Below, piece by piece: positions 1-64,000 of a DNA stretch of 64,000 nucleotides. Positions within the stretch are counted from its first letter, which is position 1. Each line of letters opens with the position of its first letter. A model generated the notes under the pieces. The model was not told the origin of the DNA and made no database searches. It saw only the letters and a program-made list of their open reading frames with translations. The position numbers were made by a program, and so were the translations under genes. Origin of the DNA: Psychrobacter aquimaris (GTDB lineage Bacteria; Pseudomonadota; Gammaproteobacteria; Pseudomonadales; Moraxellaceae); assembly GCF_016107525.1 (NCBI RefSeq), contig NZ_JABASR010000011.1, positions 1-64,000 on the forward strand. The letters are read 5' to 3'.

Positions 1-3
1 TAG

Positions 4-79
4 TGGTGGGTGATGACGGATTCGAACCGCCGACATTCTGCGTGTAAGGCAGACGCTCTACCAACTGAGCTAATCACCC
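4..79 (-). tRNA. tRNA-Val (anticodon TAC)
   Basis: Read on the minus strand this is a complete 76-nt tRNA with an encoded 3' CCA. The acceptor 5' strand GGGTGAT pairs with ATCACCC, there is a normal D-arm (AGCTCAGTTGGTAGAGC) and a T-loop GTTCGAATC. The anticodon loop reads CTTACAC, giving anticodon TAC and a valine identity. A sigma70-type promoter lies about 80-107 nt upstream on the same strand. Confidence 0.97.
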
Positions 80-158
80 TTCGAACAATTGCTATGCAAT
101 TTATTCAACATCAACTGAGCTCTAAGTTTGTCACTAAGCTCTGCTGCTGTGGGTGTGT

Positions 159-186
159 ATTATATAGATTTACACATGGCTGTCAA
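159..186 (-). promoter_or_regulatory. sigma70 promoter of tRNA-Val
   Basis: On the minus strand a perfect -35 TTGACA (181-186) and a perfect -10 TATAAT (159-164) are separated by 16 bp. The predicted start point near 150 would give a leader of about 70 nt before the tRNA. The tRNA-Leu promoter at 24845-24872 has the same geometry. Confidence 0.75.
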
Positions 187-372
187 ACAGTTTTTTAACT
201 ATTTTGAAAAATAATTTAAAATACCGTCTGAAAGTTATTATTGATAGTAGTCTGAGGCACGTGTTTACTAACGTTGCTGCCTAAAAACTTATTATGGTTA
301 GTCATTGTTTGATGGTCAAAAACTACTATACTATTGAGGATGTTTTACGACTCATGCTTTATTTTATATTGA

Positions 373-2013
373 TTGTTGGAGGCGGGCATAGAAAATTCCA
401 CTATTGAACAAACTTTTACGACCTGGTCTTGGGGAGACTTTGCAGGCTTGGGTCTGGTATTGCATATTGTTCTCATGATAGTAATGACGCTACGTGTTGT
501 ATCGGTGCAGCGCAATATCGGTGTGTCCATTGCTTGGATTGCTGTGCTCTATACCTTACCTATTTTTGGTTTGATCGCTTATATATTATTGGGTGAGCCG
601 ATGATAGGACGGCGCTATCGTCAACGGGTGGATCAAGCAAGCCTATTGATGGATGATATGGCACGGCGTGAGCATTTGGTTTTTGATCAGGGACAAGAGC
701 TGCTACCAGTCAACTATCGCGGTGTCAGTCAAATAGGCACGCGCTGGACAGGGCTAGGCGTATTCCCTAATCATAAGATGCAGTTATTGACCGATCCTCA
801 TACTATCTTTCAGAATTTAATCGAAGATATCAATGCCGCTCAGAGTATTATCCTGATGGAGTTTTATATTGTTTATCCTAAAGGACAAGTACTAGAGGTG
901 ATAGAGGCGTTGTCAGCGGCAGCGCAGCGTGGCGTTGAGTGTCATATATTGGCCGATAGCGTGGGTAGCTTTAGTTTTTTTAATAGTAGCGCGCACCGTA
1001 CATTGGAAAAAGCAGGTGTTTTTGTCCATCAGTCACTACCAGTGGGTTTGTTTAAAACGTTATTTAAGCGCTCTGACTTGCGCAATCATCGTAAGATTGT
1101 GGTTATTGATGAGCACATTGGTTATATCGGTAGCTTTAACTTGGTCGATCCGAGGTTTTTTAAACAAAATAAAAACGTTGGACAGTGGATCGATGTGGCC
1201 ATACGCACGACCAGTCAACACTCTATTAGTATTACGACAGCCATGGCGATCGTGGTGGCCACAGACATTGGTGCGGAAAACAATGACAATCTAGACGCGC
1301 TCAATCAACGAGTAAATGGCTATACTCGTAAACTATATGTGATGAATCCAACCATTAATGATTTAAACAGTCGGGTAAAGGTATTGGCTGGTGAGATCGA
1401 CTATTATGAGCAGCCAAATATTGGCTCGACATCGATTGTGATACCGAAAATGCCGATGGTAGAAGGGGTGCTGGCGCAGCTAATACCTTCCGCACCACAA
1501 GTGACTGCCCATGTGATTTACAATACATTGGTGACGGTTATTCATCGCGCCAATAAACGTATTCGCATTACTACGCCGTATTTTGTACCTGACGAAGCGC
1601 TCTCGGGAGCGCTAACGATAGCGGCCAAACGTGGGGTTGAGGTGACACTTATTGTTCCTGAAAAGGTGGATTCGTTTCTTGTACAGCATGCGTCACAAGC
1701 CTATTATCAAGAGTTACTCGAGGCAGGTGTGACGATTGCTTTGTTTAAGGGTGGTCTGTTGCATACCAAAACAGTGGTTATCGATGATGATTATTGTTTA
1801 TTTGGCACTGTGAACATCGATATGCGTAGTTTTTATCTAAACATGGAAGTGAGCTTGGCCATTTATACACCAGAGATGGTCGCTCAAGTGGCTGATTGTC
1901 AAGAAGTCTACTTACAAAGCTGCCGTTTTCTGAGTTTAGAGCAGTGGCAACAGCGCCATGGTGCAGAGCGTTTATTTGATAATGTGGTGCGCTTATTTAG
2001 TCCTTTATTGTAG
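373..2013 (+). CDS. cls: Cardiolipin synthase (ClsA type, two HKD phospholipase-D motifs)
   Basis: Membrane-bound phospholipase-D superfamily enzyme that joins two phosphatidylglycerols, or PG and another phospholipid, to make cardiolipin at the inner membrane. Two N-terminal hydrophobic segments (about residues 25-45 and 52-74) are followed by the paired catalytic motifs H239-x-K241-x4-D246 ending GSFN, and H464-x-K466-x4-D471 ending GTVN. The length, about 540 residues, is slightly longer than the usual ~480-510. The start is uncertain. The frame opens with TTG after a stop at 370 and no Shine-Dalgarno precedes it; the only strong one, GGAGG at 378-382, lies just inside the frame and is followed by no ATG/GTG/TTG at the right distance. 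A downstream TTG at 448 behind GGGGAG is possible. The gene appears monocistronic. Confidence 0.9.
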   Translation: MLEAGIENSTIEQTFTTWSWGDFAGLGLVLHIVLMIVMTLRVVSVQRNIGVSIAWIAVLYTLPIFGLIAYILLGEPMIGRRYRQRVDQASLLMDDMARREHLVFDQGQELLPVNYRGVSQIGTRWTGLGVFPNHKMQLLTDPHTIFQNLIEDINAAQSIILMEFYIVYPKGQVLEVIEALSAAAQRGVECHILADSVGSFSFFNSSAHRTLEKAGVFVHQSLPVGLFKTLFKRSDLRNHRKIVVIDEHIGYIGSFNLVDPRFFKQNKNVGQWIDVAIRTTSQHSISITTAMAIVVATDIGAENNDNLDALNQRVNGYTRKLYVMNPTINDLNSRVKVLAGEIDYYEQPNIGSTSIVIPKMPMVEGVLAQLIPSAPQVTAHVIYNTLVTVIHRANKRIRITTPYFVPDEALSGALTIAAKRGVEVTLIVPEKVDSFLVQHASQAYYQELLEAGVTIALFKGGLLHTKTVVIDDDYCLFGTVNIDMRSFYLNMEVSLAIYTPEMVAQVADCQEVYLQSCRFLSLEQWQQRHGAERLFDNVVRLFSPLL

Positions 2014-2117
2014 CGTTTTCAATTTTAGGGTAAGGTAAACGACCGATGTTGGCTTAGTGCTATGATGACCTTATTTTTATTACTATTAATTTATCCCGAT
2101 AAAGGATGCGCTTGTCT

Positions 2118-3590
2118 ATGTCTGCATCACCTCTAACGCCCTTTGATTATATTGCAGCAGGCTATTGGCAAGATTTTCTAGCTGATCGTCCTATCGCTGG
2201 TGGTATTGCTTACGAAAGCGAGCTTCGTGATTGTATATTAGATGAGTCATTGGTCAGTCTACAGCGAATCGATACGCTACTGTCGCACATACGCCGTGAG
2301 ATGGTTAAAACTGGTCGATGGCATGAAGAAACATTATTGATCGATGAACGCTATCGTAATTTTATGGTGTTTTTGGCATTTTATGCAGGGCGAGTATTGG
2401 CACAGCAATGGCAAAATACGCCGCATTGGTATGGACAATTTGAGCTACATAAGCGCTATCCTGAATTGGCTCTCAAAACCGATGATTTTTATCAACATAT
2501 GGCGGTTATCTATTGTCAGTCGGCTGATATTAATAGCGTTACGTCATTGTTTTTTGCCCTAGAGCCGATAGGATTACGGTTATTTGGTCATATTGATCGG
2601 CCATTTGCAGCCGTACAAGGCGGTCAAGTGGCTAGCGGTTTATATCAAGCGGTTAGTGCAAGGCTGCCAAAGCTGAATGATGACCAAGTGGTTAAGTCAG
2701 GCACGTCAGTTTCAGTTACTCAAAGCAGCACACAAAATACAAATACAAGTGCTCATGTAGAGCGTATTAAAACGGTTGATAGTCAGAAACCATTGGAAAA
2801 AGAAGCGTTATATCATACGCCAAATGATACGCCAGCTGCTATATCAGAACCTAAAGTACTCGCTCAGCCAGAGAGCCAAACTAAGCCTGTGCTATCTAAA
2901 ACAGAAACAGTGCGACCTCATACGGCCTCAGAAAATACAGTATTGGAGCAGCCACTACCATCGTTAGTGTCTGCTTCTCAAGAACCGCCAACGCCCGCGA
3001 TTTTTACGCAACTGCTCGTAGAGCTGGAAAACATAGAGGTCATTCAAACGGCTGGAAATATTGAGTATCAGCAAGCCCATAAAGTGCTGGAGCAGTTTGA
3101 GCAACACATTTCCAAGCAAAGTAAGCCACGCGCACAAATAAACTTTTCAGAGAGTCATTTGGCGGCAAAACAGCAAGCGTTATTAAAATTACAGGAAGCA
3201 GCGCATGCGGGTAATAGCGCTGCCATGCTACATTTGGCAATGTATGAGTTACTTGGTGAAGGGTTAGCCGTTGATAAGCGTGCTGCTACAGAGTCAGGTG
3301 CTGAATGGGTTAAGCAGGCCGCCAGCAAAAACGACAGCCGTGCGCAGCGCCTACTAAGCAAGATGTATTACCAAGGCGTCGGCGTGGCGCAAGATATAGA
3401 CACTGGCAAATATTGGCTAGAGCAAGCAGCGGAAAATGGACACACGGAAGCGGCGAGCGTAGTAGGGCAATGGCAACAAGCGCAAGCGTTGATAACGACA
3501 CAAAAACAAGAGCAACATAGTATGAAGCGCTACCAGCTGCTATTCGCAGCCATACTCGTGGTGGCAATACTGATCCTGATTATTGTCTAA
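2118..3590 (+). CDS. Sel1-repeat protein with C-terminal membrane anchor, function unknown
   Basis: I do not recognise a named family for the N-terminal ~190 residues, which look globular and contain no clear motif. A polar, Ser/Thr/Gln-rich linker follows (about 190-310). Then come two to three Sel1-like repeats (about 350-455) with the typical AAxxGxxxAxxxL and YxxGxGVxxDxxxAxxW patterns. The last 20 residues form one strongly hydrophobic helix, so the protein is probably tail-anchored in the inner membrane facing the cytoplasm. Sel1 repeats usually mediate protein-protein contacts. I chose ATG 2118 because AAGG lies 12 nt upstream; the in-frame ATG at 2106 abuts that same motif with no spacer. 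Confidence 0.75.
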   Translation: MSASPLTPFDYIAAGYWQDFLADRPIAGGIAYESELRDCILDESLVSLQRIDTLLSHIRREMVKTGRWHEETLLIDERYRNFMVFLAFYAGRVLAQQWQNTPHWYGQFELHKRYPELALKTDDFYQHMAVIYCQSADINSVTSLFFALEPIGLRLFGHIDRPFAAVQGGQVASGLYQAVSARLPKLNDDQVVKSGTSVSVTQSSTQNTNTSAHVERIKTVDSQKPLEKEALYHTPNDTPAAISEPKVLAQPESQTKPVLSKTETVRPHTASENTVLEQPLPSLVSASQEPPTPAIFTQLLVELENIEVIQTAGNIEYQQAHKVLEQFEQHISKQSKPRAQINFSESHLAAKQQALLKLQEAAHAGNSAAMLHLAMYELLGEGLAVDKRAATESGAEWVKQAASKNDSRAQRLLSKMYYQGVGVAQDIDTGKYWLEQAAENGHTEAASVVGQWQQAQALITTQKQEQHSMKRYQLLFAAILVVAILILIIV

Positions 3591-3812
3591 AATATTTTAT
3601 GGCAACACGCTGTAAAGCATATTGTTAAGCGCTAAATTCAGGTAGAATTGGCGCAATTTTTACCGTCACTTTGTTATAGTCGATTTAATTTAAAGAGGTA
3701 AAAGGCAACCGAGTGCAGATGTATAGGTCATACTGCAAGCGAGATTAACGCCATCACTCTTTCATGGTGGATTGACTATATTATTTGAGCCATTACTAAT
3801 CTGGGCGACTTT

Positions 3813-5393
3813 ATGCCATCTTCTCCTATATCCTCTGATTGTGCTTTAGAAGCGACTGACCCAGAATCGTTGCCCAGCCGCACTATTTATAACGCGCCTT
3901 TTTATTATCAGTGTGCCATCGGTTTACTTAAGCCGCTATATAGATTGCAAGTCTGGCGACGCTCACACAATCGTGACAACTATCAGCAAGAAGTGGCACA
4001 GCGTTTTGGTAAACAATATCCGCCACGGCCAGTGGCTGAAGCGACTAATACGCAAACCAATAAAGGCGTTATTTGGTGTCATGCGGTGTCACTAGGTGAG
4101 ACCAATACCGTTGCGCCACTATTAGATACATTATTGGCTGATGGCTATCAAATATGGCTAACCAATACCACGCAGACAGGATTTGCTCGCGGTGCTAGCC
4201 GATTCGCCGATGAAATTGCCCAAGGTCGAATGAGCCACAGTTATGTACCTGTTGACAGTCCAGCTGTGATTGAGGCTTTTTTAGCGCATGTAAAGCCCAT
4301 TGTTGCTCTGTTTGTAGAAACAGAATTGTGGGCAAATATCTTAACCAAATTATCCGAACACCATATTCCCAGTATCTTGGTCAACGGTCGACTATCAGCG
4401 TCTTCTTTCCAAAGTTATCAAAAAATTGCTGCGGTCAGTGCCAGCATGATGAAAAACTTGACTTTGATTATCGCTCAAGACAGTGAGTCTGCTAAACGCT
4501 TTCGGCAATTGGGTGCAAATAGCGCGCAAATTCGTGTCGCAGGTTCACTCAAATGGGTGATTAATACGCCTAAAATTGAAGATAAAGCGACTGATATAGA
4601 AGATAGCTATACAGAAAATCCTAGCGTACTAAATGGACAGTCTGAATCGCTCAAAGAACCTACATTAGTAGAAGAGATGACTGTAGCTGGTCGACCGATT
4701 TGGGTAGCCGCAAGCACCCATAGTGGTGAAGAAGAGACGGCACTGTCACTGCATCAACAGCTATTGTCTCATCCAGCGCTCGCTGATGCGCTGCTTATCA
4801 TTGTGCCTAGACATCCTGAACGTTTTGATGAAGTAGCAGCGCTCATTCAAGCGTCCGAATTAACAATGGCGCGGCGTAGTGCAGAAGATACCATTCATGT
4901 TGACACACAAGTCTATCTGGCCGATAGCATGGGCGAGCTGATGGCGTGGTATAAGTTGGCAGATGTGGCATTGGTCGGCGGCTCGTTAGTGAATGTCGGT
5001 GGACATAATCCCGTTGAGCCAGCGAGTGTGGCAACGCCTGTGCTCATGGGGCGCTATACTCAGTCTTGTCAAAGCGTGGTGGATAAATTGGCTGAGGTCG
5101 GCGCGTTATATCAGCCAAACAATGTTTTTTATCGTCCGGTTACTGTTAATGCGGCTACTACTAATACGAGTCAACAATCCTCTCGTAAGAAGCCTGCCGC
5201 TAAAGAGGATGCGGCACTCATTTATCAGCAGCTAGTGTCTTGGCTCAGCGATCTTGAGGTAGCGAAACAAGCAGGGCAAGCTGGCGCGCGAATGACGATA
5301 CAACAGCAAGCAGTATTGACCCGCCAATTTACCATGATTAAAGAGGTTGTTGAGCAGCATGTTACTCAACAACCAAGCCAAGAGCTGCTATGA
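3813..5393 (+). CDS. waaA: 3-deoxy-D-manno-octulosonic acid (Kdo) transferase
   Basis: Adds Kdo from CMP-Kdo to lipid IVA on the cytoplasmic face of the inner membrane, the first core step of lipooligosaccharide synthesis. Conserved elements are W88-CHAVSLGE with the catalytic base Glu96, LTNTTQTG (116-123), the LFVETELW block (167-173), NGRLS (191-195) and GGSLVNVGGHNPVEPA (389-404). At 526 residues it is about 100 longer than E. coli WaaA. The excess lies in an N-terminal extension, a polar insert at about 250-292 between the two Rossmann domains, and another at about 443-466. No Shine-Dalgarno is obvious before ATG 3813. It overlaps rsmE by 4 bp (ATGA), so the two are translationally coupled. 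Confidence 0.95.
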   Translation: MPSSPISSDCALEATDPESLPSRTIYNAPFYYQCAIGLLKPLYRLQVWRRSHNRDNYQQEVAQRFGKQYPPRPVAEATNTQTNKGVIWCHAVSLGETNTVAPLLDTLLADGYQIWLTNTTQTGFARGASRFADEIAQGRMSHSYVPVDSPAVIEAFLAHVKPIVALFVETELWANILTKLSEHHIPSILVNGRLSASSFQSYQKIAAVSASMMKNLTLIIAQDSESAKRFRQLGANSAQIRVAGSLKWVINTPKIEDKATDIEDSYTENPSVLNGQSESLKEPTLVEEMTVAGRPIWVAASTHSGEEETALSLHQQLLSHPALADALLIIVPRHPERFDEVAALIQASELTMARRSAEDTIHVDTQVYLADSMGELMAWYKLADVALVGGSLVNVGGHNPVEPASVATPVLMGRYTQSCQSVVDKLAEVGALYQPNNVFYRPVTVNAATTNTSQQSSRKKPAAKEDAALIYQQLVSWLSDLEVAKQAGQAGARMTIQQQAVLTRQFTMIKEVVEQHVTQQPSQELL

Positions 5394-6115
5394 ATTGTCT
5401 ATTATTACCCATTGAAAACTTCTCGTCGGAAGCGGCACATATTGATGAGTTATCGCAAATAGATCATGTCAATAAAGTGCTGATGGCAAAAGTTGGTGAT
5501 ACGCTGAAAATCGGTCAAATGGGTGGTCATTTGGGCACTGCTGCTATAGAAAGCATCCGCTCTGATGCTATTCAGCTGCGTGATATCGAGCTTACCATTG
5601 TGCCGCCACCTAAGTTAGATTTGACCGTCGTGTTGGCACTACCGCGTCCTAAAGTGCTGCGCCGCTTAATCATGGATATGACTGCGCTTGGTGTACGCGA
5701 TATTATCCTAATCAACAGTTATCGCACGCAAAAAAGCTATTGGCAAAGTCCGATGCTTGAGCGCCTTGATGAATTTGTATTAGAAGGGCTGCAACAAGGG
5801 GTGGATACGATAGCGCCTCGTATCACGTTACAAAAACGCTTCAAGCCATTCGTGGAAGATGAGCTGGCAGGTTTGATAACCAATCGAGCCATCGTGGCGC
5901 ACCCGTATAGTGAGCTATCCTTTACGCAATATCTACAACAGCAGCCATCGTTAGGATTGCCAAGTCTGGTTTGTATCGGTGCTGAAGGGGGCTGGATTGA
6001 TTATGAAATAGCACTGCTCGCCGCTCAAGGTTGCGCGGCAGTCACTATAGGCTCGCGTATTCTACGTACCGAAGCCGCTGTCAATGTTATTTTAGGTCAA
6101 TGGTTGCTGTCGTGA
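5390..6115 (+). CDS. rsmE: 16S rRNA m3U1498 methyltransferase
   Basis: SPOUT-class RNA methyltransferase that methylates N3 of U1498 in 16S rRNA of the 30S subunit. It has the N-terminal PUA-like region and the C-terminal trefoil-knot signature: a GAEGGW motif near residue 200 (normally GPEGG) followed by LGSRILRTE-type residues (here IGSRILRTEAAVN). The 241-residue length matches the family. The ATG lies inside the last codons of waaA, so expression depends on read-through from that gene. The P-to-A change in GPEGG is conservative and seen as variation rather than inactivation. Confidence 0.95.
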   Translation: MNCLLLPIENFSSEAAHIDELSQIDHVNKVLMAKVGDTLKIGQMGGHLGTAAIESIRSDAIQLRDIELTIVPPPKLDLTVVLALPRPKVLRRLIMDMTALGVRDIILINSYRTQKSYWQSPMLERLDEFVLEGLQQGVDTIAPRITLQKRFKPFVEDELAGLITNRAIVAHPYSELSFTQYLQQQPSLGLPSLVCIGAEGGWIDYEIALLAAQGCAAVTIGSRILRTEAAVNVILGQWLLS

Positions 6116-6256
6116 ATCAGCAGATAATTGAAAGATGATTAGGACGTGCCATCACTCAAAAAAGGTATAGATTGACCCGTGAAGATCTATAAATTTATCC
6201 TTAGAAAGTGACAGTTGAGCCAAGTAAACAGTACATTTCAGAGTTAAACAAATGTA

Positions 6257-6285
6257 TTGATAATTAATATCATTTCTATTAGTAT
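6257..6285 (+). promoter_or_regulatory. Candidate promoter of the iron-uptake operon
   Basis: TTGATA (6257-6262) and TAGTAT (6280-6285) are separated by 17 bp, a plausible sigma70 promoter about 120 bp before the fbpA start. It overlaps the Fur-like site at 6259-6277, so a repressor bound there would block RNA polymerase. Confidence 0.45.
6259..6277 (+). promoter_or_regulatory. Candidate Fur box
   Basis: GATAATTAATATCATTTCT matches 13 of 19 positions of the consensus GATAATGATAATCATTATC. It lies inside the candidate promoter of a ferric-iron ABC importer, the classic target of Fur repression by iron. This is inference from sequence similarity and context. Confidence 0.45.
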
Positions 6286-6405
6286 GTTGTTTCAGAGATT
6301 ATCGCGTGATTGAGCCTTATTATTAGAGGTCTTTAGCGCCGCCTTATCTTATTGTCATCTCGTCTATTTATCTCACCTTTTCGTAGCATCATTATGGGGA
6401 AAACC

Positions 6406-7530
6406 ATGTCATTGAATGCCATTAGCGCTAACCTAACTTCTACTAAGCTTATCTTGCCTGTTGCCGTATTTGGCATGATGTTAGGACTGGCTGGTTGTAG
6501 CAATTCATCTACAACAGAAGAGAGCGCAGAGGCGGAGACATCAGCGGCGGCTACAAAGCAACCAGCTGCTAATGATGGTGCTACGAGTGAAGGTGGTCAA
6601 ACGATTACTATTTATTCTTCGCGAAATGAGCAGCTGATTAAGCCATTGTTAGACCGTTATACCGAACAGACAGGTGTAAAGATTGAGCTAGTCACGGACA
6701 GTACAGGTCCGCTCATGGCGCGCTTGCAAGCCGAAGGTCAGAACACGCCAGCCGATATGCTGCTAACCGTTGATGCGGGCAACTTATGGCAAGCGGCTCA
6801 GCAGGGTTTGTTACAACCAGTATCCTCTACTGTGTTAGAGACTAACGTTCCTGCCAAATATCGTGATCCAAAAGGTCAGTGGACGGGTCTATCATTGCGC
6901 GCTCGTACGATCTTTTATGACCCAAGTAAAGTCAGTGCCGACCAGTTATCTACTTATGCAGATTTAGCTGATCCGAAGTGGAAAGGTAAGTTATGCCTAC
7001 GTACCTCTAAAAAGGTCTATAACCAGTCACTTGTGGCTAGCATGATGGAGCACTTGGGCGAAGAAAAAACCGAAGAGATCGTCCGTGGTTGGGTCGCTAA
7101 CTTAGCCACTGACGTATTCAGCGATGACACCAGTATGCTAGAAGCCATCGCTGCTGGCCAGTGTGAAGTAGGTATTGCCAATAGTTACTACTATGGTCGT
7201 CTGCTCGATGAAAAACCTAACTTCCCTGTGAAAATATTTTGGGCAAACCAAGGTACGACTGGTACACACGTAAATATTTCAGGTGCTGGTGTGGTTACAG
7301 GCTCAGACAATCCAGATGGTACGCTTAAACTGATGGAATGGTTGTCCTCTGATGAGGCACAAGGTGTTTATGCCAGCTCCGATAAAGAATTTCCAGTAAA
7401 AGTAGGGGTTGATGAGTCAGAAATGCTCAGATCATGGGGTGAATTCAAAAAAGACGATATCAATGTGCAAAAGTTTGGTGAGCTACAAACCCAAGCGATT
7501 CAGTTGATGGACAAAGCAGGTTATAAATAA
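6406..7530 (+). CDS. fbpA: Ferric-iron ABC transporter substrate-binding lipoprotein
   Basis: Binds Fe3+ in the periplasm and delivers it to the permease encoded next. The N-terminus is a lipoprotein signal with lipobox LAGC, followed by a low-complexity Ser/Glu/Ala/Thr linker. The mature part begins ITIYSSRNEQL, typical of the FbpA/FutA family. A run of tyrosines in NSYYYGRLL matches the iron-ligating tyrosines of that family. The frame is open from TTG 6352 and also has ATG 6394. ATG 6406 is preferred because GGGGA lies five bases upstream and the resulting signal peptide is normal. A hairpin at 7567-7599 separates it from the permease, a common way to keep the binding protein in excess. 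Confidence 0.9.
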   Translation: MSLNAISANLTSTKLILPVAVFGMMLGLAGCSNSSTTEESAEAETSAAATKQPAANDGATSEGGQTITIYSSRNEQLIKPLLDRYTEQTGVKIELVTDSTGPLMARLQAEGQNTPADMLLTVDAGNLWQAAQQGLLQPVSSTVLETNVPAKYRDPKGQWTGLSLRARTIFYDPSKVSADQLSTYADLADPKWKGKLCLRTSKKVYNQSLVASMMEHLGEEKTEEIVRGWVANLATDVFSDDTSMLEAIAAGQCEVGIANSYYYGRLLDEKPNFPVKIFWANQGTTGTHVNISGAGVVTGSDNPDGTLKLMEWLSSDEAQGVYASSDKEFPVKVGVDESEMLRSWGEFKKDDINVQKFGELQTQAIQLMDKAGYK

Positions 7531-7566
7531 GGTATTGACAGTCATACCACTCTCAAAAATGACAAT

Positions 7567-7599
7567 GCCTATCAAGTACAAGTATCACTCTTGATAGGC
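7567..7599 (+). repeat. Perfect 10-bp inverted repeat between binding-protein and permease genes
   Basis: GCCTATCAAG (7567-7576) and CTTGATAGGC (7590-7599) are perfect inverted repeats around a 13-nt loop. No T-run follows on the plus strand, so this is not a classical terminator. It could protect the 3' end of the fbpA message from degradation or attenuate transcription into fbpB. Confidence 0.55.
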
Positions 7600-7691
7600 T
7601 GAATGATAATGTTTATGTTCAAAGCGGACAGTATTTTTGAGTTTGGTATAACGTTATAAGGTCTTTATGCGTATGACACGGTAATAATGAT

Positions 7692-9398
7692 ATGATCAAA
7701 ACGCCAGACGCGTCTGTACGTCAAAATGATACAGTCAATGATAGTGTTGATGACAATAATATTGATAATAATAGTATTGCTGACAATCAGACTATCAGCC
7801 AAGACCACGCCGTCCGTAAACGTATTATCTCAAAATCAGTCTTAGGACTGATTTCGTCGTTTATGCTTTTACCGATTTTGATTGTGTTGCTATCATGGAC
7901 ACAGCCAATTGCCGATATTTGGACGCACATGGCAGACTATGTGCTGCCGCAAGTGCTCAAAAATACCGCAATTTTATTGCTGATGGTAACGGTCGTGTCT
8001 GGCACTATCGGTACAGCCCTTGCTTGGGTAACCAGCATGTACCGCTTCCCTGGGCAGCGGTTTTTTTCTTGGGCGCTGATGTTACCGCTGGCGATACCTG
8101 CTTATGTATTGGCGTTTGTCACCATTGGTATTGTTGATTTTAGCGGGCCATTACAGACAGGTTTGCGCGACCTAGGCTTTGACACGGTGATTCCTTCGGT
8201 ACGTAATGTCTGGGGAGCAGGTCTGGTACTGTCCCTAGCGTTTTATCCTTATGTCTATTTGCTGGCGCGTCAAGCGTTTTTATCGCAAGGTAGGCGAGCG
8301 ATTGAAGCGGGACAGATGCTGGGTTTAAGCCGAAGCCGCGTGTTTTTTCGGTTGGCATTACCACAAGCATTGCCGTGGATTATTGGCGGACTATTGCTGG
8401 CCAGCATGGAAACCTTGGCAGATTTTGGTGCCGTGTCGGTCTTTAATGTTGATACCTTTACCACGGCTATTTACAAAGCATGGTTTGGCTTCTTTAGTTT
8501 GACCACTGCGGCACAATTGGCTGCTTTGCTAATCGGTGTGATCTTTATTGTGGTATTGTTTGAGCAGTATTGGCAAACCAAGCGTGGCAATAACGTGACT
8601 CAAGGCAGTAGTCAGCGTTTCGATGCCAGTACGTCTGCGAAATTGGGTATGACATTACTGTGTACCTTGGTGTTTGCCATCGCTTTTTTAATCCCATTTC
8701 TGCAGCTAATCTATTGGACAGCATTGAATTTTCGCCAAGATTTTGATGCGCGCTATATTGATTTTGTGGTCAATAGTCTTACGATTGCGAGTATGACCAC
8801 GATTTTTATTGCCTTTTTGGCGGTTATTATTGCGTGGATTAAGCGGCAATATCCTGATAAATTGACCAAGCTCATGACCACTTTGGCAAATTTGGGTTAT
8901 GTGGTGCCAGGCACGGTACTGGCAGTGGGTATATTCATCCCAATTGCTTGGCTAGATAATCAAATGATTGCCTTTGGTGTTACCTCGCAGCAAGTGCTAT
9001 CAGGCAGTGTTATTGTGATGCTATTAGCATTATCGACGCGCTTTATGACGGTAAGTTTTCAGCCAGTCGATCGGCAGCTCCAGCGCCTAACGGTCAATCA
9101 AGAAGCAGCCGCCAAATTATTAAGTGACAGTCCTTATCAGCGCTGGCGACAAGTGATGTTACCCGTGATTAGTCCAGGAATATTGACTGGATTACTAATG
9201 GGGTTTGTTGAAGTCATGAAAGAGATGCCGATTACGTTAATGACACGGCGCCAAGGCTGGGATACGCTGGCGGTGCGGGTATTTGAGATGACCAGCGAAG
9301 GCATGTGGGGACGAGCAGCGTTGCCAAGTTTATTGATTGTGCTGGTTGGGCTGCTGCCTGTTTGGATATTATTGCGTCAAAGCGATAAGCAAGGTTAA
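7692..9398 (+). CDS. fbpB: Ferric-iron ABC transporter permease (fused double domain)
   Basis: Inner-membrane permease that moves Fe3+ from the binding protein into the cytoplasm. After a polar, Asn/Asp-rich N-terminal tail of about 45 residues come two homologous membrane domains, roughly 12 helices in all. Each has the EAA loop that contacts the ATPase: EAGQMLGLSRSRVFFRLALP in the first half and EAAAKLLSDSPYQRWRQVML in the second. About 568 residues is usual for FbpB/FutB-type fused permeases. The Shine-Dalgarno before ATG 7692 is weak (AATAATGAT). It lies 161 bp after the binding protein and 113 bp before the ATPase gene. Confidence 0.92.
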   Translation: MIKTPDASVRQNDTVNDSVDDNNIDNNSIADNQTISQDHAVRKRIISKSVLGLISSFMLLPILIVLLSWTQPIADIWTHMADYVLPQVLKNTAILLLMVTVVSGTIGTALAWVTSMYRFPGQRFFSWALMLPLAIPAYVLAFVTIGIVDFSGPLQTGLRDLGFDTVIPSVRNVWGAGLVLSLAFYPYVYLLARQAFLSQGRRAIEAGQMLGLSRSRVFFRLALPQALPWIIGGLLLASMETLADFGAVSVFNVDTFTTAIYKAWFGFFSLTTAAQLAALLIGVIFIVVLFEQYWQTKRGNNVTQGSSQRFDASTSAKLGMTLLCTLVFAIAFLIPFLQLIYWTALNFRQDFDARYIDFVVNSLTIASMTTIFIAFLAVIIAWIKRQYPDKLTKLMTTLANLGYVVPGTVLAVGIFIPIAWLDNQMIAFGVTSQQVLSGSVIVMLLALSTRFMTVSFQPVDRQLQRLTVNQEAAAKLLSDSPYQRWRQVMLPVISPGILTGLLMGFVEVMKEMPITLMTRRQGWDTLAVRVFEMTSEGMWGRAALPSLLIVLVGLLPVWILLRQSDKQG

Positions 9399-9511
9399 GG
9401 GATTGTTAGAGTGAATCTGCATTATCCGCTAGCGCTCCACTTCCATTTTATGATTGTTTTCACTGTTTTATCTATGGTTTTTTATTTACTAATAGCTAAC
9501 TGGTACCGTCT

Positions 9512-10864
9512 ATGTACACTGATTCAATGAAAGGCTCAGCAGACTCTAAATCAATCAATGCCAAGTCAATAAAAGCTAAGGCAAGGCTGGAGCATATAAA
9601 AAAATCGCCAGTTGCTCAAGTTAAGACACAGCCCGTTCAGCCTAGAAAATCCCTTGAAAGAGGCAGTGCTCTTAGCCAAGATGTTGAGACAGATACTGAG
9701 GCAGCTATGGCTACCAGCCCTTATTTTAGTGTGCAAGATTTGATCGTCGGTTATGACGATACGATTATCGTGAATGGTTTGTCACTGGAATTGAAGCAAG
9801 GCGAGATTGGTTGCTTTTTAGGTTATAGCGGCTGTGGTAAGACCACGGCACTAAGAGCAATTGCAGGGTTGGAACAAAGCCGTGATGGTATTGTTTTCTT
9901 AAACAATCAGTGTCTTACTAATAAAACTGACCGCAACTCGTATGCAGTAGCACCTGCTAAACGCGGTATGGGTATGGTGTTTCAGGACTATGCGTTATTT
10001 GGGCATTTGAGCGTGGCAAAAAACATCGCTTTTGGTCTGAATAAATGGTCTGCCGCTGATAAAAAAGCCCGTGTTGCTGAGATGCTAGAGCTGGTTGAAT
10101 TGTCTGAGCATGCTGACAAACGTCCAAATGAGCTGTCAGGTGGCCAGCAGCAGCGGGTGGCATTGGCCCGTGCGTTAGCACCAAAGCCGAAATTATTGCT
10201 ACTCGATGAGCCATTTTCTAACTTAGATGTGGTGCTACGTGAGTCATTGGCAATGAATGTCCGTGATATTCTTAAACGCACCAATACCACGGCAATATTG
10301 GTCACTCATGATCAAAACGAAGCGTTTGCACTGGCTGATAAAGTGGGAGTGATGCATAAAGGTAAGCTGGTACAGTGGGCAACCCCAAGCCAGTTATATC
10401 ATGAACCAATCAGTCCCTTTGTTGCCGAGTTTGTCGGTGAAGGCGCGATGATAGATGGCATCATCAAAGAAGGTCATGTTGAGACGGCATTAGGCGATAT
10501 CTATCGACGTATGGAAATTTACGATGAATCAGGGTATCCACAGTATTGCGAGTACGATTATCCTAACGGCACACCGATTAAGGTGTTGGTGCGCCCTGAT
10601 GATATCATTCATGACGATGAGAGCACACAAACTGCTTTAGTGGTTGGACGCGTATTTCGCGGTGCCAACTATTTATATCGCTTGCAACTCGACGACGGGC
10701 AAACGGTATTGTCATTAGTTGCCAGTCACCATAATCACGAGATTGGGTCACAGATTGGTATTTTACCTATCTTAGAGCACGTCGTGGTATTTGATGAAAA
10801 AGACATCAATGCGACGACTTGGTCAGAGTATGATAGGTCAGAGAGAGTTGAAGACGCAGAGTAG
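9512..10864 (+). CDS. fbpC: Ferric-iron ABC transporter ATP-binding protein
   Basis: Cytoplasmic ATPase that powers the FbpB permease. It has Walker A GYSGCGKTT, a Q-loop in VFQDYALF, the signature LSGGQQQR and Walker B LLLLDEP, then a D-loop and the switch histidine in VTHDQ. A C-terminal regulatory TOBE-like region follows. The first ~65 residues are a Lys/Ser-rich tail not normally present. ATG 9707 (residue 66, MATSPYFSV) has GAGG five bases upstream, whereas ATG 9512 has no clear Shine-Dalgarno, so the real protein may start at 9707 and be ~385 residues, nearer the family norm. I keep 9512 as the longest form. Confidence 0.9.
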   Translation: MYTDSMKGSADSKSINAKSIKAKARLEHIKKSPVAQVKTQPVQPRKSLERGSALSQDVETDTEAAMATSPYFSVQDLIVGYDDTIIVNGLSLELKQGEIGCFLGYSGCGKTTALRAIAGLEQSRDGIVFLNNQCLTNKTDRNSYAVAPAKRGMGMVFQDYALFGHLSVAKNIAFGLNKWSAADKKARVAEMLELVELSEHADKRPNELSGGQQQRVALARALAPKPKLLLLDEPFSNLDVVLRESLAMNVRDILKRTNTTAILVTHDQNEAFALADKVGVMHKGKLVQWATPSQLYHEPISPFVAEFVGEGAMIDGIIKEGHVETALGDIYRRMEIYDESGYPQYCEYDYPNGTPIKVLVRPDDIIHDDESTQTALVVGRVFRGANYLYRLQLDDGQTVLSLVASHHNHEIGSQIGILPILEHVVVFDEKDINATTWSEYDRSERVEDAE

Positions 10865-11019
10865 TCTTTATAGTCGAAGCATTTATAAATTATTAAGGTA
10901 TTAACCTCGCGAAATGCACAAAGTGTACTATTTACGATAGGCTGCCTTGTGCTTACTTTACACTGCTGCGATTATATCAACTAAAAGTCTCTCCAGAAAA
11001 CAGGCGCTTGCACTTAAGC

Positions 11020-11892
11020 TTATCGTGTCGCCAATATGTGCAAATAACGTCCCAACCGTTTATACGGCTCTAATTGCGAGTAGCGCAGCTCCATACGTAT
11101 CACAGCATCTGGGTCATTGTGACCACCACGCTTAAGCGGGGCATAATCATGAAATACGCGCAGACCGCTGGTACGTATGGTCTGATAGTGATGCGCTGCT
11201 AACCAACGTTCGACTTCTTCTTTGGCGACAGGATGGTTGGGTGTGAGGCTTTTTTTGTTATCAGCCTTATATTCTGTATTATCGAGTAAGTTAAAATTCC
11301 CCATGATCAGGTTGCGATAATCAAAGCTTGCTGGGTTATAAAAGCATAAAGATAGTGCACCCTTATCCGTTAATTGCTGATCAAAAAAGTCCATCACGGC
11401 AGCGGGCTCGGCCAACCATTCAAGCAGCGCATGACACATGATTAAATCAAACTTTTCATGCTTTTCTTTGCCTAATTTTTCTGGCAGCTCCTGATAGGGG
11501 CAAACATACCATGTGATATCGAGGTTTTCGTCTATCTGCGCGGCACTCGCTTTCGCCTTTTCTAGCATGTTGCCTGAGATATCATTGATGACCAGTGTAT
11601 GACCTTGGGCCGCAAGCTCTATGGCAATCTGTGCAAGCCCTGCACCCACATCCAAAATACGTAAAGGTCGCCCAAGGCTTTTGCTCATTTGCGCGCTATA
11701 TTCAAAGATATCACGGCGTAGCACCGCCAATCGAATATCGCCTTTTAAGCCACCGTAAACCTTTTTTTCAAAATGATCCGCAATCGCATCGAAGCTACGA
11801 TCGGCACGTATATCGCCTGATGCGTCGCTTTGTTGTGTCAGATTAAGCGATTGGTTGTCATGTTCTTTTGTACTTTCACTATTGGTTTGCAT
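11020..11892 (-). CDS. cmoM: tRNA 5-carboxymethoxyuridine methyltransferase
   Basis: Class I SAM-dependent methyltransferase (formerly SmtA) that converts cmo5U34 to its methyl ester in several tRNAs, widening wobble decoding. The N-terminus FDAIADHFEKKVYGGLKGDIR matches CmoM orthologs. Motif I is LDVGAGLAQIAIELA near residue 80, and the family block CHALLEWLAEP is followed by LCFYNPASFDYRNLIMGNF. The C-terminal RVFHDY and EPYKRLGRYLH segments are also characteristic. The first ~28 residues are a polar extension. It is convergent with fbpC and divergent from the lipase gene; no operon partner is visible. Confidence 0.9.
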   Translation of the reverse strand: MQTNSESTKEHDNQSLNLTQQSDASGDIRADRSFDAIADHFEKKVYGGLKGDIRLAVLRRDIFEYSAQMSKSLGRPLRILDVGAGLAQIAIELAAQGHTLVINDISGNMLEKAKASAAQIDENLDITWYVCPYQELPEKLGKEKHEKFDLIMCHALLEWLAEPAAVMDFFDQQLTDKGALSLCFYNPASFDYRNLIMGNFNLLDNTEYKADNKKSLTPNHPVAKEEVERWLAAHHYQTIRTSGLRVFHDYAPLKRGGHNDPDAVIRMELRYSQLEPYKRLGRYLHILATR

Positions 11893-12099
11893 AAAGCGCT
11901 ATCTGTATTAGGGTTGTATTTCGGAACATCGTACAACAAAGACAAAATCTAAGCTAGGTTTGACAATAATACTAATTTTACTATCAGGTTAAAGATGCTG
12001 TTAAATGCATGTTTTCCAGTAGCTTTTCATAACATTTTACGGTATAAGTAGTAAGGTTTAAGAAGCAATTATTGAGACGGTTTTATTAGAAATGTTTGA

Positions 12100-12175
12100 T
12101 ATTGCAAAGTACTCAATAAAAACCATTTGATAACAAGAGTCTGCCACTCTGAAGTTTTCTATTGCAAAGGACTCT
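12100..12175. repeat. Direct repeat TATTGCAAAG(T/G)ACTC, exactly 60 bp apart
   Basis: TATTGCAAAGTACTC starts at 12100 and TATTGCAAAGGACTC at 12160. The two 15-mers differ at one base and lie about 40-115 bp before the lipase-like gene, in the 322-bp gap between it and the divergent cmoM. They could be paired operator half-sites or a small duplication. Apart from this I see nothing definite in the gap 11893-12214. Confidence 0.4.
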
Positions 12176-12214
12176 CAGCAAACGTCTGATTTACCACTGC
12201 TAAGGACAGCAACC

Positions 12215-13900
12215 ATGATCGTATCTAAATCTACTACCGCTATAAGTGACAAGTCATCTATCAATACCCATCAATCAATATCCACTAATACAGGCAAGCC
12301 GGTGATGCTGCGCTGCCTATTATCGGTCGCCATTGCCAGTAGCTTGCTGCTCGTCGGTTGTGGCGATGACAATGATGATGTCGTAGGCCCTGGCTCTGCG
12401 ACGTCAGTTAAATCAATCAAGTCATTTAACACCGCGCAAATAAATACCCAGTTCGGTCTTGAGGGTACGGCAACCCCTGATGCCAAATGCGATATCAAAA
12501 TCGAAAAAGTCAGCTATCCGACAGTAGGGGCAGCGGGTGAGCGTACCAACGCGACAGCAGCCTTGATGCTACCAAGCGGAGACAGTGCTGACTGTCAAGG
12601 CGATCGACCTATCTTGCTATATGCCCATGGCACAACCACTGACAAAGACTACGATTTTAGCCAAGTAGCCAATCCTCAAAACCCAGCAGCTAGTGAGGCA
12701 ACATTAATCGCCGCAAACTTTGCAGCTCAAGGTTATATTGTGGTTGCACCAAACTATGCTGGTTATGATGAGTCTGATCTTGATTACCATCCATACCTTG
12801 TGGCTGATCAACAAGCCACTGATATGGCCGATGCGCTAGATAGTGCCCGTACAATCATTGCAAGACAACAGCGCGCTAATGATCCTGATTATACCAACCT
12901 TGATGACTCTGGTGAGTTATTCATTAGTGGTTACTCACAAGGTGGGCACGTGGCGATGGCCACCGCTAGAATGTTCGAGAAAAACGATGAGCCAGTCACT
13001 GCAATTGCACCTTTATCAGGGCCTTATGCACTGGCAGCGTTCGGTGATGCCATATTTAGAGGAAACGTCAATATTGGCGCGACTCGTTTTGCACCGCTAC
13101 TGGCATCTGGCCTCCAAAACGCGTATGGCAATGTCTATAACAGTACTGCTGATATATTTACTGCCAATTATGCAAACACAGAATTACCAAGTTTATTGAG
13201 CTTTGGTGAGTTGGTCGCCGCCAATAAACTGCCTGATAATGCGCTGTTTGAAAAAGACCCTGAAAACAATCCCACTCTCGATCTTCTACCACCACCTACC
13301 GTTCCCTTTGCCTCTATTGGCTTCGCGGATGACAATTATCTGATCAGAACGGACTTCCGTACCGCTTATGTGGCGGATGCGTTACAGAACCCTGATAGCC
13401 TAATCGAGATGACGGGTGCATTGCCAGCAGCCAATCCAAAAAATAACTTACGCAAAGCATTAAAACTCAATGATCTACGTGGTTATGTGCCAAAAATGCC
13501 AACACTGCTATGTGGTGGCAATCAGGATCCAACGGTCTTTTATGATCTAAACACCAGTTCAATGGCTGCTATTATTCAAGGTAATGTCGCACAAAACCCA
13601 GCCCTTACCGTCAACGTGACAGTATTAGATGTTGATGCGACAACAGCCGCTGCTCGTCCTAATACTCCTAACGTTCAACTTATTGGACAGGCGTCCATGA
13701 ACCAATGGAATATTAATTCTGTTGTAGCAAGTGTTCAAAGTAACTTTGTGCAAAATCTTCAACGAGTAATAGAGGCAGGAGCACAGCAAGGCATACCTGC
13801 AAGTGCTGCTGTATTGGGTAACTATCACGGTGGTCTGGTCAGTACTGCTTGTACACAAGCCACACGTGAGTTCTTTAATCAGGAATTTAAACCCGCTTGA
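12215..13900 (+). CDS. Secreted alpha/beta-hydrolase (lipase/esterase-like) lipoprotein
   Basis: Alpha/beta-hydrolase probably acting on esters outside the cytoplasm; substrate unknown. The N-terminus carries a hydrophobic stretch ending in lipobox LVGC (Cys49), then an acidic Asp/Asn linker. The oxyanion region is LLYAHGT, and the nucleophile elbow is GYSQGG near residue 240. LLCGGNQDP and GNYHGG are candidate positions for the acid and histidine of the triad. The layout resembles bacterial secretory-lipase-type proteins. ATG 12215 has AAGGA eight bases upstream. An internal ATG at 12305 would give a more compact signal peptide but has a weaker ribosome site. Confidence 0.82.
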   Translation: MIVSKSTTAISDKSSINTHQSISTNTGKPVMLRCLLSVAIASSLLLVGCGDDNDDVVGPGSATSVKSIKSFNTAQINTQFGLEGTATPDAKCDIKIEKVSYPTVGAAGERTNATAALMLPSGDSADCQGDRPILLYAHGTTTDKDYDFSQVANPQNPAASEATLIAANFAAQGYIVVAPNYAGYDESDLDYHPYLVADQQATDMADALDSARTIIARQQRANDPDYTNLDDSGELFISGYSQGGHVAMATARMFEKNDEPVTAIAPLSGPYALAAFGDAIFRGNVNIGATRFAPLLASGLQNAYGNVYNSTADIFTANYANTELPSLLSFGELVAANKLPDNALFEKDPENNPTLDLLPPPTVPFASIGFADDNYLIRTDFRTAYVADALQNPDSLIEMTGALPAANPKNNLRKALKLNDLRGYVPKMPTLLCGGNQDPTVFYDLNTSSMAAIIQGNVAQNPALTVNVTVLDVDATTAAARPNTPNVQLIGQASMNQWNINSVVASVQSNFVQNLQRVIEAGAQQGIPASAAVLGNYHGGLVSTACTQATREFFNQEFKPA

Positions 13901-13939
13901 TAGAGGTCAGCTTAACCGTAAAAAATAGCTTTGCTATCG

Positions 13940-13970
13940 AAAAAACTGTGTCCACTGGATGCAGTTTTTT
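13940..13970 (+). terminator. Rho-independent terminator after the lipase-like gene
   Basis: AAAAAACTG (13940-13948) pairs with CAGTTTTTT (13962-13970), with an inner TCCA/TGGA stem, and ends in a T-run. It lies 40 bp after the stop codon, upstream of the small-protein gene. Confidence 0.7.
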
Positions 13971-14005
13971 CATGAATACCATTTAATAATTAATAGGAGA
14001 AAAGT

Positions 14006-14185
14006 ATGAAGTCAATGATATTATCACTGGTTACCTGTGTCTTTATGATAGCTTCGATCAGTCAAGCACAAGCTAAGAATACACCTTGTTCGGGTAAAAT
14101 GGGCGGCGTATCTCACTGCTCAAAAGATGGCAAGTTTGTCTGTAAAAATGGCAAAATCAGTCAATCAAAAAAAGTATGCCGTTAA
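14006..14185 (+). CDS. Small secreted cysteine-containing protein (59 aa), function unknown
   Basis: An open frame of 59 residues not otherwise called. It starts at ATG with AGGAGA five bases upstream, one of the best ribosome sites in the window. Residues 1-23 form a clear Sec signal peptide (MKSMILSLVT, hydrophobic core, AQA cleavage site). The mature ~36 residues are basic, rich in Lys and Gly, with four cysteines (28, 38, 46, 58) in an arrangement CSGKMGG, SHCSKDGKF, VCKNGK, VCR that suggests two disulfides in the periplasm or outside. I cannot assign a function. It stands between two hairpins, so it is probably transcribed alone. Confidence 0.8.
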   Translation: MKSMILSLVTCVFMIASISQAQAKNTPCSGKMGGVSHCSKDGKFVCKNGKISQSKKVCR

Positions 14186-14190
14186 AGTTG

Positions 14191-14217
14191 TTTTTACTCT
14201 TGTTATTAGAGTAAAAA
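14191..14217. terminator. Symmetric hairpin after the small secreted protein gene
   Basis: TTTTTACTC (14191-14199) and GAGTAAAAA (14209-14217) form a perfect 9-bp stem with a 9-nt loop just after the stop codon at 14185. On either strand the T-run lies in the 5' arm, so termination efficiency is doubtful; RNA stabilisation is an alternative. Confidence 0.4.
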
Positions 14218-14357
14218 AACCGCTAATCAGCTGTTTTGCTTAATTTTAATAACAGCCAGACGCCCCTAAATCAGCAAATTTGTGCTAAAATAGCTTCTTT
14301 AATTGAACATTATTTTTAACAAAAACCGTATCACTATTTTCCTATTGTTTTGCACGT

Positions 14358-14387
14358 TTGACGGTGCTTTTTTAGGGTCACTATTTT
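14358..14387 (+). promoter_or_regulatory. Candidate gyrA promoter
   Basis: TTGACG (14358-14363) and TATTTT (14382-14387) with an 18-bp spacer lie about 100 bp before the gyrA start. The leader then contains the inverted repeat AGCTGC/GCAGCT around 14395-14414. Apart from these I see no further feature in 14218-14489. Confidence 0.35.
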
Positions 14388-14489
14388 GATAGTAGCTGCG
14401 CATTGATGCAGCTATATTTTTGTATAACCCATGAGTATCTTGAACAAACGTGTCAACATTAGAAAAACAATGTGAGTGAAGGAGTGTAT

Positions 14490-17309
14490 ATGAGCGAATC
14501 GGTCAGTCCTATTGGCATCGTAGATGAACTAAAGCAATCCTATCTGGATTATGCGATGAGCGTGATTGTCTCGCGTGCGCTGCCTGATGTGCGTGATGGG
14601 TTCAAACCTGTACACCGCCGTGTGATGTACGCCATGCACGTGCTATCTAACGACTACAATAAGCCGTATAAGAAGTCTGCACGTGTGGTCGGCGATGTCA
14701 TTGGTAAATATCACCCACATGGCGATAGTGCGGTCTATGATGCGATTGTGCGGATGGCGCAGGATTTTAGTTTGCGTTATCCGATGGTCGATGGTCAAGG
14801 TAACTTTGGTTCGATCGATGATGATCCACCGGCTGCCATGCGTTATACGGAAGTACGTATGACCAAACTGACCCATCAGATGCTCGCTGATTTAGACAAA
14901 GACACGGTTGATTGGGAAGACAACTACGATGGCTCTGAGCGCATGCCAAGCGTGATGCCAGCGCGTATTCCTAACTTGCTGGTCAATGGTGCGACGGGTA
15001 TTGCAGTCGGTATGGCGACCAATATGGCGCCGCATAACCTGACAGAAGTGATTAATGCTTGTTTGGCTTATGTAGAAAACCCACAAGTCTCAGCTGAAGA
15101 GTTGATGTCACACATCTCAGGTCCCGATTTCCCAACGGGCGGTATTATCTACGGCCGCGCGGGTATTTTAGATGCTTATCGTACGGGTAAAGGTCGCCTG
15201 CACATACGTGGTCGCTACCATATCGAAGCCATGAGTGATACGGGTGTCAACCGTGATCGCGAGCGTATTGTATTTACCGAAGTGCCTTATCAAGCCAATA
15301 AAGCCAAACTGATTGAGCGTATTGCAGAGCTTGTACGTGATAAAAAAATCGAAGGCATTAGCGAGATTCGTGATGAGTCTGATAAAGACGGTATGCGTAT
15401 CGCCATTGACTTGCGTCGCGGCGAGACTGCTGAAGTAATTGTCAATAACTTGTTCTTGCAAACGCCGCTAGAATCTAGCTTTAGTATCAATATGGTGGCG
15501 CTAGATAATGGTCAGCCAAAACTATTGACCCTGCGTCAGCTCATCGCTGCGTTTGTGCGTCATCGTCAAGAAGTGGTGACCCGCCGTACGATTTATGAGC
15601 TGAACAAAGCGCGCGTACGTGGTCATTTGCTCGAAGGTCTAACGGTTGCTCTCGCCAATATCGACGAGATTATTGCGACGATTAAAGCGTCTGCAAACCG
15701 CGGCTTGGCACGTGAAAGCTTATTAAACAACACCTGGGGTTCAGGTAGCGTGGTGGCGATGCTTACCGCTGCTGGTAGCCAATCTGTGCGTCCTGAGTTT
15801 ATCGAAGGCGAAGATCCTAAAGCGCCGTTTGGTCTTATCGAAGGTGAAGAACGTTATCGCTTATCACTTGAGCAGGTCAACGCGATTTTAGATATGCAGT
15901 TGCATCGTTTAACGGGTCTTGAGCAAGACAAATTGACCGAAGAATATCAGGACTTACTGCGTGAAATCGCTCATTTAGAGTCTATCTTAGGTGACTTTGA
16001 TAAGCTAATGACCATTATCTCTAATGAGATGATTGAGATTCGTGATAACTTTGGTGATGAGCGCCGTACCGATATTATTGACTCACGTACTGACTTTAAC
16101 CGTGAAGATTTGATTCCTGAACAAACGGTAGTCATGACGGTTTCGCGTACTGGTTATGCAAAAACTCAGCCGATTGATGATTATGTCGCGCAAAAACGTG
16201 GCGGTAAGGGTAAGTCTGCAACGGCTATGAAAGAAGATGATGTGATTGATCACTTGGTGGTCACTTCAACGCATGCTACTGTATTGTGCTTCACAGATAG
16301 TGGGCGTGTCTTCAGCTTACGTGGTTTTGAAGTGCCGATTGCCAGTCGCGGTGCTCGCGGTCGTCCATTAGTAAATTTAATTGGCTTAAATCCTGATGAA
16401 ACCGTCACCACGATACTGCCAATTCCAAAAATAGTGGAAGATCTATCAATAAAAGGTGAAGCGTCAACAGATGCTCTAATAGATGGGGATGATGATTTAT
16501 TAGACGACAGCACGCAAGCAGAGCCACCTTTTGTGTTCTTTGCAACTGCCAATGGTACGGTGAAGCGGGTAGAGCTTAAACAGTTTGCTAATATTCGCTC
16601 GAACGGTTTAATTGCAGTTGGATTAGAAGAAGGCGATAAGCTAGTAAGCGCTCGTATTACCAATGGTAACCAAGAAGTGATGTTGTTTGCTTCAAGTGGT
16701 AAAGCCATTCGTTTTGATGAGAATGATGCTCGCGTGATGGGCCGTACTGCTAAAGGTGTCCGTGGTATGCGTTTGGCGACTAATGAATCTATCAAATCAT
16801 TGGTTGTGATCGAAGATGATGTACGCGAAATTCTCATTGCTTGTGAAAACGGCTTTGGTAAGCGTACCTTGATCGATGAGTTCAATACCCAAAATCGTGG
16901 TGGTGGCGGTGTGATTGCGATCAAGACCAGTGAGCGTAATGGTGCACTGGTACGTGCCACCAAGGTTGACTCTACAGATGATATTATCTTAATTTCTGAT
17001 AAAGGTACGTTGGTTCGTACGCCCGTTGAGCATGTCGCTAGCTCTGGTCGTAATACGCAAGGTGTTACGCTGATTCGTCTATCAAAAGACGAGAAGCTAG
17101 TTGCTATGGCACGTGTTGAGCACGAAGAAGGTGACGATGAGTTAGTCGATGCCATGAGAGAAGACGGTACATTTGATGTGGAAGGTCAAGAGCAGAGAGA
17201 GATTGATGCGGCGACTGGCAACACAGCAATTAATGACGTTATGGATATTTCTACTGACAATGAATTAGATGTTGACAGTACAGACGGTGAAAACACAGAC
17301 GACGAATAA
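14490..17309 (+). CDS. gyrA: DNA gyrase subunit A
   Basis: Breakage-reunion subunit of gyrase, which introduces negative supercoils as A2B2 with GyrB. Numbering from ATG 14490, the catalytic Tyr119 is in AAMRYTE, and the quinolone-resistance region [10 protein letters not shown] carries Ser80 and Asp84 (E. coli Ser83 and Asp87), the susceptible-type residues. The C-terminal beta-pinwheel has the GyrA box QKRGGKG needed for DNA wrapping. An acidic insert ([10 protein letters not shown]) occurs within the C-terminal domain, and the tail is strongly acidic. ATG 14490 is chosen because GAAGGAG sits five bases upstream; the frame is also open from GTG 14472. A strong terminator follows. Confidence 0.98.
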
Positions 17310-17357
17310 ATGTTTCAGTAGTTAGCTTTTTGATCTAGTCTGATATGATTGTTCTAC

Positions 17358-17398
17358 AAAAAAGCCTCTGACGTTATCGTCGGAGGCTTTTATTTTTT
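17358..17398 (+). terminator. gyrA terminator
   Basis: GCCTCTGACG (17364-17373), loop TTAT, CGTCGGAGGC (17378-17387) and then a T-rich tail. It is nearly identical to the hairpin at 18722-18763, in front of the second RarD-like copy. Confidence 0.85.
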
Positions 17399-17495
17399 CT
17401 GTATCTTCTCTATTGTTAGGGTCTGCCTATAAGTTTCTGCTGCTCTAATTTTTTATAAATAATGTCCATAAGGTTCTATTTTTAAGGCTGTTGTT

Positions 17496-18566
17496 ATGCT
17501 TACGACCAATCAAACTTTTCAGGGAACTGTCGCAGCGGTATCGTCGAGCTTTTTATTCTCGATGATGTTTTTGTTTGGGCTATTTATGCTGCCCTTAACG
17601 GGGACGCAGGTGGCCTCGTGGCGAGTGTTGATGATGCTGTTAAGTTTGATCATCTTGCTCAGTTTGACCAAGCAATGGCAGCATGTCTTTGATTATATTA
17701 AGACACTTAAGACCTTAAAAGAATGGCTGATATTTATACTACCTGCACCGATCTTGGGCGGACAGATTTGGCTATTTATGTGGGCACCAGTCAATGGCTT
17801 TGGTCTGGATGTCACCTTGGGCTATTTTTTATTACCGCTGGTGATGATTGTACTTGGTCGATTTTTTTACCATGAGCATATGAGTGTATTACAGTGGGTA
17901 GCCGCGATATTTGCGGCGCTAGGCATTGGTTACGATGTCATTCAGTATGGCTCAGTGTCTTGGGTGACGTTGTTTGTGTGCTTGGGCTATCCGCCGTATT
18001 ATCTGCTTCGTCGCACGCTTTCCGTCCCGCCGATTACAGGTTTGCTGTTTGATTTGACATTGCTAACGCCAGTAGTGCTTATCATGCTTTATGTGACAGG
18101 TGGTTTTAGTGTGGCAGCAGAGGACATGAAATTTTGGTATTTATTGCCGCTGCTTGGTGCCTTTAGTGCGCTTGCGATGTCTCTGACGATGATTGCCAGT
18201 AGCAAGCTGCCAGTGTCTCTGTTTGGCGCGCTAAGCTACATAGAGCCGATGTTGTTATTTGTGCTGTCTATCACGGTTCTGAGTCAGAGCCTTGATGAAG
18301 GTGGCTCGCTCTTTATGTACGGCATGATTACACTTGCCCTAGCGGTCATGATAATCGATAGTGCGATAGGCTATCTCGTTCGTCAGCGTAGTGACCGCTT
18401 GCATGGATATAGAGAGCCTCAAATTGGCGGCTTTCCGCCGCGTCGTCATTTTATCAATCAGCGTATCGGTGGTGTGCTAAAAGCGCATCGCTTTCGCAAA
18501 ATTCGTCGTTACCAAAAAAAGATGGATAAGATACAGCAAAAAATCGAACAACTTGATTTAAAGTAA
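17496..18566 (+). CDS. EamA/RarD-family transporter, copy 1
   Basis: Integral inner-membrane protein of the drug/metabolite transporter superfamily, RarD-like branch, with about ten hydrophobic helices; substrate unknown. Recognisable parts are GTQVASWRV, FMWAPVNG, LGYFLLPLVMIVLGRFFY and the GYPPYYLLRR motif in the middle. A basic cytoplasmic tail of about 55 residues follows the last helix. It is a close paralog of the next gene, with exactly the same length (356 residues) and matching segments throughout. The upstream 12-mer AAGGCTGTTGTT before ATG is shared with copy 2. It probably has its own promoter after the gyrA terminator. Confidence 0.88.
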   Translation: MLTTNQTFQGTVAAVSSSFLFSMMFLFGLFMLPLTGTQVASWRVLMMLLSLIILLSLTKQWQHVFDYIKTLKTLKEWLIFILPAPILGGQIWLFMWAPVNGFGLDVTLGYFLLPLVMIVLGRFFYHEHMSVLQWVAAIFAALGIGYDVIQYGSVSWVTLFVCLGYPPYYLLRRTLSVPPITGLLFDLTLLTPVVLIMLYVTGGFSVAAEDMKFWYLLPLLGAFSALAMSLTMIASSKLPVSLFGALSYIEPMLLFVLSITVLSQSLDEGGSLFMYGMITLALAVMIIDSAIGYLVRQRSDRLHGYREPQIGGFPPRRHFINQRIGGVLKAHRFRKIRRYQKKMDKIQQKIEQLDLK

Positions 18567-18721
18567 GTACTTACATGCATTAAACTTACTCAATGCAGAA
18601 GTTGGCAGACTAGATGAACAGTAGCATTGCTTATCTATTCTGACTTTGACATAATGCTGCCATGATGTAAGCACGATACATTAAAAGCGTTTATCTTAGA
18701 TTGCGCGACGACCTTATATGC

Positions 18722-18763
18722 AAAAGCCTCAGACGTTCTCGTCTGAGGCTTTTGTTTTTTTTT
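18722..18763 (+). terminator. Terminator between the two RarD-like copies
   Basis: AAAAGCCTCAGACG (18722-18735), loop TTCT, CGTCTGAGGC (18740-18749) and then TTTTG plus a T-run. It shares stem and loop sequence with the gyrA terminator, apparently carried along in the duplication. It lies inside the N-terminal extension of the longest frame of copy 2, which argues against that extension being translated. Confidence 0.8.
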
Positions 18764-18805
18764 AAAATTGCCAAGGATGTGCCCCAATCTATAAAGGCTG
18801 TTGTA

Positions 18806-19876
18806 ATGCTGACTACTAACCAAACCTCGCAGGGTACAATCACTGCTGTGGCTGCAAATTTTTTATACTCATTGCTGTTCCTATTTGGTTTGCTGCTGCA
18901 ACCATTATCAGGTACGCAAGTCGCTTCGTGGCGTGTGCTGACGATGTTTTTTAGTTTGGTGCTGCTAGTCAGTTTGCTAAAGCAATGGCAGCATATTTTT
19001 GACTATTTAAAAACATTAAAAAATGCAAAAGAGTGGTTTTTATTTATATTACCCACACCGATTTTGGGCGCGCAAATCTGGATATTTATGTGGGCGCCAG
19101 TCAATGGCTTGGGGCTTGAGGTGACGTTGGGCTACTTCTTATACCCAATGATCATGATCGTGGTCGGTCGCTTCTTTTATAGTGAAGACATGAGTTTGCT
19201 ACAGTGGGCTGCGATCATATGTGCAGGTCTCGGTATTGCTTACGATATCTTTGAATATGGTGCGATCTCTTGGGCGACTTTGTTTGTGTGCTTGGGTTAT
19301 CCTCCTTATTATCTGTTACGTCGTAAATTGGCCGTACCGCCTATCACAGGCTTGATCTCTGATCTTGTGTTGTTATTGCCCGTGGTATTGGTTGCGCTGT
19401 ATATGAATGGGGGCTTTGAGGTGGCAATAACCAACCATAAGCTTTGGTATCTGTTGCCGTTATTGGGCATTATCAGTACCGCTGCGATGTCACTGACGAT
19501 GGTAGCGAGCCAAAAGCTGCCTGTCTCATTATTTGGGACTTTGTGCTACCTTGAACCAATATTCTTATTCGTGTTTTCGATTGCGATTTTGGATCGTAAC
19601 TTACATGATGGTGGATCCATGCTGATGTACAGCATGATTTTTGTCGCATTGCTTATTATGATTGCTGATAGTGCACTGGGTTATATGGCACGCAAACGTG
19701 ACGACCGTTTGCATGGCTACAATGAGCCACAAGTAGGCAGTTTTCCGCCACGACGTCGCCTGAAAAATCGCCGTATCAAAGGTGTGCTAATGGCGCACCG
19801 ATTCCGCCAAATTAAAAAGTATCAGCAAAAGATAAATAAGATGACGCGCAAAATTGAAGAGTTACATGCTAAATAA
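18806..19876 (+). CDS. EamA/RarD-family transporter, copy 2
   Basis: Second tandem copy of the RarD-like transporter, 356 residues, about ten membrane helices. It carries the same landmarks as copy 1: GTQVASWRV, FMWAPVNG, the GYPPYYLLRR motif, and a basic tail with SFPPRRRLKN. The frame is open back to 18701, but that part translates a terminator hairpin and has no homology to copy 1. ATG 18806 aligns exactly with the copy 1 start (MLTTNQT in both) and is preceded by AAAGGCTGTTGTA. Divergence is spread along the whole protein, so the duplication is not recent; the two may have different substrates. Confidence 0.88.
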   Translation: MLTTNQTSQGTITAVAANFLYSLLFLFGLLLQPLSGTQVASWRVLTMFFSLVLLVSLLKQWQHIFDYLKTLKNAKEWFLFILPTPILGAQIWIFMWAPVNGLGLEVTLGYFLYPMIMIVVGRFFYSEDMSLLQWAAIICAGLGIAYDIFEYGAISWATLFVCLGYPPYYLLRRKLAVPPITGLISDLVLLLPVVLVALYMNGGFEVAITNHKLWYLLPLLGIISTAAMSLTMVASQKLPVSLFGTLCYLEPIFLFVFSIAILDRNLHDGGSMLMYSMIFVALLIMIADSALGYMARKRDDRLHGYNEPQVGSFPPRRRLKNRRIKGVLMAHRFRQIKKYQQKINKMTRKIEELHAK

Positions 19877-19983
19877 CACTTGCTAGTTAAGTCAGATGAG
19901 TTGGACTTGGCAGGCAGTGTTTTTCGTCATCGTTCTACAAACTTGTAGTGTTAAAGGGGCGCAAATTACGCTATCATCGAGGG

Positions 19984-20018
19984 CAGTGCTGTCACGCTTA
20001 ATTGGAAGCGTGGCACTG
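19984..20018 (+). repeat. Inverted repeat in the leader of the glutathione S-transferase gene
   Basis: CACGCTT (19993-19999) pairs with AAGCGTG (20006-20012), and the stem extends through CAGTGC (19984-19989) and GCACTG (20013-20018) with a 3-nt bulge. No T-run follows. It ends 50 bp before the start codon and may be a leader structure or operator. Confidence 0.4.
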
Positions 20019-20068
20019 TATCAAAGAGATTATGGCTGATTTAAAACAATATAAAACTAGGACGGTTT

Positions 20069-20737
20069 ATGTTAACTCTGCATCATTTAAACAATTCGCG
20101 CTCGTTTCGTATTTTATGGTTACTAGAAGAGTTGGGGCTCGATTATGAGCTGATCACCTATGAGCGTACTAAGGCGCATCTTGCACCTGAGAGCTTAAAG
20201 AAAGTGCATCCGTTAGGACACACGCCGGTGCTTGAAGTCGGTGATCGCGCGTTGGCTGAGTCAGGTTTTATTATTGAATACTTGCTGAGACACTACGATA
20301 AGGAACATCAGTTTAAGCCTTCTGATGATAACGAGTCGGCGTGGGAAGCCTATACTTTTTGGCTGCATTTTGCTGAAGCTTCGGCGATGCCACCATTGGT
20401 CATGCGTCTGGTATTTAACAAAGTGGTTGAACGATCACCCATGCTGATCAAGCCGATAAGTAAAGGGATTCGCAAACAAGTTGAAGATGGAATGATCAAC
20501 AATAATATAGTGAATAACTTAAATCTGATGGAGAAGCAGCTACAAGATAGTCACTGGTTCGCTGGTGAAGCATTCAGTGCCGCTGATATCCAAATGCATC
20601 TTGCAGTTGTGGGTGCCAATGCTGGTACAGGATTAGATAGCAGTAAATATGCCAATATCTTAATCTGGCTAAAACGCTGTGAAGAGCGCGATGCTTTTAA
20701 GCGTGCAGAAGAAAAGGGCGGTCGTTTGCAGTTCTAA
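20069..20737 (+). CDS. Glutathione S-transferase family protein
   Basis: Soluble GST-fold protein. The thioredoxin-like N-domain starts MLTLHHLNNSRSFRILWLL, with the Ser of NSRS in the position of the catalytic/GSH-activating residue, the cis-Pro in HTPVLEVG and the GSH-binding Glu-Ser in LAESGFIIEYL. The alpha-helical C-domain follows to residue 222, a normal length. The specific substrate cannot be inferred. ATG 20069 has TAGGA six bases upstream. A hairpin stands in the leader and a terminator follows the gene. Confidence 0.9.
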   Translation: MLTLHHLNNSRSFRILWLLEELGLDYELITYERTKAHLAPESLKKVHPLGHTPVLEVGDRALAESGFIIEYLLRHYDKEHQFKPSDDNESAWEAYTFWLHFAEASAMPPLVMRLVFNKVVERSPMLIKPISKGIRKQVEDGMINNNIVNNLNLMEKQLQDSHWFAGEAFSAADIQMHLAVVGANAGTGLDSSKYANILIWLKRCEERDAFKRAEEKGGRLQF

Positions 20738-20785
20738 ACGAGGCGCATTTAATCGTTAATAAATGACTAATTTGATATTAAAACG

Positions 20786-20820
20786 AAAGGTTTTGTTTAT
20801 TTATAGACAAAACCTTTTTT
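20786..20820 (+). terminator. Terminator after the GST gene
   Basis: AAAGGTTTTGT (20786-20796) pairs with ACAAAACCTTT (20807-20817) and continues into a T-run. It ends 10 bp before the next start codon, whose ribosome site TAGGA follows immediately. Confidence 0.75.
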
Positions 20821-20830
20821 AGGATAAAAA

Positions 20831-21073
20831 ATGACAGAGCTGAATAAATCAAATAACAAAAATACCGATACTGGTATTGCTGCTGACGGTAATGTGCATA
20901 GCCAGCAAGTATCCATTAAAGCATGGTCACAAAAATTGCTCGTAGTGATTCTATGCATTGCCAGCTTTTATGGCGGCTGGAAATCTTATGAGTCTAATAT
21001 GGTCAGTGAATGTACGGCCAATGGCGGGAAAATGATTGAAGGTCAAAGAACCATGCTATGTCAGTCGTCATAG
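20831..21073 (+). CDS. Small single-pass membrane protein (80 aa), function unknown
   Basis: Not recognised. A polar N-terminal ~33 residues rich in Asn and Thr, one membrane helix (about residues 36-50, KLLVVILCIASFYGGW), and a short C-terminal part with two cysteines (SECTANGG and MLCQSS). The cysteines could form a disulfide if that side is periplasmic, which fits an N-in, C-out topology. The start has AGGA about seven bases upstream. RNase Z follows 31 bp later, so the two may be co-transcribed. Confidence 0.65.
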   Translation: MTELNKSNNKNTDTGIAADGNVHSQQVSIKAWSQKLLVVILCIASFYGGWKSYESNMVSECTANGGKMIEGQRTMLCQSS

Positions 21074-21104
21074 AAAATAAGGAATTAGCTAAAAGAGTTT
21101 GTCT

Positions 21105-22214
21105 ATGTTAAAGCTAACCTTTTTGGGTACCTCCGCAGGTGTGCCAACCAAACAACGTAATGTGACCGCCTTGGCGATCGAATGCTTGAATCCTCATACT
21201 TCTGGGTCACAGCAAGGCAGTCAAAATAAAAAATCGCGCCCATGGCTATTGATTGATTGCGGTGAAGGCACGCAGCAGCAACTATTACATACCAAGCTCT
21301 CCTTACGTCAATTAACGGCTATTTGTATTACGCACGTCCATGGCGACCATTGTTATGGCCTGCCAGGACTGCTGGCGAGTGCCGCGATGTCAGGTCGCCG
21401 TGAGCCACTGACGCTCATTGCACCAAAAGCCATCTCGGCGCTGCTTGATGCCTTTATCCTACATACTGAATTATATTTGCCTTTTACTCTCAATTTTGCG
21501 TCGATAGAGGATTTGTTGTCGCAAGAAGATAATAAGGGTAAAGTAAAAATCGACTTGGATAATCAACATCAGCTTATGATAGACGTCTATCCTTTATCAC
21601 ATCGTGTGCCATCTCATGGATTCGGTATCACGCAAACCATCAGCCGTCGCACGCTCAACACCGATAAATTGACAGTCGATGGTATCCCAGCAAGTGCACT
21701 ATGGGGCAAGCTACAACAAGGCGAAGACGTCATCACTAAAGATGGTCAGCACTTGCAGTCAGCAGACTATGTCAATAATAAGACGCAGCGGACAAAAGTG
21801 GTGGTAGCAGGGGACAATGATACGCCAGACTGTTTGAGCACAGCGGTTATGGATGCGGATTTGTTGGTGCATGAGGCCACTTATACGCACGAGGTCATGA
21901 TGGCTATTCAAGCCAGAAACCCTGACTTTGACCCCATGCATAGCAGCGCTCATGTGGTGGGTACATTCGCGCAAAAAATGAACCTGAAAAACATCATTTT
22001 GACCCACTTTAGCGCTCGTTATCAGGGCTTTGATAATCCAGATAGCGAAACGCCAAATATGGCATATATTCGCTTAGATGCGCAAAGTGTCTATCAAGGC
22101 AATCTATGGCTGGCAGCCGATTTTGACCAATATATGGTAAATGGTGCAGTTGATTTGGAAGACGGTACGAAGAGTAGCCGCGTACAATATTTAGGGTCTG
22201 CACGCGGTCGTTAA
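21105..22214 (+). CDS. rnz: Ribonuclease Z (tRNA 3'-processing endonuclease)
   Basis: Metallo-beta-lactamase-fold, zinc-dependent endonuclease that trims 3' trailers of tRNA precursors. Visible signatures are LGTSAGVPTKQRN, the zinc motif THVHGDHCYGLPGL, GDNDTPDCL (metal-binding Asp), HEATY and the final LTHFSARY. The 371 residues are longer than the usual ~305-330, with an insert around the NPHTSGSQQ segment and another near residue 150. ATG 21105 is preferred to TTG 21099: it begins MLKLTFLG like orthologs and AAGAG lies seven bases upstream. Confidence 0.93.
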   Translation: MLKLTFLGTSAGVPTKQRNVTALAIECLNPHTSGSQQGSQNKKSRPWLLIDCGEGTQQQLLHTKLSLRQLTAICITHVHGDHCYGLPGLLASAAMSGRREPLTLIAPKAISALLDAFILHTELYLPFTLNFASIEDLLSQEDNKGKVKIDLDNQHQLMIDVYPLSHRVPSHGFGITQTISRRTLNTDKLTVDGIPASALWGKLQQGEDVITKDGQHLQSADYVNNKTQRTKVVVAGDNDTPDCLSTAVMDADLLVHEATYTHEVMMAIQARNPDFDPMHSSAHVVGTFAQKMNLKNIILTHFSARYQGFDNPDSETPNMAYIRLDAQSVYQGNLWLAADFDQYMVNGAVDLEDGTKSSRVQYLGSARGR

Positions 22215-22253
22215 GCGCTGAGCGCCGTCATAAAAATAACTTTTAATTAAGTT

Positions 22254-23261
22254 TTACGACTGACTGTCTTCAGCTGCTAATCGTGTCTGTCCTATCCAGT
22301 AGCGGCTAAATTGATACGCCACTCGTCCTGAACGTCCACCGCGCTCTGATGCCCAGCGCAATGCTGCTGCTCTGATATTATCAGGTAGTGTATTGTTGGT
22401 TGTTTCGACATCAACTTTTTGAGGGTCACTTGCTGTACTATCATTTACTTTAGCGTCATTTGCTTTAACGTCATTTGTATTATCTATACTAGGGTTTGGC
22501 GAAAGTGATAAATAATGGTGCACGATGTGTAAATAGGTGTTTTGATCCATTGGATGAAATGACAGCCATAAACCAAAGCGATCAGACAGCGATACTGTCT
22601 CATCAATGGTTTCGTAAGGATTGACTTCATCGGTTTGACCGTTATAAATATTGACATTGTCTTTCATTAGCTGAGGCAACAGATGACGGCGGTTACTGGT
22701 TGCATAGACCAATAACTTGTCTTGCTCCGAGTCTAGCGAGCCGTCCAATACGCTTTTTAACGTCCGATAACTCTCGTCTTGACCGTTAAATGCTAAGTCA
22801 TCACAGTACACCACATAGTGACAACCACAATCAGCTGGTAGCGCATTAATGGCGGCGCGTATCTTATCAAGCACCCGCAGGTCATCACGGGCAATTTCAA
22901 TAATGCGCAGTCCTTCGCTATGATAGGCTTGTAGCAATGCCCGAATCAGCGATGATTTGCCTGCACCACGTGTTCCTGTCATTAAGACATGATTGGCAGG
23001 ATAGCCCTTTAGAAACTGGCGCGTGTTTTGTACCAGTTTTGCCTTTTGGATATCGATACCATGTAGGTCGTCTAAACTTAAAAATAAGTTAACTGCCAAT
23101 GGCTCTAAATGTCCATTATGACCACCGACCCAGCGATAGGCTAGTTGAGCAGGATCAATCTCGATAGTGGGCGTGACTTGCTCTTGTAAATACTGTCCGA
23201 GTAAATCCAATAAATGGTCAGGCAGGGCGTAATTCGTAACAGGCTTAGTGGATTGGGGCAT
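22254..23261 (-). CDS. DUF815-family AAA+ ATPase
   Basis: Cytoplasmic P-loop ATPase of the DUF815 family; the physiological role is not established. Walker A is GTRGAGKSS (residues 96-104) and Walker B is HYVVYCDDLAF near 150. The motif VYATSNRRHLLP is likely sensor 1, and the SDRFGLWLSF segment is typical of this family. A low-complexity insert rich in Asn, Asp and Val occurs at about 255-295, before the C-terminal lid with ARRWASERGGRSGR-like residues (here ALRWASERGGRSGR). It is convergent with rnz and divergent from the kinase gene. Confidence 0.85.
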   Translation of the reverse strand: MPQSTKPVTNYALPDHLLDLLGQYLQEQVTPTIEIDPAQLAYRWVGGHNGHLEPLAVNLFLSLDDLHGIDIQKAKLVQNTRQFLKGYPANHVLMTGTRGAGKSSLIRALLQAYHSEGLRIIEIARDDLRVLDKIRAAINALPADCGCHYVVYCDDLAFNGQDESYRTLKSVLDGSLDSEQDKLLVYATSNRRHLLPQLMKDNVNIYNGQTDEVNPYETIDETVSLSDRFGLWLSFHPMDQNTYLHIVHHYLSLSPNPSIDNTNDVKANDAKVNDSTASDPQKVDVETTNNTLPDNIRAAALRWASERGGRSGRVAYQFSRYWIGQTRLAAEDSQS

Positions 23262-23502
23262 AATACTCAGTCGCTCATAAAAATTAAAATGACGTTCGGC
23301 ATACTAGGACGTGTTCTCAATTCAATCGAATATCTTTTAAATGGGCTAAAAATGGCTAAATTTTGCCAAACATCGTCAAATAGCTTATCAATATCTCGAT
23401 ATAATTTGCGCTACTTTCCTTGTTTGACGGCAATTTATCTCATTTTTATCACCATTTTTAAAATGAGGACACGCCCTAGCTATATAGAGGTATCACTTTA
23501 TC

Positions 23503-24546
23503 ATGAAACATAGTGCCAGTAATTCCTCTAATGCAAAAGCGAGTGCAAAACACACAGGTACAGAACGAGCGTTTTTGAAACAAGTATTACAAACGCAAGC
23601 TCAGAAAATTTTGCCAACATTGACTACGTTATTCTCAAGCTTGAATTATAGCGAGGTATCACATCAGCGCATCAGCCAGCAAAGTAACAATAACGAGAAT
23701 GACTACCAAGGCTTGACGCGTGCCCAGCATACACAGTTTGGTCGAGTGATGATTAAATGGCAGTTAACGGCTGCTACCAATCAAAATTTGGCTGGCTTAA
23801 ATCATGAAGCTAATGTTCTAAAATTTATCAATACTTTATCAGCCAATCAAAAGAGATTTCAAGACAGTCTTTTTGCTATTGCTCCGCCAATGCTCGCTTA
23901 TGAAACTCTAAGGGTACAGGTATTAGATCAGTTTTCGCAGCTAACAATATTTGCTATGCCATATTATCTGAATGGTAGTTTGGCAACTCAGCTTAACGCT
24001 CGAAATTACTCGTCATTGACCGCTCCACGAAAGCATCATTTTCTTGTGCAGTCTGCGCACCGCATAGCCACTCTACATAGCGCTGGTTGGTTACATAATG
24101 ATATTAAACCCAGTAATATTTTGCTAGATGATTTTTTGCCAAATCATGCGGATGATAGCAGTATCAAGGCTGATTTATGGTTAACCGATTTTGCCTTAGC
24201 AGAATGTCTTAACACCCCTAGTTTGGCAAGTCCTGCTGGTACACCAGCGTATCTTGCCCCTGAGCGCTGGCAGGGACAGAGTGCAACAGTACAAAGCGAT
24301 ATTTATGCGTTTGGCATCATGATGACTGAGATATTAGTAGCTGACCGACCATTTAATATAGACCCTCAAAGTAATCAGTCCATGACAGATTGGGCCATTC
24401 AGCACTGCCAGCAGCCTATTCCAAAATTACCGTTAGAATATAGTCACTATCAAGGTATCATTGATAAAGCATTGGCAAAGCAGGTGGAGAGAAGGTATCA
24501 AAATATGGAGCAGATACTTTTAGATTTAGAAAGTATTGATAGGTAA
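23503..24546 (+). CDS. Hanks-type serine/threonine protein kinase-like protein
   Basis: Single-domain, soluble eukaryotic-like kinase without a membrane segment or sensor domain. Residues seen are Lys85 (VMIKW, ATP lysine), Glu102 (helix C), HNDIKPSN with catalytic Asp200 and Asn205, APE at 252-254 and DIYAFG (266-271). The magnesium motif DFG is DFA (229-231): the metal-binding Asp is kept but the glycine is lost. No clear glycine-rich loop is visible. It may be an active kinase with an altered activation segment; substrate unknown. GAGG lies about 12 bases before the ATG, so the ribosome site is weak. The N-terminal ~70 residues are polar and probably disordered. Confidence 0.8.
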   Translation: MKHSASNSSNAKASAKHTGTERAFLKQVLQTQAQKILPTLTTLFSSLNYSEVSHQRISQQSNNNENDYQGLTRAQHTQFGRVMIKWQLTAATNQNLAGLNHEANVLKFINTLSANQKRFQDSLFAIAPPMLAYETLRVQVLDQFSQLTIFAMPYYLNGSLATQLNARNYSSLTAPRKHHFLVQSAHRIATLHSAGWLHNDIKPSNILLDDFLPNHADDSSIKADLWLTDFALAECLNTPSLASPAGTPAYLAPERWQGQSATVQSDIYAFGIMMTEILVADRPFNIDPQSNQSMTDWAIQHCQQPIPKLPLEYSHYQGIIDKALAKQVERRYQNMEQILLDLESIDR

Positions 24547-24611
24547 TGAATCTAAACAAATGAATCAGAAAATATAGATTCGTCAAACTCTAAATACAAA
24601 AAGAACAGACA

Positions 24612-24640
24612 CAAAAAAAACCTGCTAAAAAGCAGGCTTT
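24612..24640 (-). terminator. Terminator of tRNA-Leu
   Basis: On the minus strand GCCTGCT, loop, AGCAGG is followed by a run of eight T (plus-strand A-run 24613-24620). It lies about 30 nt after the tRNA 3' end at 24672. It also falls behind the kinase gene on the other strand, where the tail is poorer in T. Confidence 0.75.
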
Positions 24641-24671
24641 AATATTTGGTCTAAGATGTACTATCCGAAAA

Positions 24672-24756
24672 TGGTGGGGCTGGAGAGACTCGAACTCTCA
24701 CACCTTGCGGCGCCAGAACCTAAATCTGGTGCGTCTACCAATTCCGCCACAGCCCC
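24672..24756 (-). tRNA. tRNA-Leu (anticodon TAG)
   Basis: Complete 85-nt class II tRNA on the minus strand with encoded CCA. The acceptor stem GGGGCTG pairs with CAGCCCC, the anticodon loop TTTAGGT gives TAG, and the long variable arm TGGCGCCGCAAGGTG identifies a leucine-type tRNA. The T-loop is GTTCGAGTC. Promoter and terminator are both visible. Confidence 0.97.
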
Positions 24757-24844
24757 ATTTTCGTTACTCTATCATCAAAAGCGATTAAATTCAAACGCTA
24801 TCTAGATAGTTAACTGATTCGGTAGTGCGTCTCAGTGGTTGGCT

Positions 24845-24872
24845 ATTATATAGAGTTTGAAAAGTTTGGCAA
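24845..24872 (-). promoter_or_regulatory. sigma70 promoter of tRNA-Leu
   Basis: Minus strand: -35 TTGCCA (24867-24872), a 16-bp spacer and -10 TATAAT (24845-24850). The geometry matches the tRNA-Val promoter at 159-186. The leader to the tRNA is about 80 nt. Confidence 0.7.
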
Positions 24873-24970
24873 CCCCTATTTGCATTTATTTTTAAATATT
24901 TATCATTTATTTTCACTTATTTTTATAAGATATTGATATTAATGGTATTTAATTTTATGGGTTTGCAGTT

Positions 24971-26785
24971 TTAATAATGATTCTTTTGTCCTTCTTCTGA
25001 AGAAATATCTAATTGCTGTAATTTGCGTGTTAGGGTGTTGCGTCCCCAACCGAGTAAATTGGCGGCTGCTATCTTTTTGCCACCACTATGGTTGAGCGCT
25101 GCTGTCAATAAAACGCGTTCAAACTCAGGGGTTGCCGTCTGCAAAATATCGGTTTCTCCTGTTTGTAGAGATTGCTCAGCCCAAGCAGCCAATGCTTGTT
25201 GCCAACTTAAACTATGGGAATGAGAGCGTATTTGGTCATTTTGAATCATAGCTTGTGAGGGTAGACTTTGCTCTTGATACGCTTCTAAATCAGATGAGAG
25301 ATTAGCAAGTAGCTCTGGTGGCAAGTCATCAACCATCACTGTGTCGCCTGTGGCCATCACGGTCAACCAAAGGCAGACATTCTCTAGTTGACGGACATTA
25401 CCACGCCACTCAAAAGCCTGCATGATATGTAGCGCCGTCGGATGTAGCTGTTTCTCTGCACTATTCATCTGCTCAGCCGCGCGCTGCATAAAGTAGTTGG
25501 CTAATGCTGGAATGTCTTCAGGTCGTGTCCGTAATGGTGGTAACGGCAAACGAATAACGTTAAGGCGATAAAACAGATCTTCACGAAATTTGCCTTGTTT
25601 GACCAGTTCTTCTAAGTTTTGATGGGTAGCGGCAATGATGCGTACATTCACTTTGACCGGCTGCTGTCCACCTACGCGAAAAAACTCACCATTGGCCAGT
25701 ACTCGTAGCAGCCGAGTTTGGGTGCTATAAGGCATATCGCCAATTTCATCTAAAAACAATGTCCCACCATCCGCTTGCTCAAAACGCCCTTGTCGCGTCG
25801 TCGTCGCACCAGTAAATGCTCCTTTTTCATGACCAAATAATTCAGATTCAATCAAATCATGTGGAATGGCGGCCATATTGAGGGCAATAAAAGGTTGCTG
25901 GTGACGCGGTGAATGCTGGTGCAAAGCACTGGCGACCAATTCTTTACCAGTTCCTGATTCACCAGTAATCAAGACGGTAATGGGTGAGTGTGCCAATCTG
26001 CCAATGGCACGAAACACCGTCTGCATCGCTTGTGATTGCCCAATGATGCCGCTGGGATTGTCATTGGCGCTGATGGCAGGTTTAACGTTGGTTTTATGGT
26101 TGGATGTTTTATTGGTTTTGCTGACCAGAGTAGCCTTGCTAGCAAGCTTGGGTCTGGTATCGGTATCGGGTTTTACCTGCATATTGGGTAAAATATTTGA
26201 TGGATTTGTAGTGATGGTCTTCGGAGCAGGTTCAGGAGTAGAGTTTGCTACCGCCATATTGGGCTGATAATTAATGGCTTTATAAATCGTTACGACTGCA
26301 TCATCCAAGTCAAAAGGTTTTGGCAGGTATTCAAAAGCACCTGTTTGATAGCTATTAATAGCAGAAGTGAGGTCGGAATGCGCCGTCATAATGACAATGG
26401 GCAGCTTAGGGAAGTGCTCATGTACCCAATCGCTAAAAGACAAACCATCCATCATGGGCATACGAATATCGGTCAATATCACATCGGGCAACTGAGCGGC
26501 TGATTCCTGCTGTTGTAAAATATCGTTGAGACGTGTCCACGCTGCTTGCGCTTGGGTAAAGCTGATAACGTTGAGACCTGCATCCTCAAAAGTATCTGCC
26601 AACACCAAGCGCAATGCTGCATCGTCATCGATGAGCCATAAAGTTGCAGGGTTATCCTCAGGCGCATTATTGACCGTGACTTTTATAGCGTGGTTATCAG
26701 ATTCTCGTATAGCTGGATTATCTGATGTTTGGGCAGAGCCTTGATTGTCGCTGTTAGGTGTGGCTTTGTCATTATATGCAGTCAT
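24971..26785 (-). CDS. glnG: Nitrogen regulation response regulator NtrC
   Basis: Sigma54-dependent enhancer-binding activator that turns on nitrogen-assimilation genes when phosphorylated by NtrB. Domain order: polar N-tail (1-45), receiver with acidic pocket DDD (53-55) and phospho-acceptor Asp106, AAA+ domain with Walker A GESGTGKE (275-282), the sigma54-contact loop GAFTGA (322-327), and a C-terminal Fis-type HTH. At 604 residues it is ~130 longer than E. coli NtrC; the excess is the N-tail and a ~75-residue Lys/Thr/Asn-rich linker (170-245). It follows ntrB by 60 bp on the same strand, so the two form one operon. Confidence 0.95.
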
Positions 26786-26845
26786 TTATCAGGCCTAATA
26801 AGCAAGTGATTCAGGGTTATTGTTTCATAGGTTGGTTCAAGGTTT

Positions 26846-28255
26846 TTAAGTATTGGGCGCTGGCTGATTGAAAGGCAAGTACAGCGTAAAACTGGTGTGT
26901 TGATGGTTATGGTCATTTTTAAGGCTGTCGTTCAGGCTTTTTGATTGCTGAGAACTCACATCAATCATACCACGGTGATGACTGATGATATCTTGCACGA
27001 TAGACAATCCTAGCCCCGTCCCTGCGGCACGGCTGGTCACCATCGGGAAAAATATTTGCCCGATTAGTGCAGGATCGATGCCTGAGCCGTTATCGGTAAT
27101 GTTGATTTGGAGGACTTGCTTGTGCTGTTGCCCAGCAATGGTATGTTGAAAAGCAATTCGGGTTTGAATATGCAGCGTAGGCTTATAACTGGTGCTGTCA
27201 TTATTGCTCGTTTGTGAGGTGACAGGTTGTCGCGCTTTAGGCTCGGACAACTCTCTTTGCTGCAGCGTTTGCTCAAACTCCGTCATCGATTCACAGGCAT
27301 TATTAATCAAATTTAAAAATACCTGTATCAGCTGATCTTTATCCGCGCATAACTCGGGCAATGACAAATCATAATCGCGCTGTAGGGTCACTTGTGGATA
27401 TTGATTAACGACCAAAGATAAAACATGCTCCAGTGGCTCATGGATATTTAGCGTTTGCCAATTTGGTAATTGATTGGAGCCAAGGAATTTCCCGATAAGA
27501 TGGGTTAGACGGTCCGTCTCTGAGATGATGATATCGGTATAATTACGCAGTTTTACAGCGGTTTTTTGTAGGTTTTGATCATTATTTAATATAGAGTTTG
27601 GATAGGCGGTAACAGCAGAAGGTTGATAGTTAGAAGTAGCCGTGTCACTGAATTTGATAAATTTTCGCTGTAATAATTGTGCAGCACCGCGGATACCAGC
27701 AAGCGGATTTTTAATTTCGTGAGCAACCGAGCGTAGCATATGACGGGCAACATTATATTGTTGCTGCTGGCGTTGCTCTTCTGAGATGCGACTTTGGCGA
27801 TCCTTGCCCCACATCTCAATAATAAAATAAGGTTGCTGCTCATAAATGACAGGGGTCACGCTATAATCGACTGAGAATAATAAATTACCATTCAGTGGTG
27901 TGTTGATAAGGTGATCATGATCGATAAAGGGTTGTTGATATTGCTTTGCTTGCTGAAATCTTTCCTTCAAAGAGCAAGTTTGTTCATGGATGTCTGCACC
28001 ACTACTTTTATCGACAGTTATATTGTTATCACTGTAATGCTTGCTATCGGCTGATTTCAATTCTTCGGATGCAAGCAGTGTCAATATAGACTGACCCAGT
28101 AAGCGGCCACTGCTAATAGCGAGGAGTTGTTCGGCTTGGGCATTTAGCCAAGTGATAGATAAGTCATCATTGATCCATAAAATAGCTGTGAACAAATGCT
28201 GTGACATAAATGCTAAGTCAGGTGTTGGTTTTGTAGGTATCAAATGGGTTGTCAT
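26846..28255 (-). CDS. glnL: Nitrogen regulation sensor kinase NtrB
   Basis: Soluble histidine kinase/phosphatase controlled by PII protein, partner of NtrC. An N-terminal PAS-like domain begins around residue 18 (LFTAILWINDDLSITWLN). The H-box HEIKNPLAGIRGAAQLL contains the phosphorylated histidine, and the ATP domain has the N-box NLINNACE, the G1 box DNGSGI, FFPMVTSR and the G2 box GTGLGL. Length 469 is longer than E. coli NtrB (349), owing to inserts around 65-110 and 330-360. No transmembrane segment is present. glnA is not next to it here. Confidence 0.95.
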   Translation of the reverse strand: MTTHLIPTKPTPDLAFMSQHLFTAILWINDDLSITWLNAQAEQLLAISSGRLLGQSILTLLASEELKSADSKHYSDNNITVDKSSGADIHEQTCSLKERFQQAKQYQQPFIDHDHLINTPLNGNLLFSVDYSVTPVIYEQQPYFIIEMWGKDRQSRISEEQRQQQQYNVARHMLRSVAHEIKNPLAGIRGAAQLLQRKFIKFSDTATSNYQPSAVTAYPNSILNNDQNLQKTAVKLRNYTDIIISETDRLTHLIGKFLGSNQLPNWQTLNIHEPLEHVLSLVVNQYPQVTLQRDYDLSLPELCADKDQLIQVFLNLINNACESMTEFEQTLQQRELSEPKARQPVTSQTSNNDSTSYKPTLHIQTRIAFQHTIAGQQHKQVLQINITDNGSGIDPALIGQIFFPMVTSRAAGTGLGLSIVQDIISHHRGMIDVSSQQSKSLNDSLKNDHNHQHTSFTLYLPFNQPAPNT

Positions 28256-28390
28256 GGCTATTGCCTAGAATAAAAGAATATGCGATATAATATTTAACCA
28301 TAAATCAACACTATAGAGAGGCAAAACTGGCGATTTTTGCAAAAAAAACGTACAATGCGCATAGCCAATTTATCTCTAGCAAGGTCAGCC

Positions 28391-29989
28391 ATGCCCAACA
28401 CTTCTACCGAGTCGGTTAATACGACTGTTACTACCTCACCGTCAACTTCTACGCCAACAGATTCTATGTTAAAAGACACTGCCACCGTTTTTAATCCTGC
28501 CAATCCAAATATAGCGCAAGATAATCAGGCAGATGTCAGTCAAGTAAACACTGCCCAACCTTACCATCATAAAGCCAATCACAATCAAAACCGCAGCATT
28601 GAGCAAAGCAGCGATGCAACGTTAGCGACTATTAATGCGCCAGTGAACTCAGCACCAAAGATTGGGTTTGTGTCACTAGGTTGCCCAAAAGCGCTGGTAG
28701 ATAGTGAGCGCATTATCACGGAACTCAGCCGTGATGGTTATCAGGTCGCCAGTGATTATGAGGGCGCAGACCTAGTCGTGGTCAATACCTGCGGTTTTAT
28801 TGAATCCGCGGTACAAGAGTCGCTTGATGCCATCGGCGAAGCGATTAGCAAAAACGGTAAAGTGATCGTCACAGGTTGCTTGGGCAAAGAAGCGGACAAA
28901 ATCCGTGAAATGCATCCAGCCGTGTTAGCCGTGACTGGCGCGCATGCGTATGACGAAGTGATCACGGCGGTGGCGCAGCATGTACCTAGACCCAACCGCA
29001 GTCTGGACGCCAACTATGATCCAAAAATAGATTTGATTAATGAGGCGGGTATCAAATTGACCCCAAGCCATTATGCTTATCTAAAAATATCAGAAGGTTG
29101 CAACCATCGTTGTACTTTTTGCATCATTCCAAGCTTACGTGGAGACTTGGTTTCACGTCCGATTGACAGTGTGATGAATGAAGCGCTGGCACTGAAAAAT
29201 GCTGGCGTGAAAGAACTGCTTATTATCTCGCAAGATACTTCTGCTTATGGACTGGACTTAAAGTATAAGACCAGTTTTTGGAACGGTATGCCGCTGAAGT
29301 CGAAGTTTTATGACTTGTGCCAAGCCTTAAATGACTTAGGCATTTGGGTGCGCTTGCATTATGTCTATCCGTATCCGCATGTCGATAAAGTGGTTGAGCT
29401 AATGGGCGAGAAGAAGCTATTGCCTTATCTCGACATTCCGTTTCAACATGCCAGCCATCGCATCCTAAAAGCGATGAAACGCCCAGCGCATAGCGAAAAC
29501 ACCTTAGCGCGTATTAAAGCGTGGCGTGAGATTTGCCCTGATATCGTTATTCGTTCAACCTTCGTTGTGGGCTTCCCTGGTGAGACCGAAGAAGATTTCC
29601 AATGCTTGCTTGATTGGTTAGTAGAAGCTCGCCTTGATCGTGTTGGTGCGTTTACCTATTCAGAAGTCGAAGGTGCAGTGGCTAATGATCTGCCAAATCA
29701 TGTGCCAGAAGAGATTAAGCAAGAGCGCTATGAGCGTTTGATGACGCTACAACAAGACATCTCAGCGCAAAAGCTACAAGAGAAAGTTGGTAAAACTTTG
29801 ATGGTATTGGTCGATGAAATCGATAGTGAAGAGGGCATTGCGATTTGCCGTAGCTACGCTGACGCACCAGAGATTGACGGTCACGTCTACGTTGATGAGA
29901 TTACCACTCAAGTTAAAGTCGGGCAATTCTTAACGGTCACTATTGACGACGCTAGCGAGTATGATTTGTTTGCCAGTTACAAAGGCTAA
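28391..29989 (+). CDS. rimO: Ribosomal protein S12 methylthiotransferase
   Basis: Radical-SAM enzyme that adds a methylthio group to the conserved aspartate of ribosomal protein S12. The MTTase N-domain [18 protein letters not shown] carries the first auxiliary cluster cysteine, with others in [10 protein letters not shown] and VTGCLGKE. The radical-SAM motif is CNHRCTFC, and a C-terminal TRAM domain follows. The first ~89 residues are polar, low complexity and absent from most orthologs. I prefer ATG 28391, with AAGGT five bases upstream, to TTG 28337 or ATG 28355. The gene is divergent from ntrB. Confidence 0.95.
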
Positions 29990-30198
29990 GCAGTCACTGT
30001 AATAGGCGCATGAAAATTGCCCAATCGCGGGCAGTTTTTGCTACAATTAGCGCAATTTAGCCTTTTTACACGTTTGTCATTAGTTGCGGTGTTTCTTATA
30101 GCACCTCGGTGATGACACTTCGGGTAAATTCGAAGGCAAACTCTATTTGTGTTTTACCGATCATTTTAATTATAATTTAATGCTAACAAGGTGACCTC

Positions 30199-30924
30199 AT
30201 GTCTGACAAAAACCCGCGTTACTCTCGTATCTTGTTGAAACTCTCTGGTGAAGCCTTAGCTGGTGGCAAAGAGATGGGGATTGATACCGAAGTGCTCGAT
30301 AAGATGAGCTTGTCTATCGCCCATTTACGCGGTCTTGGCGTTCAAGTGGGTATCGTGGTCGGCGGCGGTAACTTATATCGCGGCGCGCAGTTGCAACAAG
30401 AAGGCCTAGTCGGCCGCGTCACAGGCGATCAGATGGGTATGCTGGCAACGGTCATGAACGGTCTTGCCATGCGTGATGCGCTTGAGCGCCGTAATATCAA
30501 AACCCGCTTGATGTCAGCCTTGCCGATAGGCGAGGTGACCGAAAGCTATAGCAGTCGCAATGCCATTCGCTATCTCAAAAATGGCGAAGTATGTATCTTT
30601 GTTGCTGGTACGGGCAATCCTTTCTTTACCACCGATACGGCTGCTTGCTTACGTGGTATCGAAATCGAAGCGGGCTTAATTCTAAAAGCCACCAAAGTTG
30701 ATGGCGTTTATGACAAAGACCCAAGCTTACATGACGACGCGGTCAAGTACGACGGTTTGACCTTTGATGAAGTGTTAGAGCAAAAGCTTGGCGTTATGGA
30801 TTTAACCGCCATTGCCTTATGCCGTGAGCACAACGTGCCGCTACAAGTGTTTGATATGACCAAGCCTAATGCGTTATTAAACGTCATCATGGGCGAAAAT
30901 GAAGGCACACGCGTTTATCACTGA
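30199..30924 (+). CDS. pyrH: UMP kinase
   Basis: Bacterial hexameric UMP kinase of the amino-acid-kinase fold, phosphorylating UMP to UDP with ATP. Typical segments are [53 protein letters not shown] and [13 protein letters not shown]. The 241-residue length matches. ATG 30199 has AAGGTG six bases upstream. It is followed by frr, the usual neighbour. rpsB and tsf, which commonly precede pyrH, are not present; rimO is there instead. Confidence 0.98.
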
Positions 30925-31078
30925 TTTGCCTGAATACCCTGAATATTAATATGAGAATGCCAGTCATTAAAATTAGGCCAGTTGCTAACAACTGCCAGTC
31001 GTTAATAATTAGTAGTGAACACCCGTATATTTACTAACAAATGAATGATTTATCGACAGCGATAAATAAGGATATCTA

Positions 31079-31633
31079 ATGATCAAAGAGATTAAGCAAG
31101 ACGGCGAAGCGCGTATGCAAAAAACCTTGGAAGCGCTTGAAAGCACCTTTAGTAAAGTCCGTACAGGTCGTGCGCATCCAGGTATGCTATCAGGTGTGAT
31201 GGTCAGCTATTATGGCTCTGATACCCCGCTTAACCAAGTGGCTAGTGTCAACGTTGAAGACTCACGTACGCTGATGGTTCAGCCGTTTGACCGTACCATG
31301 GTACAAGCGATTGACAAAGCCATTCGCGAAGCAGATTTGGGTCTCAACCCAGTGACTGCTGATGTGATTCGTGTGCCGATGCCTGCATTGACAGAAGAAA
31401 CACGTCGTGACATGCAAAAACTTGCGCGTGGAGAAGCAGAAAGTAGCCGTGTTTCTATCCGTAATATTCGCCGTGATATGATGAATGACATCAAAGAATT
31501 GGCAAAAGAAAAAGAGATCTCAGAAGACGACGAACGCCGTGCCAGTGACGAGATTCAAAAAATCACTGACAAGTATATCGAGACGATTGATAGTCGTTTG
31601 AGCAAAAAAGAAACCGATTTGATGGACGTTTAA
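31079..31633 (+). CDS. frr: Ribosome recycling factor
   Basis: Cytoplasmic factor that, with EF-G, splits the post-termination ribosome. Almost entirely helical, with the conserved segments [44 protein letters not shown] and [13 protein letters not shown]. The 184-residue length is standard. AAGGATATCTA precedes the ATG. It lies 154 bp after pyrH and shares its direction; a strong hairpin follows. Confidence 0.98.
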
Positions 31634-31684
31634 AACACTGGTTTTTTGATCGTGTAAGACAAAAAACCGTTACGTCATATCCTT

Positions 31685-31727
31685 ATAATAAGCAGCCAAT
31701 CTGTCAGTACTATTGGCTGCTTATTAT
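31685..31727 (+). terminator. Perfect 16-bp hairpin after frr
   Basis: ATAATAAGCAGCCAAT (31685-31700) and ATTGGCTGCTTATTAT (31712-31727) are a perfect inverted repeat around 11 nt. The T-rich 3' arm suggests termination of the pyrH-frr transcript, although no separate T-run follows. I see nothing else definite in the remaining gap before uppS. Confidence 0.6.
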
Positions 31728-31922
31728 TGTGTAGATGGTACCGATAATAGTGTCAATGTTATATTAATCGGATACGGTCTGTATTTTATAAGCGCTATCT
31801 TGCAAACTAAATAACGCCTATAGACGGGTTTATGATAAGTTTGTGAATTGTGGTTATGATGCTTTCTAATCGCTATCGCACCCGTTATTATTATTTTACC
31901 TTAACAATAAGCACTTTCGCCT

Positions 31923-32681
31923 ATGTCCACTTCAGCCGTTTTGGCTCCTGATCTTCTTCCACGCCATATCGCTATCATCATGGATGGCAATAATCGTTAT
32001 GGTAAAGCCAATGATTTGGGCAAAGGCCAAGGGCATGTGGCTGGCAAAGATGCACTCGATCCTATCGTCGAGTATTGCGTTAATACGGGTATCGAAGTAT
32101 TAACGGTATTTGCATTTTCTAGTGAGAATTGGCAACGCCCGCCCAGTGAGGTGGCGCTACTCATGCAACTGTTAACCTCAACCATTCATGAGCAAATACC
32201 ACGCATGAATGAGTATCGTATTCGTCTGCGTTTTATTGGTGACCGCAGTCAGCTGAGTGATGATTTGCAAGCATTAATGGCGGACGCTGAAGCAAAAACA
32301 GCAGACTTTGAAGCCATGACTCTGGTCATCGCTATCAGTTATGGTGGGCAATGGGATATTGCCCATGCAGCAAAACAGCTGGCGCAGCAAGTAGAGGCTG
32401 GTCAGTTACGTGCTGATGATATTAATAAAGAATTGCTCGGTAACTATGTGCAATTAGCAGATGCACCAGCAGTAGATATGCTGATACGCACGGGCGGTGA
32501 GTACCGAATCTCTAACTTTTTATTGTGGCAGTCAGCCTATGCCGAGCTATTTTTTACCCAGACATTATGGCCGAATTTTGCAGCCGATGAGCTGGCAGCA
32601 ATGGTAACAGAGTTCGCTCAGCGGCAGCGCCGTTTTGGTAAAACCAGTGAGCAGATAGTGATAGAGCAAGCCTGTCGTTAA
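31923..32681 (+). CDS. uppS: Undecaprenyl diphosphate synthase (cis-prenyltransferase)
   Basis: Makes the C55 lipid carrier for peptidoglycan and LPS from farnesyl diphosphate and isopentenyl diphosphate. The family motif HIAIIMDGNNRYGKA holds the catalytic Asp; it reads NNRYGK where E. coli has NGRWAK. FAFSSENWQRP, LIRTGGEYRISNFLLWQSAYAE and TLWPNF follow as expected. 252 residues is normal. There is no strong Shine-Dalgarno before ATG 31923. uppS-cdsA-dxr-rseP-bamA is the usual proteobacterial order. Confidence 0.97.
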   Translation: MSTSAVLAPDLLPRHIAIIMDGNNRYGKANDLGKGQGHVAGKDALDPIVEYCVNTGIEVLTVFAFSSENWQRPPSEVALLMQLLTSTIHEQIPRMNEYRIRLRFIGDRSQLSDDLQALMADAEAKTADFEAMTLVIAISYGGQWDIAHAAKQLAQQVEAGQLRADDINKELLGNYVQLADAPAVDMLIRTGGEYRISNFLLWQSAYAELFFTQTLWPNFAADELAAMVTEFAQRQRRFGKTSEQIVIEQACR

Positions 32682-32890
32682 TACGTTCATTGTGTTAAGT
32701 GTTTGCCGATTATTTTGTAAAGGGAAGAGCTCTTACAAAGCCGCTATCGTATAAGTAGTTAATATTGCTTGTTTGTGAAATAATAAACCGCATTAATGAG
32801 TGTCAATTGCTATTAATAGGCTATTGTAGATTAGCTGCTATAATGCACTTTTTGACCATGCGTTTTTCATTATTATAAGGCTCAATAATT

Positions 32891-33700
32891 ATGTGGCAAC
32901 GAATTAAGACGGCAGTTGTTCTCGTTATTATCGTTGGTATTGCAATGTTTGCGAGCCAAACCCCTATTTTATTTGCACCGCTGTTAGCGATTGGTGTCAT
33001 TATCGCCGCTCATGAATGGACTAAGCTGATGCCTAAGTGGCGTCAGCCTGCGCTGTTTGTGCTATTGGTTTTGGTATTGACCCTAGTATCACTCATGTTT
33101 AAAGTGACATGGCTGTTTTGGTGGGTGGCTTCACTGGCTATATGGCTAATGGCGCTGTCTTGGGTGCGAGTTTTCCCGACTCATACCAACTGGTATGGTA
33201 AAAAATTGGCATTGATGGGTGCGGTGATATTGACCGCATCGATTACGGCTATGTTTTATTTGTGGCAACTGTCGGCATGGTGGTTGCTCTATGTGTTCCT
33301 ATTGGTCTGGTGCGCAGATAGTGGCGCTTATTTTGTGGGGCGTAAGTTTGGTCGTCGCAAAATGGCACCAAATGTCTCACCCAATAAAAGCATGGAGGGG
33401 CTGGCCGGTGGCCTTGTCACGGGTTTGCTCGTGGTCATTGCCATCAGTGTGTTTAAGCTACAACTGACTGGTGTGCCGTTAGTCGCATTTGTAGGACTAT
33501 CAGCGTTGACCATTTTAGCATCGGTACTTGGTGATTTATTTGAGTCTATGCTTAAGCGCCGTGCTGATGTCAAAGACTCAGGTACTATTTTGCCAGGGCA
33601 TGGCGGAGTGCTTGACCGTATCGACTCGCTGCTATCTGCCACACCGATATTTGCGCTTGGGTTTTGGGCGATACAGCAGTTAGGTTTGATAGTGGTTTAG
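32891..33700 (+). CDS. cdsA: Phosphatidate cytidylyltransferase (CDP-diacylglycerol synthase)
   Basis: Integral inner-membrane enzyme that makes CDP-diacylglycerol, precursor of all phospholipids. About eight hydrophobic helices. The CDS signature is present at the C-terminal end: LGDLFESMLKRRADVKDSG, then LPGHGGVLDRIDSL. The DSGAYFVGRKFGRRKMAP block lies earlier. 269 residues is normal. ATAAGG precedes the ATG. The gap to dxr holds a MITE-like element. Confidence 0.96.
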   Translation: MWQRIKTAVVLVIIVGIAMFASQTPILFAPLLAIGVIIAAHEWTKLMPKWRQPALFVLLVLVLTLVSLMFKVTWLFWWVASLAIWLMALSWVRVFPTHTNWYGKKLALMGAVILTASITAMFYLWQLSAWWLLYVFLLVWCADSGAYFVGRKFGRRKMAPNVSPNKSMEGLAGGLVTGLLVVIAISVFKLQLTGVPLVAFVGLSALTILASVLGDLFESMLKRRADVKDSGTILPGHGGVLDRIDSLLSATPIFALGFWAIQQLGLIVV

Positions 33701-33725
33701 GACTGAAAAAATGATTCATATATTA

Positions 33726-33989
33726 AGGTCTGTTGAACATTCAAATATTAGGGCTGCTGATCGCTAAAATCGCACCAAACTAGGTGTAAATCGACGATAA
33801 TGTCGAGACATTAGCTAGGTTTGCAACAACGTTTGGAGGGGTTTTAGCATCAGCCTTTCAGGGCAGGACTATTTTTTGCTAATACATGGCGAAATTGTCT
33901 AACCTAGAATGACTAGGCATCAAAAATTTCACTGCGTATTGTCTAAAAAATAGCCTCTGCCAGTACCATATTTGAATGTCAACAGACCC
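33726..33989. mobile_element. MITE-like element, 264 bp, between cdsA and dxr
   Basis: The ends are inverted repeats of about 22 bp. The left end is AGGTCTGTTGAACATTCAAA, continuing TAT. The right end, read inwards on the other strand, is GGGTCTGTTGACATTCAAAT, continuing AT, with one substitution and one 1-bp indel. The dinucleotide TA flanks both sides (33724-33725 and 33990-33991), consistent with a TA target duplication. No reading frame inside could encode a transposase. An internal imperfect inverted repeat (around 33757-33769 and 33842-33853, CTGATCGCTAAAA against its complement with one indel) adds secondary structure. This is what a non-autonomous transposable element looks like; the parental IS family is not identified. 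It accounts for most of the 447-bp cdsA-dxr gap. Confidence 0.7.
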
Positions 33990-34147
33990 TAATTGCAGTA
34001 GTTAAGATGAATGACTAATTTGAGTAAGTATTTTACTCTGATTGATCGCTGCTTATAGTCAATACACTTGATATCGTTCACCTCTTATTTATCAGACGTT
34101 TTATCGATTTCTTATTTAATTTTTTAGAGTATCATTTACAGGCACCG

Positions 34148-35356
34148 ATGGTTATGACGCAACGCATCGCCGTACTAGGCGCGACAGGTTCGATTGGCGA
34201 TAGCACGTTAGCAATATTAGCGGCGCAACCACAGCTTTACACCGTCTACGCTCTGTCAGGCTATCACCGTTTAGACAAACTATTTGCACTCTGCCAGCAG
34301 TTTTTGCCCAAACGCGTTAGCGTACCGACCGCTGCAGTCGATGATTTTGCCCAGCGACTCCGTGCAGCAGGTCTTGATATCGATGTGGTAGGCGGCGAAG
34401 CAGGGCTGGTCGACATAGCCACTGATTCACAAACTGATACTGTCGTTGCTGCCATCGTAGGCGCGGCAGGACTGCCTTCTACCTTAGCAGCAGCACGCGC
34501 AGGTAAGCGTATTTTGCTCGCCAATAAAGAAGCGCTGGTGATGGCAGGGCAGGTAATGATCAATGCGGTCAAAACAAACAATGCTACTTTGCTACCGCTT
34601 GACTCTGAGCACAACGCTATTTTTCAGTGTTTACCACTGGCTATTCAGCAGGATAATACCCAAATTCATCAGCCAAATCACGGCGTGCGCAAGCTATGGT
34701 TAACGGCCTCTGGTGGACCATTTTTGCAAAAATCGTTTGAGCAGATGCAGCAAGCGAGCGTCGCTGAAGCGGTCAAACATCCAAATTGGTCAATGGGTCA
34801 AAAGATATCCGTCGATTCAGCAACGATGATGAATAAGGGTTTAGAGTTAATCGAGGCTTGCCATTTATTTGATTTGTCTGAAGATAAAATAAATGTGGTC
34901 ATTCATCCACAAAGTATCATTCACTCAATGGTAGAATATAGCGATGGTAGCTTTTTAGCGCAGCTTGGCAGTCCAGATATGAAAACGCCCATTGCCCATG
35001 CGCTCAGTTACCCTGACCGTATCGATAGCGGCTCGCAGCCACTGGATTTATATGCGCTCAGCGGCTTGGAGTTTATTGAGCCTGATTTGCAAAAATTTGC
35101 GTGTTTGCGTTTGGCAAGACAGGCGATGCAAGCAGGCACGCAAGCGACGATTGTTTTAAATGCGGCCAACGAAATTGCCGTGGCGGCGTTTTTGGCTGGG
35201 AAAATTCGCCTGACTGACATTGCTGATATCAACGAACAGGCTTTGAATGACATACAGCTGCCACCGTTAAACGAAATGGCTGACATAGAAGATATTCTAG
35301 CAATTGATAAAATAGCGCGTCACCTTACGGACAAACTTGTGGCAAAGTTGATGTAA
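34148..35356 (+). CDS. dxr: 1-deoxy-D-xylulose 5-phosphate reductoisomerase
   Basis: Second step of the MEP isoprenoid pathway, NADPH- and Mn/Mg-dependent. The nucleotide motif GATGSIGDSTLAI is near the N-terminus. LLANKEALVMAG and LPLDSEHNAIFQCL carry the metal ligands, then LTASGGPF and the NWSMGQKISVDSATMMNKGLE active-site block. 402 residues is normal. ATG 34148 and ATG 34154 are both possible starts. With an insertion element directly upstream, its promoter probably lies in 33990-34147. Confidence 0.97.
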   Translation: MVMTQRIAVLGATGSIGDSTLAILAAQPQLYTVYALSGYHRLDKLFALCQQFLPKRVSVPTAAVDDFAQRLRAAGLDIDVVGGEAGLVDIATDSQTDTVVAAIVGAAGLPSTLAAARAGKRILLANKEALVMAGQVMINAVKTNNATLLPLDSEHNAIFQCLPLAIQQDNTQIHQPNHGVRKLWLTASGGPFLQKSFEQMQQASVAEAVKHPNWSMGQKISVDSATMMNKGLELIEACHLFDLSEDKINVVIHPQSIIHSMVEYSDGSFLAQLGSPDMKTPIAHALSYPDRIDSGSQPLDLYALSGLEFIEPDLQKFACLRLARQAMQAGTQATIVLNAANEIAVAAFLAGKIRLTDIADINEQALNDIQLPPLNEMADIEDILAIDKIARHLTDKLVAKLM

Positions 35357-35428
35357 ATGTATCAACAGCTGCGTCGTTAAAAAATGATGTTAATAAAAGA
35401 TGCTAAGAAACCATACTGAGAAAAGATC

Positions 35429-36805
35429 ATGACGTTTTTATTAACGCTCCTTGCGGCAATATTTGTCTTAGGTCCGCTCATTGCCTTACATGAGTGGGGA
35501 CACTATATCGTCGCTCGTCTTTGCGGCGTTAAAGTATTGACCTATTCTATTGGTTTTGGTCCCAAACTCTTTGGCTGGACGAGCAAAAAAAGCGGTATTG
35601 ATTATCGTATTTCGGCCCTGCCACTTGGTGGTTATGTCAAAATGCTCGATGAGCGTGAAGGCGAGGTAGCAAAAGCTGAGCAACATCTGGCATTTAATCG
35701 TCAGCATCCGCTCAAAAAGATTGCGATTGTTGCGGCTGGCCCTATCATGAATTTTGTCATTGCTATTGCGCTGTTTTGGGTGTTGTTTATGACGCCATCG
35801 GAGCAGCTGGCGACCAAGATTGGGCAGGTATTACCTGATACGCCTGCTGCCATGGCACAGCTGCCAGTTGGCGACAAAATCGTTGCGATTGACGGTCATG
35901 AGGTACAAACGTGGGAAGGCATCAACTATCGCCTTGCTGGACGGATGGGTGAGACAGATAATGTTAGTATTACTTTGCAATCAGAGACACAAGCTGATAA
36001 TGCGATCAAAACTTATCAAGCGCCCGTAACTCAGTTTATGCAAGGCAGCGCGCAAGGTAAAGATGCGTTAACCAGCTTTGGTATGCTGCCATGGCAACCA
36101 GATATTGCACCGATAGTAGGTGATTTGACCCCTGATGGTGCCGCCAGTCGCCAAGGTCTAAAAGTAGGCGATCGTATTATTGCTATCAATGATCAACAAA
36201 TTAAAGATTGGATCAGTGCCACTCGTATCATCCGCGATAGTCCTGAAACCCTGCTTAATTTCACGGTATTGCGTGATGGTAATCCCGTTCAGCTTCAGAT
36301 TATGCCGCAAGGCAAAAAAGACAATTTGGGTAACGATTATGGGCAAATTGGTGCTATGGTGGCACAGTCCGAAATAGTTATTCCTGACGCTTATAAGACT
36401 ACCGTGGTTTATGGCCCTGGTGAGTCACTGGTAAAGTCATTTGAAAAGACAGAACAGTTAGCCGTCATGACGGTAAGCTCGATGGGCAAGATGCTGTCTG
36501 GCATGATTGGTTTGGACAATTTGTCAGGGCCGATTACAATCGCCAAAGTGGCCAAACAGAGTTTTGATATTAGTTGGCAGATGGTATTATCGACGGCAGC
36601 TTTGATTAGTTTGAGTCTTGCTGTACTAAATCTTTTGCCCATTCCTGTATTGGATGGCGGTCATATTGTATATTATCTTATTGAATTGATTCGTGGTAAG
36701 CCACTCTCAGAAGGGGTGCAAATGATTGGACTAAATATCGGTTTACTCTTGCTGGCAGGTTTCATGGTGTTAGCAATTGGTAATGATATCAGTCGGCTGT
36801 TTTGA
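35429..36805 (+). CDS. rseP: RIP site-2 metalloprotease RseP
   Basis: Inner-membrane zinc protease that cleaves anti-sigma factors such as RseA and clears signal-peptide remnants. The first helix has the zinc motif LHEWGHY (HExxH). Two PDZ domains lie in the periplasm (about residues 115-195 and 205-290). The third metal ligand is in LLPIPVLDGGHI near residue 405. Length 458 matches E. coli (450). It sits between dxr and bamA as is common. TGAGAAAAGATC precedes the ATG; no strong Shine-Dalgarno. Confidence 0.97.
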   Translation: MTFLLTLLAAIFVLGPLIALHEWGHYIVARLCGVKVLTYSIGFGPKLFGWTSKKSGIDYRISALPLGGYVKMLDEREGEVAKAEQHLAFNRQHPLKKIAIVAAGPIMNFVIAIALFWVLFMTPSEQLATKIGQVLPDTPAAMAQLPVGDKIVAIDGHEVQTWEGINYRLAGRMGETDNVSITLQSETQADNAIKTYQAPVTQFMQGSAQGKDALTSFGMLPWQPDIAPIVGDLTPDGAASRQGLKVGDRIIAINDQQIKDWISATRIIRDSPETLLNFTVLRDGNPVQLQIMPQGKKDNLGNDYGQIGAMVAQSEIVIPDAYKTTVVYGPGESLVKSFEKTEQLAVMTVSSMGKMLSGMIGLDNLSGPITIAKVAKQSFDISWQMVLSTAALISLSLAVLNLLPIPVLDGGHIVYYLIELIRGKPLSEGVQMIGLNIGLLLLAGFMVLAIGNDISRLF

Positions 36806-37067
36806 CTATTGAATCGCTAATATGATCGATAAGGCACGAGATACTAATGGTTTTACGCCTATCATGGACTGATTATTGCCATAATAGGTAGCATGCTTTG
36901 TATCTTGGCCTCTGTACTAATCGTAATTTTTAGTTTATTTTGTGATGCATTTTATATAAAGTGTTCTGAGTCTCCCGCGTGTGAGCTTAAATTTCATGCG
37001 AAATGGGCTAGACAATATGGGCTTTTTAACTTAACTTAAGCAAGTTTTTTATTGACGGATAGTGTTT

Positions 37068-39491
37068 ATGCGTACGCCTTTATTTATGAGCGCGGCAGGG
37101 TTGCCGTTAGTTGTAGCGATGATGAGTATGCCAGTGCAGGCTGCAGAATTTGTAGTCACTGACATCGGTTTCAATGGTTTGCAACGTCTAACCCCCGATA
37201 GCCTCTATCCGGTTCTGCCTATTTCGGTAGGGGATACGGTGAATGACAGTAGTTTGGCAGCCAGTATTAAGGCGCTCTATGCGACCGAAAATTTTGCTGA
37301 TATTCAAAGCCGTGTCGAAGGTGGACAGCTACGGTTTGATGTCGTTGAGCGCCCAACGATTGCTGAAGTCAATTTTGAGGGCAATAAGCTCATTCCAAAA
37401 GAAGGGCTAGAGCAAGGGCTAGACAATGCTGGTCTGTCTGTCGGTAATGTGCTGAAACAAGCCACGCTACAAGGCGTCGCCAATGAACTACAGCAGCAAT
37501 ATATCAGCCAAGGCTATTACAACAGCAATATCGAGGTTGATCAAACGTTACTTGATGGCAATCGCGTCAAGCTCGATGTGCGTTTTGTTGAAGGCAAACC
37601 TGCCAAAGTGGTCGATATTAATATCATTGGCAATAAACACTTCAGTGATGAAGAAATCAAAGACGTTTTCGCGGTAAAAGAGTCCTCTTGGACACGTCTG
37701 CTGTCAAAGTCTGATCGTTATGCCAAAGAAAAGCTGGCCGCCAGTCTAGAAAATCTAAAAGCACTTTATCAAAACGATGGTTATGTGCGTTTTGCAGTAG
37801 ATAATGCGGTGCTCAATATCAGTGAAGATAAGAGCAGTGTGTTTATCGAGGTAAGCTTGAGCGAAGGCGAACAATACCAGTTTGGCGAAGTGAATTTCTT
37901 AGGCAAGCCGACTTTTGAGAATAATGAGCTAAAAGAGTTGGTGACTTTTGCACCCAATGAAAAATACTCGCAAGCCAAGCTAGATGAAACCACCGCGGCA
38001 CTTAAGAGTCGTTATGGTAATGAAGGCTATTATTTGGCACAGGTTAGACCAGTGCCACGTATCAATGATGATACCAAAGTAGTGGATGTCGACTATTTCA
38101 TCGACCCTGCACGTCCTATTTACGTCCGTCGTATCAACTTTACTGGTAACATCAAAACTCAAGATGAAGTACTGCGCCGTGAGATGCGTCAATTAGAAGG
38201 CGCATTGGCGACTAGTGACAAAATCCAGTTGTCACGCACACGTCTGATGCGTACTGGCTTTTTTAAAGCCGTCAACGTTGATGTGAAACCAGTACCGAAC
38301 CAGCCAGACCAAGTAGATATTAACTATACGGTTGAAGAACAGCCTTCTGGTAGTTCAACGATTGCGGCGGGTTACTCGCAAAGCGGCGGTGTGACTTTCC
38401 AGTTAGATCTAACACAAAATAACTTTATGGGTACGGGTAACCGTGTGAAAGCGGCATTATCGCGCTCAGAAACCCGTGATTCTTATAGCTTGGGTTATAC
38501 CGATCCGTACTTTACCGAGAATGGCGTCTCACAAGGTCTTAGTGCCTATTATCGTGAAACGAAATACGATGATAGAAACGTCAGTAACTATGTCACCGAT
38601 TCTTATGGTGCCACGCTCAACTATAGCTATCCTGTTGATGAAACCAAGCGCGTGAGTGCGGGTTTGAACGTCGATAATACCTCAGTCCGAGGCGGTCGCT
38701 TCTTAGGTGTATCAAACGTACAGCAAATTATTGACGATGGCGGCACGTTTGAAAACTTTGTCAATGATGAAAATGAGGCTTCTGGACGTACAGGCTTCAA
38801 AAATGATTACAATACTTATAACCTGCTATTTGGCTGGGACTATAGTACTTTAGATCGCCCAGTGTTCCCGACCAAAGGCATGAGCCATACGGTCGATGGG
38901 ACCATTGGTTTAGGTGATGCCAGTTATCAAAAACTCGTTTATCGCGGCAATATCTATTATCCTTTCTACAAAGACTGGGTCGCACGTGGTTATACCAAGC
39001 TTGGTTATGGTAACGATTTGCCATTTTATGAAAACTTCTACGCTGGGGGCTATGGCTCTGTACGTGGTTATGAAGCCTCAACACTTGGGCCAAAATCACA
39101 AACGTATTATGATGCCATAAATGATGACGTGCGTTACAAAGACGAAGATATCGGTGGTAATGCGCTAGTCAGCTTCGGTAGTGAGCTAATATTGCCAATG
39201 CCGTTTAAGGGTGATTGGGCGGATCAAGTGCGTCCAGTATTGTTCGCTGAAGGTGGTCAAGTATTTGATACTACCGATAAAGAAGATCGTACTTTTATCA
39301 ATCCTAATGACGGTACTGATACGGGTGTGCCCCTGCTGACACAAGATAATAGTATGCGCTTTAGTGCGGGTGCAGGTATAACATGGTATACACCAATTGG
39401 TCCAATTTCACTAAGTTATGCTATACCTATTGGTGATAAAGAAGGCGATGAAACTGAAAAAGTTCAGTTCCAGATTGGTAATACGTTCTAA
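37068..39491 (+). CDS. bamA: Outer membrane protein assembly factor BamA
   Basis: Central subunit of the BAM complex, which inserts beta-barrel proteins in the outer membrane. A Sec signal peptide ends at PVQA/AEF (about residue 25). Five POTRA domains occupy about 25-425, and a 16-stranded barrel follows to the terminal phenylalanine (FQIGNTF), the typical recognition end. YGSVRGYEASTLGPK matches the conserved VRGF/Y loop motif. 807 residues is normal. ATG 37068 is preferred to GTG 37062. The next gene is lpxD; skp (ompH), normally between them, is missing. Confidence 0.98.
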   Translation: MRTPLFMSAAGLPLVVAMMSMPVQAAEFVVTDIGFNGLQRLTPDSLYPVLPISVGDTVNDSSLAASIKALYATENFADIQSRVEGGQLRFDVVERPTIAEVNFEGNKLIPKEGLEQGLDNAGLSVGNVLKQATLQGVANELQQQYISQGYYNSNIEVDQTLLDGNRVKLDVRFVEGKPAKVVDINIIGNKHFSDEEIKDVFAVKESSWTRLLSKSDRYAKEKLAASLENLKALYQNDGYVRFAVDNAVLNISEDKSSVFIEVSLSEGEQYQFGEVNFLGKPTFENNELKELVTFAPNEKYSQAKLDETTAALKSRYGNEGYYLAQVRPVPRINDDTKVVDVDYFIDPARPIYVRRINFTGNIKTQDEVLRREMRQLEGALATSDKIQLSRTRLMRTGFFKAVNVDVKPVPNQPDQVDINYTVEEQPSGSSTIAAGYSQSGGVTFQLDLTQNNFMGTGNRVKAALSRSETRDSYSLGYTDPYFTENGVSQGLSAYYRETKYDDRNVSNYVTDSYGATLNYSYPVDETKRVSAGLNVDNTSVRGGRFLGVSNVQQIIDDGGTFENFVNDENEASGRTGFKNDYNTYNLLFGWDYSTLDRPVFPTKGMSHTVDGTIGLGDASYQKLVYRGNIYYPFYKDWVARGYTKLGYGNDLPFYENFYAGGYGSVRGYEASTLGPKSQTYYDAINDDVRYKDEDIGGNALVSFGSELILPMPFKGDWADQVRPVLFAEGGQVFDTTDKEDRTFINPNDGTDTGVPLLTQDNSMRFSAGAGITWYTPIGPISLSYAIPIGDKEGDETEKVQFQIGNTF

Positions 39492-39609
39492 CTTAGCATG
39501 ATTGTTTGCGTTCATCTCATTCCCGATAGCAGTTACTTAGATGAACGTAGCATCTGTTAAATATCAGTAGATCGCCAAGGTGATTGTTCAGCTTGGCGAT
39601 TGTCTTATT

Positions 39610-39633
39610 CATAATAATAGTCATAATAATAGT
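39610..39633 (+). repeat. Tandem 12-bp repeat just before lpxD
   Basis: CATAATAATAGT occurs twice in a row (39610-39621, 39622-39633), ending 4 bp before the lpxD start at 39638. It occupies the place where a Shine-Dalgarno should be, and none is visible. Copy number could vary by slippage and alter translation. Confidence 0.6.
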
Positions 39634-39637
39634 CACT

Positions 39638-40654
39638 ATGATAACGATTGAGCAACTTATCACTCGGATTGAGCAGCGTCAGCCTATTACCAATAAGGCT
39701 GAAATTAACGCTGAACAGTTACGTCAAAAATTCAGCAGTATTGGTAGCTTGGCCACGGCTGATCATAATCAGCTAAGTTTTTTGGCTGATCCCCATTATA
39801 TTTCTAGTCTGGCAATAAGTAACGCAGGGGCTGTATTGGTCACTGCAGAATATCGCGACCAAGTGCCCGCCACAGCGATAGCATTAGTTGTTGCAAGCCC
39901 ATACTTAGCTTATGCTGGTGCCAGCCAGTTGTTTGCTCGTGAGTCACTGTCTGGTGGCATTCACCCTAGTGCTGTAATTGCTGAGAGTGCAGTCATCGGT
40001 GAGCAGGTGAATATCGGAGCTTTTTGTGTGATCGCTGATTATGTACAAATTGGTGCGCGTAGCTCACTTGCTGCACATGTAGTGATCGACGCAAATACGA
40101 CTATTGGTACTGATGGCGTCATTAAATCACAAGTGGTGATCGGGCATGATTGTGTCATCGGTGACCATGTGAGGTTACACGCAGGTGTGAGTGTGGGTGC
40201 AGAAGGTTTTGGTTTTGCACCAACCAAAGATCCTAGCGCCACTGGCTGGGAGCGTATTGCTCAGTTAGGACGGGTAGTGATAGGCAACCATGTACGAATT
40301 GGTAGTCAAACTTGCATTGACCGAGGAGCCATCGATGATACGGTCATTGGCAATCACGTTATTATTGATAATTTGGTACAAATTGCTCATAACGTGCGTA
40401 TCGGTGATGGCACGGCCATCGCTGCCCAAACGGGTATCGCAGGCAGTACTAGTATAGGCAAGCGCTGTATTATTGGCGGTGCGGTCGGTATCACGGGTCA
40501 TATCGAGATTACCGATGATGTCACTTTATCTGGGATGACCATGGTAACCAAATCTATCAAAAACGCCGGTTCATACTCATCTGGAACGGCTGCGATGCCG
40601 ACAGCTAACTGGCGACGGGCAGCTGTACGCTTTCGCCAGCTTGGGCGTGATTAG
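39638..40654 (+). CDS. lpxD: UDP-3-O-(3-hydroxyacyl)glucosamine N-acyltransferase
   Basis: Third step of lipid A synthesis: transfers an acyl chain from acyl-ACP to the 2-amino group. A small N-terminal uridine-binding domain is followed by a left-handed beta-helix of hexapeptide repeats (about residues 100-310) with the catalytic-type His in QIAHNVRIGDG and the GSQTCIDRGAIDDT block. The frame is open upstream to 39584, but that extension would translate the tandem repeat as an Ile/Val run; ATG 39638 gives 338 residues, close to E. coli (341). It is the first of lpxD-fabZ-lpxA. Confidence 0.96.
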   Translation: MITIEQLITRIEQRQPITNKAEINAEQLRQKFSSIGSLATADHNQLSFLADPHYISSLAISNAGAVLVTAEYRDQVPATAIALVVASPYLAYAGASQLFARESLSGGIHPSAVIAESAVIGEQVNIGAFCVIADYVQIGARSSLAAHVVIDANTTIGTDGVIKSQVVIGHDCVIGDHVRLHAGVSVGAEGFGFAPTKDPSATGWERIAQLGRVVIGNHVRIGSQTCIDRGAIDDTVIGNHVIIDNLVQIAHNVRIGDGTAIAAQTGIAGSTSIGKRCIIGGAVGITGHIEITDDVTLSGMTMVTKSIKNAGSYSSGTAAMPTANWRRAAVRFRQLGRD

Positions 40655-40724
40655 CGCAAATATCAATCCATATACAAACACAGTAAAATCATAGCGATTT
40701 AAAACATAGCAAGGAAGCACCATT

Positions 40725-41234
40725 ATGAGCGGCACCGATATCGATATTTTAAATGACAAAGAAATGAAAAGCTTAGCTGAACAAGGTCTTACGCTGCCAT
40801 TAACTTACCATACTTTAAAGCATTATTTGCCACACCGTTATCCTTTCTTATTGGTCGACAGGATTATTGATTGCACACCTGGTGAGTGCATTACGGGTAT
40901 TAAGAATGTGACGATCAATGAAGAATTCTTCAATGGTCATTTTCCTGATGAGCCGATTATGCCAGGGGTACTCATGGTTGAGTGCATGGCTCAGGTTTCA
41001 GGTGTGCTCGGATTTATTAGTGCCGGTCTAACCGCAGAAGATGGTTATTTATATCTGTTTGCAGGTGTTGATAAAGTTCGTTTTAAGCGTCGAGTGATTC
41101 CTGGTGATCAGCTGACTATTCGTGCCAAAACAGTGATGCAGAAGCGTGGTATTTATAAATTTGACTGCACTGTACATGTTGATGATGAGTTAGCCGCCAG
41201 TGCACAAATAATGATTGCCCGCCAAGAGCAATAA
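40725..41234 (+). CDS. fabZ: 3-hydroxyacyl-ACP dehydratase FabZ
   Basis: Hot-dog-fold dehydratase of type II fatty acid synthesis, acting on short and long 3-hydroxyacyl-ACPs. It competes with LpxA/LpxD for 3-hydroxyacyl-ACP, which explains its position between them. The catalytic histidine is in LPHRYPFLLVDRI and the glutamate in GHFPDEPIMPGVLMVE. 169 residues, with about 18 extra at the N-terminus. AAGGAAG lies eight bases before the ATG, a good ribosome site. Confidence 0.97.
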   Translation: MSGTDIDILNDKEMKSLAEQGLTLPLTYHTLKHYLPHRYPFLLVDRIIDCTPGECITGIKNVTINEEFFNGHFPDEPIMPGVLMVECMAQVSGVLGFISAGLTAEDGYLYLFAGVDKVRFKRRVIPGDQLTIRAKTVMQKRGIYKFDCTVHVDDELAASAQIMIARQEQ

Positions 41235-41262
41235 CGTTTATTAATCGCCATTATCTCCGTAG

Positions 41263-41305
41263 TTGACCTAAATCTTTAAAGAAAGTATCTAAAGAATTAG
41301 GTCAA
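41263..41305 (+). repeat. Hairpin 1 between fabZ and lpxA
   Basis: TTGACCTAAATCTTTA (41263-41278) and TAAAGAATTAGGTCAA (41290-41305) pair over 15 of 16 positions (one A-A mismatch) around an 11-nt loop. A short A-run, not a T-run, follows, so it is not a standard terminator on the plus strand. Confidence 0.6.
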
Positions 41306-41308
41306 AAT

Positions 41309-41333
41309 GGGTCATAAGCATTATAATTGACCC
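41309..41333 (+). repeat. Hairpin 2 between fabZ and lpxA
   Basis: GGGTCA (41309-41314) and TGACCC (41328-41333) form a 6-bp stem directly after hairpin 1. The two together hold four GGTCA/TGACC half-sites within 71 bp, about 100 bp before lpxA. They could be protein-binding sites or an RNA element. Confidence 0.45.
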
Positions 41334-41435
41334 TCGTATTTAACAGCAGAGCCATGCTTAGGTTTTTTCATAAAACTAAATTGGCTGTATTTGTTTTACC
41401 ATTTACTCGCATCAGATCATACAAAGGCCCACATT

Positions 41436-42215
41436 ATGAGTCAGATCCATCCAACAGCACTCATCTCACCGTCCGCCCAGATTGATGAGACTGCTATCAT
41501 TGGTCCGTATTGTATCGTCGGTGATGAGGTAACGATTGGCGCTCACACGGTTTTGCATCGCCATGTAGTTGTCACCAAATTGACGCGTATTGGTCAACAC
41601 AATGAGTTTTATCAGTTTGCGAGCATTGGCGAGGATCCTCAGGATTTAAAGTATGCTGGTGAGCGTACGTGGCTTGAGATTGGCGATCATAATACCATTC
41701 GAGAAGCCTGTAGCTTACACCGAGGCACCGCACAAGATAGTGAGATAACTAAAATAGGCAGCCATAATCTTCTGATGGTTAACACTCATGTGGCTCATGA
41801 CTGTGTGATTGGCGATCATAATGTATTGGCTAATAATGTTGGCGTTGCAGGTCATGTGACTATCGGTAACCACACGATCATTGGTGGTAATTCAGGTATC
41901 CATCAGTTTTGTACTGTCGATGATTATAGCTTGATTGGTGGCGCGAGTCTGATCCTAAAAGATGTAGCTGCTTTTACGATGGTATCTGGTAATCCAGCAA
42001 CGACTCATGGTCTCAATGTGGAGGGAATGCGCCGCAAAGACTGGTCAAAAGAGACTATTGATGTGTTGCGCCAAGCTTATCGTACGATTTTTAGATCCGG
42101 TTTGACGACCGTGCAAGCGCTTGAAATTTTGAATAATGAGCTGCTACCAAAAGAGCCAAAAATCCAATTGCTCATTGACTCACTACAAAAAAGTCGCCGT
42201 GGTGTGGTGCGCTAA
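41436..42215 (+). CDS. lpxA: UDP-N-acetylglucosamine O-acyltransferase
   Basis: First step of lipid A synthesis, adding a 3-hydroxyacyl chain from ACP to UDP-GlcNAc. Left-handed beta-helix of hexapeptide repeats; the catalytic histidine is in NTHVAHDCVIGDHN, followed by GVAGHVTIG and SGIHQFC. A C-terminal helical domain starts about residue 190. ATG 41436 gives 259 residues (E. coli 262); the longer frame from 41391 lacks homology. AAAGG lies eight bases upstream. lpxB, its usual follower, is not adjacent. Confidence 0.97.
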   Translation: MSQIHPTALISPSAQIDETAIIGPYCIVGDEVTIGAHTVLHRHVVVTKLTRIGQHNEFYQFASIGEDPQDLKYAGERTWLEIGDHNTIREACSLHRGTAQDSEITKIGSHNLLMVNTHVAHDCVIGDHNVLANNVGVAGHVTIGNHTIIGGNSGIHQFCTVDDYSLIGGASLILKDVAAFTMVSGNPATTHGLNVEGMRRKDWSKETIDVLRQAYRTIFRSGLTTVQALEILNNELLPKEPKIQLLIDSLQKSRRGVVR

Positions 42216-42304
42216 AACTGTGGTTAGTGTTTGCTGAAAAATATATTGGGTAAAACTATTTTAATCGACCAAACTCTTGTTAGTTATACATAAAATGACT
42301 AAAA

Positions 42305-42330
42305 GTCATAACTAATTGTTATGGCTTTTT
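42305..42330 (+). terminator. Terminator after lpxA
   Basis: AGTCATAAC (42305-42313), loop TAATT... closing GTTATGGCT, then a T-run. One G-T wobble in a 9-bp stem. It ends the lpxD-fabZ-lpxA transcript. A second short hairpin, GCCTCA/TGAGGC (42420-42434), lies in the leader of the next gene; otherwise I see nothing definite in 42331-42525. Confidence 0.65.
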
Positions 42331-42525
42331 ATGTTTATGAGCGCTTGACTTTTTTGGTGGCTTAGCAGAAACTGAGCCTTTACGATATTGTAAACAATTC
42401 TTTCTTAATGTTGCTGGATGCCTCACATTGAGGCGTTTATTGAATAGCCCGATATTTTGAATGGCTATTTATGATAATCAAGGAAGATTATCAGTGATAT
42501 TAATTGAAGCACGAGGACGGAAAAA

Positions 42526-43878
42526 ATGGCTATTAATAAACAAGAACATGCACAGTGGAGCTCAAGTTTTGGCTTCGTATTGGCAGCGGTTGGTTCAGCA
42601 GTTGGTTTGGGAAACATATGGAAGTTTCCCTATATGGTCGGTGAAAGTGGTGGTTCAGCTTTCGTTATCGCTTATTTATTCTGTATCGCGCTGGTAGGTT
42701 TTCCGATTCTAGTCGCTGAATGGCTGATTGGTCGCCGTGGACAAAAGAACCCAGTCAACACGTTTGCGGATGTTGCAGCAAGTGAAGGTAAGTCGCGCAA
42801 TTGGGGCATTGTTGGCGCGTCAGGTATTTTAGGTGGTTTCTTAATCCTATCGTTTTATAGTGTGATTGGCGGTTGGGCACTCAACTATATTACTAAAGCA
42901 GGTACAGGCAGTTTTATTGGTCAAGACAGTGATTCTATTGCTGCGACCTTTGATGCTATGTTAGCTTCAGCAGGTACGTTGACGATTTGGCATACCGTGT
43001 TTATGGCTATTACTGCTTTGATTGTCGGTATTGGTGTGACCAAAGGTATCGAGACCACGGCCAAAGTTTTAATGCCATTACTAGGCGTGATTTTGTTCGT
43101 CATCGTTGGTTATAACGTGATAAATGGTGGTTTTGGCGAAGCAGTAGCCTATCTATTCACACCCGATCTTAGCAAGTTGACTGCGGATGTGATGCTTGCA
43201 GCATTGGGTCATGCCTTCTTCACCCTATCTATTGGTATGGGTATCATGATTGCTTATGGCTCATATTTGGGTCGTGAAGTGAACTTACTAAAAACCGCCC
43301 GTACCGTTGTGATTTTAGATACGGTTATTGCTTTGGCTGCTGGTCTAGCAATTTTCCCCATCATCTTTAGCAATGGTCTAGACCCTGCTTCAGGCCCTGG
43401 TCTTATCTTTGTCAGCTTACCGATTGCTTTTGGTAGCATGGGTGCTGGGACTATTATTGGTACGTTGTTCTTCTTACTTATTACTTTTGCTGCTATTACT
43501 TCATCAATCTCATTGCTTGAGCCAACGGTTGAGTTTTTAGAAGAGCGTACGCCAATGAGTCGTACGGTATCAACCATCGTTGCAAGTACGGTGATTTGGC
43601 TATTAGGCATCGCAGCACTACTATCATTTAACCTATGGTCTGACTTTACTATTATGGGTAATGGTATCTTTGATGCATTGGATAAAATTACGAGTAAGTT
43701 CCTTTTACCTTTAACAGGTCTTGCTGCAATTGTATTCGTTGGTTGGAAAATGGACCAACGCAGTATCCAGCAAGAGCTTAATCTGTCTAATGGTGAATGG
43801 CAATTATGGCAAATCGTTGCTAAGTTTGTAGCACCAGTTGCCGTTATCGTGGTATTTGTAACCTCGTTAATGGGCTAG
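42526..43878 (+). CDS. Sodium-dependent transporter, NSS/SNF family
   Basis: Neurotransmitter:sodium symporter-family inner-membrane protein, LeuT/MhsT-like, likely importing an amino acid with Na+. About 11-12 membrane helices. The first helix has the unwound substrate/Na+ motif GFVLAAVGSAVGLGNIWKFPY. GGSAFVIAYL follows in helix 2, and helix 6 carries the FTLSIGMGIMIAYGSYL block. 450 residues is normal for bacterial members. The substrate cannot be told from sequence. ATG is preceded by ACGAGGACGG, a workable Shine-Dalgarno. Convergent with tgt. Confidence 0.93.
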   Translation: MAINKQEHAQWSSSFGFVLAAVGSAVGLGNIWKFPYMVGESGGSAFVIAYLFCIALVGFPILVAEWLIGRRGQKNPVNTFADVAASEGKSRNWGIVGASGILGGFLILSFYSVIGGWALNYITKAGTGSFIGQDSDSIAATFDAMLASAGTLTIWHTVFMAITALIVGIGVTKGIETTAKVLMPLLGVILFVIVGYNVINGGFGEAVAYLFTPDLSKLTADVMLAALGHAFFTLSIGMGIMIAYGSYLGREVNLLKTARTVVILDTVIALAAGLAIFPIIFSNGLDPASGPGLIFVSLPIAFGSMGAGTIIGTLFFLLITFAAITSSISLLEPTVEFLEERTPMSRTVSTIVASTVIWLLGIAALLSFNLWSDFTIMGNGIFDALDKITSKFLLPLTGLAAIVFVGWKMDQRSIQQELNLSNGEWQLWQIVAKFVAPVAVIVVFVTSLMG

Positions 43879-43959
43879 TTTTGATTAAATAGTGTTGAGA
43901 GCATAATATTGATAGTGACGTAGATAATTTAAATCATTAGACAATAAAAGCAATACACT

Positions 43960-43994
43960 AAAAAGGGCTTAAGATAATTCTTAAGCCCTTTTTG
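43960..43994. terminator. Bidirectional terminator between the NSS transporter gene and tgt
   Basis: AAAAAGGGCTTAAG and CTTAAGCCCTTTTT flank a 6-nt loop (43974-43979). The A-run and T-run on either side make it functional for both convergent genes. Confidence 0.88.
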
Positions 43995-44020
43995 TACGTG
44001 TAACAATTTCAAAAATATGA

Positions 44021-45205
<1,185 letters not shown>

Positions 45206-45388
45206 CTAATTATAGCATTGTTGGCAGTTTTTTTGGACATGGATGTTTATGAGACGCTGATATATCTGGCCAATGTTGCTTGGCTATAACCAAAAGATAC
45301 AGACAGCGTTATCGAGTCATTGGTAAAGTATTAGCTGGTGAGGTAGCAAAAATCGCCAGACCTTGCTTTTAGATGCTGGAGACACGAT

Positions 45389-46039
45389 ATGAAAAAGGCA
45401 ACCTACTTATTACTGAGTGGTTTACTACTAACATCAGGAGCAGCTATGGCTACCGAAGAGCCGAATTATACAGTATTGTCACAAATGGATGACTTTGAGC
45501 TGCGTCGTTATGACAAGCAGCTAGTGGCACAAACATGGGTGAGTGGTGACCAAGACTCAGCGAGTCGCGAAGGGTTTAAAGTGTTAGCCGACTATATATT
45601 TGGCAATAATACAGCGCCAACGGGCGGCAGTAGTAAAATTAGCATGACAGCACCTGTGACAATGCAGCCTGAAAATAAAAAAGGTGTTGATGAGTCACAA
45701 AAAATCGCGATGACAGCTCCAGTAAGTATGCAGCAAGACGATGGGAAGTGGCGTGTACAATTTACTATGCCCAGTAAATACACGATGCAAACACTGCCCA
45801 AACCCAACAATCCAAACATCACGATTACCGAGGTGCCAGCACAAACGTACGGTGTGATTAAGTTCTCAGGGTTAGCAGGCAGTAAAAAAGTAGCGACTAA
45901 AACGAAAGAGCTACAATCTTGGATGCAAACACAAAATTTGACTATAACGGGCACGCCTGAACTGGCACGTTATAATCCGCCTTGGACGCTGCCGTTTTTG
46001 CGCCGTAATGAAGTGATGATTGCTTATCAGCCAAAATAA
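45389..46039 (+). CDS. SOUL-family heme-binding protein, exported
   Basis: Periplasmic member of the SOUL/HBP heme-binding family; role in bacteria not defined. A Sec signal peptide (1-21, cut near AMA/TEE) leads into YTVLSQMDDFELRRYDKQLVA-like family start. SMTAPVTM and AMTAPVSM are the repeated MTAPV motifs typical of SOUL. MPSKYTMQTLPKP, PAQTYGVIKFSG and the closing YNPPWTLPFLRRNEV are all characteristic. 216 residues. GGAG lies eight bases before the ATG. It is alone between divergent tgt and convergent asd. Confidence 0.9.
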   Translation: MKKATYLLLSGLLLTSGAAMATEEPNYTVLSQMDDFELRRYDKQLVAQTWVSGDQDSASREGFKVLADYIFGNNTAPTGGSSKISMTAPVTMQPENKKGVDESQKIAMTAPVSMQQDDGKWRVQFTMPSKYTMQTLPKPNNPNITITEVPAQTYGVIKFSGLAGSKKVATKTKELQSWMQTQNLTITGTPELARYNPPWTLPFLRRNEVMIAYQPK

Positions 46040-46149
46040 TACTAGCCTCAAAGCGTATGATTAGCGTTGTCAAATTTGCTAAGCTTACTATAGATAGTAC
46101 TTGCACTCGTTTTCCGTACTATTCAAATTTTTGGAAGTGGTGTACCCAT

Positions 46150-46177
46150 AAAAAAGACAGCATTTGCTGTCTTTTTT
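46150..46177. terminator. Bidirectional terminator between the SOUL gene and asd
   Basis: AAAAAAGACAGC (46150-46161), loop ATTT, GCTGTCTTTTTT (46166-46177). Symmetric A- and T-runs serve both convergent genes. Confidence 0.88.
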
Positions 46178-46202
46178 GTACTGATTTTTTAAGAAAATAA
46201 AC

Positions 46203-47336
46203 TTAGTTTTTTTGCTCACGAATAATATTCAGCATACGACGTAATGGTTCAGCTGCGCCCCATAACAGTTGATCGCCAACGGTAAATGCGCCTAGATACT
46301 CAGGGCCCATATTGAGCTTACGCAAGCGACCTAGTGCGACTGTCAACGTACCAGTGACGGCTACGGGCGTTAAGCGATTCATGGTGGCTTCTTTGTCGTC
46401 TTCGACCAAGTCCAGCCATTCGTTGTCGCTATTTTTCAGAGCTGCTTCGATTTCCTCTAAAGGAATGTCTTTTTTGAGCTTGATGGTTAAGCCTTGAGCA
46501 TGACAGCGCATCGCGCCCACGCGGACACACATACCGTCGATAGCAATCTTATCGGCTTCAGAATTACCAAGGATTTTATTGGTTTCAACACCACCTTTCC
46601 ATTCTTCTTTTGACTGTTTGTTCTCTAGTTGAACATCAATATATGGGATTAAGCTACCAGCCAATGGCACACCAAAGTACTGTTTAGGAAAATCGTCTGA
46701 GCGTTGAGTTTGGGCGATTTTTTTATCAATCTCAAGGATGGCACTTGCAGGATCAGCCAATTCATCTTTGACCGCATCGTGTAGCACGCCCATGCCAGCG
46801 ATTAATTCGCGCATGTTGTTAGCACCAGAACCACTAGCTGCCTGATAAGTCATGGCGCTGACCCATTCTACCCAGCCTTTATTAAACAGCTCACCAATCG
46901 CCATCAACATCAGTGACACGGTACAGTTACCACCGATAAAGTCTTTTTTGCCATTGGCTAGGGCGCTATCAATGACAGTGCGATTGACTGGATCAAGAAT
47001 GATGATGCTGTCATCTTCCATTCGCAAGGTGCTTGCTGCATCAATCCAGTAGCCGTTCCACCCACTATCACGTAGCGGTTGATGGACTTGTGACGTGTAG
47101 TCGCCGCCTTGGCAGGTAATGATGACCTCACAAGCTGCTAGTGCGTCAATATCATGAGCATCTTTTAATTGGCCGGTCTGAATACCATCAAGGCTTGGTG
47201 CATCACCACCTGCGTTGCTAGTTGAGAAAAACACGGGTGTAATACCGTCAAAGTCTTTTTCCTCAGTCATGCGCTGTATTAATACTGAACCGACCATGCC
47301 GCGCCAGCCTACCAAGCCTACTGTTAAATTACTCAT
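46203..47336 (-). CDS. asd: Aspartate-semialdehyde dehydrogenase
   Basis: Reduces aspartyl phosphate to aspartate semialdehyde, the branch point to lysine/diaminopimelate, threonine and methionine. The NADP motif is [10 protein letters not shown], the nucleophile cysteine is in [10 protein letters not shown] near residue 134, and [13 protein letters not shown] holds the substrate Arg and catalytic His. About 377 residues, like E. coli-type Asd. ATG 47336 is preferred to TTG 47345, because AAGGA lies ten bases upstream of it. It is monocistronic between a terminator and a 523-bp gap. Confidence 0.97.
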
Positions 47337-47859
47337 GAAACTCAATCCTTTTTACCATAAATTGTTGCATTGCCAGCCGATAACAATGCCGTGAATAGCC
47401 ATAAAAAGCAAGGCGTTTTGGCTGTTTTTAGTGGTTTTTCATACACTATTAATGATGTTCAGTATAACTTTAAGTTATTAACCTAACGGCGATAGTGGCG
47501 ATGCCTCACTCGCCACAAGTAGATATCCCTAAAAAATAAAATTCGTCCGTAGTCCTGTTTATGATGGGCGGATTAAAAGTGTAATATTTTATGGCGGTTA
47601 ACGAATAATCCATAGTCATTAGTAGGCGATATGCTCCTGAAATGCTAAAGTAATCAGCTAATACCAAAACTACAAAGTACAATGAGCTGTGTCAAACTCG
47701 TTTAGCTTATGCGGTGTGGTACTTACACTTTTTTCTTGCGCCTTTAATTTTTGTCAATGTCATGACATCAGTTCAAACCATGCAAACCTTTATCATCCAA
47801 TTAACAATAAGCAGAGTGATTGGTTTAATCATCCTCTTAATAGACGGCTAATACATACT
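47337..47859. other. 523-bp gap between divergent asd and EEP-fold genes
   Basis: No reading frame with a credible start and composition is seen. It holds the two divergent promoters. Visible structures are a perfect 7-1-7 AT-rich palindrome (ATAACTT, T, AAGTTAT, 47464-47478) and a GTGGCGA/TCGCCAC hairpin (47495-47516), both on the asd side. I found no lysine-riboswitch core upstream of asd. Confidence 0.5.
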
Positions 47860-48990
47860 ATGGATCTCTCACTATTATATTACAGCATACAGTGGCTAGC
47901 AGGATTCATTGCATTTGTGACGATTTGGGGCTGGATACCACTGGATAATTGGTGGGTGCGCGGTGTGGAATTTCCGCGTATTCAGATCATGGTACTGGGT
48001 GTCATTGCTTGGATTGGTATGCTGATGTTTTGGTCAGAGTGGCAGCTAGGGCAGTGGCTATTATTTATTGTCTTAAGCATTACGTTGGCCTTTCAGCTGA
48101 GAATGATATTGCCGTATACCAAGCTATGGAAAAAAGAAGTCCAAAAGGCAAAAGATAAGCCAGAAGGACAGGCGTATCAACTAAAAATAATGGTATCAAA
48201 CGTACTAACGCCAAATGATGACACCCAAAAATTGGTGGATTTGGTGAAGCAAAGACAGCCTGATATTTTAATTACGCTAGAAAGCGATGAAAAATGGGAA
48301 AAAGCGCTCCATCAAATCGAACCTGATTATCCTTACACCGTAAAAGTGCCACTAGACAATCTGTATGGGATGCATCTTTATTCTAAGCTTGAGTTGATTG
48401 ATCCTGAAGTCAAGTACTTGATGATCGATGACATACCTTCTATTCATGCCCAGCTGCGTCTGCAAAGTGGTCGCGTGATTTGGTTGTATTGCTTGCATCC
48501 CATGCCGCCGAGTCCGACGGAAGCGGATAAATCTACCACCCGCGATGCTGAGCTATTGATGGTTGGCAAGCACATCAAAGAAAACGAGCAAACCGCGATA
48601 TTGGCAGGCGATCTCAACGATGTGGCATGGTCAAAGACGACTCGACGTTTTCAACGTATATCAGGATTATTAGACCCGCGTATTGGTCGACATTTTATTA
48701 ATACGTTCCATGTCAGCTATCCATTTTTACGCTGGGCGCTGGATCATATTTTCCATAGTGCTTGCTTTACAGTAGTAGATATTCGACGTATGCCTTCTAT
48801 AGGCTCGGATCACTTTCCTGTTATGACGACTTTACAATACGAACCAGAAGCGGAGAGTAATCAAGAGAAAAATGCCCCTACTGCAGAATCGGAAGATATC
48901 AAAGAGACAGATAATACAATAGTAGAAGGCAAGAAAGAAGGCAAAAAAGTCTCACAGGAACATGCAGAGGAGCAGAGAAGTCTGGGTTAA
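47860..48990 (+). CDS. Membrane-anchored endonuclease/exonuclease/phosphatase-fold protein
   Basis: Three N-terminal membrane helices (about residues 8-25, 37-56, 60-78) are followed by a soluble EEP domain. It has the family pattern: MVSNVL near the start for the Asn, then ITLESDE with the metal Glu, GDLNDVAWS with the catalytic Asp-Asn, and IGSDHFPV with the catalytic Asp-His. The C-terminal ~50 residues are charged, Glu/Lys-rich and probably disordered. The natural substrate (nucleic acid, phosphoinositide-like or lipid) is unknown. ATG 47860 is preferred; the frame upstream to 47689 is Cys/His-rich without homology. No clear Shine-Dalgarno. Confidence 0.82.
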   Translation: MDLSLLYYSIQWLAGFIAFVTIWGWIPLDNWWVRGVEFPRIQIMVLGVIAWIGMLMFWSEWQLGQWLLFIVLSITLAFQLRMILPYTKLWKKEVQKAKDKPEGQAYQLKIMVSNVLTPNDDTQKLVDLVKQRQPDILITLESDEKWEKALHQIEPDYPYTVKVPLDNLYGMHLYSKLELIDPEVKYLMIDDIPSIHAQLRLQSGRVIWLYCLHPMPPSPTEADKSTTRDAELLMVGKHIKENEQTAILAGDLNDVAWSKTTRRFQRISGLLDPRIGRHFINTFHVSYPFLRWALDHIFHSACFTVVDIRRMPSIGSDHFPVMTTLQYEPEAESNQEKNAPTAESEDIKETDNTIVEGKKEGKKVSQEHAEEQRSLG

Positions 48991-49038
48991 TAGCTTGCCA
49001 ATGTCGTAATCATCGTATGATGCAATTTAAAAAAGGCT

Positions 49039-49054
49039 GTAAGCATATGCTTAC
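49039..49054. repeat. Perfect 16-bp palindrome
   Basis: GTAAGCATATGCTTAC is a perfect palindrome without loop, 49 bp after the EEP gene. Loop-less symmetry favours a dimeric protein-binding site over an RNA hairpin. It lies before a stretch (49055-49252) that has no gene but ends in an orphan terminator. Confidence 0.5.
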
Positions 49055-49252
49055 GTTAAATAAGGTCTTTAGCCTCTAGTCGCATTAAACTGATTACCCT
49101 ACAATACCACCATCAACACAAGGATACGCATGGATGCAGTGTTGAGACAGTATCAATAAAAGCACAGGTCAGCCCGCTGTCTTATAGGATACTGTTCATG
49201 ACTTAGGATGAGTCAGCATGGAAGAAATAATAACAACAATATGAAGCGCCAT
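49055..49252 (+). ncRNA. Possible small RNA ending at an orphan terminator
   Basis: This stretch has no convincing reading frame, yet it leads directly to a strong terminator at 49253-49292 lying 263 bp beyond the nearest upstream stop codon. A distal terminator of the EEP gene is the simple explanation; an independent small RNA is the other. I see no match to a known RNA family and no strong promoter. Confidence 0.2.
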
Positions 49253-49292
49253 AGCCCCGAACCAATCGCCCTAGGTTCGGGGCTTTTCTTTG
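49253..49292 (+). terminator. Strong orphan rho-independent terminator
   Basis: AGCCCCGAACC (49253-49263) and GGTTCGGGGCT (49274-49284) form an 11-bp GC-rich stem, followed by TTTCTTT. No gene ends within 260 bp upstream on this strand. Confidence 0.85.
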
Positions 49293-49472
49293 TGTGTAAT
49301 TTTCTTAATCTATACCATCTTATATCAGTCCAAAAAGCGAATAGTGATGTCAAATTTACTTGGCTTATAAAATAGATAATATTTATATTGATTTTATTCG
49401 GTATTCTTATGAGTGCTGCTACATATTTGAGATTACATTCCGATTATTTTTAAAGCCTAAATAAACGTCAAT

Positions 49473-49508
49473 AAAAAAAGGTACATGCATTAGCATATAC
49501 CCTTTTTT
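49473..49508. terminator. Terminator after surA, probably bidirectional
   Basis: An A-run with GGTA and ATGC pairs with GCAT and TACC followed by a T-run (ATGC-ATTA-GCAT inner loop), with single mismatches. It lies 43 bp after the surA stop on the minus strand. Between 49293 and 49472 I see nothing definite. Confidence 0.6.
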
Positions 49509-49550
49509 GACAAAGCATTATTATATTTGACTTATCGATGCCTACAGCAA

Positions 49551-50948
49551 TTAGCCAAGTACTTGAATGTACGCACCTGCGCGTAGCTCTTGTAGCCAGT
49601 CTTCTTTGGCTTGCGGTGCTAAGCGCTGGTAAAGCGCTTGACGTGCCATGTTGCGGCGATATTGATCGCTAACATCTTGTTGGCGTTTGCCTTCGACTTT
49701 CAATATATGCCAGCCAAACTGGGTTTTGAAAGGAGCAGAGTAGTCACCAACTGCCGTGTTTTTCATCATGGCTTCGAATGGACCAATCATGTCTTCTTCG
49801 CTCACCCAATCAAGGTCGCCACCGCGGCCAGCTGAACCGGGATCATCTGAATAGGTCGATGCTAAACCAGAAAAATCAGCGCCGTTGCGTAGCTGCTCAT
49901 ACAAATCATTAATTTTTTGCTCAGCAAGTGCGTCTGTCTGTAATTCATCAACTTTTACCAATATGTGACGCGTATGCCACTGCGGTATCAGCATGGTATC
50001 GCTGGCTTTTTTGTCAGCAAGTTTAATGATGTCGATGCCTTCAGGTGTTATTAATGGTGCACTGACCGCGCCAACCTCAAGTTTGGTAATCTCACTTGAA
50101 AGCTCTGTAGGTAGAGAAGCGGCTTTATGAAAGCCCATATCACCACCTTGTAGCGGAATAGGATAGTTGCCTTGGCTGGCAGCGACCGCTTCAGCGACAT
50201 CAACGTTTGGTGCCAGCAAGCGCGTACGCAAGGCTTCTGCTACCTTTAGCGCCTCATTGCGTTGGTCTTCTGATAGTCGGCTGTAATCATCTATGTAAGG
50301 CACTCGTACATGAATCGTTTGATATTCACTCTGGTTTAAGCGCTTGGCTTCAGGTGAGGCTAAAAATGCATCAATATCTTGTTCGCTAATGCGTACACGG
50401 CTACCGATTTGGCGCTGTTGTAAGGCTTGAATGGCTGCGTCTTCGATCAATTGCGCACGTAGCGCCGCATAGCTACCAGGTTTTGCTGCGTCTAAACGCT
50501 GCTGCAATGCTGAGATGCTAGTCAGTCCTTCTGCTTGCGCGATTTGCCCAAGGCGTTGATTGATAGTGGCTTCATCAGGGTTAAGGCCGACGCGCTTGAC
50601 CATGGATAGCTGTAGCTCACGTAAGATGAGTGCATTTAATACTTCAGACTGTAGCTGTGCTGAGTTTGCAATAGGTTCTCCAGCCGCTTGTGCGCGTGCT
50701 TGAGCTTGCGTGATAGCATCGACCAACTCGCTCTTTAAGATAGCATTTTCATTGACTAAAGCAATGATACCGTCTGTGCTATTGGCTGGCGTCAAACGAT
50801 TGACGTTATTCTGCGCAGCCGCGGTATTTGCTTGAGGCGCTTGTGCAGGTTTAACGGTGGCAGCTTGTGCACTCAATGTAAGCGCTAGGCTGGTACTCAT
50901 AGATAGCAGTACAGCACGGCTGGTTTGACGTAAAGAAAAAAATCTCAT
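49551..50948 (-). CDS. surA: Periplasmic chaperone and peptidyl-prolyl isomerase SurA
   Basis: Escorts unfolded outer-membrane proteins, including LptD, to the BAM complex. Signal peptide with cleavage after LSAQA (about residue 29), an N-terminal chaperone module starting DGIIALVNENAILKSELVD, then two parvulin domains: about 205-305 and 315-430, the second with HTRHILVKV and GGDLDWVSEEDM/GWHILKV. The frame is open to 50969, but ATG 50948 has GAGGAG four bases upstream, giving 465 residues (E. coli 428). It lies 150 bp after lptD, the classic neighbour; pdxA and ksgA are not present. Confidence 0.96.
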   Translation of the reverse strand: MRFFSLRQTSRAVLLSMSTSLALTLSAQAATVKPAQAPQANTAAAQNNVNRLTPANSTDGIIALVNENAILKSELVDAITQAQARAQAAGEPIANSAQLQSEVLNALILRELQLSMVKRVGLNPDEATINQRLGQIAQAEGLTSISALQQRLDAAKPGSYAALRAQLIEDAAIQALQQRQIGSRVRISEQDIDAFLASPEAKRLNQSEYQTIHVRVPYIDDYSRLSEDQRNEALKVAEALRTRLLAPNVDVAEAVAASQGNYPIPLQGGDMGFHKAASLPTELSSEITKLEVGAVSAPLITPEGIDIIKLADKKASDTMLIPQWHTRHILVKVDELQTDALAEQKINDLYEQLRNGADFSGLASTYSDDPGSAGRGGDLDWVSEEDMIGPFEAMMKNTAVGDYSAPFKTQFGWHILKVEGKRQQDVSDQYRRNMARQALYQRLAPQAKEDWLQELRAGAYIQVLG

Positions 50949-51098
50949 GATGCTCCTCATCAATGTCATCGCATCGGATGGTAGTTGGTCAACGCTATCT
51001 AATGCTTTTAACAGTCAAATATTAAACAGCGTTGCCTATAATAGGGTTACAAACGGGGTTATGAAATATATAGTACAAATATTTATACAAGAACGGTC

Positions 51099-54000
51099 TT
51101 AGTCTTTCCAAGCAGTTTGGACAGGTTCAAAGCCCAAGATTTTATCAGAGAGTAAGCGGGTCAGGCGGCTGCTACCACTACCAAGACCATTCAATCTAAT
51201 CTCTGCCATTATGGCTTGCGTTGGTTTGTCTTTGACATTTAAGTCATTATAGTAACGACGACCATAAACTGCAAAACCAAAGCAGCAATCTTCGTAATCA
51301 ACGCCGACCAACGAATCCAGGACTTTATCACGATTGTAATCGTATTGACCTTGAGCCAAGATTCGCCAGCTGTTATTGATAGGAAAGACCGCCGATGCAG
51401 TAAAAGCAGAGAGCGGCAGCTGATCGGTGTTTTCATCACGTTGGCGTTTGACATAGCCCACATTGAACAAGCTGTTGTCAGACGGCTGATAACGTAATTC
51501 AGTCGTAATATAATTTAAATCGTAGTCGTTGGTCAGTGCTCCGCTGACATCAACCCAAAAATTGTTATAAGGTTGAGTGCTAGTATCCCATACCATGCCT
51601 GATGATGATGAAGTAAATACCGGCTGCTGATCATCAAGCGTTACACGTCCATCATCTAAATAGAACTGCTCTGCAATGCTACCATCAAAACGTGTCACAC
51701 CCGTTGCATCGATGTAACGATAATTAATGCCAGGAGTGATAGAGTGCAAATCTTGCAAGCGATCATGTCCTAAAAACCAGCTATCTGAAAATAGCTGCTC
51801 ATAGTTAATAGAGGCGATACGAGTATTGAAGTTGGGAATATCATTTTGGTTTTTGTACGGTGAGTAGGTGTATTTCAATCGCGGGCTTAGCAAGCGATAT
51901 CCACCCATGGTATCGTCGAATGCGCCAAAAGGCGAGCCTGCTTGGTAGAAATGCAGACCTGCATCAATACTGGCTTGCGGTACAAATACCGACTGGCTAC
52001 CGTCTTTCTCACTCAGCTGATTGTCAGCTAAGCTATCCTCATCATAAGAGGTATAGAGATGTTGCAAGCTTAGTTTGGGCTTGATATACCCCCAAGATTT
52101 TTCCATTGGATAAACGGCACTGAGTTTATTATAAATTCGCCCGCCACTTTTTTCATTCTCAGAGCCATCGTCGATGGATTTTTTGAAGTAAGCAGAATCG
52201 CTCACACCAGTGATATCGAAGTTTTTTGCCCACGGCAGTCGATAATCGAGTTTGAGCTGCGGCAATCTTGAATAAGGCTTATCTTTGTCTTCTAAGGGTT
52301 TACCATTACTGGTAAAAGCGTCTAAAGTTTGAAAGGTTTCTACCTTCAATTCACCATCAACATAGTCATTATAGTAATTGACACGCGCACGGCGTGGTAA
52401 GTTTATGGTGCTGCCTGATAGACCCAGCGTATCAAAATCATTGAGGTAGTCTGAATCTGACACATAACTGTATTTTGCATCACCGCTTAAGCGTGGAATA
52501 CTCTTAGATGACCAATAATGATCATAAAAGAAGCTAGAGCGGTTTTCGTCATTATATTCTTTGTCATTAGGCAAATATGAACCATTAAAAATACCTTCGC
52601 CATAACTTTCGGTCAGATAGCGAAACTCGCCTGACACCATAGGATTGCGATCGGTATAAATGTGGGTATTCAGCGTAGCATCATAATTGGGTGCCAAATT
52701 GAAATAGTAGGGCACATCAATCTCAAGACCGCTTTCACTACTGATACTGGCATTCGGCAATAAAAAACCACTACTGCGACGATTATCAATCGGGAAGTTG
52801 AAATAAGGCAAATAGAACACAGGCACGTCAGCGATACGGAAAGTGGTATTATAGGCTTCGCCGCGACCCGTATCCGTATCTAAATCAATGCTTTTGGCAT
52901 CAAACTGCCATTTGCGATTGGTTGGTGGACAGGTACTGAACATGACATCATCTAGCTCATATTGATTGTCATTCGGTCTGTTCAAGCGCTTGGCATAACC
53001 ATGAGCTTGCAGTTCTACACTGGCAAAAGCCACATCATTGGCTGTTGACTGTCCAGTTTCAGTATTATAATTTAAGCTATCAGCGACCCCAATAAGACCA
53101 CCTTTTGATGCTTTTTCAGTGAAATTGGCTTGGGCGTTATTCGATGAGCGGTTTAGTGCGTTGCTACGTGGCACTTGTTGGCCTGTCGCTTGGTCAGTAA
53201 ACATGACTTTGCCTTGAGCGGCGGCAATGCCATTGCTCAAATCTAACAAGACTTTTTCTGCTTCTATCTGCTGGGTACCCTGATTGATGATGACATTGCC
53301 CGACAGCTCTGCATAGTCGACATTGTCGTAATAACCATAATCTGATTCTGAAAACAGCGGCGCTTGATTATTCGGGAGACCATTTAAGTTTGGCGCAGGC
53401 TGACCATTGGTTGCTCTTGCCTCATTGACAGCACGTTGATAGTTGGGGTTGCTCTTTGGATAAACCCATTGACCTTCGCAGCGTTGGGCGCTATCTACGG
53501 CATTCGGTAATAACTGTAGGTTTCTACCCACTTTGGGAATGGTTTGCGGGGTAGGTGTTAGCCCGTTTTGAATGACATCTTGGTTAGCGTTATCACTATT
53601 GTTTAACGTTGAGGCGTCTGTATCGGGGGTCAGCTCATAAAACTCTGCTAAACGCAGCAGACTATCTTGGATACTTTCATCACTCACATCAACTTTACTA
53701 GTTTTCTGTGCGGCTTTAGGTACAGTGGTTTCAGCAAGCAGGGCAGTGCTATTGTTCTGAGTGGTAGCAATCGTATCTGCTGCTGGTACAAAACCTTTAT
53801 CATCACTCTCGTTAATGGCGGTAATTTCTAGAGGACGGTTGTCTAAGGAGATTTCATTAATAGCACTCTCATTAGAGATGCTGTCGTTGAAGGTGCTTTC
53901 ATTAAAGGCGCTTTCATTAAAAGTATTGTCAAAACTACTGTCTGAAGTATTGTTATCAGTAGCAGTCTGTTGATACGTATTACGCTGAAAGTCAGTCTTT

Positions 54001-54239
54001 TGACTATTGCTATTTTGATAGCGGATATCATTATAGTCACTATCTTTTTGGACACTACTGCGATTGGCATCAGGTGTAACGTCAGAGATATAACGGGTGC
54101 TACTGTCAGTGATTAGCGACTCAGTTTGCTGTGTGTCAGCATTGCTGGGCGCAGCACTAACACTTAGGCTGGACAAGCCTAAGGCACCAAATAAGATCAA
54201 ACGGATGCTTTGGTAAAGCGGAGAATATAACAAGGGCAC
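51099..54239 (-). CDS. lptD: LPS-assembly protein LptD
   Basis: Outer-membrane beta-barrel that, plugged by LptE, inserts LPS in the outer leaflet. A signal peptide (cut near SVSA/APS) is followed by about 220 extra low-complexity residues before the first conserved cysteine, Cys254 in QRCEGQW; in E. coli this is near residue 31 of the precursor. Then the OstA/jellyroll domain (about 290-450), LPYFNFPIDNRRSSG at the barrel start, and the Cys pair DYEDCCFG near the end. All four disulfide cysteines (C254, the one in STCPPTNRKW, and CC) are kept. 1046 residues against 784 in E. coli. No strong Shine-Dalgarno seen. Confidence 0.96.
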   Translation of the reverse strand: MPLLYSPLYQSIRLILFGALGLSSLSVSAAPSNADTQQTESLITDSSTRYISDVTPDANRSSVQKDSDYNDIRYQNSNSQKTDFQRNTYQQTATDNNTSDSSFDNTFNESAFNESTFNDSISNESAINEISLDNRPLEITAINESDDKGFVPAADTIATTQNNSTALLAETTVPKAAQKTSKVDVSDESIQDSLLRLAEFYELTPDTDASTLNNSDNANQDVIQNGLTPTPQTIPKVGRNLQLLPNAVDSAQRCEGQWVYPKSNPNYQRAVNEARATNGQPAPNLNGLPNNQAPLFSESDYGYYDNVDYAELSGNVIINQGTQQIEAEKVLLDLSNGIAAAQGKVMFTDQATGQQVPRSNALNRSSNNAQANFTEKASKGGLIGVADSLNYNTETGQSTANDVAFASVELQAHGYAKRLNRPNDNQYELDDVMFSTCPPTNRKWQFDAKSIDLDTDTGRGEAYNTTFRIADVPVFYLPYFNFPIDNRRSSGFLLPNASISSESGLEIDVPYYFNLAPNYDATLNTHIYTDRNPMVSGEFRYLTESYGEGIFNGSYLPNDKEYNDENRSSFFYDHYWSSKSIPRLSGDAKYSYVSDSDYLNDFDTLGLSGSTINLPRRARVNYYNDYVDGELKVETFQTLDAFTSNGKPLEDKDKPYSRLPQLKLDYRLPWAKNFDITGVSDSAYFKKSIDDGSENEKSGGRIYNKLSAVYPMEKSWGYIKPKLSLQHLYTSYDEDSLADNQLSEKDGSQSVFVPQASIDAGLHFYQAGSPFGAFDDTMGGYRLLSPRLKYTYSPYKNQNDIPNFNTRIASINYEQLFSDSWFLGHDRLQDLHSITPGINYRYIDATGVTRFDGSIAEQFYLDDGRVTLDDQQPVFTSSSSGMVWDTSTQPYNNFWVDVSGALTNDYDLNYITTELRYQPSDNSLFNVGYVKRQRDENTDQLPLSAFTASAVFPINNSWRILAQGQYDYNRDKVLDSLVGVDYEDCCFGFAVYGRRYYNDLNVKDKPTQAIMAEIRLNGLGSGSSRLTRLLSDKILGFEPVQTAWKD
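53847..53930 (-). repeat. Short degenerate 15-bp repeat inside lptD
   Basis: Encodes residues 104-131 of LptD as about five copies of a five-residue unit (NES-x-F and variants such as NDSIS, NESAI). In DNA the unit GCTTTCATTAAAGGC and near relatives recur every 15 bp on the plus strand. Copy number in such an array can change by slippage without breaking the frame. Confidence 0.7.
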
Positions 54240-54651
54240 ACCTATGATTGCAGAGCCTATTGGATTGCGATACTGAATTTATTAACCATATTATTAATCA
54301 TGTATGTCGATTAATAAACGACTAAAAAATCACTGATTGATAATGCTATCTTAAGAATTTGGCTGTTTTACATATAATGACGACTAATCATAGTCAAAAA
54401 AAACCAAATCAGCTACACTATTTACCAAAATTCATAATATAGCCAAGCTGTTTTTTGAATGGTTGCTTGCGGTTATGCTCAGCGCTAGATGTCGAATGAT
54501 ATCCCAATACGCCTGCTACCGCAGTTTTTTTGGCTCAAGACATCGCTATTTTAACAAGGTTTTGCCTGACTTATCACTACTTTAATTGTTTACGACTTAT
54601 ATTTAACCTGTGATGCCCATTATGACTGATAAAATAATTTTAGAGCCTAAT
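54240..54651. other. Divergent gap between lptD and amgK
   Basis: About 410 bp holding both divergent promoters. TATAAT-like sequence occurs at about 54374-54379, but I cannot pair it with a good -35. No reading frame or hairpin of note was seen. Confidence 0.4.
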
Positions 54652-55734
54652 ATGATCGATAACAAACTCAATAGCCGTCTACAACAATTAGAGAGCTGGT
54701 TGCAGCAAGTATTTGCTGGTCAAGCGTTTAAACTCGATAGTCTACCCGGTGACGCGAGTGCTCGCCAATACCATAGAATCCAGCTATCAAACAGTAATGA
54801 CACGCATGTTGCACATTATATTGTCATGGACTCAGCGGACGAACAAGACGCCATGCGCCAGTTTATCAATGTGACTAAACTGATGGCACCGGCGATCAAT
54901 GTGCCGACGCTCATCGCGCAAGATGTGACGAAAGGCTTTTTGGTATTGCAGGACTTTGGTGCGGTAGAGTTCGCCCATCTGCTCCTTGATGCGACGCCTG
55001 CTCAGATAGATGAGCATTATCAGTTGGCAATGCAGACGTTGGTCGCGCTACAGACTGTCCCAGTTAAAACAGCAAAGTCGCAACATCAATTGCCAGATTA
55101 TGATACCGCGTTATTAGATCGTGAGATGGATTTATTTAGCGATTGGTTCATACCTTATATCGGTGTCGAGCTTGATAAAGCGATATGGGATACTTTAAAA
55201 GAAGCCTTAATAAAAGAGGTTTTGCAGCAGCCACAAGTCATCGTCCATCGTGATTATCACAGTCGCAACCTAATGCAAGACCAAGCGGATCGCTCGCGCT
55301 TAGGTGTGATTGACTTTCAAGATGCCGTCATCGGCTCTTATACCTATGACTTGGTGTCATTGCTGCGAGATGCTTATGTAGAATGGCCAGAGAGCCAAGT
55401 CTCTGCATGGATTAATGATTTTTGGCAGTTGCAAAAGCAGGCGGGCTTGACCACTGCAGATAGCATAGAGCAGCTCGAAAACGATATGAATGTCATGGGC
55501 GTTCAGCGACATCTAAAAGTGTTGGGGATTTTTATTCGCTTGTCTGAGCGAGATGGCAAAGACCGCTATTTGGCGGATATTCCTAAGGTGATGCGTGATT
55601 TAATGTTTGAATTAGAATGGTTAGAGGCGCATGGCAGTCAGCATATGCAACAAGCAGTAGCACCGTTTAATGAGAGTCTCAGAGATAATATACTGCCAGC
55701 TTATCAAAGTAAGTTCGTACAGCAATATATTTAG
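54652..55734 (+). CDS. amgK: N-acetylmuramate/N-acetylglucosamine kinase AmgK
   Basis: Aminoglycoside-phosphotransferase-fold kinase that makes MurNAc-1-phosphate for direct recycling to UDP-MurNAc, bypassing fosfomycin-sensitive MurA. LPGDASARQYHRI is the family N-lobe, VLQDFGAVEF the hinge, VIVHRDYHSRNLM carries the catalytic Asp and Asn, and LGVIDFQDAVIGS the metal Asp. Identity is supported by the next gene, murU, and by location opposite lptD, as in Pseudomonas. I prefer ATG 54652 (AGAG six bases upstream; about 8 residues before RLQQL, as in orthologs); the frame is open from GTG 54610 with ATGs at 54613 and 54622. Confidence 0.9.
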   Translation: MIDNKLNSRLQQLESWLQQVFAGQAFKLDSLPGDASARQYHRIQLSNSNDTHVAHYIVMDSADEQDAMRQFINVTKLMAPAINVPTLIAQDVTKGFLVLQDFGAVEFAHLLLDATPAQIDEHYQLAMQTLVALQTVPVKTAKSQHQLPDYDTALLDREMDLFSDWFIPYIGVELDKAIWDTLKEALIKEVLQQPQVIVHRDYHSRNLMQDQADRSRLGVIDFQDAVIGSYTYDLVSLLRDAYVEWPESQVSAWINDFWQLQKQAGLTTADSIEQLENDMNVMGVQRHLKVLGIFIRLSERDGKDRYLADIPKVMRDLMFELEWLEAHGSQHMQQAVAPFNESLRDNILPAYQSKFVQQYI

Positions 55735-55849
55735 AACGAACCACTTGCAAGTTTCATTTGACGCGAATTCTCATCTGATAAATTGCGTTAAAATATCAGC
55801 AATTTTTAATCTGAATGTAGAATCCAATAAAATAAAAAAAGGAGCGCAC

Positions 55850-56593
55850 ATGGCTGAGATTAACCGAGCAATGATTACCCAAGCAATGATTTTGGCTGCT
55901 GGTAAGGGCACGCGTCTGCGTCCGTTAACACTTGATACGCCCAAGCCTCTGGTGGAGGTGGGTGGGCAACCGCTTATCGTCTGGCACATTAAAGCGCTAC
56001 AAGCGGCTGGTATCACTGATATCACGATTAATGCGTCATGGCTGGCTGATAAGCTGATGGATATACTGGGTGATGGCAGGCAATATGGCGTCAAATTGCA
56101 TTGGTCAGTAGAGGGTGATGAGCCTCTAGAGACCGCAGGCGGTATTTTTCAAGCGTTACAAACTGGCAAGCTACGCGATGAGCCATTTATTTTAGTGAAC
56201 TCAGATGTATGGACGACCTATGATTTTGCGCAGTTGCAAGATTATGAGCTGAGTGCTGATCAGCGCGCACATCTGTTATTGATTGATAATCCACAGCATA
56301 ATAACGGCGGTGATTTTGCCATCAATAATAGTTTAGCCAGTGAACAGCCGATTGATGGTGCAGACAAGTATACCTTTGCTGGCATTAGTGTGATGTCACC
56401 ACGATTGGTCGATGGGTTGGTTTCAGGTCAGCCAGCAGCGTTGGCGCCATTGCTCAAGCAAGCGATGATAAAGTTTCAAATTACGGCTGAAGTCATTTCT
56501 GATAATTGGATAGATGTGGGCACGCCTGAACGCTTAGCACAGGTAAACGAGTTTATCGAAAGCAATGGTGTCGATAACCATCAAGGCGCTTAG
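55850..56593 (+). CDS. murU: N-acetylmuramate-1-phosphate uridylyltransferase MurU
   Basis: Nucleotidyltransferase that converts MurNAc-1-phosphate and UTP to UDP-MurNAc, the last recycling step with AmgK. MILAAGKGTRLRPLT is the nucleotide loop with the catalytic Arg and Lys region, DTPKPLVEV the sugar-phosphate contact, and LVNSDVWTT the metal Asp. GVGTPERL-type ending DVGTPERL is also typical. 247 residues. AAAGGAG sits five bases before ATG 55850; the longer open frame from 55670 overlaps amgK and is not homologous. Spacing of 115 bp to amgK suggests one operon. Confidence 0.93.
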   Translation: MAEINRAMITQAMILAAGKGTRLRPLTLDTPKPLVEVGGQPLIVWHIKALQAAGITDITINASWLADKLMDILGDGRQYGVKLHWSVEGDEPLETAGGIFQALQTGKLRDEPFILVNSDVWTTYDFAQLQDYELSADQRAHLLLIDNPQHNNGGDFAINNSLASEQPIDGADKYTFAGISVMSPRLVDGLVSGQPAALAPLLKQAMIKFQITAEVISDNWIDVGTPERLAQVNEFIESNGVDNHQGA

Positions 56594-56637
56594 ATTAAGA
56601 TGCTTAGTTCTCATTAACCTTCTATAAGCATTCTTAT

Positions 56638-56675
56638 AAAAAAAGCAGCGTCGATTAATCGGCGCTGCTTTTTTA
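56638..56675. terminator. Bidirectional terminator between murU and the oxidase cluster
   Basis: AAAAAAGCAGCG and CGCTGCTTTTTT flank an inner CGATTAATCG, so the stem is nearly 16 bp. It serves convergent murU (plus) and the oxidase operon (minus). Confidence 0.85.
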
Positions 56676-56713
56676 CGTTGTATAGCAATGGGTAAGTGGG
56701 CAATAAATAGCGG

Positions 56714-56830
56714 CTAAACACCCATAGCCAGCTTAATTAATTGAGCAATCGTAAAAATAATAGCAAACCCTGCTATATATAGCCCAATGAACCATGCCCA
56801 TTGTGACTGTTTCTTACTGAGCTTTTTCAT
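56714..56830 (-). CDS. 38-residue single-helix membrane protein of the CIO bd oxidase cluster
   Basis: A 38-residue frame on the minus strand with a perfect AGGAGG five bases before its ATG. The N-terminus is basic (MKKLSKKQSQ), then one membrane helix (WAWFIGLYIAGFAIIFTIAQ and following) and a short tail. Size, position 90 bp after cioB, same strand and the Trp-rich helix start recall the tiny bd-oxidase subunits (CydX-like or DUF2474-type proteins that follow cioAB in other bacteria). I infer that it stabilises or assembles the oxidase. Too short for most automatic gene callers. Confidence 0.78.
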   Translation of the reverse strand: MKKLSKKQSQWAWFIGLYIAGFAIIFTIAQLIKLAMGV

Positions 56831-56920
56831 GCTCGCCTCCTACGTGTTAATGCGCTTAGCTAAAAAGTATGGCCACTGCTAATATTTGCAGTACCACACT
56901 TTTATATCCTTTATTTACCC

Positions 56921-57937
56921 TTAGTACATATGCTCATGACCCGTTTTACCCTTAAAGGTATAATAGGCAAAAGCGGTATAACTCAGGATAATCGGTAGCA
57001 TTATGACGGCACCAACTAACATAAAGGATAGTGAGGTGTCAGCTGCGGCTGCTTCATAAATCGTCATCTGATAGGGTACGATGTATGGGAATATGGCAAA
57101 GCAAACCCCGATATAACCCATCAAAAACAGCGCCACAGTTAACAAGAAAGGACGATATTCGCGCTCACCACTTAAGTCTTTACGCATCAAGAAAAATAAT
57201 AGTACAACAATGATTGGCATAGGCGCTAGATATAGTAGACCTGGGAAGCCAAACCAGCCTTCGAGGGCATTGATGTCTGAAAAATACATAAACGCTGTGA
57301 CAACGATCATTGCCACTATCAAAGCAGAAAGCATCCAGCCAGAAACTTTGCGTGCCCAGACTTGTAGGGTATGTTCAGTTTTGATAATGAGCCATGTGGA
57401 ACCAAGCAAGGCATAACCAATAATCATGGCAAAGCCGCAGACGATAGAGAAAGGTGTTAACCAATCAAATGGCCCACCAGTATATAAACGGTTGCTTGCC
57501 TCAAGACCTTGTACGAGCGCCCCAAGCATAATGCCTTGTGAGAATGTGGCAACGACTGAACCTACAAAAAAGAACGTATCCCAGACATGACGACGTGACG
57601 ATGCTTTGAAACGGAACTCAAATGCCACACCGCGCATGATAAGACCAAACAACATCGCTGTTACTGGTAAATAAAGACCCGTCATGATAATGCCATAAGC
57701 CACTGGAAAAGCAGCGAACAATCCACCGCCGCCCAGTACTAGCCAAGTCTCGTTACCATCCCAAAACGGGGCAATAGAGTTCATAATGCGGCTACGGTTT
57801 TTATCTGAGCCAGCAAAGGGAAACAAAATCCCGCAGCCCAAATCAAAGCCATCAAGCAGTACATAGATAAAGACGGATAGAGCGATAAGTCCGCCCCAAA
57901 TTAAAGGTAAATCTAATACATCACCGTAGTTAAACAT
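56921..57937 (-). CDS. cioB: Cytochrome bd / CIO quinol oxidase subunit II
   Basis: Membrane subunit II, partner of CioA. Eight to nine helices. The family start LIWGGLIALSVFIYVLLDGFDLG contains the conserved Asp/Gly cluster, and WDGNETWLVLGGGGLFAAFP follows. 338 residues is typical of CIO-type CydB (E. coli 379). Its ATG overlaps the cioA stop by one base (TAATG), so the two are translationally coupled and made in equal amounts. Confidence 0.95.
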   Translation of the reverse strand: MFNYGDVLDLPLIWGGLIALSVFIYVLLDGFDLGCGILFPFAGSDKNRSRIMNSIAPFWDGNETWLVLGGGGLFAAFPVAYGIIMTGLYLPVTAMLFGLIMRGVAFEFRFKASSRRHVWDTFFFVGSVVATFSQGIMLGALVQGLEASNRLYTGGPFDWLTPFSIVCGFAMIIGYALLGSTWLIIKTEHTLQVWARKVSGWMLSALIVAMIVVTAFMYFSDINALEGWFGFPGLLYLAPMPIIVVLLFFLMRKDLSGEREYRPFLLTVALFLMGYIGVCFAIFPYIVPYQMTIYEAAAADTSLSFMLVGAVIMLPIILSYTAFAYYTFKGKTGHEHMY

Positions 57938-59433
57938 TAGCGTAACCCTCCATCATCGGCATCGTTTGCAGGAGCATCTATATCTTCTTCAGTACTCTCA
58001 GCAGGATTGCTATCGCCACTGAGCGCACGACCTTGGCTTTCGGTCACTGAGTGCTCATAGAAGTTATCTTCAGCAGGATCTTCGTACGGTTTTGGCCCTT
58101 GAGCAATCAAGCGTAGAATATAAAAACTGCCTGCACCGAAGACAAATATATAGAGGACAATAAAACCAATCAACGTGGTTGCCACTTGCTGTGCTGCGAG
58201 CGGTGACATGCTTTCAGCGGTGCGTATCACACCATATACGGTCCATGGTTGACGTCCTGTCTCGGTCACAAACCAGCCCGATAGTAATGCGATAAAGCCA
58301 AGCGGCGTCATCATCATCCAAGCACGGTGAAACCAGACGCTCTCAGGATTGTACTGTTGTTTTTTAAAGTATTTATAGAGACTAAATAAGCCGACTAGTA
58401 CCATTAACATGCCAATACCAACCATAATACGAAATGCCCAAAATACGATAATGACAGGCGGTTGGTCTTCAGGAGCCCAGTTTTTCAGACCTTTCACTTC
58501 TCCATCTAGCGAATGGGTTAGGATCAACCCAGATACATAAGGGATGCTAACTTCATATTTATTGGTCTGGTTTTTTTGGTCAGGAATAGCGAATAAGCGT
58601 AATGCTGCGCCGCGCTCGTCCTCCCAAATACCTTCCATCGCTGCGACTTTCGCTGGCTGATGCTCCAATGTATTTAGGCCATGCTCATCGCCAATCAACA
58701 CCTGAGCTGGTGCTATAAATATCGCCATAATCATGGCCATACCTAGCATGACGCGGCCATGTTGACGGTGCTCGATGTGTTTTTTAGACTGAATATAATA
58801 AGCACCAACCCCACCGATGACAAAGGCAGTCGTCAGGAATGCCGCTGTGATCATATGAGCATAGCGGTAAGGGAATGAAGGATTAAAAATAATCTCAAGC
58901 CAATTGGTAGGATATAACAGTCCATCAGCGCCCATCATAAAGCCTTGCGGGGTATGCATAAAACTGTTAGCTGACAAAATCCAAAATCCTGAAATCAGCG
59001 TGCCAATGGCGACAATGGCGGTTGAGGCAAAGTGCATACGTTTGCTCACGCGGCCCCAACCAAATAGCATGATACCTAAAAAGGACGCTTCTAAGAAAAA
59101 CGCGGTCAATACTTCGTAGGCGAGTAGTGGTCCCAAGACGTTACCGGCTTTGTCAGAAAAAACTGCCCAATTGGTACCGAATTGGTAGGACATTACCACA
59201 CCGGACACCACACCCATACCAAACACCACGGCAAATATTTTAACCCAGTGCTTATAAACTTCCGCATAGATAGGCTCGCCAGTTTTGAGCCAACGGAACT
59301 CAAGTACCGTCAGCCAGCTGGCCAGCCCAATAGAAAAGGCAGGAAACACGATATGGAACGAGACAACAAAAGCGAATTGGATGCGCGCGAGTGTCAGCGC
59401 ATCGAGCTGGTCGATCATAAACGTAGCGAACAT
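57937..59433 (-). CDS. cioA: Cytochrome bd-type quinol oxidase subunit I, cyanide-insensitive (CIO) type
   Basis: Inner-membrane quinol oxidase subunit I that reduces O2 without pumping protons. Heme-ligand helices start LARIQFAFVVSFHIVFPAFSIG. The quinol-binding Q-loop begins GDEHGLNTLEHQPAKVAAMEG, as in Pseudomonas CioA, and lacks the long C-terminal Q-loop insert of E. coli CydA; IPYVSGLILTHSLDG then leads directly to the next helix with FWAFRIMVGIGM. GRQPW is conserved. The C-terminal ~40 residues are acidic. The short Q-loop puts it in the CIO group, which resists cyanide. AAGGG lies about nine bases upstream of ATG 59433. Confidence 0.94.
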   Translation of the reverse strand: MFATFMIDQLDALTLARIQFAFVVSFHIVFPAFSIGLASWLTVLEFRWLKTGEPIYAEVYKHWVKIFAVVFGMGVVSGVVMSYQFGTNWAVFSDKAGNVLGPLLAYEVLTAFFLEASFLGIMLFGWGRVSKRMHFASTAIVAIGTLISGFWILSANSFMHTPQGFMMGADGLLYPTNWLEIIFNPSFPYRYAHMITAAFLTTAFVIGGVGAYYIQSKKHIEHRQHGRVMLGMAMIMAIFIAPAQVLIGDEHGLNTLEHQPAKVAAMEGIWEDERGAALRLFAIPDQKNQTNKYEVSIPYVSGLILTHSLDGEVKGLKNWAPEDQPPVIIVFWAFRIMVGIGMLMVLVGLFSLYKYFKKQQYNPESVWFHRAWMMMTPLGFIALLSGWFVTETGRQPWTVYGVIRTAESMSPLAAQQVATTLIGFIVLYIFVFGAGSFYILRLIAQGPKPYEDPAEDNFYEHSVTESQGRALSGDSNPAESTEEDIDAPANDADDGGLR

Positions 59434-59935
59434 AAACGGTCACCCTTATTTGTTAGCTGAATAGCGCTGGCTTCCATAAAACGCTTAAGTGACTGCCCAT
59501 AACTGTCTATAGATCAAGGTAAAAGTATTACGGGCAATGGCTCAGTGTCGATTAGCGAGCAACCTTAGGGATAAAGTGCGGCTAAGCTAACGACTGTTTA
59601 GCTGAATTAAGTAATTTATATCCCTATAAATTAATACATTACTGTTATGTGCTGTCAATATATTATGCGCTTCCCTCGATATACACGCAAGCTGAGCAAC
59701 AAGTCTGGCGCATACCTAATAGTCATTAAAATCCGCTTAGATAAACCTTGAAAGATCGAATCAATCGCCCGAAAAAACAAGGTGTTATCCAGTTTTCCTT
59801 AATAACAGTAGGGTCTTATTTAGATGCTGAGATAGGTACAAATATCCAACACAGTACAAAGTTATAAAGTTACCTATTTGAATTTTAACTTTGCAGCGCA
59901 AAGGCGAGCGCAGTGCTATATGACAAAAGTGGTCA
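59434..59935. other. 502-bp gap upstream of cioA
   Basis: No reading frame with a credible start is seen. It must hold the cioA promoter. I looked for an ANR/FNR site (TTGAT-N4-ATCAA) and found only half-sites, such as TTGAT on the minus strand near 59512-59516. Nothing else definite. Confidence 0.4.
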
Positions 59936-62401
59936 TCATTCCTGCAATTGCTTATGTAAGATTCGTCGTAAGGTCAAAATAGTTTGCGGGTTGGTTTGAA
60001 TGCTATGACCACCGTTGATAATCGTCTCAGAGGCAGCGCCATCAAGATGAGCACTGGTATAAGGCACGATGCCATCTGATAGGCGCTCAGTCAGCGCTTG
60101 GCTGATATCTTCATCGACAGTGACGGCAGCAACCAGCGGTTGGGCAGGTAACGTCGAATTATCAGAAGAACTACTTGTACTGACTATTTCATCTTCGGTA
60201 TCTTCTACTGCTTGCGACAAGTCAATCTTTGCACCAGCTGGCTGCATTTGCGCCAGTCCTTTAGTGATATCGGCATCATTATTGGCAATGATAGAGTGAT
60301 AGGTAATGCGATCATTGATAGCGATGTCTTTAGTCAACTGTATAAAAGAGGATTTGTCGCTTAGCTGACTTGCGCCATTTTGTAAATATAAAGCACCCAA
60401 AGGGTTTTGTGCCAAATCACCTTGCGTGGCAATGGTTGCTAAGTTGTCCGTGACAGTCTTTACCAAACCGACTGGCAAATAGACAATACGGCGCAGTGCC
60501 CGAGTGAACCAACGATCTGCATAGTCAGTTCCACGAAAAGGTGCTGATAAAAAGACAGCCGTATCTACTTGTGGCAAGGATTTTAGCTCAAAACGTTCTT
60601 TTAGCTGATCTTCACCAAAGGATGCTTTAAGCGCGTCACGAATTTTACGTTTTTCACTCCCAGACAGCACATTTTGCTCATCTAGTCTATCTAAATCATC
60701 GACCAAGTTTTCATCAGATAGCATCATGCGGGCGATAATGGCACCCATGCTATGGCTGATAATCACGCTGTTTTTGCTGGCACGATTTTGTCCTTTAGGG
60801 TCAGTCTGCTCGTAGGTGCTATTGATTAACTGTTGTATTTGATAACGGTTTTCTAAAATGGGCAAATTGGTTGGATAAAATATTTGCCAAACTTGATAGT
60901 TATCACGTAGCTTGTCATCATTGAGAATATCGTTGGTCAGATTGACCCAAGTGGCAGGGCTTGAGGCCAAACCATGCAGCATAATCAGGACGCGCTTATT
61001 GGGATCATAAGGCTCAAGCATGAATAATTTGGGTAGTCTTGCCTCTGGCTGGCGAGTGATTAAATTTAGATAACCAACGCCATCTAGCTGATTCTCTGAC
61101 AGCCATAAGCCATAACCAGCAGAAAAGTTAGCTGCCAGTGGATAGTCATTATTAAGAATGTTAACGCTTTCATTTTGGTATGGGTTGTATAAATGAATAT
61201 CGAGCTTACGACTGCTTAGTACATCCAGCACGCTATCGCCACTTGGTTGAATCAGTCCCGTTAATAGCAGGTGGCCAGTAGGATAGATACGCGAACTTGG
61301 CTTGCTGCTATCTTCGTCTTGTTCGTTGGCCAATCGACCTGATAATGAGGACACCAACAATTGGCGAATCGTGGTGGTATAACGGTCATCCAGTGAAGCC
61401 ACCAAGCTAATGCCTAAGCCTGGACGTTTACTGATTGAGTTAAGCCCAGAGAGGCGTAATTCGTAAGTGGACACTAAGTCTGCTAGTGCAGAGGTTTGCT
61501 TATGTGCATTTTGTAGATAATTGTTTTCATTGGGCAAATAAATACCAAGATCATAATCATCGACTTGTATTTTCATGACTTTGACTTGGTCAGTCGGTTT
61601 GCCTTTTAGTGGTGAATAATTGGCAATCGCTGCTTGGCTACTATTAGTAAGATTGCTAACGGATGTGGGTAGATAATCGACTTTGGTGCCACCCATCAAT
61701 TTATCTGAATCGTTGGTAGATCTATAAAGCTGAGTAATGACATCATTACTGGCAGCGTTATAGATGTCTTGGGTCTGAATGTCGGTATCATTTGGGATAC
61801 GGCTCTGTGTAGGAGAGCGGTTTTTCTCTTGATCAGCACCGTCAAAGTCATGTACCAAACTGTCATAAAATAAATAGGTATAACTGGTTTTGATAGCATC
61901 GAACAACCGCTCTTGATAACCCGTTAGACAACGATTGATGTTTTCCTGCTGGGCTTTAGCTTCTGCATCTTCTAAAGGCGCATTGGCATAATAAGGATCA
62001 AGTGGTGGGCGAGACAGCGCATTGCGGCAGTCTTGAGAGTCAGAAAGCAGGCGCGCTTTTGCGTAATGTAGCTCTGCAAAAATAGCCAGCGCAGGACGAT
62101 AGTGCTCATTCAAAATGCTGTCAGTAAGCTGGGTTAGGCATAAATCAAACTGCTGCATACAGGCTTGCTCATTGAGCCCTGCCGATAGGAGCGCTGATGC
62201 CGTATCACTGCTTAATTTTTTGCTGGTGACGATATTACCGCGCTGCGCAGTAATGGTCTTCGCTGACGCTTGCTTATTCACGGATACCGTACTACACGCA
62301 GGTAATAATGCTACTGTGGCTATCAAGACAACTGAAGTAATCGACAGTGGGGTTTTCTTAGCATGCGTCACCATATTTTTGATAGGGCTAGCGAAAGTCA
62401 T
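59936..62401 (-). CDS. Large alpha/beta-hydrolase lipoprotein, substrate unknown
   Basis: Exported lipoprotein of 821 residues: signal with lipobox LPAC (near residue 36), an N-terminal ~420 residues not recognised, then a serine-hydrolase domain. The oxyanion segment is VLIMLHGLASSPATW (about 475), the nucleophile elbow is ISHSMGA (about 545) and GHSIQT near the C-terminus could supply the His. A low-complexity acidic/Ser insert lies at about 720-755. The fold resembles the PGAP1/lipase-like group. It could act on lipids in the periplasm or outer membrane. GGA lies about nine bases before the ATG. Confidence 0.82.
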   Translation of the reverse strand: MTFASPIKNMVTHAKKTPLSITSVVLIATVALLPACSTVSVNKQASAKTITAQRGNIVTSKKLSSDTASALLSAGLNEQACMQQFDLCLTQLTDSILNEHYRPALAIFAELHYAKARLLSDSQDCRNALSRPPLDPYYANAPLEDAEAKAQQENINRCLTGYQERLFDAIKTSYTYLFYDSLVHDFDGADQEKNRSPTQSRIPNDTDIQTQDIYNAASNDVITQLYRSTNDSDKLMGGTKVDYLPTSVSNLTNSSQAAIANYSPLKGKPTDQVKVMKIQVDDYDLGIYLPNENNYLQNAHKQTSALADLVSTYELRLSGLNSISKRPGLGISLVASLDDRYTTTIRQLLVSSLSGRLANEQDEDSSKPSSRIYPTGHLLLTGLIQPSGDSVLDVLSSRKLDIHLYNPYQNESVNILNNDYPLAANFSAGYGLWLSENQLDGVGYLNLITRQPEARLPKLFMLEPYDPNKRVLIMLHGLASSPATWVNLTNDILNDDKLRDNYQVWQIFYPTNLPILENRYQIQQLINSTYEQTDPKGQNRASKNSVIISHSMGAIIARMMLSDENLVDDLDRLDEQNVLSGSEKRKIRDALKASFGEDQLKERFELKSLPQVDTAVFLSAPFRGTDYADRWFTRALRRIVYLPVGLVKTVTDNLATIATQGDLAQNPLGALYLQNGASQLSDKSSFIQLTKDIAINDRITYHSIIANNDADITKGLAQMQPAGAKIDLSQAVEDTEDEIVSTSSSSDNSTLPAQPLVAAVTVDEDISQALTERLSDGIVPYTSAHLDGAASETIINGGHSIQTNPQTILTLRRILHKQLQE

Positions 62402-62602
62402 AGGTCATTCCAGTTAGTCATAAAAGCATGGTTTAGTCAGTAATTGACAAGAAGAAGTGTAGCGTAACTTTTTGTATTACACTATGCTATTTAGATTTCA
62501 AGCATGTTATTTAAATTCCGATAATCGTATATGGTGCTCATTTAAGCAAAGCAAAAAGTAAGTATGTTTAATAAGCATAGTTAAATAGACTTTCGGTAGA
62601 CA
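62402..62602. other. Gap between terminator and hydrolase gene
   Basis: Holds the promoter for the minus-strand hydrolase gene. AT-rich, no reading frame, no notable repeat seen. Confidence 0.4.
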
Positions 62603-62656
62603 CAAAAAAGCCTCTTTGTTTTATATTGAAATAATTTCGATATAAAACAAAGAGGC
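62603..62656 (-). terminator. Very long perfect hairpin terminator after the TPR-like gene
   Basis: Arms 62610-62626 and 62640-62656 are perfectly complementary over 17 bp (GCCTCTTTGTTTTATAT and its complement). The 13-nt loop contains GAAA/TTTC that can extend the stem by 4 bp. On the minus strand a T-run (plus A-run 62603-62609) follows, so it terminates the gene ending at 62719. Confidence 0.8.
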
Positions 62657-62718
62657 TTAGTCGAATACATGTAAATTATAGAGGAATCATGGTATTTGAT
62701 GAATTCACTTAATGAGGT

Positions 62719-63864
62719 CTAAGCACCAGGTTTAACATTGATGTCAGGTGCAGGTATATCCCAAATGTAGAATTTACCCTCTTCGATAAGTTTAATTTGC
62801 TGGCGAATGATGTCATTGTTCGGATTTTTTCCTTCAAGACGACGTAAGCGCTCTAGCGCATTATCGCGGCGATCACTTAACAAGTCTGACTGTGCCAAGC
62901 TTTGCTCTGCTTCGGTGTAGCCGAGAGATACTGCGCGGTCTAGGTATTTTTGACCTTCTTTGAAGCCGCCACCCTCTGATAACATCATGCCATATAAGAA
63001 GTTGGCTTCGCCGCTATCAGGTTTAAGCTTAATGGCACGGTCAACATATTTTCCACCACGGATAGTGTAGTCTGAACCCAAATCTAAGTTACGTCCCATG
63101 CCATTAAGTTTAGCAGCACGAATTAATACGTCATAAGAAGCATTTGGTGACTCAGCATAAGGCTGTATCCATTCAGTCAATACTTTGATCTTTTCACGTG
63201 TGTAATGACGCTGTGAGCGGTTAGGGAAGTTTGGTGGGTAATGACGGGCATTAGGTGAGACATCTTCGATGAAGTCATCAAGCAAGCTCACGTCTAGCTG
63301 ATCGTTGTTATTACCGTTTTGCTGAGGAATCAACACGGTTGGTACAAAGCTCACATCAGACAATTGCACTTGTGGCGTTGGGATATTGGTAAGCTGGCCG
63401 CTACGCAGGTCGATGCCAGTAGTGGTCAATGGACCAGGCTCATAGACTCGAGTGGTGCCAGTGAATTCGGGTATTTTTGGTGCTGGTATAACATCTTGTG
63501 GTTGCAACGTACTCATCGGCGCACGATTCTGTTGAGCGTTATTTTGTAGAGGCGCACTTGATTGAGCGCTACTTTGTTGAGGATTGGCTGTTAGCGCCGC
63601 AGTCGGTGAAGTTGATGGAGTACCTGCTTGTGCCGTACTAGCCGCATTCGGTTGAGCAAGGCGAATGACACGTTTGCTAGAATCCATAGCGCTAGGCACT
63701 GATGTGGCAGTCGCAGCATTACTTTCTGTCGCATTGGTTTCTGCGGCATTGACAGGGGCTGATAATAGCATGGCGCATGCTGTGGCCAGTGCTGTCAGAG
63801 TTGCCAGCTTAGGCGACTTGGTAGACGAACTGGTAGAGAGAGTCGATTGGTTGGTGGCTTTCAT
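62719..63864 (-). CDS. Exported TPR/Sel1-like repeat protein, function unknown
   Basis: A Sec signal peptide ends near SAPVNA/AET (about residue 40). It is followed by a long disordered region rich in Ala, Ser, Thr, Gln and Pro (to about 140), then a mixed region. Two to three TPR-like repeats occupy about 255-345 (YVDRAIKLKPDSGEANFLYG, YLDRAVSLGYTEAEQSLAQ). No lipobox or membrane helix, so it should be soluble in the periplasm. I do not recognise a named family; a scaffold or chaperone role is only a guess. AAGG lies 11 bases before the ATG. Confidence 0.75.
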   Translation of the reverse strand: MKATNQSTLSTSSSTKSPKLATLTALATACAMLLSAPVNAAETNATESNAATATSVPSAMDSSKRVIRLAQPNAASTAQAGTPSTSPTAALTANPQQSSAQSSAPLQNNAQQNRAPMSTLQPQDVIPAPKIPEFTGTTRVYEPGPLTTTGIDLRSGQLTNIPTPQVQLSDVSFVPTVLIPQQNGNNNDQLDVSLLDDFIEDVSPNARHYPPNFPNRSQRHYTREKIKVLTEWIQPYAESPNASYDVLIRAAKLNGMGRNLDLGSDYTIRGGKYVDRAIKLKPDSGEANFLYGMMLSEGGGFKEGQKYLDRAVSLGYTEAEQSLAQSDLLSDRRDNALERLRRLEGKNPNNDIIRQQIKLIEEGKFYIWDIPAPDINVKPGA

Positions 63865-64000
63865 AAAAATCGTTACCTTAATTTATTTAGTTGTTATTTA
63901 GCAATTGAATGGTTATTAGCTCATGTCTTTGCGGCAAAATCATACAAATTTTTAATACCCTAGCAAATTAAACTGAACGCTATCAGTAGTAGGATTGTTA

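Follow-up and report, generated by a model that had tools for sequence, protein, structure and literature searches.

The element between cdsA and dxr

The window, a stretch of 64,000 nucleotides of Psychrobacter aquimaris DNA, has a 264-bp element at positions 33726-33989 in the gap between cdsA and dxr. The genes around it are densely packed, with the dxr start 156 bp downstream, and the sequence reads TA on either flank (33724-33725 and 33990-33991). The features are as follows:

33724-33725, no strand: left TA of the target duplication (from the sequence; 64 of 77 copies have TA on both sides, single TA in the C22 empty sites)
33726-33748, plus strand: left terminal inverted repeat, AGGTCTGTTGAACATTCAAATAT (the consensus begins GGG; one base decayed)
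33751-33855, plus strand: core hairpin H1 (match of model R1, own genome C2:33751-33855; covariation)
33856-33862, plus strand: mini-hairpin at the H1/H2 junction, CC-TTTCA-GG region (limits approximate)
33861-33962, plus strand: core hairpin H2 (model R2 stretch L001:1642-1743; covariation)
33968-33989, minus strand: right terminal inverted repeat, GGGTCTGTTGACATTCAAATAT as read on the minus strand (one base deleted relative to the consensus)
33990-33991, no strand: right TA of the target duplication (from the sequence)

The terminal repeat consists of two inverted pairs of 15 nt (93%) and 12 nt (100%), about 23 bp in total, and a one-base deletion in the right arm of the window copy offsets these pairs. 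At either end, the two intact sister copies have the sequence TAGGGTCTGTTGAACATTCAAATAT, and the copy between cdsA and dxr is therefore a slightly decayed insertion. There is no open reading frame of 60 aa or more inside the 264 bp. The preliminary description, which gave terminal repeats of about 22 bp, TA dinucleotides immediately outside the element and no coding capacity, agrees with these results. The internal inverted repeat that it also reported resolves into two long hairpins, distinct from each other and separated by a mini-hairpin.

The cdsA-dxr site was found in 102 of 105 genomes of the genus. Thirty of these loci were fetched and only the window has the element, which is absent from the gap in 29 of 29 other genomes examined. 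The gap measures 448 nt in the window compared with 153-154 nt in its 13 closest relatives, and among the remaining 16 loci it is 77-290 nt long, so that the gene block, earlier described as tight, is so only in a relative sense. Comparison of the gap in related strains, as had been proposed, confirms that they lack the element but gives no clean join on the left, where the flank of the 13 close relatives differs from that of the window and makes the empty site imperfect. At the spot where the window's element ends, 12 of these 13 (L073-L085) carry ACGCCCTA and one carries ACGCCTA. Since ACGCCCTA is identical to the last eight bases of one of the end types described below (type B), the gaps in the close relatives may be remnants of a lost element and not sites that were never occupied.

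The suggestion that the element may supply a promoter or terminator for dxr is not supported, as neither is in excess over shuffled sequences. The scans gave two promoter-like sites compared with 1.7 expected, both outside the element, and no terminator compared with 0.3 expected. The element adds about 290 nt and a strong structure ahead of dxr, and an effect on this gene is possible but currently unsupported.

Copies, target sites and a candidate helper

Of the 11 places that a 276-bp query hits in the genome of the window (3.43 Mb in 41 contigs), three are full length, namely the window copy and two others at 97% identity. The element query matches 80 of the 105 genomes of the genus, own genome counted, so the search proposed in the preliminary description did reveal multiple copies. 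At least 117 stretches with the core pattern occur in GTDB genomes, and among the matches listed 80 of 80 are from Psychrobacter. From 83 loci, 77 copies were extracted (five loci had no match and one had no pair of ends), and 64 of the 77 have TA at both ends. For C22, one of the sister copies, all 13 of 13 close relatives align with the joined flanks as GAATGCATTTAGCCTAT and have a single TA, which is a clean empty site. None of the 70 scored copies lies inside a long open reading frame (81 copies in 80 listed loci, 11 being too close to the locus end). No plasmid copies were found for the window element or L019; one element of the second genus described below has a partial match on an A. 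baumannii plasmid.

The element is thus non-coding, shorter than about 500 bp and dispersed in many copies, with inverted ends, a target duplication and empty sites, which are the characteristics of a MITE. The sequence is neither single copy nor conserved everywhere, its ends are not unique, and the initial classification as a MITE with TA duplication is borne out by the copy number, the TA ends, the C22 empty site and the candidate helper.

Six copies of 329 bp (L167-L171 and L069, in genomes G052, G063, G068, G070, G084 and G057) contain an insert of about 60 bases precisely where the mini-hairpin separates H1 from H2. L062 is seemingly a deletion derivative that keeps part of this insert.

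The search for a helper started from pairs of element-type ends about 860 bp apart. The candidate is an IS of about 860 bp with one open reading frame of 250 aa, a DDE transposase that matches NF033580 (IS5 family), PF13340 and PF01609. After the TA, its 16-bp ends read GGG(CG/TC)TGTTGAACATT, and one IS (L113) has the exact 16 bp of the MITE at both ends. All 14 of the 14 full IS copies with exact ends are flanked by TA on both sides, and the target is YTAR in 12 of them; the MITE has YTAR at 32 of 49 distinct sites with TA on both sides. Both ends and target are consequently common to the element and the IS5-family element, and an IS with the same ends, which the preliminary description lacked, has a candidate with the same or nearly the same 16 bp. 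On these similarities the IS5-family element of about 860 bp is likely to be the helper of the MITE. We take the IS5-family ISs with TA duplication to be the IS427-like group, the family itself being given by NF033580.

The MITE resembles these ISs in the 16-bp ends (within two bases), the TA duplication and the YTAR target. The ISs differ in that they carry a transposase gene and that their two ends diverge beyond 16 bp, whereas the repeat of the MITE runs to about 23 bp and a less than exhaustive search found no transposase remnant in its core. In a comparison of the MITE with ISs, L056 was matched over 20 bp of the end only, and L057 and L058 had no reported match. Transposase homologues at E ≤0.001 are present in 83 of the 105 genomes with widely varying identity. 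The genome of the window has one decayed homologue, 36% identical and with three stops. Unless an IS is missing from the draft assembly, the element may thus be stranded in this genome.

In genome G118 of genus g15, an element of the family directly adjoins a decayed piece of an IS5-family transposase (L244/L380).

The folded core in two genera

The predicted fold of the window element has an energy of -103.4 kcal/mol (z -10.9) on the plus strand and -102.5 (z -9.8) on the minus strand, and on each strand 0 of 200 shuffles fold as well. In the consensus fold, which spans about 270 nt, the terminal repeats pair into a stem that closes off H1, the mini-hairpin and H2. For 58 distinct Psychrobacter copies, restricted to those of 266-272 nt, the fold has 101 pairs with 96.3% of cells paired, and 31 pairs show a two-sided change with the pairing kept. 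When 64 copies of mixed length were folded, the second hairpin was poor because of gaps. In a subset of 24 copies, two-sided changes were found in 31 of 95 pairs compared with a mean of 13.6 in shuffles, which do not keep relatedness, and 0 of 500 shuffles reach 31. Slid structures in this subset have at most 48.2% of cells paired, a comparison in which the structures are favoured because they were derived from the same sequences on which the pairs were counted. Tree parsimony for the 58 copies gives 32 two-sided Watson-Crick changes and 40 one-sided departures on internal branches, compared with 17 and 146 at the tips. This suggests that moving lineages keep the pairing while single copies decay.

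A covariance model of H1 finds matches in 120 of 299 Moraxellaceae genomes. Three of the 16 genera are represented, the window's genus with 81 genomes, g25 with 38 and g15 with one. When 16 of the g25 and g15 genomes were searched again, each had 1 to 24 H1 matches. Genus g25 is probably Acinetobacter because one of its elements matches the A. baumannii plasmid mentioned above (77.9% over 37% of the element length). Thirty loci from the g25 and g15 genomes were fetched, and they have the same layout and are mostly 266-271 bp long. In 28 of the 30 (the exceptions are L236 and L237), an H2 model based solely on Psychrobacter has a match next to H1, and this support does not depend on the way in which the loci were located. 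For 24 of these elements (six loci were dropped for length; 23 are from g25 and one from g15) the fold has 104 pairs with 94.5% of cells paired and two-sided changes in 62 pairs. A second alignment gives two-sided changes in 58 of 94 pairs compared with a shuffled mean of 26.7, which 0 of 500 shuffles reach. Compensatory changes of the kind used to recognise structured RNA are accordingly present in both genera, with structures taken from the same sequences. Comparison of the sequences thus shows a family in at least two genera with a strongly conserved folded core. One g25 element, L222, has type B ends and the highest H1 score outside the window's genus, which suggests a recent transfer between the genera.

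The fold does not identify the molecule in which it would act. Departures from pairing in H1 are G-U more often than A-C (42 to 17 by events), and for H2 the ratio in Psychrobacter is 13 to 24 and that in the second genus 13 to 11. The ratio of 17 to 1 for H1 in the second genus is biased because those elements were found with an RNA model of H1. As evidence for an RNA strand the test was discarded, being inconsistent between the hairpins and dependent on the strand that chooses the pairs. There was no Rfam match for the window at E up to 1 or for ten second-genus loci at the gathering threshold. H1 and H2 have short stretches in common in the second-genus consensus, and the idea that they are inverted copies of one unit was also discarded, as the alignment of the whole hairpins beat all 100 shuffles in only 1 of 24 second-genus elements and 0 of 24 from Psychrobacter.

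Copying from arm to arm could explain part of the two-sided changes, and selection on the fold is therefore likely but not proven. Mismatches and loops stay in place in both genera, which argues that copying alone is not enough.

End types and a proposed exchange of ends

The Psychrobacter copies have several types of ends: A (GGGTCTGTTGAACATT), A2 (one base from A), B (GGGCGTGTTGAACATT), C (GGGCGTGTGGAACATT) and D (GGGGCTGTATAGAATT). Type E (GGGTCTGTTGACATTT) is found in g25. By nearest type, 70 of 76 Psychrobacter copies have the same type on both sides (L152 left out). The six unmatched copies are four with A and A2, one with B and C, and the window copy, which is counted here because its deletion makes one end resemble E. 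In a tree of 81 elements based on the core, the end type changes at least 10 times compared with 37.7 for shuffled labels (mixed copies left out, A2 treated as A, and g25 and g15 elements set to E except L222). The ends are thus inherited but switch repeatedly. Two bases separate A from B, and a single base separates B from C and A from A2, so switches between A and B or B and C are weak when taken singly, and many of the ten changes could be point mutations at both ends.

The strong case for switching is a pair in genome G074 (L159 and L162). Their cores are 96% identical, and 6 of 16 bases differ at each end; L159 is of type D with the left end one base off, and L162 is of type C with the right end one base off. 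Type D is identical to the 5' end of a second IS5-family group (L133-L136, about 51% identical in the transposase), in which the 3' end is two bases off D. The genomes that hold type D elements, G074 and G066, yielded no intact IS with such ends; the ISs with a D-matching end are from other genomes of the genus. Six IS loci from four g25 genomes (G272, G223, G296 and G261), with transposases 57-59% identical, have one or both ends identical to type E. L371 has type E at both ends and a stop in its open reading frame.

Bacterial MITEs are generally viewed as relics of one IS. The explanation that we prefer, with a probability of roughly 0.7, is a long-lived, structured satellite MITE that is moved in trans and has repeatedly taken the ends of different IS5-family helpers. 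IS5-family transposases would recognise 16-bp ends such as GGG(TC/CG)TGTTGAACATT and move the MITE in trans, with insertion at YTAR and duplication of TA; the movement by a partner transposase is what we infer, and the ends, target and duplication are observed. The core would not be a remnant of the transposase gene; it is a structured module of H1, mini-hairpin and H2, kept by two-sided changes in both genera. Its lineages appear to swap both ends together for other types, several of which are the ends of IS5-family elements of the same genus. In the proposed mechanism, recombination with an IS would replace one end. While single-stranded or cruciform DNA keeps the arms paired, template switching or conversion would then transfer the change to the opposite arm. 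With repeated exchange of ends, the module would outlive each helper. A more far-reaching version, to which we give somewhat less than even odds, is a Moraxellaceae satellite that is defined by its constrained hairpin core, exchanges its ends in concert for successive transposases and relies on the fold to keep them identical.

It is rather unlikely that the element is simply an IS5-family MITE in which the hairpins arise as a by-product of mutation, quasi-palindrome correction making both arms change, without selection on the fold or a special role for the core. Template switching between paired arms would make arms and ends change in concert, as they do, and no RNA strand is consistently singled out. 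However, such correction should lead to perfect palindromes, while internal mismatches and loops persist in both genera, many unpaired columns are invariant and the core length is nearly constant across the two genera. Maintenance of the element for a functional structured RNA, or for hairpins at which mRNA is processed, would account for the strong fold, the covariation, the excess of G-U departures in H1 and the lack of scored copies inside long open reading frames. This seems improbable considering the ratios in H2, the biased ratio in H1 of the second genus, the similar fold energies on both strands and the lack of an Rfam match. That the sequence is just conserved intergenic DNA of the ordinary kind, or an element that regulates dxr, is hardly credible; the position in a dense block just ahead of dxr fits this, but the element is missing from the gap in all other genomes examined, is found elsewhere in many genomes and brings no excess of promoters or terminators.

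The satellite MITE that we favour has relatives in kind. MITEAba12 of A. baumannii is 113 bp long with ends GGCTTTGTTGCACAAA, a 9-bp target duplication and ISAba12 as helper (PMC6382973). It is also short and without transposase, comes from the same bacterial family and has ends that match a resident IS thought to mobilise it, but sequence, length and target are all unlike those of the Psychrobacter element, and the text of that paper does not mention Psychrobacter (PMC6382973). The element was therefore rejected as a MITEAba12 copy, having neither these ends nor the 9-bp duplication. Correia elements and QMITE2 (full length about 190 bp) are bacterial MITEs with strongly folding transcripts, and transcripts with Correia elements are cut by RNase III (PMC10969869). 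QMITE2 differs in having duplications of 7-9 bp, and for neither family do the consulted parts of the paper mention a covarying core across genera or a matched exchange of both ends (PMC10969869). In full-text searches of PubMed Central, none of the matches listed names the element in its title or abstract opening, and no paper was found with the end sequences.

The family combines a core common to two genera with ends that come in several types and are matched in pairs, and in one instance such different pairs occur in the same genome. This opens two testable questions, namely how the ends of a MITE stay identical and whether the core of a MITE can be selected for its own fold. It also means that very strong hairpins have been placed between genes in many Psychrobacter and, apparently, Acinetobacter genomes.

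The genus also has other IS5-family groups of about 840-870 bp (L137-L148 and L151), whose ends include GGGCGTGTCCCTAAT and GGGCGTGTCTTCAATT. In the genome of the window, two element-type ends stand head to head on one TA (L065, G000:C5:48437-48470, AATGTTCAACACGCCCTAGGGCATGTTGAACATT).
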